64,000 nucleotides of DNA from assembly GCA_902729315.2 (NCBI GenBank), contig LR746266.1, forward strand, positions 67,001 to 131,000, given 5' to 3'. Shown here in pieces: positions 1 to 64,000 of the stretch; position 1 is the first letter of the stretch, and each line of letters starts with the position of its first letter. Below the pieces are notes generated by a model, which worked only from the letters and a program-made list of their open reading frames with translations, made no database searches and was not told where the DNA came from. The stretch comes from Spirodela intermedia. Lineage: Eukaryota > Streptophyta > Magnoliopsida > Alismatales > Araceae. A program made the translations under genes and the position numbers.

Positions 1-3000
1 ATACTCGAGAATTCCATCATGCCAGCCGCTGTGACTTGTGCAGACCTGCAGACCTCCAAGTATGACTTGTTCAGCTGCACTATGAAGCAATGTAGAATAG
101 TAGTGAGTTGCGTTCGAAGGGTACATATAGAATTCGTGACTCATGCATGCATAATTTGCGATAAGAGTGAAGCATCTACTGCTAGCCACCAACATAGATA
201 ATGGTCATAGAACCAGCATGAGAATGCTTGGCCCTACCGGTGTTCAAGAATCCAAAACATGCTTATGACCATATGTGCAATTCCCGCTGAAGGCACAAAA
301 TTCTGCATTCTCTTTTACCACTTGGCTGTTCACTAACGTTGATACTACGTCCGGAAACCTAAATTATGCCCGAATTACCAAATATAAAAAAAACCAAAAC
401 TTACATCCCCAACTGTCGAAGTCTTCCTGCTCCTCAAAAGCCTCACTAAAGCACACAATATTATCTGAAGCACAATCAATTTTAGAAATGTAAGTTATGT
501 CAGATAGAATGTAGCACCATCTGGATAAGCGTTTATAAGAAAATCTTGAAACAAGTTCACAAAAACCCAAACTAATGGATGAGAATGACATAGAAGTGAG
601 ATAAATATCGGAAAGAGTGAGCAGAATAATTATTATGTTTAGGTCCGACTGGGCAGTGGAGAATGAAAGAAAGCAGAATAATTATTATATTTTCACCAGA
701 AGATGAATTCCAGAAAGACGTTCTAGAAGCAAAATAAATAAATAAATACATTCATGCCTTCAGTGTTCGCATATTCTGAAGCGAGAAGCAGACATAATAA
801 ACGTCATCTAAATAGACTTCTCCAAGACATTAGGTTCCCAACGTTATATTTTTAATGACAGTTAGAGCGGGAAAGTAAAGAAAATCGTCCACTAAGATAA
901 GTCCCACTCCGATAAAATAGAGAGACAACTACATGAGGCCCGTATGAGAGTTACCCCATTGGACTTTTAGGATTCATCGTTCAAAAAAATGGTAACTATT
1001 CCAACGCTCAACGATGCACATCTATTTTTCTCCAACAGAAATAATTACTCCATGCACAACACTAAATCTCAAAATTAGTAAATAAATAAGCTACGACATT
1101 ATGACATATAACTACCTACAAGAACCGCATGAAGGAGGAACGAAGACACAAATGGAAGGAAGCAAATACCACTATTACTGTGTGAACTAAACATCAGTCA
1201 GGAGGATATCAATGGTCTATTGAGAAAGCAACATCGAGGCATGCGCCGTCTAATGAGAAGACAGAAAGCAAAGGCAGACATTTACAAGTCACGCAGGAGA
1301 CTGTACACAGACAAGTATCCACAACAATTTCATTTAGACGACAACACAGAGGCAACGAGGCATCCTCAATTTTAAAGTATATTTAAAATAAATTGACGAC
1401 GGCTAGAATCATAAGAAAACCACTAGAATTAGAACATCTCTTCTAAAATTACCTTATCCTAAAACACTAAGTTTCAGCATAAAAAATAATACGTAAATTA
1501 CTTATGGAACTACACATTTATCAATATATAGCAATATATTAGGCCTGACAAGCAGCTAAATCCCTCGCATTAAATCCCTTCGAGTCCAGCCAAATGTCTT
1601 GGAAAAATTGCCAGATTAGAGGACATTTGCATGAATGATCGGGCACAAATCCTTGCGTAAAAATAAACGCAAGCACCAGCTGATATTTGCATTTACAAAG
1701 TCTGTACGAGATCGTCTAGGCAGCCTAGGCGCTGTTGGGCATCCGGACAATCCTAACAGCAAGAAGATTGGCAGACAACTGCATTAGGCACGCTTAAGGG
1801 GTGACCTATTGGCCCTAAAAAATGACCACACCAGATTTAGACACACATTTTTTACTGCAAAAGCTACGGCTCTCAAGCAAAACAAAAGAGAAAATGAGCA
1901 AGAAAATGGTCACATGGATCTGGCAAGCAAAATATCGACGTGAGATCAGGCAACGACCCAAATGAAGCGAAATATATTCATCCGTTAGATTAGAATAATT
2001 AGATGAATTACAATGATCTATCTGGAATCATAGAGCTTACCTGTTGATGTTGTGGTAGAGACTGAATAGTATCTACTACTGGTGCTCTGAATGCCTTCGA
2101 TAAAGCGTTATCCATATGATCAAAGCTCACCTAAAATGCAAATTGAAAGGATTGCTAATAGTTATGCAATCATTTTATAACGTAACATTTACCTCCATGT
2201 AAACTGAAATAAATTAACTGATTTACAATTTACTTTGCTCCATGGTCCTCTGTTCACAATTTACTTATCTTGTTCACGCTTACCTAACAGATTTTTTCTG
2301 GCGATTGAAAAAGTTAAACATGACTGACATTACTGAGATAATGCATTAGCATAAAAACATGCACCCGTTCAATGTCTAGGTACAAGGAATTCAAACATAA
2401 GAACCATTAATATTGTGAAGTCTAAGTAGTCATCACTCAGAAACATTAATTAAAGCTTGATTTGAAGATTTTGTATTTTAACATTCCATCTGACAGTACC
2501 TTACATAAAAATAGAATAGTTCTTTCGTGTTGTTCAAATTTTCAGAACGGGTACTCGTACCAACTCTGCTGTACAACTATCAGCAAACTCTTGCACACGG
2601 GCATTACCCATAAAGAAACAGGAGCATGAATAAAGAGTTTGTTAAAAGGAGAATGTCTCTATATAATCTACTTTGACTTAAAAAATGTCAATGAAACGAC
2701 TTACCATTTCTATTTTACTCCCTGTTGTATCACACTTCAACTCTGTTTCAAACTTCTCAATTGCACTTCTGGAATGATAAAGGATTATATGTTATTTGAT
2801 GTCAACCGACATTGAAACAAAGACACAGAAATTGCAAAAGTTTTGGTTTAGAAAGAATAAAGTGGCCTTCATAAGAGCCTCCATAAGCTTTGTTCATGAA
2901 TACGTAGTTGAAGTGTTACAAAGGTATCAAAGCATTTTCATATGTTAGAAAGGTATCAAAGGTATCAAAGAGGCTGTTTTTCTATCAAATCCGGGGAAAA

Positions 3001-6000
3001 AAAACTTTTTTCCATTCTATCTATCCAGTACTCTGGGAAAATAAAAGAACCAGCGGCAGATTGTTGGAGGTACACTGACAAGGTTGAGAAAGACAATAGA
3101 GGCCTTTCTTCAAGTAACGGAGAGATGTCTAAGACGTACATTAATTCATCAGAAGCACATTTCTAGTACCATACATTATCAAGGGGAAGAGAAGAGAACA
3201 TAAAAGCATCATCAAAGAAGATCCACTCTGCTTATCATGTACACCTTTGTGAGAGCATAAAAAGAACACCAAGATAACGGAATCAAGCAAAGTGGGACGC
3301 AAATGGAATAAAACAAATAAAGTATAATAAGATTTTTGAAAAATTAACTAAAACTTGGCAGAAAAATCAACATCATTCTATTGACTTTTTATGAGTCTCT
3401 AGATAGAACTTAAGGCAAATAAAATACATTTGACTATAAAATATAGAATACTTACAGACACACAGAAAGAGCTCTTCTCATGTCTCCTGATGCTGCAGCA
3501 ACTTTCTGAAATATGTTACTTGTGGTCAGAAAATGTATTATTTGTTGATATTTGTACAAGAGAACATGTGTAACATCGGTTGGTCGTGCCTGAACAACAT
3601 GGTACTCGTTTAACCCTATTTTAATAACATGGTACTAGACCAACAATACTCAAATATTTCCGCCAAATCCCCACAAACAAAGAGTATTGTAGAAGAATAC
3701 AACAAGCTACTTTTAGCTGAAAAAGGTGGAACATAACTAAATGTGGATTGACCCATCCTCGACATGTTGCATTTAACCTTCACAGCAATTCACTAATTCT
3801 AAAATAATAGTCCCCTGTACAAAGAAGTTGAGACTGAAAATAACAGACAAGACACAATGGCAACAAACTTTATCGATGCTTCTTTGGAACAGAAACACAG
3901 CTACTGTTCAGTAGATATATTAAACAGATAGTATATAAAAGATGGTAGATAAAGTCTTGACTCACTCTTGCACAGAACTCAAGCGCTAGAGGCTCAAACA
4001 CGTCATACCCAATAGCCTATTGACAAAAAAAAAAAAAAACAGTAATCGTCGAGTTTCGTAATTTGATTAAAAATTAGTAAAATTAAAACCCCCAATTAAA
4101 TAGTCAAGAAAACTACAGCTACATACCATGATCCTGTGCTGAAGAATTTTAAGTATCTGATCTTTGTTGTAAGCACGAAATGTTACAACCATGGGCTTGC
4201 CTAGCACCACAAGACACGAGAACCACCATATACAAGTCAGCTACAGATCTAAATTAATGAAACAGGGTCGAAGAATCAACATATTTATCGTAGACTTGCG
4301 ATCCAGCTTGAGAAGGGAACCATCAAAACTATTAAGTCCTTTCATGAACATTAACGATCTGGATATAAAATGTGAAAACAGTGAGATGGAAGAGTAACTA
4401 ACAATTCAATGATTCGAGCTTAGGGAGAAACCGATCAGCCAGATCTATCGCATTCGCTATTCCTGTAGACGTGAAAAAAACCAAAGATTTCAGTTTATGC
4501 ACCATCTGCTTTACGGTCTACTGGTGAGTGTTTGGATATTTAAATACTTGCGTGATTGGTCTCACTAATGGAGTTTCAGATTTTTATACTCGTTACCTAT
4601 TAGAATGAACCGTGAGAATGGATAAGTTGTGAGCATGAAGAGATCGTGAAGAACAGCACGGTCCTTGGTGATTAAGTAATCCAACTCATCCATAATAACC
4701 AGCCTGACAGAAATTACTTCAAATATTATGCAAGCATACAATTTAATATGAATACAGAGGTATACATTACCTATATGTGAACAGTATATGTATCTTTCTA
4801 AAAAGAATAATAGAATTCTAGCTTTGCGTACACTGCTCTTTCGCAGATTGGTTCTTTCCTCTGTGAAAATGAGTCCCTGAGATGCTGTAGGGGTGAAGAG
4901 GCGCCATTCACCTTTTTTAAATGGCATTTCTCTAGAATCTGCAATAAAATGTAAAAAGTGTTCAATTATCTGATGCAGGATCTCTCAACATTGTTAGAAC
5001 TAAAACATGGGAAACTACCTTGAGGAAAATTTCAGAGGTCGTTGTCAGTGAATTACAGCTTATACTCAGTGTGACTGGAAACTGAAACCCCACCTGAGAA
5101 TAAATCCAAGAGCATCTTGATTTAAAATTCAATGATACGGCAACAAAACGCAAAAAAGTGTCGATCAGGAATGTCAACACGAGGACGATCGGTAGTTCAA
5201 TTTCGTGTCGGCCATCTGAAGGAAATGTTAAGAACTAATTTGCAGTCGGTATCAAAATGCCCGCCACTTCCTGATTAATATGACCATGAGAGCTTACTAT
5301 GTACGAACAGGTCAGGAAAACGTTGATGCACCCGTGAAACAATGCTGTACGGCGAACAAAAAAAAGTGAACAAATTGGGGAGGGGATCCGAACTTTTTCA
5401 TAAACTCGTTTCAGTATGTTTTATCGTCTGTGTTATTTCGTTATCCTTGTTTGTAACATATACTAGAGAAGCCCCCAGATTCAGATGAAGATATCACGAT
5501 TGAACGTTGACAAAACAAAGAAAACAGCTGAAAAATAGTAACTGTATGGGCAAAAAATATATTGTGCGCCTAAAATATTTTTTATTTTAGAATGCATATG
5601 ATTATCGTTATCAATGTTTTTGGCTAGGTGCCTTGAGCTATTTCAAGATATAACCTCTTCTTGTTTCCTTCATACTGCGAATAAGACCCTCACATATCTC
5701 CGTCAGAAATCTCTATATCGGATCGATATCAATGCCATATATTCGATCCGAATTCAGTTAAAACAAGTAGTGCATGTAATTTGACTCTCCTGACGTTCGC
5801 TCCTCCGGAGAAGACGCTTCGTGCAACGAGGGCACGCGTGTAAGGGACAAAATCTAGCCACACTGCCAAAAGTACTACTAGTAAGGAAAAAGATTGCAGG
5901 CGATGAAAAAAGAGAGAATACGGCTTGCCTCCTTCGTCCATGCCCCCAAGAGCTCCTTCACTCTTTCCATTGACAACGTCTTCCCCGTCCCGGGGCATCC

Positions 6001-6709
6001 ACAGACGTACAGGCTCCCACCTGTTTCCTGTTCTATACAGGTCTTACAGAATTCGAAAATCCGCATCTGCTCGGAGTCGCGGCACACGATTGTTGCGGGG
6101 GGCGAGGACACGTGGAAAGCCTCCTTAACCGCGTTCATTTGCCCCGGATCTGCAAGATGTATCATACGCTGAGGAATCGCTCCGAGCTAGAGCAGTTACT
6201 GAAATGAACAGAAAGGCGACAAACACACGAAGCTGACTGGTTATTCCGCCGATGACTCTAAGAGAATTGAACCAACCTCTAGGATTCCATCTGTTCTTCT
6301 GAGATAAGCCGGCGAACAGCCGCTTCATTGGAGATTTAGGGGAACAACAAGTGACGACGGCATTGGTCGTCTTAATGACTCCCTGCCAGAGGCGTTAGAC
6401 TCGTTAGACTGGGAGGAACGGTAATGATTCCGATTAAAACAAAATGGAGGCGAACTAGCAGCAACGAGACTCGTCACGAACATTGGCATCGGTCTCACTA
6501 GCAGCGCGTCGTAAATGAGGCGCCCACTTCTCTGGGGAAACGGGGCTGGCGGGGCTCGCCGGAGCCGGCTCATCGGACCTCCGCCGCTTGCCGCTGGGCA
6601 TGGGCGTGGCATTTAGTCGACGCTTCGTCTCTTCCGAATTGAAGAAGTCTCCCACCGGTTCCGCGACGGCAGCTTTCCTCCCTTGTCTGTTCGCAGGGCT
6701 CTTCGCCAT
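1..6709 (-). CDS. CDC6: CDC6 replication-licensing ATPase (3' end beyond the window)
   Basis: CDC6 is the AAA+ ATPase that works with ORC to load MCM helicase at origins. Exons, all joined in frame: 6709-6478, 6378-6277, 6149-5929, 5093-5019, 4938-4832, 4703-4597, 4462-4403, 4200-4127, 4016-3966, 3505-3456, 2768-2705, 2130-2041, 464-405, 74-<1. They give about 455 codons; roughly 50 C-terminal residues are missing. Walker A GCPGTGKT lies near residue 162, Walker B LVIMDELDYL near 247, sensor 1 LIGIAN near 280, and sensor 2 GDMRRAL near 350, followed by winged-helix sequence (LNKSYLEVCRSAQV). The N-terminus carries an SPKSP pair of CDK-type sites just before KRLFAGL and WNPRDPGQM. The start is the only ATG opening the first exon frame. 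The exon 1/2 junction is the least certain. Intron 3 uses a GC donor (GAG|GCAAGC), the only choice I found that keeps frame. Identity is very secure. Confidence 0.93.
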
Positions 6710-6805
6710 TCCTCCTTGGTGGAGCTCGTCCTGATTGTGTGTAGAGGGACGAGCGGGCGAGACAGATCGGGGCAGGGGAAGGGGGAGGAGGACGGAGCAG
6801 TTCTG

Positions 6806-6844
6806 GGCGGGAAACGGGAAGGCGGGAAGCGGGGATTTTCCCGC
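6806..6844. promoter_or_regulatory. Paired E2F-type sites upstream of CDC6
   Basis: GGCGGGAAA at 6806-6814 and TTTTCCCGC at 6836-6844 match the E2F consensus (TTTSSCGC in either orientation). They lie about 100-135 bp upstream of the CDC6 ATG at 6709, with a weaker GGCGGGAAG between them. CDC6 is a classical E2F target in plants and animals, so S-phase control is a reasonable inference. The match and spacing are seen directly; function is not shown. Confidence 0.6.
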
Positions 6845-7138
6845 TCAGCCGTGAGGAAAACAGGGGATACATTGGTATACGTACGGTACACGTGAGGGCA
6901 AGGCAGTCTTTTCCTTCTGCGTTACCTCCCGGGGGGGGGGGGGTTGCGCTCCAATCATTTGAAGCCCGCCAGCTTTGGAAGCCCGTGGTCTACTCCTGGG
7001 AATTGATCTGTGATCTCAGCTGGACCTCACTCGACGTAAGAGTAGTAGTCTTCTCGCTGCAAGCGCCCCGGCAGAGTCGGCGCGAAGAACGATTGAAACG
7101 GGCGGCCAGGGGGAAGGGAGGGGACGTAGAGGCCTTTT

Positions 7139-7171
7139 GATGGATGGATGGATGCATAGATGGATAGATGG
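7139..7171. repeat. (GATG)n-like microsatellite
   Basis: Imperfect tetranucleotide array of GATG/GATA units read directly from the sequence. Confidence 0.8.
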
Positions 7172-9454
7172 TTAGATTAAAACCGACGGGATCCTTAATT
7201 CTTCCCGAGGCCGACGTCCCACCGTCGAAGGGCAGGCTAGATTCAAGGGGAAAGCGGGCCGCGCAGTACGCAGTCTGCCGTACGCTGCTAGCAGCGAGCC
7301 CAGGCCGAGAGATTGCTCGGGTGGACTGCGTATATCCGTCCGTCTTTGCAGACTGCCGTTGGCCCGAGCATCGCTCGATAGGCAGCCCTAAATAATAGCC
7401 GCCCGGGAGAAACGAGGTGCCCTTTTCCCCCTGCTCCCGAAAAGCCGAGGGCAGCTCATTAATGATTGCCTGTTGGGCGCGTTGCGATCCAGAGAGGGAA
7501 CGCTGGAGATTTGACGGCCCCTCCAAATTCGATCGCCGTGGCCGAGACGAACAATGGCCTTTCCGGATGGCACGCCCTGGAGGAGGCCAGCCCACCCGGT
7601 GGCCGACCGAGGGAGAGGATCCAAGTGGCCCTTGGGAGATCTCCCCGCCTCCTGCGTACAGCGCCCTTGTCGCCCTTTACCGAGTACCCGTGTCGGAGGC
7701 GGGTTCCACCAGAGACGCTGGGGAGATGATGCCCCGGGGAACGAAGGCGAAAGGTACGAAGCACATGGCGCAACAGCGTTTCCGGATCGCTGAGACTGCA
7801 AAAGGACCTCATTCCTGTGGTCGTACGTGGATCGCCGGTGGGGGAGGCGAAAGCGACCGCACCTCCGTGGAGAATGCCGTAGGCTTGTCATTCCCCGTCC
7901 GGAGCAGGCAGTGAACGGGGACTGTTGCGGGTCGAGAAGACGACGTGTATAATGCCGTCCCTCCTGCAGCTAGGGCACGAAGACGATGACAGTTCCGAGG
8001 GGTGGAACGCTTCGGAGGAGGATTTTGCGCCGTCGTCCTGACGGTGGAAACGCAGGGAGGGGCGGCGGACGATATCACTGGATCAGCTGAGAAGCACCCA
8101 CCCTTGAGTTTCCTGGAAAGAATCCCGCCCCAAGTATTCATTCTTCTTCGCTGACGAGCGAGCGAGAGAGAGAGGGAGAGCCCGTCCTCGTCGTCGCCTA
8201 ACAGCGCCAGGTACTGTGACGACGGCCCCTGTGCAGGGACAAACACGCTTGCAAGGCAAACCATCGCCCATGTGTCGGAGCTTCGACGGGACCGACAACG
8301 GCGCCTTTCCAGCCGATCCCAACGGATGGAATCCGTCCTTATGGAGTTCAGGACGGCATGCCCACTCACTCCATGTGTATTTGCTCTTCAAGGGCTGGAA
8401 GAACCCAAAGAAGTGGTCGCTGTTAGGGCTCGCCGCGCGTTTGAGCGATCCCTCCCGTGTAGCCCCCCAACGGGGAAGCGACTAGAGACGAGTTTGGTTT
8501 TTGGGTTGGGATCCCCTCCCTCTCCATTAAGGCCCCCCCGTGGTGAAGATTGAGGATGGGACAGGCCGCCACTGTTTCCCGAGCCCGACGAGAACAAGGA
8601 TGACAGGATTAAGACGGCGTTTGCAGAAACAGTTCCAGGGGGGCCGCCGGAGGACGTCCGGCATCTCCTTCAGTGAGAGAGATAAAGGGAATGAGTGAGG
8701 GGAGGCATCCGCGTCCCTTCATCACCCTGCTCTGGCCCGCCCCTCGTGGTTTTCCAAGAGAGGCTGCTTCCGTGCAGCATGGCATGTGCGCAGCCCGCCG
8801 ATGACTCGCGCCGGTTTAATGGCCCTTGGATTCACGTCTATGGCGTTTCTAAGGATGCGGAGCAGCAAGGATCGAAGAGGCGCTCATCTTGTCTCAATCA
8901 TCCATCCGTACTGGTGAGCCAGCTGCAGGAATCGGCTGTGACTGCCGGAGCGTCGACGGCTGCCGTTTAAGGACGGCGTCATGCGCGCGCGTCGAGGCGG
9001 GGCGCGATCCCAAAGGCACGTGTCAAAATACATGACAGAAAAGCCAAAAAGGTTACCAGACCGGTGTTAGGCGTTTCTCCAAAAACCAACGGTCGCAAGG
9101 CTCCGTCACCTGCCCTGCCGAGAAGCCTCCAGTCGCAGCGGAAGAACCCGGAGCCAAGGGCTCTAATTCAGACACCTGTCATCCTGAACGCGGTGCGAGA
9201 CACGCGGAGGGCAGTTCCACTATGCCTCAACAGCCCACATGGGATCTCGGCCCTGTCAAAATACGTCTCCCGCTCCGCGGGCTTCCCAAAAAGCCGCCGT
9301 CGTCCGTTTGCCAGACAGATTTCAGAATCTCAACGCGGGTGCAAGGGAGAATCCCACGCTTGTTCTTGTGTGCGTTCCTGTTTTCTCGCGCCTGCTGTAA
9401 GAGCGCCAGCAGCTCATGACGGCGCCGTCAACGCTCCTCCGGCCCACACACCCA

Positions 9455-9478
9455 CAGTCAGTCAGTCAGTCAGTCAGC
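9455..9478. repeat. (CAGT)n microsatellite
   Basis: About five and a half consecutive CAGT units within GC-rich intergenic DNA. Confidence 0.8.
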
Positions 9479-11407
9479 CAGACAGTCAGAACTCCGCCTC
9501 ATCTCGCTCCGGTTCTACTCCCTACCGATTGCCAAAACGTCCGCTCGAGCACGCCGTCCAAATGAGTGAATATGCCGGCGCCGATCCGCTCGAGGCCCTC
9601 CTCGTCCCGACTCGATCCCTGTCGACCGCAGGGAGGGGCGTTAGGTCTTCGGCGCTGTGGGCTGGGGGAGGACACCGGGGACCATGTCGAGATGGGGAGC
9701 CAGGAGCACGTGGTGCGTACGTACGGACCTGTTGGCATTGCATGGGCTCGGACCGGCCAACTCCGGCGGAGCAGGGAAGAGTAGTGACTGATAGCAGCAG
9801 CACCCCTGCAAAGACCAGCGCTCCCGCGGAGTGTGCGTGCGTGTGTGTCTGGGGAGGGGGGAGAGAGATGGTGAGAGGGAGAGATGAAGGAAACAGGGGA
9901 GGGGCTTTCAATTATCCAGCGATCCAGCGGAAGAGGTGCTGCGGCTGTCTCCTCGTCATGCGAGGAGCCAGGGCGCAGCAGGTCCAGAGGATGGATGGAT
10001 CCACGGCTCGGCGGGGCCAGCTCCTCGTTCCTCCCCCCCCCCCTCTCTCCTCCGCTTCCGTTGGCCGGAAAGGGGAAGCGCCCGGGTGGTGCATCGGAGC
10101 TGGAGTGATGCCGGCCCGGCGGGACCGACCCCCTCCAGGGCTCGTATGTATAATAAAGAGGCCTTGTACCTTAACAACGCGGTGTGCGCTTAAAGGCTGA
10201 CTGACAGTATCGCTCTCAGGGTCTCGCCCCTCGAGAAATATATCTCCGCAGGGTGCTATAAATGATCGTTTTCAGTCACGTGTTCCTCGTACTACGGGTG
10301 ACTGCCGCCACAAGAAAGGCCGCGCTTCCGGGCACGTGACCGTATCCGATGCACGTCCGCGGCTTCCCCGGAGAGCACCAAATCTTTTTATCGTCTTTTT
10401 TCCTGGAAATAAATAAATAGTCCCCACCCCCACCAACGTAGAGGAGCAGTAATGATTTAAAATAATGACAATTTGGATTCATAGTAACAATGCTAATTCA
10501 AACTGAAAGTGCTTATTCGTAATAATATTTAATATTAATAATGACACTGGTGAAGATGATCACAGAAATACTGTCTGCGACTACGATGAACTCGATGCGC
10601 TGCCGGTGGATGGATAGGCTCGCCCGGGTCGATTTCTCCTGCACCAGAGACGACACAGATGGGAGCGCCTGTATTGCAGAGCGACTGAGTGGGGCCTGCC
10701 CTGAGCCGCCCTGAGTTGTGGTGGCGGCCTCGGGTCGATATTCAGTACCCACCTCTCGACCTACCGCGGCGGCTCTGGAGCCCTCGCCCTCTTGACTCGC
10801 CGCCGCTGATGATGCCAGGGTGGATCCCTCCCCAACTCCCTCCCTCTCCCCCCCCCCCGTCGGGGCCTTCCTCTAATTGAACGAGTGACTGTCCTCTGGT
10901 AGCAGCCGAGGCCGCCGCCTGTCGGAATCTGACCGGGGCGCTCCCGATTCGCACGTGCTTCCCTCCTCGATTCCCACCTCTGCAATTTTCCTACTCCTCG
11001 ATTGGGCTTCTCCCCATCCCCGCCCTCCCTCCCCCGCGCTTCCATTCCACCACTTCCTTCTCCTCGCCGTGACCACGTCACAATTCCGCCTCATAACCCT
11101 CGCCTGTGTCATACCAATCCATATTTTTCCGGTTTAACATCTCCCACTGATCTGCAAGGCCAGGATCACAGCGGCTACAATCCCTTTAGGTCATCCCTCC
11201 CCGTGGGGTTACCGGAGTTTCGACTTTCGAGTGAGGCATCTGCGGGATCTCTGATATTTACGTCCGTATGCTCGGGTTAAATTCTCTTCTTTTTCTCCGG
11301 TCTTCTGGGTTTCGTCCGATTTTGATGGGCACCTAACAAGGAGGCCTTGCGCTTCTCCTCCCCCATGTCCGACTGATCGGTCCCGAGTCCCTCCGCCTTC
11401 TTTCTCG

Positions 11408-14028
11408 ATGGAGCACCGCGACCACAGCAGGACAGTGTGCCTTGGGATATCCGACGTCGCCCTGGAATTCGTCATGGGCCACATCGACGACACCAGGGAC
11501 CGGGACGCCATCTCTCGGGTCTGCAGAAAGTGGTATCACATCGACTCCATAACCCGGAAGCACATCACCATCGCGCTCTGCTACTCCACCACTCCCACCC
11601 GCCTCTGCCAGAGGTTCCCCAGACTGGAGTCGCTCAAGCTCAAGGGGAAGCCGCGGGCGGCCATGTTCAACTTGATACCAGAGGACTGGGGAGGGTACGC
11701 TAGGCCCTGGATCAATGCGATCGCAGGAGCCTTGGACTGCCTCAAGGAGATTCACCTCCGGAGGATGATTGTGAAGGATGTGGACCTTGAGGTGCTAATT
11801 AGAGCTCGGGGGCCCAGGCTTGTCGTCTTGAAGCTGGATAAGTGCTCCGGATTTTCTACCGATGGTCTGAAGCTACTTGCCCGTTCTTGCAGGTATCCGC
11901 TTACCATATCATTTTTGTGATATCTGGTCCAGTGTCATTCGTAACATCTCCCCCTACTCATTCTGTCGGTTTGTTCTGTCTCACCTGCCTCTTCCGATGT
12001 GTCGGGGACAATCAACCGTGAGTTTGTACCCTGCACCTCAGAAGATTCTCGCGTTTATGGACGCTTGATGCTGAATGATTGTTACTCGAGCAAGAGGGAA
12101 CATTTCGTGTCGTTGTACCGCCATCGTCCCAGTTGAATCCATGTTCTATTTTAGTAGTACAGTCACCCAGTTATCTGGGAAAGAACAGAAGTAGGAGTTG
12201 AAATCGGCGAGACTGGCCAGGAGCATGCGCCAGCGTTCCCGTCCGAAGAGTTCTTGGTCCGACGACGTTGTTCAACTTTTTCCCGGGTGTCTAAAGGTTA
12301 TTTGCAACTTTTCGGGCTGCTGGACGCCGGAAAACTTCTGAACGGAGTGCTGCACCGGCGTATACTGAGGGTTGACTGGCGCTACAGGCAGGAGTAGCCG
12401 CCGTTTCGGGGCTTGTCAAGATCTATGCCCAGCATCTGTGTGGCACGATCGATTCGATTTGGGGCCGGGGGGAGAGAGGGGGGGGTGGGGTGGGTGTGAA
12501 CGGAGATAGACTATAGAGGAGGTGGGACCGTGTCACTCCCTAATCTCCCACATTCATAGTTTCGTGTACTTCATTACTACCCAGTAGGTTTTGCGTTACC
12601 CTTTAGACGATGGCATGGCATTTGACCACATCGATCTTGCGCAGTTGCCTGAGGACCCTGTTTCTGGAAGAGAGTTCCATCACCGAGAAAGATGGTGACT
12701 GGCTACACGAGCTCGCCGTCAACAACAGTCATCTGGAGGCTTTGAATTTCTACATGACCGAGCTCCGAGCCATTTCATGCGACGACCTACTGCTGATAGC
12801 CAAAAACTGCAGGTTCTTGACGTCCCTAAAGATCAGCGATTGCGACGTCCTCGATCTCGTAAACTTCTTCCGTGCAGCTACGGCGCTGGAGGAGTTTGGC
12901 GGGGGTTCATTCAACGACCAAGGGGGAGCAGCGCACGGGTATCAGGTCGTCCGGTTTCCTCCCAGGCTTTGTCGTCTGGGTCTGAGCTTCATGGGAACGA
13001 ACGAGATGCCAATAATTTTCCCATTTGCTACGAATCTGAAGAAGCTGGACCTGCAGTTCACGTTTCTCAGCACCGAGGACCACTGCCAACTAATTCAGAA
13101 ATGTCCCGCACTGGAGGTTCTCGAGGTACTGTTCCTCCCGGCACCCTGCGTCTCCTCCCCCTCAGAGCGCCGTTCGGTTCTCCAAGTTATTTACTTTTTG
13201 GCCGCTCGGCGGCTGATGGATGATAAGCAGGTGAGGAACGTGATAGGGGACCGAGGATTGGAGATCGTTGCCGAGCGATGCAAGAAGCTGAGGAGGCTCA
13301 GGATAGAGAGAGGGGAGGACGAATACGAGGACGAGCAGGGGAAGGTCTCACACAGGGGCCTTTCGGCCCTAGCGCAGGGCTGCTTGGAGCTCGAGTACCT
13401 TGCGGTGTACGTGTCCGACATCTCCAACTCGGCCTTCGAAACCATTGGCGCCTTCAGTAAGAACATGCGAGACTTCCGGCTAGTGTTGCTCGACCGAGAG
13501 GAGAGGATAACGGAGCTACCGCTGGACAACGGGGTGCGGGCTCTCCTGAGGGGATGCACCAATCTGCAGAGATTCGCCCTCTACCTCCGGCATGGCGGGT
13601 TGACGGACACTGGGCTCCGCTACATCGGGCAGCTGAGCAGGAACGTCAGGTACATGCTTTTGGGGTACGTGGGAGAGTCCGACGGGGGCCTCCTGGACTT
13701 CTCGAGGGGATGCCCCCAGCTGCAGAAGCTGGAGCTGAGGGGATGCTGCTTCAGCGAGCGGGCGCTGGCGCTGGCGGTGCTGCGGCTGAGCTCGCTCAAG
13801 TACCTCTGGGTGCAGGGCTACAACGCCTCCCCCGACGGCGCCGACCTTCTGAACATGGCGCGTAGATTCAGGAACATCGAATTCATTCCCCCCCGGAAGC
13901 TCTACGTGGAAGATCCCGACCGGGGCACCGTGGCCATCGAGCAGCCCGCGCAGATCCTTGCCTACTACTCCCTCGCCGGCCAGAGGAACGACTACCCGGA
14001 CTCCGTCGTCCCCATCCACCCCTCATAA
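11408..14028 (+). CDS. COI1: COI1, F-box/LRR jasmonate co-receptor
   Basis: COI1 is the F-box subunit of the SCF ubiquitin ligase that binds JA-Ile and recruits JAZ repressors for degradation in the nucleus. Exons 11408-11892, 12645-13125 and 13231-14028 join in frame to 587 residues, close to the usual 590, and the three-exon layout is that of plant COI1. The N-terminal F-box-like region (SDVALEFVMGHIDD, CRKWYHID) is followed by leucine-rich repeats. Family signatures include KGKPRAAMFNLIPEDWGGY near residue 80 (its arginine is part of the hormone pocket), VRNVIGDRGLE opening exon 3, FRLVLLDREERITELPLDN, RYMLLGYVGES and the C-terminal ILAYYSLAGQR. Intron 1 is 752 bp. Intron 2 is only 105 bp and has no stop in frame. 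TIR1/AFB auxin receptors are related but lack these blocks. No damage is seen. Confidence 0.95.
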
Positions 14029-14535
14029 CGCGGCTTTTCTCTTCGATCACGTGTCGGCCGGCCAGCCCCGCCGGTGGAGACAGCTCCAGTCTTTCTACTT
14101 TTTTCCTGCTGCGTTTCCTCCTGAAATATCTATGTTTTACTTTCTATTCTCCCTCTCCCTCGTCCCCACCCGCCGCTTCTCTCGGTGTGGTTGATGTTCT
14201 CGTCGAAGCAGGCTTACGTCGGAAGCCACGCCGTCGGTCCCTGCTTTTGACGACTGCCCTCTCGTCTTTGCTCGTCGAGATCCCCGGAGGATGGCGGCGG
14301 CGTCGAACATCCCCGTGCATCGTAATCCTCGTTCAAAACCGCTTCTGAAGGGCGCTGCCTCCCTCTTGTCCTAGCGAGGTGGATGAACTCTCAAACTTTC
14401 GGTCGGGGGTGTCGCTGGGGAGGACTCCGAGAGACGCGGTCGGCCGGTTCACTACCAACCATTCACACAGGGAGGTAAGATAGGCTGGTAGAGGATGCTC
14501 GACGCCGATTTCGTGGAAGAATAACTAGACCATCC
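14029..14535 (+). other. COI1 3' flank
   Basis: Sequence after the COI1 stop, CT-rich at first and then mixed. It probably includes the 3' UTR. No gene or repeat is recognised before the copia LTR begins at 14536. Confidence 0.5.
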
Positions 14536-14939
14536 TGTTGAGATATAGATTATATTTCTATTGGACTCGATAAGATGAATTGACTATGGGCCTGCTGGGC
14601 CACACACTAGCCCAACGACCAGTGGACTGAGAGGGAGGCGAACCGTTTTCTATTTACCGTTATATTGAAGGTCATATTTCTAATGTCTCACGAGTTGAGA
14701 GAGAGTATAAAAACTATCACGATTTTGTATCTAGATATGATTTTACGAGAAAAATATAATTTTATCTCACTTACGTACACTCTCTCATTTGTTCGCCTTC
14801 TCTCCCTCGGCAGAGAATACGAAGATAGATCGGCTGATCTCAAAATTTCGGTGAGTTTTTTATCTACATTCTTGCCACATCTTCAATTTCATTATCTATT
14901 TATTTCTATCACTGGTTTTATCTAATAAGATCCTCTACA
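14536..14939 (+). repeat. Ty1/copia 5' LTR
   Basis: The segment opens with TGTTGAGATATAG and closes with CTCTACA, so it has the TG...CA ends expected of an LTR and a length of about 404 bp. It contains a TATA-like GAGAGTATAAAAAC at about 14700. A degraded initiator-methionine primer-binding site follows immediately (14942-14953) and then gag-like sequence. No matching 3' LTR was found downstream. Confidence 0.75.
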
Positions 14940-17870
14940 AGTGATATCAACAAGGTTAGAAGTGACATAGAAAAACAGTGAGCATTTTATCTGCAAAACA
15001 TGACGTGACGGATCTGCTTGTTCAGTAAGGTTAGATGATTGATACATTTAATTTTGGTGAAGAGTGACGGATCTGCTTGTTCAGTAAGGTATTGATAAGA
15101 CATTATATGAAAAGCAAAAGAAACCTAAAACCAACGACGAATGATAGTGAAAAGACCTCAAGTTGAGAGCAGTTAGTACCACTCAATTATCTTGTAGATA
15201 ATGCTTTAGATAAAGATTCACTTGCTAATATTTGGACAGAATTTGGTAGTTATTTTATGCCAAAATATTTTCCAAATAAATTATTTCTTGTACAAAAGTA
15301 TATATGGGCTTAAGACGAAAGATATAATTGATATTAAAATAATAAATAATTTTAGTGAGATCCTTAGCGATCTGTTGAAATTAAAGGTTAACTTTGGAAG
15401 ATGAAGATAAGGCATTGATCCTCCATAACTTTGATCCCTGACTTGTATGAGTATTTCGTAACAACACTATTGTGAGGAAAATAAATTCTTAATATTGAAG
15501 AGGTGACAACAACTCTCTGATACTATTAATAGATGAAATTAAACTATGAAACTGCACAAACTAAAGGACTAATGGCTAAAGGAAGAAAGTTTGAGAGAAA
15601 GAGAAAAGTTAATCAAAGAGGAGCAAATCACAATCAAGGTTAAAATCTAAAGCACGTTTGATTAAGAATGTGTATTGCTATAAGTGATATAAGAAGGATT
15701 ATTTAAGAGATTAATCAAAGTTAAACCATGAAAAAGGTTGTAAGCTTCACCCTTTTAATTCTACAAATGTTTCAAAGGATGAGACAATAAGTATTGATGG
15801 AGATATATTGTCAACACTCATTGCAATAGAAAACTTGCTCATAACAATATTCTCTAAGTGCAAATAGTCATAGATAATAAATTCAGAAAAACTTGCATCA
15901 TTCATTGTCTAAATTTGGACTAGTTTGACACTTCCAAGTCAATTAATTCAATCAATGTTGTTATGGGCAATGATGATTCTTATAAGGTCATTGGAATTTT
16001 TACCATTAAAATTAAAATCTTTTATACTACTTTGATAACTTTAAGAAATATGAGACATGTTCTTGATCTCATGAAGAACCTAATTTTTTTGGAAACATTA
16101 TATTTAGATGTCTTTACTTATAATATAAAAAATAGAACAGTAAAAATAAGTCTTAATAGTGATGAAATGAAAAGAATTTGCTAGAGAATATTTCCTAAAC
16201 CTTGAAAACTATATGCTCTATTCATTCATGTTACAAGTGAGGATCATTGTTTAAGTTTATATTAACTCTTTGCAAATATACTTTGGATTTACTTAATTCT
16301 TTGTGGATGGTATGCTAATAGTTGCCAAAGATATGAATGCCATTGTCATACTGAAATCTTTGTTGAATAAAAAATTTGAGATGAAACATCTAGACTCAAC
16401 TAAAAAAAATACTTGACATGCAAATTAATACATAAAAGAAATATGAACAGCTATGGCTCTCAAAAAATAAATAGATATAAAAAATACTAGAGTTGTTTTT
16501 TATGAGAAATATTAAATAGGTGAGTATTGATAACACGTGAATCATGAGTTATAAACAGATCTTAAACAGGAGTATTTTGAACATTGAGGGTGCTTTCGTG
16601 ATTTTACTAAATTCTCCACTATCAATTCTAGTGATTTATTACTCTAGTAGGTGTCTCTTCCTTCTCTGGTGCTCTCTTCTAGGCCGTCAGATCCTTCTCC
16701 CATCATAGCGCTGTCTCCTCACTCCTACGAGCACCTCTTTTTGATGAAAGAAAAAAAGAATAGTGACACCATGTTAGCTTCGAAATGATTGAAGTTTCCA
16801 TTTATCTTAGGTTATATATCAATTAGAAATTTAGGAGTATAAATTATGATTCCTTTGATTACATGTTTAACATTCTTCATATCTGATAAATCAGATCTTG
16901 ATACACTGCTCCCTTCTTCCTTTCCAGTCCACGACCTCTAGTTCTCTTTCCCCCTCTATAATTCATTAGAATGAGTATAAATCAGTCAATCCAAATTCTC
17001 CTCTGAGATGACCTGACTTGCCACTATCTACAATTATTTTGTGAATCAGACTTAAACATAATTAATAATATCTTTGATTGATGAGATTAAGGACCAACAA
17101 CACCTATAGTAAATCTAACTCATCAAGTACCCTTTTACTAAACCTTATAGTGATAAAAAAAGAAGAAAAAGGTACCAAAAAATATTTACAAATTGATCAA
17201 GAATGTAGTTGTATGTAGAGCTTCATTAGCCACAACTATAGACAACACATTATTTTAACACTTGAGGTAATACCATTTTTAGTGAAAAAAGTATAAAGTA
17301 GCTCCATACGGGATGTCTAATCAAGGGAGTCAAAATCTTATACATTAAAATTTTAGAAATATTATGTTATAAGATACCAATCTATGATTTGATTATAAGT
17401 AAGAAATGAGTTTTGAATTATGGCTATTAAGATGTCTAGGAACTCATGAATCTTAACTCAAAATATAAATATAATCACTTTTGGACTTTTATTGATGATC
17501 ACTCAACAAAATTTTGAATTTAATTTATGAATCATAAGTCAAAGATTTTTGTAAAAATATAGGTGTGAAAAATAGAAGTTGAAAACAAAAAAATGAGTAA
17601 TGTAAAAGTTTTGAGAATTCATAATGGTGCAAAGTATGAAGATATTAATTAAAGGTGACGTTGATGTAAATTTTACAAGTGATTTAAATAGTTGTCAACC
17701 TATGACATTATATGCATATTCTTGTAGAGGGACCACTTAATTGTAAATCCACATTTGAAGTGACAATAGCATTATGTATGACACAAGCTAAGTATATGAC
17801 AATGACTGAGGTTCTTAACAAAACTTTGTAAATGAAAGGTGGACTGCCTCTAATTGAGAGGTTTAATCAT
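14940..17870 (+). mobile_element. Decayed Ty1/copia interior
   Basis: Heavily mutated copia polyprotein pieces are readable across frames. A gag-like block with a degraded zinc-knuckle region lies around 15400-15750. A protease/pre-integrase block is at 15960-16190 (MGNDDSYKVIGIFTIKIK then NMRHVLDLMKNLIFL). A reverse transcriptase block with FVDGMLIVAKDMNAI (degraded YVDDMLI) is at 16290-16540. An integrase block with TFIDDHST is near 17490, and an RNase H block is at 17660-17860. RT lies before INT, which is not the copia order, so the piece is rearranged or two elements are nested. The segment 16550-17290 is not assigned. Many stops and indels make it non-functional. Confidence 0.75.
14942..14953 (+). 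other. Copia primer-binding site (tRNA-iMet type)
   Basis: TGATATCAACAA directly after the LTR is a mutated form of TGGTATCAGAGC, the usual plant copia primer-binding site complementary to the 3' end of initiator tRNA-Met. Confidence 0.6.
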
Positions 17871-18040
17871 TGCTTGAATTTTATTTAAATACCAACATAT
17901 TCAAAAGGAAGATATCTTCTTGGATTAAATTGAAGATGGAGTACTAAACTTTAACGTTTAAAATAATTGGCATATTTGTTGCACTTTAGGCTGAACTTTG
18001 ATAAAAAAAGGAGGGCTAAACTGATCGTATTCTAATTATA

Positions 18041-18510
18041 GATGTGGGTCAACTATTTCTATAGTTTTTTATCACCTTTCTTTGAACCTTATCATAAGGC
18101 CTTTATTTATGTGCACTCTCTTAGAACACCCATCTTCTTAGATTATGCTATACCAATTACTCACCACACAACTAATGATTATTGAGCTCAACTCGTGCAG
18201 AATATTAATTTGAAGTTATCTTCTAAAGTAATAACTTTAGGAGGTCAATGGTTGTTTACAGATTTCAACTTCCTTGAGTGATTAAATAAGGATTTAATCA
18301 TAGGTTTTTTCTACGAAGATTATGAAGTATTTCACCAGGAATTGTTTCTAAGTAAGTGCATTGACTTGGAGAATGTCTAGAAAGCCAATGAAGAGGATAA
18401 TAAAACATACTAGACTGTCTATTATCATTTTCTTAAAGGGAATTTGGTTGAATGTAAAAGGCCTGGCACTTCAATTTAGTTGAAGAAGAACTCATGTAGT
18501 TTGATTTTGA
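18041..18510 (+). pseudogene. Unidentified decayed reading frame
   Basis: One frame starting ATGTGG at about 18041 runs for some 155 codons, broken only by a few stops (two TGA, three or more TAG). Each is one transition away from CGA, TGG or CAG. Composition looks protein-like: readable pieces include FEPYHKAFIYVHSLRTPIFL, GGQWLFTDFNFLE and GFFYEDYEVFHQELF. I do not recognise the family. It sits between a copia relic and an Athila-family LTR, so it could be part of another mobile element or a captured gene. Confidence 0.4.
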
Positions 18511-19109
18511 TTAATTGAGTCATTAATTTTTTTTTGTTTGACCAACTAAGAATGTCATTATAATTCATATATAAATATTACAAAAAATGTCCACAAAACT
18601 CTCAAAATAGTACACAAGTTAGAGAAGATCATTCAAAACTAATTTGTTATTAAAGAGTTGTTGAATTTATAGGGAAATGAGATTTAAAAAACTCTTGTAT
18701 TTATGTTTTTTTAAAATTTTAAACTCTAAAATTAGTTATAAATTCAAACAAATGGAAATTAATAGGAAATTACCTTTAAGAGCTTAGATATCCTCTATGA
18801 AAATTAATACACATGATCATTTAGTAATAATCTTTATATACATACATATTATATCTAAAGCATATCGATTTAATCTTTGTAAGGATCCATTACTATAGAA
18901 ATATAGTTGATAATACATGTCAAAATAAAGTAATGATTTAGAAATCAAAACTTATTCAAATTACCTCAAAAAAATTAGGATCATCTATTAAATACATTGA
19001 ATCACAATCAATATGTAAAATCATAATTTTGAAGATAAAAAGTATTTAATTTTTTTTCAAATAATACTCATTAATATTTAGAAAATTTAAAGTGATAATA
19101 CAGGCAATC

Positions 19110-20600
19110 TGATAAATTTTTATTATCATGAGTTATTAATTAATAAATAATATAATTTTAGTTATAATATGATAAATAGACTTATATTAATGTTAAACTG
19201 TAAAAAATAGTTTTTAATTAGTTAATGTGAGCTTTTGGCTAATTATGTGATTTTATGTGAATTTATATAATTTTTATAATCTTATTTTTGAGATAATGAA
19301 GATAAATAAAATAAAATAAAATAAAAAGATAGAAAAAATGGGGGACCTGTTGGTCAATTAAGCTTTAGATAAAAATATAGTTGGGTGAAGTCATGAGCAA
19401 GGGTCGAGCCACTAAAGATGGTCCAATGAGAGCATGTGTATGTCACTCTCTTTCCATGTCATCAGTGGCTAATCGAGCATGGGACAAAGAGTGGTCGTAC
19501 ACATACGAGAAAGAAACTAATTAATTTTTAAATCTCATATTACTATATATTTGTCTCAAAATTCAGTGAATAATCGATGTGGGACTAAACTTCAGTCATA
19601 CTTTTGATTTTATAATTATTGTACCTCAAATACTTCTTATTTATTAGAAAGAGGTACCTTGATGATGTCACTTTATAAAAGTATTTACATATTTATTTTA
19701 CTATCTCTCATATAGATGGGTGACCGACAAGAGTTCAAATCTTACTAGAGTCAAAACTTATATTTTTATCTAATTAAATCATGATTTTCTTACATATCAC
19801 CAATGAAAGATTAAGTCATCAAAATCACTTAATGTGAAAATCTCATTAACATAATTCTTAGAACATTATTACTAAAATTATTGAATGATTCACGATAAAA
19901 AAATCACGAATCTATTAAGTAAATCATCTCTATTTAATTGATAAATAAACTATCATCAAAAAGAAGATAATCCACTGAGAGACGAGCTATCATCTCTTGA
20001 GAGCATATCAGATACAATAGAGACTATCTTCTTATTGTGTGGACCTAAGGATGAAGTTTCTTAACACATGTCCCACCTTCATCTAACTCATCTTCATCAA
20101 GTGATAATTGTCGAAGAGTCACAAAGTTGATATTTTTTCTCTCCATTTGGTGATTGTTATCAAAGATGATTCAATAATATATTTTATTAAACTTTATAAG
20201 AAAATTTAAAGATTGTCCACAAAGAGCTTTTGAAGTAATAAATACTACATGTTAATCTTTTTAAATGCTTAAAATTCCAACGTATTACTATATCTAAAGA
20301 GAGCTTTGAGGCCATAAACATCATTTAAAAATCCCCTCAAACACACAATTCTGACAATCATTGTCATAAAAGTAAAATTCTAACTTTCTTACTTTTAACT
20401 TAATTTTCACTTCTTTTAATAATAATTTATATGATTTAATTTTTTATACTATTTTTCAATCAATTATAATTTTTCTAACTTTTATAGATCTTAATTTGAC
20501 TAATTAAATCATTTGTAATTAATTACATAAGAATTATTAGATAAAACTCTATTTCTACTTAATTTGCATTTGTCATACACTAATGAATGTAAATTAAGGG
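19110..20600 (+). repeat. Truncated LTR, Athila/Tat-like family
   Basis: The segment begins TGATAAATTTTTATTATCATGAG and aligns by eye along its length with the LTR copies at 38252-38844, 38871-39464, 30419-31440 and 45128-47070. It is in plus orientation and AT-rich, with most CpGs lost. It ends around 20600, about 360 bp short of the expected ...CACATCA end. No internal domain is attached. Confidence 0.75.
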
Positions 20601-21239
20601 AATAAAACCACATGGGGAGCTCAATGGTCATCAACACACAAAGAACATCCTCCATCTTGCTGGATCAGGGCAAAACGTCAGATAGTGGTGGGGCAGTTGC
20701 TCACGGAAGGCATATCCCCAAGTGAGATGTTGTAGAGAACTAGTGGACGACACTGCTGTGGTTAAAGACGATGCCTTGGAAGCCACCGAGTGAGAAGATA
20801 TTGATGTGCCTTTCGATCCGGATGCCACTCCAGGATGAGACGAAGAAGATTCTCTGTGAGAGGTTTTTCAAGCGAGCCACCATCTGTCTATCTGCCTCTG
20901 GATTGGGAGAACATAGAGGCATCAGATGTGCAAGTCACGACAATCTACTCCATTAGTGTGGGCAAAGGTTCTCCGGGGCCTCATCGTGAACCTCATTGGC
21001 CATTCGCACAACATGGTGTGAGATCAGTACAGGTGTCGACACGGTACCAGAGTAGGCGAGTTTCACTGAGGCATCTGGTGAACATTGATGGCCACAGACA
21101 CGTGACATAGCGCGCTGGTGACCAGCAGGCACAAGCAACGTGGGCAGAGATAATAAGGAGAATCATAGAGAGCACCTCCCTCGCAATACTGAGGGAAAAA
21201 TATGAAATGGAAAATGGCCTTTTATCAGGAATACACCCC
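20601..21239. other. Unassigned sequence between the LTR and the SKI2 fragment
   Basis: Moderate-GC DNA with short open frames on both strands. A minus-strand stretch around 20740-20920 (LKNLSQRIFFVSSWSGIRIE) looks protein-like, but I cannot place it in a family. Confidence 0.35.
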
Positions 21240-22353
21240 TTAATCATTAAAATTAATCCGAATTAGAGTAGAAGAAACGACCTTCTCAACAACTCCACGC
21301 CAGAAAAGCATATCAGCAACTTCTTTGACAATAGGAAGAAGACCCGCATGATGGACACCAGTTACTCTCCGCAGGAGGTTTTGGACTCGGATAATCTGGA
21401 GCTAAATTTACATGAAAGATGATCTTTAATCATTGCTTCAACATGTTGTAAAAAAATAAAAAAATAAAAAAAAACACAAAAACCTGTGGAGGTTCCTATC
21501 AGACCCCTTCAGGCGTGAAAATGGCTTATCACAGAATAGGTGGATTTCACTTTTCTCAGAACTGCTAGTAAGGCCGGTGCCAGTCAAGAAGTCTGTTGAC
21601 TTGTCGCAAAGATTCTTTGAGAAGCAGAAAATCACCTGAAAGCAGAAGATTGATTTAGTTTACAGATTTAAAAGTCGTCTGATGATTATCGGGATTAAAA
21701 ACATAAATATGAGTAAATAATAACTTAACGCATATCGGCAAACAAGATCAATCGATTTTTCATTAGTTTTTTTCAAATGGATATATTGGCATCACGAACT
21801 CAACCATAATAATAGGATGCACCTCGAATACTGCATCATTTCACAGACCACATGGCACAGAATATAGGATGTAAACGTTAAGAGAGAAGAATACGAAAAT
21901 TATGCAAACTCCTTACGGTGGCCAGAATGTCTCTGACCTCTACTCCGACCAAAAGTTTCATGATGCCTTTCTCGATCCACACCTTGTGTCCCCGCAGACC
22001 CTGCTCCTCCAGAACTGCTTCCAATGGTAGAAGTTTTCTTCTTGAAAGCATCTTTAGCTGGCATCAGTCCCTGGGGCAAGAAGGTTTCGATTTCGCATAT
22101 TTTATACAATTCTCCGGAATAAAATAAGAAGTGCTCCAGGGGGAAAGGTCTCTTTTTGGTTCTGCTGAAAAATACATAACAGGAAAAAGCTAAAAAGTAA
22201 GAAACGACCCAATGTGCTAAAGCAATTTTCAGGTTGGAGCCTTTTAAAAATGAATTGACAATTGATGCACTTAATCTAGCAATTACCCAGTGACAAAAAA
22301 TTTCCTTCTTTCGTCTGTCCTATCCAATCTGCGAATTCAACTGTGTTTGGCAC
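21240..22353 (-). pseudogene. SKI2: SKI2-like RNA helicase gene fragment (broken)
   Basis: Four consecutive exon-like blocks match the middle of plant SKI2, the DExH helicase of the cytosolic exosome-assisting Ski complex. They lie at 22353-22287 (VPNTVEFADWIGQTKE), 22164-21917 (RPFPLEHFLFYSGELYKICE), 21635-21484 (VIFCFSKNLCDKS, LTSSSEKSEI) and 21395-about 21240 (RVQNLLRRVTGVHHAGLLPI). Splice sites survive between blocks. A one-base loss near 22300 breaks the first block and another near 21487 breaks the end of the third. After GVVEK the frame decays just where the ATETFAMG-type motif should follow. The N-terminal helicase motifs (Walker A, DEVH) and the C-terminal half are absent from both flanks, so this is a truncated, dead fragment. 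Confidence 0.8.
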
Positions 22354-24530
22354 CTGCAATATTGGGGTGGAAAAGGAAGCTGATATCTGAGATGACTATA
22401 TATAATGAAAGCAACAAAATATAAATATTACAGATGTTGTCCCTCGATCAAAACCAAAAACAGACCTCTGTGTCGAAGATAAGAATCTGGATCAAAGCTG
22501 GAGAATTATGAGATTCAACATATTCAAAGAGGAAAATAAATTAACGGAGAATAATTGGAAAGAGAAAACAAAAATACATCACCGCCTCTGCACATTGCCA
22601 GCGACAGAAGTAGAGAAGAATGAAGGACAGTTTTTTTTTCAAGAACAGCTTATTTAAGATAGAAAATGTCTCTACCAGATCCTGCCCCTGAACCACGTCT
22701 CTAAGGGCAACCACATCTGCTCCATAGAACCTTTGTAATGGTGACAGGCTAGGTCTGGACAGGCTTGGAAATGGCCCTTTCCCTAACCTATAGTTGTTAG
22801 CTCAGTTCCCATCATTTGCACTTCTAAATCACAGCACAAGCTACCTATGTCTGGACACTTTCTGCTCATTTCATCTAAAGTTTTATAGCCCCATCCGACA
22901 GCCTGTCAGTCAAGAAGGATCTTGGCTCCATCAGATCAAACCCAGCGATCTCATAACCAAGGTTATGCTCTCAAACCTTCATTCAAACCTCTTTATGACA
23001 GCAGATATGGCAAATGATCAGGGCTGAAACCTTAACTCTTTCCACATTTTCTTATTACATTGCGTTCCAATTTTTGAAAAAATGTGGAAACTTACAAGAT
23101 ATTTCTAACAAGGCATAGAGTTTCTATATATGAAACATTAAAAAACAAACTGAACCAAAGGGCATCCGTGGAGGTTATATGAGGAAAAAAAATTATAGAC
23201 AAATAAAAGCAGACATAACCACACCACTATTCTTCATATTAATAACTAATCCCCTGACAAATGGCCAAGATAAACTACAGAAGGGAAAATTGTTCCAAGA
23301 CACCTGACTCAGCAAGTGACCTTGAAACATAGCTATTCTACAGTCCATACTTCGATCAAGAAGTTCAATGAACTTTTTATTTCAATGTTCATTAAATATA
23401 ATTCATATTAACACCTTGAGTACGATTGCCGTACACAACAGTGCTATACCCCATTACGTGGTTTATTTGAAGAACTTTGTCATTTCTACAACGACCATTT
23501 TCCTTGTTCTTTAGGCATCCCCACTTGAACATGAATATTCCAGGTAAGTTACTTGAGAAAACAAGAACGTTAAATGCATCCAAGTGTATTGTAACCAACT
23601 ACCTTGCAGCAGCGGATCAGCCAGAATGCAGCGCACACATTTCAGTTGATATTCAATGTAATTTCACAAATGAGTACAGTTATAGTCCACACTTTCCACA
23701 TAATTAAATGTTACGTTGAGCAACTTCCTTGTAGTTCACAAAGAAGAATGGGAAGGGGGAGGATTATGGTCTTTTGGGCTTCACTATTCTCAGACGTTCA
23801 GGATGACCGAAGTTTCCAAACCACTGATCCGAAGTTTCTAAACCACTTTAACTGATGCAACTTCCTTCAATAAATGACATATCAGACACAGAATTTGACT
23901 TATCTCATTTGTCATTCTTCACTTGATAGTAATAAGAATGACATAAACACGGCTACAAGTTACTCTATACAATATAATCGCTTGCCTTCTTCATATATTT
24001 AGTTTATGGAAATGAGATGATGACAATGAATTTCTTGATTATCGTTTAGTCTCGTGTTTATTAGAGCAGGTGTAATCTGACTTAATAAAAAAGATGCAAG
24101 CAAACTAAATCTACAATGTAGCGACTTCATAAGATCAGGCCCACAGAGGATTCCATAAGAGCCAGGCATTACTCAATTCAGCGTTCAAATTGCAGCAAAC
24201 AGAATATCATTAACTCAAAACCATGTTACATATCCACAATGTCGCGACTTCATTGTCTAGACATTACAAAGCTATTTTATACTTTACGAGACTAAAACAG
24301 AGCAAAGTCAATCTTAGTTCGCCATTCTGATTGAAATCCTAAATCTTGTTCAAGGCCGTTAACAAAAAGGTAACATTTGAGGTTTCCAAGTAATACCGAT
24401 TTTGCTCATCCACCGCCCAAAGAATAATCACTATGATTATTGTACATGCCATACCTCTCTTCGTTGTTAAACTCGGTTACTTGCGTACGCAGCTGGCTTT
24501 GATGATAGACCCCCAGGCTCTGTTGGAAGA
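22354..24530. other. Unassigned sequence upstream of the SKI2 fragment
   Basis: No convincing exon, LTR or RNA gene was found. The missing upstream SKI2 exons (those with the DEVH and SAT motifs) were looked for on the minus strand and not seen. Confidence 0.4.
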
Positions 24531-24564
24531 ATTTCGTTGGAAACCGCAGATTCAGTGTTGGGAG

Positions 24565-25345
24565 ATGCAGACTCGTACGAAGTTAACTTTCGATTTGTCG
24601 TTGGCCATCTGGTCCTGCCGGCAAGCTTGCCCCTCTCCTGCATCCATGGGAAGGCTCTGTCGGCTGATCTTTCACTCCGCCAGCGGGCCACCTTCCATGT
24701 GAAGCCTATCAACAGGGCCTGTATCCCTTGTCAGCGGTCAACCTCGGTGTGGCCAACCACACTGGAATTACTTCGGTTCACAGAACTTTCGAAATTGACA
24801 TACGTAATAACATGGTCGTGGCCGCCGCTCTCGGACAACAAACAGATTGTAAAGCGTTCTTCGTCGCCAGCCACACGCACGAGTGAATGAACGAACATAC
24901 AGCTCGAAGAAAAGACTAGCGGTACAGAGAACGGATCGAATGATCACCGACCTACTTCGTACGCCACTGGCGGTAGCAATCTACAAGGAAGTATTCTTCG
25001 AATAACGTAGAAGAAAGAGGAACAAGAGAACTCTTCCTCCCCTTTCCAGCTGCAAAGCGAAAGAGGATCCAGATAGCCGCAGCGGCCACACGAACAAAAG
25101 CAGTGGTGGCGCCTCCCCTCGTTAGAATCTAGAATTCCAACGAGCTCAGCCATTTGTCGTAGTAGACGCAATTCTTCGGAGAGATCACCCCATCCGGCGT
25201 GCACTCGGCGATCCTGGGGCAGACTCCGCAGGGTATTGAGCCGAAGGCTCCCATCTTCGGCCCCCCACCGCCCTCCCTCGGGCATCTGTAGCACTTCTTC
25301 CCCGGCGGCAGCCCGACGAATTCCCCTTTCCCGGTGCTCGTCACC
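24565..25345 (-). repeat. Source copy of an inverted segmental duplication (RPC6 3' end and flank)
   Basis: The last third of RPC6 and about 560 bp beyond its stop reappear on the opposite strand at 49226-49843. Shared landmarks in order are the cysteine-motif exon end, the bases after the stop, a GTGGCGTACGAAGTAGG stretch, GATCATTCGATCCG, CATGGAAGGTGGCCCG and GATGCAGGAGAGGGG. The copy lacks about 140 bp from the middle of the flank. Confidence 0.8.
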
Positions 25346-25908
25346 TCCAGCACTTCCCCGTCCAGAACCAAGGCGCCCATGATCTCTCCGATCTGCTGCA
25401 CGCTACAGTCCACCTTGAAGGCCCTCGAATCCCGGATGGAACTCGCAATCGACTCCAGAGTGGCCACGCCGCCCGGGCCGTTCTCCACTGCCCGGCGGCA
25501 CAGCGGCCGGAGCACGCTGATGAACTCAACGTCCAGGTCGCCGTCTACGTACCAGGAGCCGCCCGAGATTTCATTATTGGGCTCAAACTCGGCAGCCATG
25601 ACCATCTTGCGGCCGCGGTTGCGGTAGTTGACGACGTCCTTGATGAGGCCCTTGCCCTTGAGGGCGTTGATGATCTTGGTGGGCATGTTGCCGGCGAGAC
25701 CCATCTCAGCCTTGAGGTCGGCCGTCCACATCCCCATATCCCCCTTCCTCCAGATGGCATCGTACGCCTTGCGCTCCGTCTCAGAGAGATGCGCGAGCCG
25801 CTGCTCCTGGGGACCGCCTGGCGCCGCCGTCCCCAAGGCCGGCGCACGCTGCGGCCGCTTCGGTGAGGGCATCGGGGCCGCTAGCGCCCCCGCAGGTCGC
25901 CGACCCAT
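25129..25908 (-). CDS. RPC6: RPC6, RNA polymerase III subunit (RPC34/RPC39 family)
   Basis: A single intact exon of 259 residues. RPC6 belongs to the RPC3-RPC6-RPC7 trimer that opens promoters for transcription of tRNA and 5S genes in the nucleus. The N-terminal linker is Pro/Ala-rich. The first winged helix begins near LSETERKAYDAIW (about residue 41) and includes KIINALKGKGLIKDVVNYRN. A second winged helix covers roughly residues 120-190 and includes the block FEPNNEISGGSWYVDGDLD. The C-terminus holds CGVCPRIAEC with two further residues in the pattern C-x2-C-x5-C-x10-C, the arrangement that binds a 4Fe-4S cluster in the human homologue. The ATG at 25908 gives a length close to plant relatives. 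A truncated inverted copy of its 3' end lies at 49.2 kb. Confidence 0.93.
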   Translation of the reverse strand: MGRRPAGALAAPMPSPKRPQRAPALGTAAPGGPQEQRLAHLSETERKAYDAIWRKGDMGMWTADLKAEMGLAGNMPTKIINALKGKGLIKDVVNYRNRGRKMVMAAEFEPNNEISGGSWYVDGDLDVEFISVLRPLCRRAVENGPGGVATLESIASSIRDSRAFKVDCSVQQIGEIMGALVLDGEVLEVTSTGKGEFVGLPPGKKCYRCPREGGGGPKMGAFGSIPCGVCPRIAECTPDGVISPKNCVYYDKWLSSLEF

Positions 25909-28119
25909 CTCCTCCTCCCTCGCCCTCCCTGTGCCGAATGGAGACTAACTCGCCTATAAATGCCGCCGCGTTTCTCGCGGGGGATGGAAAACCCTGATTC
26001 AAAAAAATAAAAATTTGAAAAAACCCTGATATGTCGACCGTATTCACAGTCGGCCCGCCGACGATAAAAGATGCCGCCCACATGTCTGGCACGTGCGCAG
26101 CAATTCGAACCCGGTCCGTGAAGCGTTTCCGTGTCATCTAGAAGAAGAGTGGCATCCGGGCGCCGGGAAGGGCGAGAATCAAGGTGAGTTCGATGCTTTG
26201 GGCTCCAGTTCTGTTGGTGGATCCCAATCAGCCAGAGTACTTACTAGAAATACCGCGCAACGTAAAGTTCTGAGACCAACAAAAGCCCCAATTTCGTTGT
26301 CTCGCGTTCAGGAATTCGGCCATCTTTAAATGGTAACATGAATGTGTGAAATCGAACGTGCAAACCAAATTCCGCCCCCTCGATTTGCATCGAGCTCCAT
26401 CTCCTCCGTTGAACGCATCTGGTTGACAACTACAGTCCCATGCTCACACGCCGCCGGGAGGACCATTTCACCCGGAGAACGAGCGGGTCCAGAATACCGT
26501 GCCGGCCAGTGTTCTCTCCTCTGGCCAAGGTGGGAAAAACCCTGCCGCCGGTGGAGAGGACGGATTGTCCGGGAGCCGTCGAAAGAGATTGGCAGGTCCG
26601 CCCCGTCCCCAAGGAATGCGCCCCATGGTTCCTCTCAGACCACGATGGTCGGAAAGGAGTAAACTAAATCGCTAAATGTGGCCTCCGACGGCAACTCCTC
26701 GTAGATCATCACCTCAGACTCCCCTCCCACCGCCGCTGCTTCGGTGCCCACCCGAAGGGTCGTGCCTGATCGAGAAAGGGAACATCGCCATTTGCGTTAC
26801 AAGTTTTCCGCGCCAGAGTGAGGAGTCCAGCTCCTACTCACAAGCAGCGTATATCTCAACACTACTTCACTGATAGACGTCGACATAGCACCATGCGCGA
26901 TGATGAAAATAAGCGGTCGAGTATGGAAATTAGAACAGAATTCTAGAAGGCGCGCGTCCGAGGCGCCGAAGCTCCGGAGACGAGTCATGAATCCGTACAG
27001 CGGCTACCGTGATATTTCTGCTGCTTACAGTTCGCCACGGCCAAGGGAATCGGACTAAGAAATGAGGTCATGAAAAATGCTTACCCCGCTCATGCCGCTG
27101 AACAGCAGTCCCTCTCTCCATGTCTCGAGGTCTCGCATCAAAGCGTTGACGCCACGAATTCCGCGCGCGCAGGTCGGACATCTATGCTACCCCCGGGCAT
27201 CTTGCAGACCGCCGAAGTAACACTAGAAAACGTAGCCAGATGTACACGTTCTGTCTGAGAATCGACAAAGAGCCCAGCAACAGATTTGACTCTGAGGGTC
27301 ATTCGACCGCATCATCGATCCCTCATATTACTTTTAGGTTTCTGATCCCACCAGAGACGGCAGGTTCGTCAGGAACGTCCCATATTACTTTTGGCAGCTG
27401 CACGGGAGATAAGTTGCTGGCATGCCGATTCAGGCATTTATTGAAGCAGCGATGCAGAAGCGATGGTCTGACCCGTGCGATACCTCAAGCGAAACCACCA
27501 GAAGCTATGACAGTGCCCGCCGATTCCCTCCCAGTCCGATATCGCAGCACACCCTGAAGAGCATCCCCCACACAGAGCCATGGTTTGAGTGGCGATCCAG
27601 CCAGTCATCGGCCGCCGTCGTAATGGAGTAAGAGATCGCATCCGAAAACATAAGACACCCGAAAATAGTACTGTTGTATTAGAAAATGGCTTGAATCTGA
27701 TGACCGAGATATTCGAGAAGAAGATACAAAGAAAGTAATAGTGATTTCAGAAGAAGGGGGAAGAATGACATACGGATATAGTTTTGTGGAACACAGAAAC
27801 AAATACAACTTCTCTCGGCCACCAAAATGAAAAAAATCATGAATGAGGAAATAAACTACAGAAAATGGAGGAGAATAAACTCACAACTAAAACCTCAAAA
27901 AGGGAAAGACATAGGATCGCTGATTTCTGTCGGCAGAGAGAAATGATTTTCATCTTGTTTTCTCCCCGAGCTCCCTTTTTTCACTGTATTTTATACAAAA
28001 GGGGCAGGACTGAATCGAATTGCCACAAACAATCAACAACTAATGTAAATGAAAACTGTGAGAAGAAAATAGATTAATGACTCACAGTAAATGCCAAGTT
28101 CAAACAACTGTCTTCGTCT
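25909..28119. other. RPC6 upstream region, no further gene seen
   Basis: The first few hundred bases probably hold the RPC6 promoter and leader. Beyond that, open frames are short and unlike any family I know. No LTR or other repeat boundary was found until about 28120. Confidence 0.4.
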
Positions 28120-28124
28120 GTCTT

Positions 28125-28163
<39 letters not shown>

Positions 28164-28345
28164 TTAATTAATTAAAGTTCTGATTTGAGCATTTATATCA
28201 TCTCTTATCTCTGGATGGATTACAAAAGTACCTTTCACCATGATAGAAAAACAAACAGAAGCACTGTTTTTTTTTAGGCCACTCCTCTGCTCTCATTGGC
28301 CCAGTGCTTGGCCCAATAGGCTCTTAAAACAGAAGAAAATCCCAG
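28120..28345 (-). repeat. Copia LTR fragment (solo)
   Basis: Read on the minus strand, this segment matches the LTR at 41147-41424. Shared stretches include ATTGGGCCAAGCA, a TTTGTTTTTCTATCATG/TTTGCTTTTCTATTATG pair, CTTTTGTAATC and AGAACTTTAA, and both end in a (CT)n run. No internal copia sequence is attached. The outer boundaries are approximate. Confidence 0.6.
28127..28155. repeat. (GA)n microsatellite
   Basis: About 14 GA units in the copia LTR fragment; the related LTR at 41.4 kb has a CT run at the same place. Confidence 0.85.
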
Positions 28346-29038
28346 CACAAGCCTCGCTGATTTCAGTCCCCCACTACATCCTTTGATGTCGACGTTGTGG
28401 GTTAACCTGAGTTGGTCACATAGCACGGTCCTGAAGAGTGATGTTTCTTGTGCTGAATATGCTTGTGACAGTGAAGACGCAGAGGGCATGATGCAGGACA
28501 AGGGCCAAAATAAATCTCCTTAAAAAGAGCTACACATTAATCTTTAAAGTTTACTTAAATTAGAACTTTGAGGGCTTAATATTCGGATGATCCTACAATT
28601 TTAAGAGAATTAGGATCATTAATTACTTGTTGGGTTATCTAATTCAAAGAATCAAACAGTACTTCTCAACAAGAGTTTGGATCATCAATCTTTCACACAA
28701 GAGTAGCTATCTTATGAATCTCACAAATTCTAAGAATAGAGATTTAAAAATAATGACCAACTTCAAAAGAAATTTAAAAATCAATTCACCTTTGTAATAG
28801 AGATTTTTGATATCTTCAAGATTCTTATTGCTTCGAGTTCCATGAGCTTTGTTAATGATTTTCCAAGATTCAGACTTAGTGGTTCGCAGTAAGGAGTGGA
28901 TTGATGTGGTTTGAAGGGAGTGGGCTGTTTGAGCCGAGAGGTATAAATAAGGTCCAGAAGTGAGGTGAAATAATAAAATAATGATGAAAAGAAAAAAAAG
29001 TGGATAGAAAAAAGGAGGCGAAATGAGAGGGCGTCGGC

Positions 29039-29042
<4 letters not shown>

Positions 29043-29094
<52 letters not shown>
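29043..29094. repeat. (GA)26 microsatellite
   Basis: Uninterrupted dinucleotide run of 52 bases. Confidence 0.95.
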
Positions 29095-29099
<5 letters not shown>

Positions 29100-29279
29100 G
29101 GAGGGAACATGGCGACAGCGGGAGAGAAAAGAAAGAGGGTTCTTGTGAGGACGAGAACCAAGGGTGAATTTAAATATTGACTAAAGGGGCGAAATGAGAG
29201 TGGTCTTGTTGGGAAGAGAGGCTAAAGTCGGTAGGTGGTGACAGTGAGAGAAAGAAGGGAAGAAGGTTTCGCGATCATA

Positions 29280-29560
29280 GTGATGGGGTGGACGACGAGG
29301 AGGCAGGATGACGGCGACCAGGCGGACGGCGACCAGGCGGAACGGCGGCGATGGGGTGGACGGCGAAGAGGCAGGACGACGAGGAGGTGGAACGGTGGCG
29401 ACTGGTCGGACGGCGAGGAGTCGGAACGGCAGCAACGGGTGAGGTGGAACAGACGGTGAAAAGGTTGGACGATGGCGATAGAGGAGAGGAAAGAAGGTGG
29501 GTTTGGTGACAAGGCGGCGGATGGCTAGAAGGCAGAATGGTGGCGATGGGGAGGATAGCT
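29280..29560. repeat. Degenerate G-rich minisatellite
   Basis: Irregular tandem units built from GGACGGCGA, AGGCGGAACGG and GGCGATGGGGT. They create repetitive Pro/Arg-rich open frames on the minus strand that I do not believe are coding. Confidence 0.6.
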
Positions 29561-30133
29561 AGGAGGTGGAACGGCTGCAGTGGCAGGAGAAAGGAAAGAG
29601 AGGCCTGGCAACGGGAAGGAACGAAGACGACGTGGGGAAGAGAAAAGACGAAGGTACCCCTAATCCAAGAGGCGAGCGAAAGAGAGTATGAACCCATAAT
29701 CCAAGAGCCGAATGAGGGAGAAGGAACCCCTAATCCAAGAGGTGAGAAGATAACAAGAATCTTCTTGATTCCAAATTTAATTTCAACTTTTTTTTTCAGT
29801 ATTCTTGAGTTTGAGTATTTATAGGAAATAGAAGAAATTAGTTAGAAACATTCCCTCCCAAAGGATGCCAAGTGGTGTCTCTTGGAGGGAGAGACGCCTT
29901 CCTTAGGGGAGGAGTACATAGGTGACGTGGCCTCTTCTCCTCCATCTTCTTCCTCCGCCTCGTGGGTCCATCTAGGATAATGAACCCTCATGTTGACTCC
30001 ATGAGGGCATGTTGGGAGGAAACGGGGCACTTGATCTGTGCTATCTGGGTGGCCTTTTCATGCAGCAAGATCCGTGACTTTGTCTGCTGCGGATTGCAAC
30101 AGTACGCTCTCCCTTTCTTGTTCTAGATTGCTC

Positions 30134-30136
<3 letters not shown>

Positions 30137-30164
<28 letters not shown>
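30137..30164. repeat. (AT)14 microsatellite
   Basis: Uninterrupted AT dinucleotide run of 28 bases. Confidence 0.95.
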
Positions 30165-30168
<4 letters not shown>

Positions 30169-30413
30169 CACTACACTGTAAATGTCATAGACAACAAACA
30201 TTGGGCCCTCAATAAATTACGATTATCGATTATCAATAGTTATCCTCCGACTACTCTTATGCGATAACCTATAACTTTTGGCCAAAATCAGCACCACTTC
30301 AAATGGGTTTTTGTTGAGTACTCTGATGCACCACAAGCATCTAATGTGCCCCCAAACTTGGGTCAGTGAGCACACTAGAGGAAGATGAACACCCCCATAT
30401 TTATTCCCAAATA

Positions 30414-30418
30414 GAACC
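30414..30418. repeat. Left target-site duplication GAACC
   Basis: GAACC abuts the left LTR terminus and is repeated exactly at 39465-39469 after the right terminus. Five bp is the usual length for Ty3/gypsy integration. Confidence 0.8.
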
Positions 30419-31440
30419 TGATGTGACTCAGTCATTGTATATTAAATCACGCAAATATAAAATTTATAAAACTAGAAAATATGAATTTTTAGATATTTAT
30501 AAGTATTTCTAAATAAATATATTAATTATAATTCAATAAAAATTCCAAAAATAGCAGTAATTTTCCAGGTCGATCACAAAGATGTAATAATATCTGGTAA
30601 TTATTTAGAATTTTTCTCAATGAATACGATTTTCTTATGAATTTTATACTAAGAAATAAAAAAGAAATATATTTAAAATTCACAAAAAAAAAGGAAATAA
30701 GGGTGCGGACATTATGATGATGTCAACACCCGGCAAATACGAATCAGGCGGAAATAAAGTTCCACCCGGCGATTCTTACGTAAGTGATTACAGATAACTT
30801 AATTAGTTAAATTAAGATCTATAAAAGTCGAAAGAATCGTAATTGAACGAAGTATAGTTTGGTAAATTAAAATCACACAAAGTATCACTAAATGAAGTGT
30901 AAATTAAATTGAAAGCAGGAAAATAGAGTTCCGGCGTCGTGACGGCGATGCGTCGGTGATGCACCGGAATCCTGAGCGTTCGAGAGGATCGTCGTGTAGT
31001 GTCCACGGCCTTGAAGGCTCTCCTTGGACAAAGATGACGTGGGCAATCTCTAGATCTTCTCGCGAAGTCTAGAGATCAATGAATTGGGTTGTCGAATCGT
31101 CTCCGGCGGCTGTCACCCGGCAGAGCGGAAAAACGGCAACTTTATGGCTCTCCGGCGGCTGTCACCCGATGGAGAGGAGCTGGATGGAGGTGGGGCGTGT
31201 GTCAGGGAGGTTCATCCTCAGGTCTGCGCAGTAAGAGGAGGCTCTTCATCGCATCTGGTACACTCTCAGGAGGTGGCGACTGGTCTCCCGACGGATCGCC
31301 CTCTTCCCGACGACGACTTATTCGTCAATCAATCGGAGATGATTTACTCGATAGATTCGCGATCCTTTTATCGTGAATCATTCAGCAATTTTAGTAGCAA
31401 TGCTTCACGAATCGCGTTGACGAGATTTTCGTTCAGCTAC
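30419..31440 (-). repeat. 3' half of an Athila-family LTR, minus orientation
   Basis: It matches the left 1.2 kb of the complete LTR at 45128-47070 (TGATGTGACT start; shared CTTACGTAAGTGATT, ATCACACAAAGTATCACTAAAT, and the GGAGGTGG...GTTCATCCTCA blocks), but many CpGs are retained. It stops abruptly at about 31440, just before gag-like sequence, without a primer-binding site. Confidence 0.8.
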
Positions 31441-31461
31441 TAACTTTTTCCCTCGAATTTA

Positions 31462-32390
31462 TTGATTTTTATGCATGATAGAAGATCTTTGCATCCAAGG
31501 CTAGAAAATCCTTTCATTATTTCATTCAAAAATAAAAATCTGAAAGAAAAGTTAATTTTGATAGATCCTAAAGGAAGTACAAGTCAAACTGAGAACAATC
31601 CTATGACCATGAAAAATTATTATATCCCTGATTCATTTCAAAGAGCATCTAATATTAGAGTCCCATTAGCACCCACTATTAAATTCGAAATAAATCCAAA
31701 AAAATTTCAAATGCTCCTTAATTTTCATAGATTACCTTTAGAGGAACCTCATCAGCACTTAGAAAATTTTCATATGGTCTGTGATTTAGTTAATCTCCCT
31801 CAAGTTACACCGGAAATTATTAAGATGAAATTATTCCCTCATACACTTAGAGACAAAGCTAATCATTGGCTATCCACATTAGATAGAGAATTAACTAGCT
31901 AGAAAGATATAGAACCGGCCTTCCTTTGAAAATTTTATCCTTTAAGAAAAACTCAATATATGAGAAAACATATATAGAGTTTTTCTCAAAGACTAGGAGA
32001 AACTTTGCATGAGACATGAGAAAAATTCAAAGATTTACTTAGAAAGTGTCCTCATATACCCAAGTGGCAGCTCAATAGAATTTTTTATGATGGATTATTA
32101 GAACAATATAGAAATATGGTTGATTATATATGTGGAGGTGCTTTTATGGAGAAAACTCCTGATAAGATTTACAGTTTTTATGAGAATTTAAGTGAAAATT
32201 CTAGAGATTAAGCCTCTTTTGAATTATATGACAAGGATAAGAAGAGAGGAATTTATGAATTGTATCATGATGATGATTCTAAACTTAGAAATGAGGTTAA
32301 TCAGATTAATCAAAGATTAGAAAAACTTGATTTACTTATTGACAATATTAAAAAGCCTTTTAACCCTCAACTTAATTCGAATAGTACGTC
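31462..32390 (+). pseudogene. Athila/Tat-like gag (broken)
   Basis: Gag of the element. Readable blocks include INPKKFQMLLNFHRLPLEEP, QHLENFHMVCDLVNLPQ, KLFPHTLRDKANHWLSTLD and, after an in-frame TAG where tryptophan is expected, the segment with LRKCPHIPKWQLNRIFYDGL. These follow the Ty3/gypsy retrotransposon gag domain order. Several TAG/TGA/TAA stops interrupt it, and a frame change near 32400 separates it from the downstream pol frame. Confidence 0.8.
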
Positions 32391-32639
32391 TTATGTATGG
32401 TAAAAATTATTATTTTGAATTTCAATGTTATAATTTAGATCAATCATTTCACCCTATACAAAAATAAGTGCAAGTAGCTCATGGTTTTAATAGAAATAGG
32501 GAACATATTTTAAATTCTTATAATCCTAATTGGAGGAATAATTTTTCATGAAGAGACCCAAATAATATTCAAAATCTAGAAGCACTTAGACCCAATTCAA
32601 ACTCTGAATTTTGTCCAAAATAAAAAAATAGATTTCAGA

Positions 32640-33990
32640 AAAATCAGCCCTCTCAAACCCAACCTGATGCTATAGAAATGATGCAACAAATGAGCCAAAT
32701 GATGCAACAAACTATGAATCAAATGATGCAGCACCAGAAATAAATTATAGAGGCCCTTGGAAATAAGAGAGAAGAGGGACAACTACCTAGTCAGCCTATA
32801 GAAAATCCAGGGAACCGCCCAACAATAGGATTTCAGCATGGGGAGTCTAGTAGCACGAATCTAGGAAAAAACCCACGAAATGAAAATGTTAGGACAGTGA
32901 ATGTATTAAGGAGTGGTAAGATCTTACATGATCCTTATCCCCAAACATTAGAAGAAAAAGAAAACGTGGACAACCCAAAACAAAATCAAATAGGAGTAGA
33001 AGAGGATTTTATAGATTCTACCAAAGAAATTTTGAAAAAGAGGACAACCATTCCATTTCCTAAAGCTCTAGGGCCTAGATAAAGAAAGAAAAAGGAACAC
33101 AATGAAGAAATAAAGAAAATTTTACAAGATATACAAATTAGCCTTCCTTTACTCACTGCCATTGAACATATTCCTAAATATGCTAAAGTTTTGAAAGAAA
33201 TGTGTACACCAAAAAGGGCACCTAGAGTAGAAAAATTATCTATGCATGCTAGTGCATTATTATTAAAACAATTACCATTTAAATTGAGAGATACAGGTGC
33301 CTCTTTAATTTCGTGTGATATTGGTGAATTCATTTTTCAAAATGCATTACTTGACACCGGTGCTAGTATTAATTTATTACATGCAAGTATTTGCGATAAA
33401 TTTAATATTTCTGATCTTAAACCTTCTACTATTACCTTACAATTTGCTGATAGATCCATAAAACATCTTAAATGAATTTTAGAAAATGTGATAGTGACAG
33501 TTAAAGGGTGTAAATTTCCAGCTGATTTTGTAGTACTGGAAATGAATTTTAATGGACAGTTTTATGATACACCAATCATCCTAGGGAGACCATTTTTGCA
33601 TACAGCAAATATGAATATTAATTTTCCCACAGGTATTGCGAAAATTTCATGTGGAGATCAATTAGTAGAAATTAAAATTTTTGAGGTATCAAATGATCTT
33701 AAGAAATCCCAAGTATATGATTGTTATACTATAGATCTTCTAGATGATTTTGATGATCCAGATATTATTGATGACTGTGTGTTGGAAGAATTAGAGGAAA
33801 TAGAGAATATAAATTTAGAAGAAAAGAAAGAGGAAGATCATCTGAATTTAGAGTTGAAACCTCTTCCTTCTAGTTTAAAATATATGTTTTTAGAGGAAAA
33901 TAATTCATTTTATGTTATTATTGCAGCTGATTTGAGTAATAAACAGGAAGAAGAATTATTAGATGTACTTCAAAAAAATAAGAAGGCTAT
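32640..33990 (+). pseudogene. Gag-pol linker and aspartic protease (broken)
   Basis: A Met/Gln-rich segment (MMQQMSQMMQQTMNQMMQ) is followed by VLRSGKILHDPYPQ, a basic linker and a retropepsin-like domain. Its catalytic motif is LLDTGASINLL at about 33347-33380, with the flap/ILGRPFLHTA block near 33570. The order and motifs are typical of Athila/Tat elements. Three stops (near 32740, 33080 and 33473) interrupt it. Confidence 0.8.
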
Positions 33991-34000
33991 GGGCTGAAAA

Positions 34001-35380
34001 ATGGATGATCTAAAAGGCATTGATATGAGAGTATGCATGCATAGTATATATTTAGAGGAGGGGGCTAGAACTAGCAGGGAACCACAACGAAGATTAAATC
34101 CTAACATGATGGAAATTGTAAAAAAAGAAATTTTAAAGTGGCTAGCTGCTGATATTATTTACCCTATTTCAAATAGCAAATGGGTTAGTCTTACACAAGT
34201 AGTGCCAAAAAAATCAGGGATCACGGTTATAAAAAATAAAAATAGGGATGAAATACAAACAAGACTAACTACCGGTTGGAGAGTTTGCATTGATTATAGA
34301 AAATTAAATTCAGTTACTAGAAAATATCATTTTCCCCTACCATTTACTCATCAAATTCTAGAAAAATTAGCTGGAAAAAACTTTTTTTGTTTTCTAGATA
34401 GATACTCTAGTTATAATCAAATTTATATAAACCCTTTAGATTAAGAAAAAACAACTTTCACTTGTCCATTTGGTACTTTTGCTTTTAAATGTATGCCTTT
34501 TAATCTGTGTAATGTTCGAGCCACATTTCAAAGATGTATGTTGTCTATTTTTTCTGATATGATTAGAAAATGCATGGAAATTTTTATGGATGATTTTTTT
34601 GTTTTTGGTGAATCATTTGATGAATGCTTAAATCATTTACAGCATGTATTTAAGAAATGCATAGAGAAAAAATTAGTTTTGAGTTGGGAGAAATCACATT
34701 TTATGGTTAAAGAGGGAGTTGTGTTGGGTCATATTGTGAGTGAAAAGGTTTAGAGGTGGATAGAGCAAAAATTGATATTATATCTAAAATGAAACCTCTG
34801 AATTCAGTAAAATAGATTAGATCTTTCTTGGGTCATGCAGGTTATTACAGAAAATTTATTCAAGATTTTTCGAAAATTTCTAAACCTCTCACCATGCTAT
34901 TATCTAAAGATGTGCCTTTTAATTTTAATGAGAAATATTTTGAGTCTTTTTCCGAAATAAAAAGATTACTTACTGAGGCACCTATTTTACAAGCTCCTGA
35001 TTAGTCTCTTCCCTTTGAAATAATGTGTGATGCATCGAATTATGTAGTGGGGGCCGTTCTAGGACAAACAAAAGAGTCAAAACCCATAGTAATTTCATTA
35101 GTTAGTAAAACTATATCCGATGCTCAATTAAATTATACCACGACTGAAAAAGAGTTATTAGCTGTAGTATTTTCGTTAGAAAGGTTTAGATCATATATTT
35201 TGGGAGCTAAAATTATTATTTATACTGATCATACAGTATTAAAATATCTGTTAAATAAGAAAGATGCAAAGCCACGTTTATTAAGATGGATTTTATTGTT
35301 GTAGGAATTTGACTTAGAAATAAAAGATAAAAAAGGTTTTGAGAATATTGTTGCTGACCATCTTTCTAGATTAAGTGATA
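34001..35380 (+). pseudogene. Reverse transcriptase and RNase H (broken)
   Basis: RT blocks: WVSLTQVVPKKSG, GWRVCIDYRKLNSVTRKYHF, FFCFLDRYSSYNQI, FGTFAFKCMPFNLCNVRATF and FMDDFFVFGESFDECLNHL; the catalytic YxDD appears as FMDDF. A one-base loss in the G run at about 34747 shifts the frame after GHIVSEK. RNase H follows in the new frame ([58 protein letters not shown]). Stops at 34442, about 34814, 35003 and 35303 are further damage. Confidence 0.85.
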
Positions 35381-35559
35381 TAGGAATAAATGCAGCACCT
35401 TTACAAGACGCATTTCTAGATGAACAATTGATGGCAGCTCAACATCAACCATCACCATGGTATGCACATATTGTTAATTTTCTGGTTTCTGGAAAAACTC
35501 TAGAACAGTGGGATAAGAACAGAAAAAATCATTTCTTTTCTAAGATTAAAAATTATTTT

Positions 35560-36747
35560 TGACATGATCCTGATTTATATTACTTGGGCAATGATCAAAT
35601 TTTAAGGAGATGTGTTCTTGAAGAAGAATATCATAGCATTATTAACATGTGCCATTCATCTAACTGTGGAGGACATTTCTCTGGACAAAAAACAACTGCA
35701 AAAATTTTTTAGTGTGGTTTTTATTGGCCTACAATCATTAGAGATTCTATAGAATTTAGTAGAATATGTATTTCATGCCAATCTATAGGTAATATGAGTA
35801 AAAAAGATGAAATGCCTATGAGTAACATGTTAGTAGTCGAAATTTTTGATGTATAGGGAATAGATTTCATGGGTCCCTTCCCATCAGCTGAAAAATATGA
35901 ATATATTTTGCTTGCTGTTGATTATGTGTCGAAGTGGGTGGAAGCTATTCCTACTAGAACTAATGATCATAAAATCGTGATGAAATTTGTGTAGGAAAAT
36001 ATTTTTTCGAGATTTCGATGTCTTAGAGTGATTATTAGTGATGGAGGAACACATTTTACAAATAAACATTTCAAGGAATTGTTGAAAAAGAATGAAGTAC
36101 ACCACAAAGTAGCCACTCTATATCATCCCTAAACAAATGGGCAAGTTGAAGTAGCAAATAGGGAAATTCAGAGAATTTTGAGAAAAATAATTAGACCAAA
36201 TAGGAAAGATTGGCCCACGAAATTACAAGATGCATTATGGGCTTATAGAATAACTTATAAAAATCCCATAGGTATGTCCCCATTTCGTCTCATTTTTGGA
36301 AAGCCATGTCATCTTCTTGTGGAAATAGAGCATAAAGTATTATGGGCTATAAAAAATTTATGTATGGATGAGAAATCAGCTGGTGGGCATAGAATTTTTC
36401 AACTACATGAATTAGAGGAGTTGAGGAATGAAGCTTATGAAAATCATAGAATATATAAAGAAAAAACTAAAACTTTCCATGATAAATACATTAGCAAAAG
36501 AAAAATTGATGTTGGACAAAAAGTGTGGTTATATGATTCTAGGCTGAAATTATTCCCAGGAAAATTAAAATCAAAATGGAAAGGGCCTTATGTGGTGGAA
36601 GAGACATATGATCATGGGGCTGTAATGATTAAAGATCTTAAAAGTGATCATAACTTTAAGATAAATGGACAGTGGCTTAAACATTACATAGAACATGAAT
36701 GCCTTGCAGAAAAAGAAATTTTATTATTAAAAGAAATTCAAGAGTAA
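35560..36747 (+). pseudogene. Integrase (broken)
   Basis: An HHCC-like zinc region lies at about 35640-35790 (CHSSNCGGHFSGQKT ... ICISCQS). The DDE core follows: GIDFMGPFPSAEKYEYILLA, DYVSKWVEAIPT, VIISDGGTHFTNKHFKELL and the TNGQVEVANREIQ block. The C-terminal part (RKDWPTKLQDALWAYRITYK, SPFRLIFGKPCHLLVEIEHK, GPYVVEETYDHGAV) is open to 36747. Stops at about 35710, 35856, 35993 and 36130 (CATCCCTAA, expected CAA) inactivate it. Confidence 0.85.
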
Positions 36748-38251
36748 GACCAAGGAGTTCAACTGGAGATATTAAATTCAACACTGCATGAGAGGCAACC
36801 CATGGTTTTTATTTCATTCTGTTTGATTTTTTTTAAGCTCTATTTTTCTTAGAATTTTGCAGTACTTGTTTCTGTATTTGTTTTTTTTTTGAAAAAATGC
36901 AAGAGGAGGAGTGTAAGATGAAGTGGAAAATTAAAAATGAGGTTGAGGTGATGTCTTTCTGAGCTTCATCATTTATGAAAATATTTTTAATGCTTAACTT
37001 TTTAGATATGCATACTTCACTTGAAAATTATATTTTCTACATATTTTATTTCGAGTTTTCTGTGTCATTGAGGACAATGCCATTTTTAAGTTGGGAGGTG
37101 AAGTATTCATTATTAATTTATGCTATAAAACGATTAAGACCATGTGTTTGCATTTTATTCAACTTAGAACAGCAACTAAAAAAATAAAAATAAAATAAAA
37201 TTCGGAAAAATTGTAACATCTATTTTCTGGCTTTCTGTTAGAAACAACAGACTGTCAAAAACAGCAGACAAAAAATAGCTCGAAATTTGAAATCACAGAA
37301 GACCTTTTTCTCACATTTCAATCCGCTAGATATATATTACTGAAATTCAAAATTACAACAATAAAAAAGATAGTTTTGATTTATTTTTGACAAATTTATT
37401 GCTGCTAAAAATAGAACTAAAAAAAGAAAACAGAATTGTCAGAACTATCTAATTTACAAATTCCTTACATCATATTACATGCATGAAAAATTAAATCAAT
37501 TAGATTGATTGATACCAAAAGATACTAGGAAGATTATTATTGAGTCAAAAGAATGATCTAGTAACATAAAATGTTGGAATACTCCTTGGATACATGATAG
37601 ATAACATAGATTTGATTTTACAGATTTTCACTTCATGATCTTGATGGATAGTATTTACTTGATGTGAAAATTTGATTAATCGTTTGAGTTTAACGGAGAT
37701 TTTTACACCTTGATCTATAAGACTTGTGAGGAGAAATCACTTATTTCGAAAAAAGAAAAAGAAAAAAGAGAGAGCAATGTGAAAAATCTAGAAATGAAGA
37801 GTACACATGGAGGGTGTGAGACATCATTCTTATTGTCGAAATTTATTTATAGGAAAAGTTACTTATCCACTATTTAAAAAAAAAAAAAGAGGAAGAAATA
37901 TAGTGCAAACTTCAAAAATCAAGTCATAGAAAAAGGGAAATGTAAGATCAATATTATTCTTGGATGAGTATTGATAATTAGAACATCTTGTAAATACATC
38001 TATGAGTGAAGAAGTGATAAAGATGTGAATAGAAGAAGTGAAGTCTAGATTGTTATTCCAATGAGTGTTTAAACATTTAAGTGCTTGGCATCATTCTTAA
38101 ATACTTGATATAAGAATCCAAAGTGTTTAACGATGCATCATTTTTAATTATATATCTTTTTCTATATTGAAATATGATATTTGAGATTTGTAAAATTTTA
38201 TTTTCGTAATTTCATTGCTAAGGGACTAGCAATGATTTAAGTTGGGGGGTG
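36748..38251 (+). other. Non-coding tail of the element and polypurine tract
   Basis: About 1.5 kb of AT-rich sequence with no envelope-like frame. It ends in GTTGGGGGGTG at 38241-38251, a polypurine tract positioned directly before the TGATAAGTC start of the LTR, as required for plus-strand priming. Confidence 0.65.
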
Positions 38252-38844
38252 TGATAAGTCTTCATTATCATGAGTTAATAATTAGTAAATAATATAGTTT
38301 TAGCCTTAACTCATGATAAATAGACTTATATTTATGTTAAAGAATAATTTTTAGTTTTTAATTGATTAACATGATTTTTTTGGGTAATTATGTGATTTTA
38401 TATGATTTTTATAATCTTACTTTTGAGATAAATGAAGAACAAGAAATAAAAATAAAAATATTGCAAAAATGGGGGGACCCATCGGCTAACTGGGCCCGCA
38501 AGCGGGTCGGAAGCACAGTCGGGGAGTAAGCCGCGAGTAGGGGCTCGAGCAGCTTGGCTTGGGGACCGATAGGGCACACGTACGCCACTCCCCTTCCACG
38601 TCACCGGTGGCTAGCCGGCTGTGGGGCAAGGAGTGGTCGTACACGCGAGAGAAGGGATTTTGCTTACAAAGCTAACATTACTATATATTCACCCGAACAA
38701 TCGGCATACAACCGATGTGGGACTAAACCCCCGTCACACCTTCCTCAGAAGAGGCGGGCGACCGGCGCGGGTTTAAATCCTTTCAGAGTCAAAATTCATA
38801 TATTTTTATCTGATTATCGTGACTTTCCTGTAGATCACCGGTGA
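38252..38844 (+). repeat. LTR 5' half, left arm of a large palindrome
   Basis: It starts TGATAAGTCTTCATTATCATG after the polypurine tract and runs to CACCGGTGA. It is an inverted match to 38871-39464 with scattered substitutions, and 26 bp separate the arms. It is rich in CpG compared with the sister copies at 19.1 and 45.1 kb. Confidence 0.88.
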
Positions 38845-38870
38845 AAGATTAAGCAACGAGAATTGCTGGA

Positions 38871-39464
38871 TCATCGATGATTTGTAGGAAAGTCGCGATA
38901 ATTAGATAAAAATATATGAATTTTGACTTTGGAAGGATTCAAACCCGCACCGGTTGCCTGCCTCTTCTGAGGAAGGTGTGATGGGGGTTTAGTCCCACAT
39001 TGGTTGTACGCCGATTTTTCAAGCGAATATATAGTAATGTTAGCTTTGTAAGCAAAGTCCCTTCTCTCGCGTGTACGACCACTCCTTGCCCCATAGCCGA
39101 CTAGCCACCGGTGACGTGGAAGGGGAGTGGCATACGTGTGCCTTGTCGGTCCCTAAGCCAAGCCACTCGATCCCCTGCTCGCAGCTTACTCCCCGACTGT
39201 GCTTCCGACCCACTTGCAGGCCCGACTGGCCGGTGGGTCCCCCCCATTTTTGCAATATTTTTATTTTTATTTCTTGTTCTTTATTTATCTCAAAAGTACG
39301 ACTGTAAAAATCATATAAAATCACATAATTACCCAAAAAATTCACGTTAATTAATTGTAAACTAAAAATCATTCTTTAACACAAATATAAGTCTATTTAT
39401 CATGAGTTAAGGCTAAAACTATATTATTTACTAATTATTAACTCATGATAATGAAGACTTATCA
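38871..39464 (-). repeat. LTR 5' half, right arm of a large palindrome
   Basis: Reverse-complement partner of 38252-38844. Its outer end, GACTTATCA at 39464, is the LTR terminus abutting the GAACC target-site duplication. Confidence 0.88.
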
Positions 39465-39469
39465 GAACC
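39465..39469. repeat. Right target-site duplication GAACC
   Basis: Exact partner of the repeat at 30414-30418. Confidence 0.8.
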
Positions 39470-40340
39470 CAAACATCATCCCATGAGAAGGTCATTCTGA
39501 TGTGTGAAAGATCATAATAGACAACACCAGCATAGAAAATAGACAGATAATAAAATTGAAGATGTGACAAGAATACAAATCAAAGAACTCAATATAATTT
39601 TGAGATTAATAAATTATTTGCATCTTCTCAAAATGGGATAGAATTAATCTACTCTCATTCAAATTGAAAGCTATATTCAGATATAAAATCGTACTAATTT
39701 TTGTACTCCCTCTTAACTTGTAAGAGATTACAAGTATGTCCTGCCCCCAATATAATAGAAAGAGAAAATGGTTTTCTTTCTTCCCAATTCAGAACACATT
39801 AGGCAAGTGTGTGATGTTCATGTTGTTCAAGTTAAATAAAGATATGATTCATATTGCTATAAATATTACAAATTAAATGCATAACAATTTGATAATGACA
39901 AACATGCATAAGATCAATTAACATATTAATATATCAAATTATGATTATTATTTGGTAATTTGATGAACAAATATCCTTTTACTTATAGAGTTAAATTTAA
40001 TTGAATCAAAATTCAAGTACAACTTAAAATAAGAATGGCAAATACTTTGGGAATTCAAAGAATTAATGTGAATCTAATAATGTTGAATTCTTGAATCTAG
40101 TAGATTTTACTATTCAACATTCTTAATTTGTATATTTCTATGAAAATCATGACTATTTATAAGAAATACCATTATTTAAAGTAATAATTAAGAATTCATA
40201 ATTTATGAGAATTGATGATGTAAACTATGATTATGAGATCTAGATTAGCATAATAGATACCCATGATGAGAAATAATTACTCTTAAATTTTTTATATTAA
40301 ATTAATTAATTCAATTTGGATTGTGACCTGATTTAGAAAT
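39470..40340. other. AT-rich intergenic sequence
   Basis: No gene, LTR or RNA feature recognised. Confidence 0.45.
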
Positions 40341-40344
40341 TTTA

Positions 40345-40490
40345 TAATAAATTTTATAAATTTGAAATTTATAAAACTAGAAAATATTAATTTTAGATAT
40401 TGAAAAATATTTTTGAAAAAATATATCAATTATAATTTAATAAAAGTTCTAAATATAGTAGAAAATTTTCAGATCAATCAGAGAGATGTG
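40345..40490 (-). repeat. Short Athila-family LTR fragment
   Basis: About 145 bp aligned with the left ends of 30419-31440 and 45128-47070 (TTTATAAAACTAGAAAATA, then ATCAATTATAATTTAATAAAAGTTC and a TCAATCAGAGAGATGT block). Confidence 0.6.
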
Positions 40491-40549
40491 TCATGCCGCC
40501 ACCTCACGCTACTGCGTCACCCACCATGTGTTGCATTAGTGACCCCTTG

Positions 40550-41146
40550 GGCACGCATTGATTGACACATTATCTATCACATAGGCTAAGTCTATGGCAA
40601 TAGCTAAAGCTCTTTAGGAAGACTTATGAATGAAAAGTTTTGTTGAAGACATCAAAGTTGGTCGTGAAATTTGGAGGAATATTGGTTTTACATTACAACA
40701 ATCAAAGTTACATTAAATTGGTGAGGAATCAAATATCATGAAAGGACTAAGCACAATCATGTAAAATTTCTTCATACCAAAGAATGGGCAAATTATAGAG
40801 TTTTTCTTCAAAAAACAAATCATGTTGTAGATAATGCTTCATACATGTTGACTAAGCAAGTTACATTAGAGAAATTCAAGATGAAATATTTTCTTGTTCA
40901 TCCTTTTTCTCCCCTTTTCTGTTCCTCACAAGTGAGAAAGTGTGCTGGATATGCTGGTTTAGTTTCTAAAGTTTTCTTTTTATTATTTTTCAATTGCCTT
41001 AATTGTGGAGTGTAAATCTTTTAATTTTACTATTCATTTTGCTCCATCTCTTCTAGTGAAGTCAATATGATTTAATTTAGCATATTTGATAAGGAGCTGT
41101 AAAAGATTTCTAAGGTGGTGAGATATTCATCAAGGTAGAGATTGTT
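40550..41146 (+). pseudogene. Copia RNase H tail
   Basis: Decayed C-terminal end of a Ty1/copia polyprotein. Readable pieces are AKSMAIAKAL, NFFIPKNGQIIEF (copia RTKHIDVRFHFI position) and the following ADMLTK-like region, with several stops. A purine-rich AAGGTAGAGA then precedes the LTR at 41147. The upstream remainder of the element is absent. Confidence 0.6.
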
Positions 41147-41424
41147 GAGATATTGTTTATATCATTTCTTAGTGCAGTTAAGGAATGTAATTAAAAGCAC
41201 ATTGGCCCAAGCATGGACCCAATAAGAGCAAATGAGTAACATGAAATAAACAGTGTTGTTGTTTGCTTTTCTATTATGTTGAAATGTGCTTTTGTAATCT
41301 ATCTAGAGGAGATAAGAAATAAATACTCAATCAAAACTTTAACTTATATGATCTTTTGAATTAATCTACAATATCATTTTTTTCTCCTCCCAAGGTCTCT
41401 CTCTCTCTCTCTCTTGGAAGATGA
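41147..41424 (+). repeat. Copia 3' LTR (possibly cut short)
   Basis: It begins TGTTGAGATATTG after the polypurine tract, shares its body with the fragment at 28120-28345, and ends in a CT run where the next element (TGACATACC) begins at 41425. A terminal CA was not identified. Confidence 0.6.
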
Positions 41425-44400
41425 TGACATACCAAAAGTGTGATATGTCAAGCGTCAGTCAACAATAAAGGGCCCACTAACAGCCTAATCAATTTTAGTA
41501 TAAATATCAGAATTAGGGGATGATTGAACAAGAAGGAATTGACATGTAACCCCTCTATCTCACCTTCCTAGGAAGGAATTTCTTGACACCTTCCTCTCCT
41601 TCTATTTCCATCTAGGTCTCTCTTGCCAACAATGTTGCAAAGCTTTGCTGACCCTCACCTTGGACCACTCTTCTCCTTTGAATTTCCCCTCTCTCCTCCC
41701 TCACCTCCTCTTTTTTTATGAGAAATTGTTTGGATCTAGACACACTTGCACTTTTTTATTGAGATATCATCAAGATTTTTTGTTGAGTCCATAAAAATTT
41801 TCATGGTGCTAAGGAGCATGCACCATCCCAACACATTGGACCTCTTCCTAGGGCTCCAATAGGGGATGCACATTGAGAGGAACACCATGGAGGCTATGGG
41901 GAGGATTCTAGCAGTGAGCACAATATTAGCCCTTGCAAACCTTGGCTTGAAGCACACCTACATTGCAAGGAAGAGTTGCCCATGTTTTTAGGAGGCGACC
42001 TTGAGTGGTGGCTCATGCACATTGACTAATTCTTTGAACTCAACCCCACTAAGCAATGAGACCGGCTGCATCTCGACATGACTCACCTCGAGGGTACATT
42101 ATTATCGTGATTCCATTATTAGAGTCACATTGATGGGTTCATTGGGTGGTGTGACTTGACTAAGCAACTCTTTGAATTTGGTCCCTCCACAACTACCCCC
42201 ATGGCATGGTTGATGGCTCTAAAGATGCACGGTCGAGGAGCTAATCATTTAGTTCGAGGAGGTGGCAGGCTTCTTGGCCCACATGGACTGGGAGGTGCTC
42301 AAAATGACATTCATCAACGCACTTCGAGAGGACATCTGCACTAAGGTGTAAAAAGTTGAGCTTACCTCTATCAAGACAGCTCTGAAGTATGCTTAACAAG
42401 TAGAGGCCAAGTTGTGACAGTGAAAGAAATAGTTATCATGCAATTCTCCATCCACTCTTAGGGTCAAGGGGCTCATCCCAAGATCTCAATCCCTCAATGA
42501 AGTTTGACCCTCACAAATAGTGAGTTCCAATGTTGAAAAACACAAAGACTCTATTTCCTTTGTGATGAGAAGTTCACTCCAATCCATCACTACAATAGGG
42601 AGCTCAACCTCATAGTCATTTATAATGACAACATAGAGATATTAGTTGGTAATGAGGCAGACATGTCACGAGGCCGATGAATTGTCGAATCCAGAAGACA
42701 ACTTTGAGGGCATGAACATCTTGCTGCATACCATACTGGGTGTTTTATTGATCGGGGACCCTCAAGATGAAGGACGACATCTATGGCTGCGAGGTGACAA
42801 TCATGGTGGATGGTGAGGCTTTACACAACTATATATATTGTCAACTCATCGCCCACCTATAACTACCAATTACTATCGCCCACACAACCTTTGGTGATAA
42901 TGGTGTGCCGTGATGTGTCAGTGCTGATCTATGGGCACCTAGTCACATAGGAATTTCTCTTGTTAAACAACAATAATGTAAAAATCTTCTTGAGAATCTA
43001 GTGGCTTCAAACACTAGGGTGGATCACCACCAACTACAACCTCCTCTTACTTTATTTCTATGTTGATGACATGAACCACACATTGCAGAGGACTTATCAT
43101 CACACAAGTGACCATGGCAAAGGAAGGCCACACATCTCATGAAGAAGGCTCATATTGAGGATCTTCACTATATGTCAATGTTGATGACGCCGGTGTTGGT
43201 GAACGAGACACATGGACCAATCATTCCACCACTCATGCCCCTTGATAATATCATTGTCTTATGACTAGGTTCAGCATTGATCTACCAGCGATTATATCAA
43301 TACTCGCATCCCTAGAAGGATGGCCTAGAGCAGCTCATGGTGGAAGAATTGGTGCAAGGGATTATTCGACCCTCATACAATTACTTTGTTGGCCTAACCC
43401 TCTTGGTGAAGAAGAAAGATTGCTCATGGTGTTTCTACTTAGACTATTGTGGCCTTAATAGGCTCACCTTCCCTAACTATTTTCTCATTTTGATTGTTGA
43501 TAAGATACAAAAAGAACTTCATGATTCTACCATCTTCTCTAAGCTTAACCTTAAGTCTGGGTATCACCAAATCCACATGCACGAGGACATCTAAAAAATT
43601 ATGTTTTGAATGCACAAGAGTTGCTATGAGTGCTTGATGATGTCATTTGGCTTGATTAATGCATTTATATTTCAGGTCTCTATGAGTCTCATTTTTCATC
43701 CATACATGTAGAGTTCGATTATGATCTTCTTCAATGATGTTTTAATTTTTAGTCAATTAGAAGCTGATCATGAGGCTCACCTCTGGATCATATAGATGCT
43801 CATTCAGGATCATCAACTAATAATCAACTTCAAAAAGTGTTTTTTCTATCAAAGGCAACCATAATATATAAGACATTAGTTATGAAATGACAGTTGACCA
43901 CAATAAAGTTCAATATGTGCAAAATTAGCCCCCACTAATAAATATGAGGTAATTATAGGGATTCTTAAGGTTGATTGAGTATTTCAAGTATTTTCTAAAA
44001 GACCATGTGAAGATAGCTTGACCACTCACTCAACCCCAAAAGAAAAGTACTTTTACATGGTCAATGACAACTTAATGAACTTTTAAAGAGTTGAAGTAGA
44101 CCCTATATTTAACCTTAATGTTGGCACTCTCTAACTTCACTCAACCCTTTATTCTTAAGATTGATGCTTCAAGTATCAGGGTTAATGTAATTCTAATACA
44201 ATAATGTTATTTCTTCATATATGTTTGTGCCAAGGTCAAATAACCCTTCAACAATTCTAAGTAACAATGGTATAACTCAACTCGACCCAATACAGATGTT
44301 CAATGTAACTCCTCGATTTGTCATTTATGAAGTAATGTAGATAACTCTCCAAGCTTCAATTAACACTTCTCTTTTACCATGTCTCTGAATGATATGTGGA

Positions 44401-44460
44401 ACTCATCTTGAGTGAGGTCTCTTATAATGAATGTAACTCCCTCTAGAATGTACTAGTGAA
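41425..44460 (+). mobile_element. Decayed Ty3/gypsy copy, plus orientation
   Basis: Starts TGACATACCA. Gag-like sequence lies at 41740-42430. A zinc-knuckle/protease region (VMVDGEALHNYI, expected DSGATHN-like) is at 42540-42900. RT is at 43340-43860 (DYCGLNRLTFPNYF, STIFSKLNLKSGYHQIHMHE, MMSFGLINA), and RT/RNase H remnants run to about 44330 (FILKIDASSIRV). The motifs fit chromovirus-type gypsy rather than Athila. It lacks integrase and a 3' LTR and is full of stops. The same sequence recurs inverted at 44500-49194. Confidence 0.75.
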
Positions 44461-44499
44461 GACACTCCCCCAATCAATGATGATAAATAATGAAAAATT

Positions 44500-47400
44500 A
44501 TAAAAGTGTACATCATCCCAAACAAAAATGACGACCACGTCTACTACTGAAAATGGGTGCTTCAAAAGAGAGAAATAAATGTACTCGCTTAGTTAACCCC
44601 AATAATCATTGTAGCTACCTCATATTTGTTAGTGGGAGCTAATTTTACACATCTTGAACTTTGTCGTGGGCGGTCGCCACCCTACTAGTTGATATCCAAT
44701 GTCTCAAATATTTCAACTACCCCTAATAAGAAGAGTACTTTTTGAAGTTGACTGTCAATTGATGATTCCAAAAGAGTGTTAATATGATTCAAAGATGAGT
44801 CTCATGATTGGCCTCTGATTGTCTAAAAACTAGGATATCATCAAAGATTGCCATTATAGAATGTCGTAGGTATGACCAAAAAATGAGGTTTATTAGGGCT
44901 AAAATGTAAAAGGTACAAGTCAACCCAAATGACATCATCATGTACTTGTAGTAGCCCTTGAGTATTCAAAACATACTTTTTTAGATGTACACTTTGTACA
45001 TGTGAAATTGGTGATACTCAAACTTGAGGTTCAACTTGGAGAAGAGAGTGGGATTATAAAGTTCTTTTAGTAGCTCATCAATGATCAGAATGAGAAAATA
45101 GTTTGAGACAATGAGCTTATTGAGGCATGATGTGACTTAGTCATTTAATAATAATACACATAAATTAAAATTTTATAAAACTAAAAAATACTATTTTTTT
45201 AGATATTTAAAAGTATTTTGAAAAAATATATCAATTATAATTCAATAAAAGTTCTAAAAATAGTAGAAAATGTTTAAGTCGATCATAGGAATGTAATATA
45301 ATATCATATAATATTTCAAAAAAAAAATCAAATAATGAGATTTTTATAAATTTTAAACTAAAAAATAAAAATAAATTATATTTAAATTTTAAAAAAAGAA
45401 GAAAAATAAGAGTGTAGACATCAAGATGATGTTTGTATTTGATGAACATAAATCGAACGAAAATAGAGTTTCACCTAACAATCCTTACGTAAGTGATTCC
45501 GTAAAATTTAATTGATCAAATTAATATCTATAAAAGTTAGAAGAATTGTAATTGCACGAAAAATAGTTTAGAAATTTAACATCACACAAAGTATCACTAA
45601 ATAAAATAAAAATTAAGTTAAAAATAGAAAAAGCAAAGTTTTGGTCTTGCGACAATAATCATTGAAATTTTGCGTGTTCAAGAATATTATTGAACAATGT
45701 TCAAGGTCTCAAAAGCTTTCTTTAGACATAGACGAGTTGAGCATTTATTAGATCTCCTTTCAAAGTTCAAAAAATGATGGTCGAAATTAATGTAGAAATT
45801 AAACTAGTAAAATAATAATAAAATAGAGTTTTGGCGTCACAGAAGAGATGTGCCAACGATGCAACAAAATCTTAAAGTTCGAGAGAATTATCATACAACA
45901 TCTATGGCCTCAAAGGCTCTTTCTTTAGAGAAAGTCAATGTGACCATTCTTTAGATCTTCTTTCAAAGCCTAAAAATCAATGAAGTAGGTCATCGAATTA
46001 TCTTCGATGATTGTCACCAACAAAATAGAAAAATAGCAACTTTATAACTCTTCGACGGTTGTCACCTAGCGAAGATCAGTTTGATGGAGGTGGGATGTGT
46101 GTTAGGGAGTTTCATCCTCAAGTTCACACAACAAAAATATATTTTCATCGCATCTAATAAGCTCTTAGGAGGTGACAACTCATCTCTTGGTGGATTCATC
46201 ATCTTCTCGATGATGGCTTATTTGTTGATCAATCATAGATGATTTACTTAATAGATTCACAATCTTTTTATAGTGAATTATTCAATAATTTTAATAATGA
46301 TGCTCTATGAAACGTGTTGATGAGATTTTCATTGATGATGAATCAATTCTGACAACTTAATCCTTCATCGATAATCTATAAAAAAAATATGATTTAATTA
46401 GATAAAAATAAAAATTTTGGCTTTAGTAGGATTTGAACATTCACGTCACCCACCTACATAAGAGAGTGAAATAAGTATACAAATACTTTTATAAAGTGGT
46501 ATCATCAGGGTACCTTCTTCTAATAAATAAGAGGTATCTTTAGGTATAAAAATTATTAAAATATTTTGAAAAAAGTATGACTAGGGTTTAGTCCCACATT
46601 GATTATATGTCGAATTTAAAGATGAATATATAATAATACAAGATTTAAGAATCAATGAATCTCTTTCTCGTGTGTGTATGACCACTCCTTGTCTCATGCC
46701 TGACTGACCACCAATGACATACAAAGATAGTGACATTCACGTGCTCCTTATCAGTTCATCATTGACCATTCATTCTCCTACTCACAACTCTACTTAATAG
46801 TGCTTCTGACTCGCTTGTGGGCCAAGTTGGTCGGTAGGTTCCTTATTTTTTTCTATCTTTTTATTTTTTTAATTTTTCTTTATTTATCTAAAAAATAAGA
46901 TTATAAAAATTATATAAACTCATATAAAATCAAATAATTAATTAAAAATTACATTAACAAATTAAAAACTATTTTTCACAATTTAACATAAATATAAGTA
47001 TATTTATCATGAGTTAAAGCTAAAAATGTATTATTTATTAATTATTAACTCATATATTGAAAACTTATCAAAGCCACAATAATCAATGCATAAAAGTCAG
47101 AGTCATTTTTCTTCTTCACTATGAGGGTTGGGCTAGTGAAGTGGCTGTATAAGGGTCAAATAATCCATTACACCAATTACTCCACCACAAGTTACTCCAA
47201 GACATCCTTCTTGAGATGCAAATATTGATATGGCCACTAGTTCACTGTGTTGAACTTAGTCACAAGATGATGGCATGGTCAAGGGGCTTGGGTGGTGAAA
47301 AGACAAACTTATTGGAGAAAACCCCAAGGAAGTCATATTATAAGGTCATGACGGCCACTTCATGTGCCTTATTTGCCAACACTGACCTATAGTAGAGATC

Positions 47401-49194
47401 CCTCCTACAAGCCTTCTTCATGCAGCATGTGGTCTTCTCTTACCATCATTGCTTGTCTATCAATGGCCCCCCCCTGAACATGTGGTTCACATTATGGACA
47501 CAAAAATAGAATAAGAGGAGGTCATAGTTGGTGGCGATCCAGCTCAATGTTCGAAGCCATTGGACTCCCAAGAAGATCTCCATGCCAATCTCATCCAACA
47601 GAATAAAGTTTTGTATGACTAAGTACCCCTAGATCAACACTGGCTCGTCACAGCACACCATATCACCGAACGTCATGCAATTGTCACCCAAGGTGATGCA
47701 GTATGGTCAAGTTGTGGTCATTAACAATTGCAGGTGGGCAGAGAGTTGGCGGCATATACAGTTGTGTGAAGTCCCACCATCCACCATGACTGCTACCTCA
47801 TAACTGTGGATGCTCCTCTTCATCTTGAGGGTGCCGATTGATGAAAGGCTTAATATGGCATGCAATGAGACATTCATGCCCTCAAAGCCATCCTCTAGAT
47901 CTGGCAGCTCGTCAACCTCAAGTGTTGTGTCCACCTCGTCAACAACCAATGTCTCGATGTTGTCACTGAGGATGACTATGAGGTTGAGCTCCCTCTTATA
48001 GTGAAGACCTAGAGTGAACTTCTCATCACAAGAACTTGACACTACATGAGGGTCGAACTTCACTATGGACCCCCTAATGGATGCCCTCCGCATGCATCCT
48101 AAGTGCTTGAGACCTTGGGGGCGAGTTCCTTGGCCATGTGAGTGGACAAGGTATTGCACAATGATTGTCTCCTTTGCTGTCGCAACTTGGCCTCAGCTTG
48201 TCATACACACTTCAGGGCCACCTTGATAGAGGTAGGCTCGACGTTGTACACCTCAACATAGATATCCGCCCAAAGTGCATTGCCAAATGTCATTTTGAGT
48301 ACCTCCCGGTCCATATGGGCCAAGAATCCTGCCACCTCCTCGAACTAGATGATTAGCTCCTCAACCGTACCCATTTGCTTCAAAGCCATCAACTGGGCCA
48401 AGGGGGCAGTGGTGGAGGGACCAAATCATTCAGACAGCTATTTAATGAAGTCGCGTCACCTAGTGAACCCTTCAATGTGGCTCCAATAATGGAACCATGA
48501 CAATGTCGTACCCTTGAGGTGGGTCATGATGAGATGTAGCTAGTCTCGTTCCTCAGTGGGGTTGAGCTTGAATAATTGGTTGCACATGAGCCACCACTCA
48601 AGGTTGCCTCCCAAAAACAAAGGCAACTCTCACTTGTAATGTAAGTGTGCTTCATGTTGGGGTTCACAAGGGTCAATGTTGTGCTTGCTGCCAAAATCCT
48701 CCCCATAACCTCCATGGTGTTCCTCTCAGTACGCATCACCCATTGAAGCCATAGGAAGAGGTCTAATCTGTTTGGATGATGCATGCTCCTCAGCACCACG
48801 AAAATTTCTATGGACTCTTACCAAAAATCTTGACGATTTCTCAATAAAAAAAGTGCAAATGCATCCATATCCAAATTATTTCTCACAAAAAGATGGGGTG
48901 AGGGAGGATAGAGGAGAAATCCAAGGGAGAAGAATAGTCTAAGGTGAGGCCCGGCAGAGCTCCACAACATTGCCCGCGAGAGAGACATGGACAGAAATAG
49001 GAGAGGAAGGGGTCATGAAATCCATTCTTGGGAAGGTGAGATAGAGGAGTTACATACCAGTTCCTTCCTGTTTAATCACCCCCTAATTCTGAGAGTTATA
49101 TTAAAACTGGGTAGGCTATCAGTGGGCCTCTCATTGTTGGGCTGATGCCTGGGCTTATTGGGCCTGTGCCTGACAGACCACACGTGGTATGTCA
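44500..49194 (-). mobile_element. Second copy of the same gypsy element, minus orientation, split by a solo LTR
   Basis: The outer end, ...TATGTCA at 49194, is the reverse complement of TGACATA at 41425, and the next 300 bp match that copy. Gag is at about 48800-48200, the protease region at 48159-47707 (AVMVDGGTSHNCI; FCDEKF region), and RT begins near 47150. RT is interrupted at 47070/45127 by the solo LTR and resumes at 45127 with CLNKLIVSNYFLILIIDELL, LFSKLNLKFEYHQFHMY and MMMSFGLT, fading near 44590. It is more intact than the plus copy but still not coding-competent. Confidence 0.75.
45128..47070 (-). repeat. Complete solo LTR, Athila/Tat-like family
   Basis: A 1943-bp LTR in minus orientation: reading the minus strand, it opens TGATAAG at 47070 and closes CACATCA at 45128. 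It is the only full-length LTR of this family here and shows how the half-LTRs at 30.4, 38.3, 38.9 and 19.1 kb fit together. The flanks (minus strand GGCTT before, TGCCT after) can both come from an original GGCCT by one substitution each, and removing the LTR restores the host gypsy RT codons for DYCGLNKL. Confidence 0.85.
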
Positions 49195-49225
49195 ACAGAA
49201 GAAGACAGTGGAGTGAACTCCGAAT

Positions 49226-49843
49226 TTTCTGCCAGGAGAGGGGAATTCGTTCGGCAGCGGGGGACCGAAGCTTTGAGGCCTTTGCCTCTATACACTGCGG
49301 AGTCTGCCCCAGGATCACCAAGTGCACGCCGGATGGGGTGATCTCTCCGAAGAAGTGCGCCTACTACGACAAATGGCTGAGCTCGTTGGAATTCTAGATT
49401 CTAACGAGGGGAGGCGCCACCACTGCTTTTGTTCGTGTGGCCGCCACCGCGGTCTGGATCCTCTTTCTCTTTGCATCTGGAAAGGGGAGGAAGAGTTCTG
49501 TTGTTCCTCTTTCTTCTGCGTCAATCGAAGAATGCTTCCTTGTAGATTACCACTGCCAGTGGCGTACGAAGTAGGCCGGTGATCATTCGATCCGTCCTAA
49601 GTAGTATGGGGTTGGCCTCACCGAGGCAAACTGGTGACTCCCATGGGTTCAGGCCCGGTTAAGCTTCCCATGGAAGGTGGCCCGCCGGCGGAGAGAAAAA
49701 TCAGCTGACAGCGCCTCCCCCCCTCGTCCTTGGAATCCTTCGGCTGGTGTTAGAATGATGTAGGATGCAGGAGAGGGGTAAGCTTCCTGACAGGACCAGA
49801 TGACCCAGCACCAATCGAAAGCTAGGCTCGTACGAAAACCGAG
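49226..49843 (+). pseudogene. Inverted partial duplicate of the RPC6 3' end and flank
   Basis: Encodes the last residues of RPC6 (CGVCPRITKCTPDGVISPKK to the end WLSSLEF and the stop at 49395-49397) with several substitutions, then the downstream flank of the real gene. Upstream it keeps only a scrap of the preceding coding sequence (GGGGAATTCGT) with about 40 bases deleted. No winged-helix domains are present, so it cannot make a functional subunit. It directly abuts the outer end of the minus-strand gypsy copy (49194). Confidence 0.8.
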
Positions 49844-52800
49844 GTATAGAGGCAGAGATTGGCATGGCGGGGCACCATCTCCAACCTCGACCAACGCCAC
49901 CAGTTGCTCCGTTTCGAGAAGGAGCTTGAGGTAGTGTCGTGAGCGGCGCAAGAGGAATAAACAGAAGGGATGAGAGGGGAGGGGAGAAGGCTACCCACGG
50001 CACGACCAAAGGGTGCGGAGATGATAAAATCAAACGGTTGTCGCGGCTGAACGGAGAAAATGTTGCAGGAGATAATAAAACCCGGAGAACGACTGGGCAC
50101 CGGATCTTGATACGCAACCAGCAATCGTCGATTTTGCATCAAGCTCTCGTCTTGACGGCATATCTTCGCCGCCAAGACCACGCGCGCACCAGCGCGAGAA
50201 GAGGCCGATGGCAGACTTCTGTGGCCGACCAGAGATGGTCCAGCGCACCGAATCGAAGAGTTCGCCCTTTGGCTACAAGATTCCGAGAGAAGACCAAGAG
50301 GAAGCACCGGATCAATCCGACGACTTGATCACACAGAGGAAAGCGCGAGCAAGCAAGTCAACGGCACGGTAACGTTAGTCGGGCAAGGAGAAAGTCGTTC
50401 CTCACGGTCAGGCAGACCATCGAAGCTCTCGTCTCTTCCAGGCAGGTGCCGGTTTCTGTGGGACTCCGGGCGGCCCTGCTGGGAGGAGATCCGATGCTGT
50501 GAGTTCGATGACTTCAGCCTTCGGAGAAACTGCAACTTCCGGGTATGACGGTGTCCAATAAAAACGAACGAATAAGAGAAGAAAATCAGAGAAGACGGGA
50601 TCGAATGCCTTTAGGAGGCCCGTGTGAACAGACAAACAGAAAGCAGAGAGGAGAGAGAAGAGAGCATAGAGTAGAAAGCGGAAAGCTCCCCGGACACGCC
50701 ATCTATAATTGGGTAACGGGGTCGAAACACAGATCCTGCTGACCATGGCGATCGAGACGTTCCCCGCGGCGAGAGATTCCGAGCGGAATAAGGGGGTCAG
50801 GGAGTTACTCAAAGCGCCATTTCTGAAACCTCCTTGCGCTGGATCTCCCTTCATGTGGGTGGCAGGATTTTCGGAGAACCGAAGCAAGGTGCACCATAAT
50901 CTCTCGCTCCTGCGAACCCACCAGCGAGCCATTTTGCAGGCGAAGGGATTTTTGTTGTGAGCGTTTTGCCGAACAGGTGGAGCACATTCGAGAGAACCGA
51001 AGTATTATGGTCCTTCCGGTCAAACTCGGATTCGACCCACAGCGCCAGGTTGCTTCAAGCGACTCGACTGTCCAGGCGAGCTGAACCCCGCCGTCGCAGA
51101 GCCATCGATGGAGAGTGTCGCAGGAGAGCAGGCCGGACAGCTCGGAGGTGACAAAGGTTGAAGGACTAACCTGGGTGACCCTACAGCTCTTCCCCGACGA
51201 GGGCGGCGAGAGGGCCCTTCGCGGTAGCGCACGCGATGGTGTCTCATCGGAGGGTCCCGCAAACTTCCCATAAGTCTTCCGCCGGCTTTGTGCGGCATAA
51301 GGGCCGCGCCGGAGGTGGACACGCCTTCGGGTAGGCGCACGCTCAGGGGCGGAGGCGGGGACGGCGGCCTAATAGGTGCGGAAGGAAAGTCGAAGGTTAC
51401 CCGTGCACGCATCCCACTCCGAGCCGCACGCTGTTTGGTAGGAAGAGGTAGCTGGATCTTTGGTGGCTCGGCGGTGCGAAGTTGGAGGGAATGGGGCGGC
51501 AAGAGGAAGGATTCCGGTGTGCACTGTGATGGGCCGCCTCTGGGTCCGCCCCGGTGCCACACCCGGTCCACCTCTCGTCTACGGAAAGGATACAGGAAAG
51601 AGAATGATACGGCTCTCATCACTGCTTGAAGCTTATCCTACGGTCATCAATTTCGGGGGATCATATGATTAGGCACACGCAGAGTTCCCAACTAATAGAG
51701 TTTTCGTATGATCAGAACACAGTCGTCATCGTGGTCATCATAGTCGTCGTCGTCGTCGTCATCGTCATCTTTATCTCGGGCGGAAGTACCGTACATCGAC
51801 CGACGAGTCGGGGAAGGAAGCCGAGGTGATCGGGTGCGCGATCGACGACAAGTCGGGGATCCAGCGGCGCGTGCGGCACTACGGCGCGGCCTGGCTACCA
51901 CCATGAACAGCTGACCCCAGAAAGCCCTAACTTTATTTGGGTCGCGTTGACGGCGAGGGCGAGGAGCGCTCCCCAGAGGAAGAAGGCACAGGCGCCGCTG
52001 GCTCGTCCTTCGTCACTGTTTTCTTCCTGGCGGCGGGCTCCTTTTCTTCCTCGCCGCCGGTGTTTTTAGTGTCCGTCCATATGTGTATATGCCCCCGCTG
52101 ACAGATCGACTGGTCCGACAGAAGAACTAGTTCGGCTTTGCCAGTCCTCGTAGGCTGCGGCGCCAGCACAACCTGTTTAGCATGTTGCTTCGCTTTCCTC
52201 CGCCCTGAGGCCCGGCTCAGGCTGCCAGCTGAAGCGCGGTTGGTCGTCCCCTCGGGAGCCGCTCGTAACTGTTCGACGTAATTCTCCTCAGAAGTGCGCC
52301 CTCTTGTGTACGGCCAAGTCGCCACCCTCGTTTGTGCCCCTCTGTTAGGTGTTTCGTTTTCTGCCCTATTCGGCCGGGGAACGAAATGCCTCCCCTTCCC
52401 CCTGCTGGACGACCTCAAGCTCGTATGGCCGACCCTCTGACGGCACCAGGAGGTCGGGTTCCCCTGTCGTCTGGTTGCTGGAGGAGACCTGAAGGTAGTG
52501 AAGGGATGAAGAGGGCTCCGCGCGGGGGAGAGAGGCTCCAACTCCCGCGGTCCACGAATGGGTTGAGTGGGTGGGTCTCTCTCGTCGGTGCATCCCACTC
52601 ACTTTACCAGTGCAAAAGAGGGGATGCCCTTCTCCGCTTTCCCAAGCCCCAAGGGACCTTTAAACCCTTGGACCGATGATTCCCCGGGCAATCTAATCTA
52701 ATCTTATCAACCTGCGACTTTTTGTGCCGATGCTAGTAGTCCGGCCCCTGTTGGTTGCTGCTGCTGCTGCCGCCGTAGGGGGAGGGCCCTCAGCGAGAGG

Positions 52801-54700
52801 CCCCAGGTGAACGATGGATGCCACGGCCCGCACCGGGATATTGTAAATCCCAAAGAAGCTTTGCTCGGAATAACCCCTCCCCCCCCCCCCTCCCCACCTA
52901 TCCCCTCCTGCCTGCCCCCGGCCGCCTGCCTGCCTGCATGTTCCTCTACGACCCAGCCCCCCACCATCCAGAGGCCAGGGCCCGCCGCCGCCGCTGGCCA
53001 CGGGGGAACGAACCTCGGAGACGAGGGAAGGTGACGATGATCTGAGTCGGTAGCCTCTGCGGGCTCTTGCGACGGACAGTTAGGAGGTTGCTCCTACCGC
53101 CTCCGAAGAAGACAAGCCGCTCATCCGCCCGTCCGGTTGCGAGAGTTGGGGATAAACCCTGTTGGCCCGCCCGCGGAGATGCCGACAGGACCGACGACCC
53201 TCCATCTGTACAACAACAACCCGGACCGTGCCGCTAGAGATGCGATTATTTTACCCGAGAAAATCATCCTCGTGCCGTGGTCATCCAGAGAGGGGAGAGG
53301 GACGAGGATAAAGCGACCTCTTTCAGAGTATTATTTTTATAGCACCGACGCCCACCCTCTTTGATCGTGATCGTGATTGTGGCTATCTATCTATAAACAA
53401 GAAAAAAAATAAAAAAAATCTCGGAGGCCGCAGCCCTCTTCCCCACGCGGCCGATTTGAGTAGCCTTGTCTCCAACAATCTCGGGTCGGCGAGGCCCCAT
53501 CACGCGCTGAGACAGCCATCGAGAGCCATCTGATTCGACGAGCTAAGCGAGGGATAGCCCCCCAGATGACGTCGCCGTGACGATCGCTCCCCCGGCGGAC
53601 GACAGAGCCGCACTTTCCGGTTGCCGGCGGGGCCCGGTTGAGCCGACGGCGCCGGCGTCGTCTCTCCGCCGCCCGGCTGGATTCTCTTGCTACCTTCTTC
53701 TCTCCGTTCCTGTCAGGGGAGCAGAGTCAACTACAGTGACGGAAAGTGGGCCAAGGAGACAAATTCCCTCCCTACTCCCTCACCGAATTCATTCATTGGC
53801 GTCGCGACGTCTCCAACCCCGTCCGACGCCCTTCTCCCTCCGGCGATTTCGCCGTCGCTGTGGCGCTCCCCGACCGTTAGATTCTCCAACCCGGGAGATC
53901 ATCATCCCGCCGCTCTTGCTCGTCCGTGCGCTGGTTTCAGCCGTCTTATTTTTCTTGGCCGGGGGATCAGGCCGTGATGGGGGGGGGGTTGGATTCCTTT
54001 TTTTTTTTGGCGCATCCCGAGGCAGTAGGAACAAACGAAACCCCGGTGGGCCGTCCATGGGGGAGGGGTTGATGGGGTCCTCTTCGATCCTCGGCGCACG
54101 TGCCGGCGCCGCTCGGGCGATCCAAAGACCGCCCGGCGAGAGGGAGAGAGAGCCCTAAAGCCGATCCGGGAGGCGGTTCCGGTGTAGCTCTAGCTGTTAA
54201 TTAACATTTAATTTCGTATTTTGAGACCCTCCCCAGGGTTCAGTCGTCGAGGAGGCGCACCGGTGAGATGCGGTCACCGCCTGCGATGGGACGAGACAGG
54301 GCAGCGGGAGAGATCAGGACCCTGATTCACCCCGTCGACGCTCTGCGTAAGAAAACAGTCACCGGGGGCCAGTTCTCTCTCGCTGTCTCTCTCTCTCTCC
54401 GCCCGGGAAAGAAACACCGATTTCTTATTTTCGAGAAAAAGAGGGCGGGGGGAAAAAGAAAAAGAGAAAGTTGGAGAGAGAGAGAGAGAGAGAGAGAGCG
54501 AGGCAGAGCGGTGGGAGGGAGGGGGAGGCGCTGGCACGCTGCAGTAGGGCGTGATTGCTACTCCTCACAATACTTTTTGCTTTCTCTTTTCCCCCCCCCC
54601 CCTCTCTCTCTCTCACCTCGCCCTTCTTTTGTCTTCGGCTCCTCTCTCCTCCACCCTTTCGCACCCGTTTTTTCCCTCTCGTCCCGCTCGCTTTCCCACG
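49844..54700. other. GC-rich intergenic region without a supported gene
   Basis: Many long overlapping open frames on both strands result from high GC. None has a recognisable domain or splice pattern. It includes a GTC/ATC array near 51721-51770 and, toward the right end, polypyrimidine and GA/CT runs that probably belong to the promoter and leader of the gene at 55025. Confidence 0.5.
51721..51770. repeat. Imperfect (GTC)n microsatellite
   Basis: Array of GTC/ATC trinucleotides read directly. Confidence 0.75.
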
Positions 54701-54775
54701 GTGACCCTATCTCTCTCTCTCTCCATCTCCCCGTTCTGTCTCTCTCTGAAATATCCTTCGCCCTCTGCGCCGCTC

Positions 54776-54904
54776 ATGTACGGAGGTAGACGTTCCTATC
54801 AAGCGCAAAGGCTGCATCCTCCTCCTCCCTCTCTGTCACTCCGTCGCGGCGCCCACTGGCTCTGTCGCGGCAGCGTCGCCAAGTTATTGCGAGCGATGGA
54901 CTGA
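54776..54904 (+). other. Upstream open reading frame before the OCTOPUS-like gene
   Basis: An ATG-initiated frame of 42 codons ends with ATGGACTGA, 120 bp before the main ATG at 55025. If the transcript starts upstream of 54776, it would be a uORF that could dampen translation. Transcript structure is not visible here. Confidence 0.4.
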
Positions 54905-55024
54905 GTGAGCCTCACCGCTAGGAGGGCTTCGGAAGCGCTCGGGGACAGACTGACCGAGGACGAGGACGAGCCCTTCGGCATACTGTGGCCCGGCGTGCTC
55001 TGGTGGGGGCACCGCTCCGCACCG

Positions 55025-57157
55025 ATGGCAGCCGCACTCGACGCCCAGCCGCAGCAGTATCTCCACGACTACCTGCCGCCGCCTCAGCCGCCTCAGCCGC
55101 CTCAGCCGCCTCAGCCGCCTCAGCCGCAGCAGCCCTTCAATCGAGCCTCTACGTGCCACCGCCACCCAGACCAGCCGGTCACGGGCTTTTGTGCCTCCTG
55201 TCTCCGGGAGCGACTGGAGGGGCTAGACACCGCCAACCGCCGCCTCAGCTCTTCGTCCGCCTCCTCCAGCGCCTCCGCGGCCCTCAAATCGCTCTTCTTC
55301 CGGACGGCTGTTCACCACCCCAACCACTGCAATGCCGACGCCGCCGCGGTCGCCTCTTCCTCGTCCAAGCCGTCATCGTTCCTCCCGGAGCTCCGTCGTT
55401 GCAAGTCCTTCTCCGGGAGGCCCCCGGCTCCGTTCCTCTCCGTGGTAGAGCCGCAGCGCAAGTCCTGCGATGTCCGGGTGCGCAACACCCTCTGGTCCCT
55501 CTTCCATCTCGATGACGGAGGGCCGGCCGTGGGCGCAGACATTTCGAACCCCTTCCCTCTCCCAATCTACTCTGTACCTGTCAATGCCGGTGGAGGGGAG
55601 ATTGAGGTTGAGGCCCGTAGCCGGAGGCTGGATCCCATCGTCGCCGCTACGCTAATCGAATCTCGAGAGGAAGAAGAGGAAGAAGAAGAAGAGGAGGAAG
55701 AAGAGGACGAGAGGGAGGAACAGCAACGAAGTGTACGAGTCGGAACGATGACCGCCGCCGTTGTTGAGACTGGGAAACTCGGTGACGGAGACGAGATCGG
55801 GCCGGCGCACCGCCCCGTGCTCGCGGAGGACATAGTGGGGGATGATATGGTGGGGGAGGAGCTGACCATAAAGGATCACATAGACCTCAACGCCTATAGC
55901 AAGAAGCCCCCTCCCAAGGACCTCAAGGAGATTGCCGGGAGCTTCTGGTTGGCCGCCTCTGTCTTCAGCAAGAAGCTTCAGAAGTGGCGGAGGAAGCAGA
56001 AGATTAAGAAGCACGAGGCCGCCGCCGCGGCTGGCGGCGGAAGCAGCAAGTGCCCTGCCGCAGGGATTCACCCGGAGAAGCCCTTCTTTCGGTCGCGGCG
56101 GCGGTTCTCCCGTGAGACGCAGTCGGAGCTCGCCGAGGACGCGTTTGGCCGGCGCTCCTGTGACACGGACCCGAGGTACTCTCTGGACGCCGGCCGCATG
56201 TCCTTGGATGACCCTCGGTTCTCCTTGGACGAGCCCCGAGCTTCGTGGGATGGATGCCTCACCGGGGTTCGCCCCGTGGCCCCCCGGCAGCCGCCGATGC
56301 TGTCCGTGATGGAGGACGCCCCGGTCTCCGCCCCGCCTGCCGTCCAGCGCCTCGACGGGGATATCCCCGTAGAGGAGGACTGCGCGATTCCCGGCGGCTC
56401 TTCTCAGACGAGGGATTACTATTTGGACTCCTCGCAGCGTCGCCGGAGGAGTCTGGACCGCTCTTTCTCCATCCGGAGGTCCTCCTTCGAGGGCGACGAA
56501 CTACTGCCCAAGTCCATGCCCAACATCATCAGGTCATCATCGCCCACCGGCATCTCCACCGAGTACCTCCACCTCATGGACAGGTTCGAGCGGGACTACA
56601 GGGATCCCGCCTCGAACCTGTCCGCGAGGGAAGGCGGCCGCTCGGAGAGCTTCGACTCCGCCGGATTTGGGGAACCCGTGAAGGGAGGGGGAAAACCCAA
56701 AAAGTCCCGCCGGTGGAGCAAGGCCTGGAGTCTCTGGGGCCTCATCCACCGGCGGAGTCGCGGCAGGGGGGTCGGGGCCAGCGTGGCGGAGCGCTCCTTC
56801 TCCGAGTCCTGGCCGGAGCTGCGGAGGGACGGGCGCAATGGGCAGATGCTCCGGTGCAGCAGTGCCGTGAACTCGAGGCTCTCTTTCAAGAGCAGCGGCG
56901 GCACCTCCGGATCGGGGGGCGCGAGGCGGAACGGGCTGGAGATCAACGGGCACGGGAAGAAGAGAACAGGGGAATTCGTGCTGGAGAGGAACCGCAGCGC
57001 ACGATTCTCGCCCGGTCGCGCCGCCGACAACGGGATGCTAAGGTTCTACCTGACGCCGATGAGGAGCAGCAGCCGGAGGGGCAGCATCGGCCCGGGGAAG
57101 GCCCATCAGGCCATCCACCCGCATTCCTTCACGAGGAGCATGCTGCAGTTATACTGA
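55025..57157 (+). CDS. OPL: OCTOPUS-like / DUF740 (UPF0503) protein
   Basis: A single exon of 710 residues. Members of this family are polar plasma-membrane-associated proteins of the phloem lineage (OCTOPUS and relatives). The frame is open further upstream without an ATG, so 55025 is the first usable start. Seen in order: a PQP repeat (five CCTCAGCCG units); a Cys-rich CHRHPDQPVTGFCASCLRER box; RRCKSFS; CDVRVRNTLWSLFHLDD; an acidic run of about 15 Glu; the conserved KDHIDLNAYSKKPPPKDLKE region with SFWLAASVFSKKLQKWRRKQ; tandem SLDxGR/SLDDPR/SLDEPR repeats; SMPNIIRSSSPTGISTEYL; RRWSKAWSLWGLIHRRS; and the C-terminal FVLERNRSARFSPGR, FYLTPMRSS and RSMLQLY. No signal peptide or TM segment is evident. 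Family membership is secure; which member is not. Confidence 0.9.
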   Translation: MAAALDAQPQQYLHDYLPPPQPPQPPQPPQPPQPQQPFNRASTCHRHPDQPVTGFCASCLRERLEGLDTANRRLSSSSASSSASAALKSLFFRTAVHHPNHCNADAAAVASSSSKPSSFLPELRRCKSFSGRPPAPFLSVVEPQRKSCDVRVRNTLWSLFHLDDGGPAVGADISNPFPLPIYSVPVNAGGGEIEVEARSRRLDPIVAATLIESREEEEEEEEEEEEEDEREEQQRSVRVGTMTAAVVETGKLGDGDEIGPAHRPVLAEDIVGDDMVGEELTIKDHIDLNAYSKKPPPKDLKEIAGSFWLAASVFSKKLQKWRRKQKIKKHEAAAAAGGGSSKCPAAGIHPEKPFFRSRRRFSRETQSELAEDAFGRRSCDTDPRYSLDAGRMSLDDPRFSLDEPRASWDGCLTGVRPVAPRQPPMLSVMEDAPVSAPPAVQRLDGDIPVEEDCAIPGGSSQTRDYYLDSSQRRRRSLDRSFSIRRSSFEGDELLPKSMPNIIRSSSPTGISTEYLHLMDRFERDYRDPASNLSAREGGRSESFDSAGFGEPVKGGGKPKKSRRWSKAWSLWGLIHRRSRGRGVGASVAERSFSESWPELRRDGRNGQMLRCSSAVNSRLSFKSSGGTSGSGGARRNGLEINGHGKKRTGEFVLERNRSARFSPGRAADNGMLRFYLTPMRSSSRRGSIGPGKAHQAIHPHSFTRSMLQLY
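55082..55126 (+). repeat. In-frame (CCTCAGCCG)5 repeat
   Basis: Five 9-bp units encode a Pro-Gln-Pro array near the N-terminus of the OCTOPUS-like protein. It is a likely length polymorphism. Confidence 0.9.
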
Positions 57158-57992
57158 GACAGCAAGCCGCAGCCGCTGGGGATAGACAGAGCTCCATCCA
57201 GGTGACCGAGCGACCCACCTACTTTGGCTCTTCCGCCGGGGGGTGGTGGCTGTAAACTAGGAGGAAGTTAATACACGGTTAGCTGATTCCATGCTGGCTA
57301 TGCGGGTTGGACGAAATGATCGTCGATTCGGCTTCGTCGCCGTTCCATGGGGCCGCTTGATGGGCTGCCTGCGTGTATCTAATAAGAGTCTTTTTGTGTC
57401 CGTTCGGAGTCGGATGATCTCTCTCTCTCATACACACACGCAGGGGTCTACTGCTTGGGGAGGGGGGGCTTTCTCCCTGGGGCGGTTTTCTTTCCACCGA
57501 GGGCGACGTGGCATTCCGCTGTCGCCAGCTCCGCTTGCCAGCGAGGTGGGGCCCATATATTCACTTCGTCTTGATCCAGTCGGGTCTTCCGGCACGAAGC
57601 CCGCTCGCTCGTCCGTGGGGATGGAGAGGCCAACTCGGTGGGTGGGGCGGGTTGGTGGGGGGCCGTCGGGCGGGACACGTCTCACGCGGCAGGCAGATGG
57701 ACGTTGGCCCCCTCGCTTGGGCTGTTGCGTAAGCCTTCGCTGCTGGTTTATTCAATCCGCCGTACCGTCAATTAACACGTCAACAAGGTATTAAATCCAA
57801 AAATATGACACGTGGATCCACCACAGCGCCCTGTCGCGAAACGTCAGTAAACAATATCCTCGTGAAATGACGGAACCACCCTTCACACTGTCCCACGTTC
57901 CTCTCCCCCCTCTCTACCAGATCCCCTCACCAACTGCCGCCGTGTTAGCGGGTAATATAACATCTCCTCCTTCCCCTTGTCCCCCGCACACC

Positions 57993-60619
57993 ATGGCCGC
58001 CGCCGCCGCCCGTTCCCCCCAGCCTTGTTCTTGCGATCGCCGGTACACGACGACGTCGAATCGGCGAGCGAGGGCGGAGGGGATCCCCTCTGGGGGGAGC
58101 CTCAGCAGACTCCGCCCGCCGAGAAGCGGCGTTCTAAGGTCGCAATGGTGCGCAAGCAAGAGCTTCTTCCTACGGAGCGACGGGGGCTCCAGCGGCGGAT
58201 GGGAGAGAAACGAAGGTGCGTGGGCGGGGGGACGCTGGGACAGAGCCGGGAGGTCTGGGAGGGTGGCCTGCAGCGCGGAGAGGATGGAGCCGTTGGTGGG
58301 CATCGCAGGGTATGCGGTGCCGGAGCGGATGAAGGTGGCGTCGCTTGTGGCGCTGGTGATGTGCCTCTGCAACGCCGACCGGGTCGTCATGTCCGTGGCC
58401 GTCGTCCCTCTCGCCGCCCACAACGGCTGGTCCAGCTCTTTCGTGGGCATCGTGCAGGTGCCCCCCTTCTTCTCCCCTGGATCTCTTTCTCTCTCTCTCT
58501 CTCTCCCCCTTTTGCTCGCGCTGACTCCACCGCAAGATCGCGTCGTCCGCCGTCCGTGCGGCCGCGCCCTTACCGTTTACTTTCGCTAGACGGACACTTG
58601 TGAGGATGGTTGGTTAGACTCGACGGGGTGAGGAGGGCTGGTGAGCCCTGTGGCCTGCGTTGACCCTGACCAGTCCGTGATCCACGTGATGTGGATATCA
58701 CGTGAGGTATCCCCCCAGCACGCTTGCTGTAGAGTTGGCGCGGGATGGGGTCCCCTCCTAGTGGTGGATGGGGAGCATTTACGCGGCTAAAAGTTTACTT
58801 GGGGGGGGGGGAGGGAAGAGTAGAGAATTTTACGTTTTTCTGCGCCGCTTGGATGCAACTCTTCTGAGACTGTGAGCGGCGCGAGTATGTGTCTGCGTCG
58901 GCTAACAGTGGTGGAGGCCTTGCGTACTGCAGTCGTCGTTCATGTGGGGATACCTGGTGTCGTCGGTGCTGGGGGGCGCTCTGGCAGACCGCTACGGCGG
59001 GAAGCGGGTGATGGCCGTCGGCGCGGCGCTGTGGTCTCTGGCCACCTTCCTCACGCCGTGGGCCGCCGCCCGTTCCACAGCAGCGCTCCTCATCGTACGG
59101 GCCATCTTCGGCCTCGCAGAGGGCGTCGCCATTCCCTGCATGAACGTCATCTTATCCAGGTGAACGCCGCCGCCGCCGTCGTCGTCTTTGCCGTGATCGT
59201 GAATTCTCCTCGTCTGACGAGTGTGCGCACGGATGACGGCGACTCAAAATCAGGTGGTTCCCGATCCACGAGCGGGCGACAGCCGTGGGGCTATCGATGG
59301 CCGGCTTCCACCTCGGCAACGTCCTCAGCCTCCTGGTCTCCCCCGTTCTCATCTCCAGGACCGGCATCCAAGGGCCCTTTTTGCTCTTTTCGGCCGTCGG
59401 ATTTCTGTGGCTGTCAGTCTGGGCAGTCTCCATGGTCGATGATCCCCGCGACAGCAGTCTCCTTAGCACGTCCGAGCTTCGCTTGATTCGAGCAGGAAAG
59501 GACCACACCAGCGACGGCGGCGGCGGGGACCTTCTCCCTCTCCGGCACCTACTCTCGAAGATGCCCTCCTGGGCGATCATATTCGCCAACATCACCAACA
59601 ACTGGGTATGCATATGATAAACTCTCTCTCGCTCCACCCCTCCCCAACCCCCAAAGCCCCCTGCTTCTCCTCCTCCGCTGCCTAACAGTCAACGCGCTCT
59701 CCTCTCAGGGCTACTTCGTCCTGCTCACGTGGATGCCCGTCTACTTCAAAACTGTGAGTGTCTGACAAAACATCTGCTGCATACGTACGTCAACTCTCCC
59801 TTCTCGCTGAATAAGTCGACTGGGGTTTTCGAGTAGGTTTTTGGCGCGGATTTGAAGGAGGCGGCGTGGTTCAGCGCCGTCCCGTGGGGCCTGATGGCGC
59901 TCTCAGGCTATCTTGCTGGTTTCACCTCGGACTTCCTGATAAGGTCCGGCCACCCTGTGACCTTCGTGAGAAAGCTCATGCAGGTACATTCGCCTGATAT
60001 GTATCTACGACAGTAAAATCACGAGCCCTCGATGTCTCGGTTGACGGTCGTCTTTGCGGGCAGTCCCTGGGCTTCATCGGACCGGGGGTCTCTCTCCTTT
60101 TCTTGAACCTTGCGCGGACGCCGGCGGAGGCCGCGGTTCTCCTCTCGGTGGCTCTCGGCCTCAGCGCTTTTAGCCAAGCCGGGTTCCTACTCAATATGCA
60201 GGTTAATGCCCCTCGCGCCTGATCTTCTCTCTCTCTCTTGCACAGATTACCACCAAAAATTAGGACGAGAAGGGTCCGCCAAGCGCCTGATAATTCGATG
60301 GGTTTGCTTTCTTTTGTGTCTGCAGGACATCGCTCCCAAGCAGGCCGGGTTTCTCCACGGTGCGTAGGTCTGCGGAGGCCATGATTCTCCGCAAGTTCCT
60401 CTTCGGGTTTCGACAGGCGAGGTTTCTAATTTTCCGTGTCTAACAGGTATCGCCAACTCGATTGGGACCTTCGCGGCCATCATCAGCACCGTCGGAACGG
60501 GCTACTTCGTGCAGTGGCTGGGATCATTCCAGGCCTTCCTGACCATCACGTCGGTGCTCTACTTCATCACGGCGATCTTCTGGAACGTGTTCGCCACGGC
60601 GGAGCAAGTCTTCTTCTGA
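57993..60619 (+). CDS. PHT4: PHT4-type plastid anion/phosphate transporter
   Basis: A major facilitator superfamily member (anion:cation symporter/PHT4 group) that moves phosphate or organic anions across plastid membranes. Exons 57993-58457, 58933-59159, 59254-59605, 59709-59753, 59837-59983, 60064-60201, 60326-60359 and 60447-60619 join in frame to 526 residues. The first roughly 95 residues are Ala/Ser/Arg-rich with few acidic residues, like a chloroplast transit peptide. The transporter begins near VPERMKVASLVALVMCLCNA. MFS signatures include GGALADRYGGKRVM, RWFPIHERATAVGLSMAGFH, NITNNWGYFVLLTWMPVYF, NMQDIAPKQAGFLHG and GTGYFVQWLGSFQAFLT. It looks closest to the PHT4;2/PHT4;3/PHT4;5 branch. 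Substrate cannot be read from the sequence, and no damage is seen. Confidence 0.92.
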
Positions 60620-61705
60620 AACCGGACGCGATGGTCGAAGGCTCCTTCCAATTCGTCGGAGGCGAGATCGATCGCCACCATCCACCTTCGGCAAAATAAT
60701 GAAACCGATAACGCGAGGTGGGCTCCCCGGCGGAGATTTTCTCTCCGGTCGTCGCTGTATTTGTTAGAATTCCATCGGGAAGTCAGCGTAGAACGGCAAG
60801 TGAAGATTTTGCGATCTAACCACCGCGTGTTTCGTCATGGCCAATGCCGAGGGAGACGAGTTCGTCGGTGGGAGGGACGGAGGGGTAGAAGAGTTGACCA
60901 AGGATTGGGGAGCGAATCAGCGACGGGCCAATGCCCCACGCCGCCACGCCCTTGACTTTTCACCCAGCCAGGGGTTGGGAAGCTTGAGGGAGAGAGTAAG
61001 ATATCAACGCTGAGGTGTGCTCTAGAGAATCTGAGGTGTGCCCAGAGGGGCGGCGGTGGAGCGGAGGCTCAAACTGGGGGAGGGGGGGAGGAGGTCCAGA
61101 AAATAGACCCTGGACGGAGCTCCCCATCACAGCCGAGTTAGAAAAGGACCGATCAGACGGAGTTGGGACCCGCCTTCATTCAAAACGGGAAGAGATCTTG
61201 TCCTATTGGAATATTATTATCTTTCACGATTGCATTTTGGGGTGATTATCTTGAAGGAACGAGCGCCTGAGTCGCTCAGGTCGATTGAAACCCTCGACGG
61301 TGCACGGACGTTATTATCTTCGTTCTGCTGGTTTGTTTGCCCGCGGCTGAAGCACCGAGCCGTGAAATATGGTTTGGTATCGCGTCTTCGGCCGTTCCCC
61401 ACCTGTTCGCGGGAAAAGCCATCAGTGACACGCAATTATATGCCCTGGCGTGCGGCCGCCTTTGAATCATATCGCCAATGGAGCTCGCGTGTAGAACCTC
61501 CATTTGCGGACAGGGTTGACTCTGGAACCCTCCCCGGCCCCGTCATTTTCCTCATCCCTTGTTTACCTGCCGTCTTCCTTTTCCTCTCTTTTCAGCAGCC
61601 GCCGGTGCCATACCTCTGAGATCTGGTGTGGTGGGAGGAGCGCGCGTCGATCGTCGTTCGGAATATCCGCGGCTCTCCCCTCCCTCCCTCCCCGGAGCTT
61701 CTCCT
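60620..61705. other. Intergenic region between the PHT4 and kinase genes
   Basis: Probably the PHT4 3' UTR followed by the promoter and leader of the kinase gene. No other gene or repeat is recognised. Confidence 0.5.
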
Positions 61706-63523
61706 ATGCAGAAACTGGGGAGTAGGGTCTACAGCTCCGGCGCCCGGAAACAAGATCCCACCCCCAACCCATCCGACTTCTCCCAGTCGTCCACCTACTC
61801 CGCCCACTCCGCCGTTGGCTCCGATTCCAGTGGGAAGTTCCGCGTCCCCAAGTCCTTCAGAGGCAGGGTCCACGGGGTTGCAGGTAGCTGCATCACCTGC
61901 TTCAGCCCCCGCCACAGCGGTGCCTGGCCGGACGATGAAGACGATGACAACATCCATGATTTCTCGAGTACGCTCCCGTTCCACCATGCTTCATCTGCCT
62001 GCTACTAATTGTAAAATTCCGCTCATCTCTAACCCGTCGATTCGGGAAATTCTCAAGGGCAAAAACTCCGTACTGTGTTTTCCCCATCCTATGCCGGCCG
62101 ATTGAAGGAGAACATCCTCCGGCCGCATACCGCGTCGTAGGTTTTTTCTCAGGAAAGCATCTGCATAAGCAAGCGATTAGATAAGTTTCTTCGATGGGGC
62201 TGAATCGAAATCGAACCAAAACTAGGCCAAACAAAGAATTATCACCGCCAGACTGCGGCTATTGACCCGTGTTAGCTAGACTAGGAGATCCGTGAACTAT
62301 CCTCGTTTTGCCTAAATCCACATAGGGGCCTGCGCCACCGTGCGGTGGTACCCGGTAAGAGGATTCCTCTGGCTGCTGGTAGTACGCTTCTCGTAGGGCC
62401 TCTGCTGGATCTTCATCCTCCTGTCCTGTGGAGATGTCCCACTCAAGTGGCCGGTTCCCGCAATCGGCAAACGAGAACTGTCTGCTGGCTGAGGAAAGAA
62501 TCCTTGGCTTGTCGAGACTAAACCTTCGGGCACACCCCCACTGTGAAAATACTTGTGTGTCTGTGTATATGGTGATGAATTGTGATCTTAACGGTTTCCC
62601 CGCCCACAAGATCGCGCCTTGGCTAGAGGACCGTCGTCTCTGATATTATTCCCACGCAAGGATCTCGCATCAATACTTCCAGTGGCGCTGTAAACCTTGT
62701 CACAGCCGAATTTGCCCGATCATTGCAGCTTCGACATCGGCATGGACTGCTAGCGGTTCTAAGCTCAAGCACGGAGAGGCCAGTCTGCACGAGGGCAGCA
62801 CGGCCTTCACCATGGCGGAGGTGAACGGGGCGACGGGCAATTTCTCTGCGGCGAACATCATAGGGCAAGGGGGCTTTGGGACCGTCTACCGGGGCCGACT
62901 GAGGGACGGCTCACTGATCGCAGTGAAGCGAGCCAAAAAGGTGAGGAAACTGGTCTTCCTGCGCGTCCACATCTTCCGGTAAGAATGACACTCGTCATCT
63001 AAATGCTCGGATTTGGCGTTCTGTGCAGAACCTCTTCGACAACCACGTTGGGGTAGAATTCAAGAATGAGATCCAGACCTTGTCCCAAATAGAGCATCTG
63101 AATTTGGTCAGACTCCTCGGATACGTGGAGTACGGCGACGAGAGGATCATTTTGGTCGAGTACGTCGCCAACGGGAGCCTAAGAGAGCATCTAGACGGTG
63201 AGTGCGTCCCCAAACCACCTCCCCGCCATAAAAGGGCAAGTTTTAGCTTCGCATTTCGGTCGTAGGAACAAACTGACGCGAGCTCACATGACTGAGACTG
63301 TTCCTCTTGTTCCGACGCCCGCTGGTCCTCTTCCCGTTGGGCAATTAGCCTAGAAAATTCTTCGTAATCATCAATACCCATGCCTTGGTCGGTTTCTTTA
63401 GAGAGCTCTAAAGAGCGGTGCTGTATCCAGCAGGTTCCCGGGGGGAGGGACTCGAAATGGGACAAAGGCTTGACATCGCCATCGATGTCGCTCATGCAAT
63501 CACGTATCTACACATGTACACAG
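61706..63523 (+). CDS. CRCK: CRCK-type receptor-like cytoplasmic kinase (3' part beyond the window)
   Basis: Ser/Thr kinase of the calmodulin-binding receptor-like cytoplasmic kinase group, which acts in calcium-linked stress and immune signalling. Exons 61706-61967, 62729-62940, 63029-63197 and 63434-63523 join in frame. The first exon gives a Ser-rich N-terminal region ([20 protein letters not shown], then KFRVPKSF and an acidic stretch). The kinase domain starts with [15 protein letters not shown], the glycine loop [11 protein letters not shown] and the ATP-anchoring lysine in IAVKRAKK. It continues through [36 protein letters not shown] and [19 protein letters not shown]. The catalytic HRD and DFG exons are not found before 64000 and should follow. 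The phase of every junction fits; the exon 1-2 junction is the least certain. CRCK2/3 are the closest groups I know. Confidence 0.85.
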
Positions 63524-64000
63524 GTTACGCTCCTCGACTTTCTCCGTAGATCAGGTGCTTCTGACTGATCGCATGTCATGTGCCGCCGGCCATGTCGCGG
63601 TTGGAAGGGGGAAGATCTATCTCTGAATCAGATCATCTGGCATAGACAGCTTGTGATGGCCAACAGGCGCTGCAAACCCTTGGTGCCCTTTAATGCAGAG
63701 CAATGTGGGTAGATAAACCAATGATGCAGTCCAGCATTTCTTCGACGAAACTTCATAGAAATAGCGCAGATGACCACGCTAGACCAATTTTCTCAGTCGG
63801 GGCTGTTGTGTTGATTTCGTGAACTAGACCCAGGTCTCGTCGTTATATATGCATGTATATAATCTTAAATATCGGGGAATTTCCAATCACCATGAACGCC
63901 AAGATGGATCGAAGGAAGTTGGTGGCTTCCTTCTCAGATGCACCTATTCCTTGGTCATCTCTGCAGGAGGGCTACTTCTGGGTCTGTTTATAACGTGTTG
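63524..64000 (+). other. Kinase gene intron running out of the window
   Basis: GTTACG donor after 63523. No HRD-containing exon could be found to the window end, so this is probably intron 4. Confidence 0.5.

Follow-up and report, generated by a model that had tools for sequence, protein, structure and literature searches.

Athila-type elements are Ty3/gypsy retrotransposons with a primer site of the tRNA-Asp type and long terminal repeats (LTRs) of about 1.5-1.9 kb, and membership of the lineage is defined by pol phylogeny. Plant LTR elements decay by illegitimate recombination, which leaves non-homologous joints and removes LTR or leader sequence; its usual products are deletions in which the order of the surviving parts is unchanged. 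In HIV-1, internal inversions arise during reverse transcription. Annotation programs look for LTRs in direct orientation. Internal inversions are among the defects for which HIV-1 proviruses are screened (PMC8809251). The REANNOTATE description leaves the detection of inversions involving repeats to future work (PMC2672092). Among the titles and abstracts listed in exact-word literature searches, none describes a plant LTR element flipped between its target-site duplications.

The locus described here lies in a window of 64,000 nucleotides from Spirodela intermedia (G000:C3:67001-131000), the whole stretch that was analysed, within an assembly of 136,496,439 bases in 32 contigs. The element is an old, dead plant retrotransposon, Athila-like Ty3/gypsy, of a family whose LTR measures about 1640 bp. 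The lineage name is tentative, taken from features typical of Athila (LTR length and primer-site letters) and not from a database match. Its parts, in window coordinates, are as follows.

30414-30418, unstranded: target-site duplication GAACC, left copy
30419-31431, minus: 3' part of the LTR (left stub), reversed, from LTR base ~627 (L005 numbering) or 620 (L033 numbering) to the LTR end
31432-31433, unstranded: junction A, the LTR stub joined to interior base 182 (leader)
31434-38251, plus: interior (fragmented gag-pol and the 3' non-coding region), in opposite orientation to the outer LTR ends
34445-34753, plus: reverse transcriptase piece (Pfam RVT_1, E 2.6e-13)
35005-35304, plus: RNase H piece (Pfam RT_RNaseH, E 1.6e-32)
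38237-38251, plus: polypurine tract, adjoining the LTR start
38252-38876, plus: 5' part of the LTR, flipped with the interior, LTR bases 1 to ~625 (L005) or 618 (L033)
38871-38880, unstranded: junction B, a 10-base overlap, TCATCGATGA
38877-39464, minus: 5' part of the right LTR, reversed, from base ~593 (L005) or 586 (L033) down to 1
39465-39469, unstranded: target-site duplication GAACC, right copy

The outer ends at 30419 and 39464 resemble those of a single minus-strand insertion, whereas the plus strand carries gag-pol, the polypurine tract and the LTR half next to it. The element begins with TGATGTGACT at 30419, which is the LTR 3' end in minus orientation, and finishes with CTTATCA at 39464, the LTR 5' end in the same orientation; in relatives, the LTR runs from TGATAAG to TCACGTCA. 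The first-pass annotation had recorded GAACC on both sides, minus-strand LTR termini, plus-strand gag-pol and polypurine tract, and a plus-strand LTR from 38252, all of which is borne out by the sequence. The pair of LTRs in direct orientation that normal relatives possess is absent, one LTR being split and flipped.

The gag-pol frame is in pieces; a long open frame is present in a relative that was examined. The RVT_1 and RT_RNaseH matches both exceed the Pfam cut-off, in separate pieces, and we take these two models as marking gypsy rather than copia. Pfam gave no match in four of eight pieces, among them those presumed to represent gag and integrase, and only matches below the cut-off in two more; a separate run at E 0.001 returned none for five pieces.

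The locus shares with Athila-type elements an LTR of about 1.6 kb, a primer site beside the LTR (as seen in relatives), reverse transcriptase and RNase H pieces, a long 3' non-coding region and a polypurine tract. It differs from them in that its interior and its outer LTR ends face opposite ways and that it holds no recognisable primer-binding site. The primer site of relatives, TGGCGCCGTTGCCGGGGA, adjoins their LTR, and all seven relatives examined have a primer site there; inside the window copy, the best match to the 18-base site has 6 mismatches. Non-homologous joints and the loss of LTR and leader sequence are traits in common with the products of illegitimate recombination, but here the interior is flipped instead. 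HIV-1 proviruses with internal inversions are likewise integrated units with part of the interior reversed, whereas the window copy is a plant element with breakpoints inside its LTRs and an age of millions of years at the substitution rates given below.

The breakpoints were set from same-family copies elsewhere in the genome, and the letters around them were compared over seven LTRs. Six measured LTRs are 1630-1641 bp long as bounded. In the alignments of normal LTRs, the homologue of 38876 runs into the homologue of 31431 with 1-3 bases between them (all six loci, L002-L007). By this comparison, 30419-31431 and 38252-38876 correspond to neighbouring stretches of a single LTR, the left one, which was severed near base 626 (L005) apparently without any clear loss. 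Counted along the LTR of L033, the left stub starts at base 620, the plus half reaches 618 and the right stub extends to 586. The right LTR retains only bases 1 to about 590; beyond about base 586 (L033), 1046 LTR bases are missing. Also missing are 181 bases of primer site and leader, matching the 181 bp of leader that precede the homologue of 31434 in L033, so that the total loss is about 1.2 kb. The first-pass annotation had proposed 45128-47070 as the reference LTR; this sequence belongs to a related but different family (70-75% identical) and has mismatched flanks (AGGCA/AAGCC). An LTR truncation near window position 30989 was considered as an RNA end and rejected, since the interrupted LTR of L032 resumes past the element, which marks a nested insertion.

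At junction A, LTR letters match up to 31431 and interior letters from 31434, leaving 0-2 unmatched bases, and comparison with relatives revealed no clear microhomology. At junction B, the parental forms are TCATCGGCGA in L005 and TCACCGGTGA in L033, which agree at 8 of 10 positions and lie 26 bases apart in the LTR; the four other LTRs compared there differ in one or both forms. The three LTR break points are clustered in about 34-36 bases, and the chance of three uniform points falling within 35 bases is about 0.001. A clean cut accounts for two of the three; for the third, a common weak spot or some other cause would be required. The quasi-palindrome at the break is ordinary for this LTR and proves nothing, since a single LTR accommodates 120 repeats of this type. 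With up to 3 mismatches allowed, the pattern across each junction was found a single time in the genome, and the flipped form is therefore not seen to have spread.

The GAACC repeats match exactly over 5 bp, for which the chance at fixed flanks is about 0.001 with this base composition. Duplications of 5 bp are typical of the family: eight of 13 other copies are exact at the boundaries used, L025 and L035 match after a one-base shift of the right boundary, and L004 has four of five bases alike. The flanks of L002 and L006 are mismatched because the LTR tested is not a whole insertion. When both flanks of the window copy were used to search for an empty site (40 candidates scored for each), only the window itself covered the whole of either. 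The other matches were to a repeat of about 150 bp on the left side and, on the right side, covered only part of the flank.

Whether the parts belong to one insertion was assessed from the opposed LTR 5' halves. These are 90% identical: the 583 aligned bases include 48 differences (43 transitions and 5 transversions), which gives a distance of 0.089. Substitution rates of 1.3e-8 and 7e-9 per site and year would place their divergence at 3.4 or 6.4 million years, respectively. The halves are sisters in a 48-row LTR tree (support 90/89, stem 0.014), in a 46-row tree (support 85) and, with weaker support (61.7/71), in a 14-row tree. Among 100 simulations without sisterhood, the halves were joined in 21, 13 times with at least the SH-aLRT value of the 14-row tree and once with a stem at least as long. 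In the 48-row tree, their end branches (0.042 and 0.052) exceed those of the nine other rows of their 11-row group (0.019-0.028). The left stub is old as well: its two pieces have end branches of 0.060 and 0.065, compared with 0.008-0.042 and 0.025-0.047 in L002-L007 and L033. A second, different LTR in L004 has an end branch of 0.142.

The two halves hold 11 non-majority states in common, the highest number of the 36 pairs tallied (next 7), although ten of these are transitions, which are prone to recur, and the halves are the most changed rows (36 and 50 non-majority states). For each half, a different copy is more similar (93-94%) than the partner half (90%), which can be explained by the age of the halves. 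The left stub is nearest to rows of another subgroup, not to L002-L007. No LTR part with a target-site duplication of its own was seen at the locus. The trees, in which sisterhood is moderately supported, favour an origin of all parts from one insertion without proving it.

At all 34 other interior 5' ends listed, the LTR is normally oriented, a count that includes at least one pair of segmental duplicates and that a flip of the kind found on C1 (see below) would escape. One of these ends (L018/L029) is scrambled further in, and another (L020) adjoins no LTR other than a diverged and truncated one. In addition, 26 loci chosen as the best matches of two queries (L020-L039 and L002-L007) were mapped against a normal LTR and interior. 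Strand changes involving the interior within 80 bases occur at L002, L020 and L029, in a selected sample that yields no unbiased rate. A strand-change row for L032 was dropped as a weak 64% match. LTR-to-LTR strand changes (L003, L004, L007, L028, L034 and L038) were left out of the count; several look like nested insertions.

L002 proved to be part of a second flipped copy. Its polypurine tract is followed by AAAATT and then by a complete reversed LTR. AAAATT is the reverse complement of the bases beside the LTR end before the primer site, including one primer-site base. The joint therefore connects the end of the polypurine tract with a point at most one base away from the primer boundary. 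From the right flank, GTCCT was predicted as the duplication at the left end, which then showed GTCCT before TGACGTGACT. The copy spans C1:5023336-5030780 with GTCCT on both sides; its continuity over C1:5023401-5024099 and C1:5025301-5028656 is judged from spacing. On the left side, a reversed LTR extends to about base 683 and is followed by a 41-base filler with repeats of nearby LTR letters, then by the 3' part of a plus LTR (from base ~1136), the leader and the interior. Because this plus LTR part is extra, the C1 copy is not a simple inversion. A genome-wide search with up to 3 mismatches finds the L002 joint pattern at this one place, compared with 347 joints of the ordinary polypurine-tract/LTR form at up to 2 mismatches, a number that may take in related families. 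The structure hints at a cDNA-stage origin.

For the window copy, the explanation that we consider probable is one minus-strand Athila-like insertion whose interior was flipped by breakage and end joining with loss at one end. The stretch from inside the left LTR (near base 626, L005) to inside the right LTR would have been cut out and rejoined in reverse. The left cut would have been clean, both of its sides surviving as 30419-31431 and 38252-38876, and at its other end the flipped stretch would have lost about 1.2 kb, namely the rest of the right LTR, the primer-binding site and 181 bp of leader. End joining would have made both joints, one with a 10-base imperfect match and the other without a clear match, at either of two stages: in the cDNA ahead of integration, or in the integrated chromosomal copy. 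Breakage with end joining accounts for the clean cut and the one-sided loss in the fewest steps. The clustered break points, together with the landmark joint of the second copy, may be compatible with a cDNA-stage origin.

Comparison with normal copies agrees with the first-pass description of a single insertion with a flipped interior that lost part of an LTR, the primer-binding site and the leader, and places this loss near 31434. Recombination between opposed LTRs, a cause it suggested, is not supported, because an insertion carries its LTRs as direct repeats, and at neither junction are homologous LTR positions connected in homologous orientation. Autointegration was also rejected for the window copy, as no LTR terminus is present at either inner junction. 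Snap-back copying by self-priming, confined to the LTR, was discarded too; it would not extend the plus arm past the polypurine tract and into pol.

Template switching during reverse transcription, with normal integration of the flipped cDNA, is an unlikely source of the window copy, though the best placed of the rivals. The growing strand would leave the LTR near base 590 at the quasi-palindrome, switch to an opposite-sense template at base ~629, copy back along it across the polypurine tract and gag-pol as far as leader base 182, and return to the LTR near base 627. Such a path accounts for the proximity of the three LTR break points and for the 8/10 match at junction B. The second flipped copy has its junction at two reverse-transcription landmarks, one of them within a base, and internal inversions are screened for as a provirus defect in HIV-1 (PMC8809251). 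However, junction A has no match to guide the return to the LTR, neither junction of the window copy lies at a known landmark, and the close fit of the left-LTR halves is expected from one clean cut and less so from two switches.

Alternatively, a minus solo LTR (30419-31431 plus 38881-39464), broken near bases 590-627, could have captured a 7.4-kb plus-strand fragment of another family member. The outer stubs do form a nearly whole LTR lacking about 33 bases (L033 LTR 1632-620 and 586-1), and neither half is the other's most similar row. This scenario is nevertheless improbable: it requires a second source element, the fragment end would coincide by chance with the LTR base at which the stub begins, and the 5' halves are sisters in the trees made and both unusually old. 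A false assembly join at 31432 or 38876 is very improbable, even if opposed arms of 90% identity could mislead short reads, given that the joins connect non-homologous positions, the matching 5-bp duplication spans the whole element, 48 of 583 aligned bases distinguish the arms, a second flipped copy has its own duplication, and the likely source assembly was built from Nanopore and Illumina reads (PMC7645714).

The window copy is a variant of a known retroelement rearrangement. Another copy with a similar oddity exists in the same genome, which makes this a form of damage that recurs and not a new system. Programs that expect direct LTRs would report a flipped copy as a broken element accompanied by stray pieces of LTR. 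It is conceivable, albeit tentative, that the family repeatedly makes flipped insertions before integration, through joining or switching of cDNA ends, and that inverted copies bounded by target-site duplications are a regular, overlooked product of plant retrotransposition. The C1 copy would then be the clearest record of such flips, and the window copy another of greater age. An origin in the cDNA would make flipped copies a record of reverse-transcription errors in plants; an origin in the chromosome would make them a record of break repair confined to one element. With two duplication-bounded cases in one small genome, the frequency of such events becomes measurable.

A second copy with a flipped interior, opposed in orientation to the outer LTR ends, lies on contig C1 of the same assembly (C1:5023336-5030780; loci L002, L046 and L048) and is bounded by the target-site duplication GTCCT. 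Its joint links the end of the polypurine tract to a point no more than 1 base from the primer boundary. The opposite side contains filler that is templated in appearance.

Two further loci carry rearranged relatives:

C9:4721652-4731651, base ~590: strand-change joint of L020
C4:5476-15475, bases 4580-7688: scrambled copy L029

At the L020 joint, an LTR on the plus strand breaks off around base 1020 and meets a reversed interior some 10 bases short of the polypurine-tract end; the LTR on the right side is for the most part 75-81% alike. L029 opens with an LTR end in reverse orientation (about 100 bp), followed by the polypurine tract and about 55 bp of LTR start, both plus, then by a flipped piece of pol and finally by gag in reverse.

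Among 40 scored places, window 37776-37857 is matched in one piece at the window itself and at two older copies (C9:10299590 and C4:697611). Its homologue is not in one piece at the other 37, and those with both pieces listed show a local duplication of about 82 bp. Many LTRs among the fetched regions have a 144-bp tandem duplication at the homologue of window 30912-31055, which is absent from the window copy's LTR sequence.

Elsewhere in the window, the LTR at 45128-47070 belongs to a related but distinct family (70-75% identity), and its flanks, AGGCA and AAGCC, do not match. The repeat of about 150 bp at 29853-30002 recurs in at least 39 other places (79-88% identity).

A shorter subgroup of the family (L022-L027, L030-L033 and L035-L038) has about 1 kb of other sequence instead of a counterpart of window 32957-36757, and its members are likely non-autonomous.
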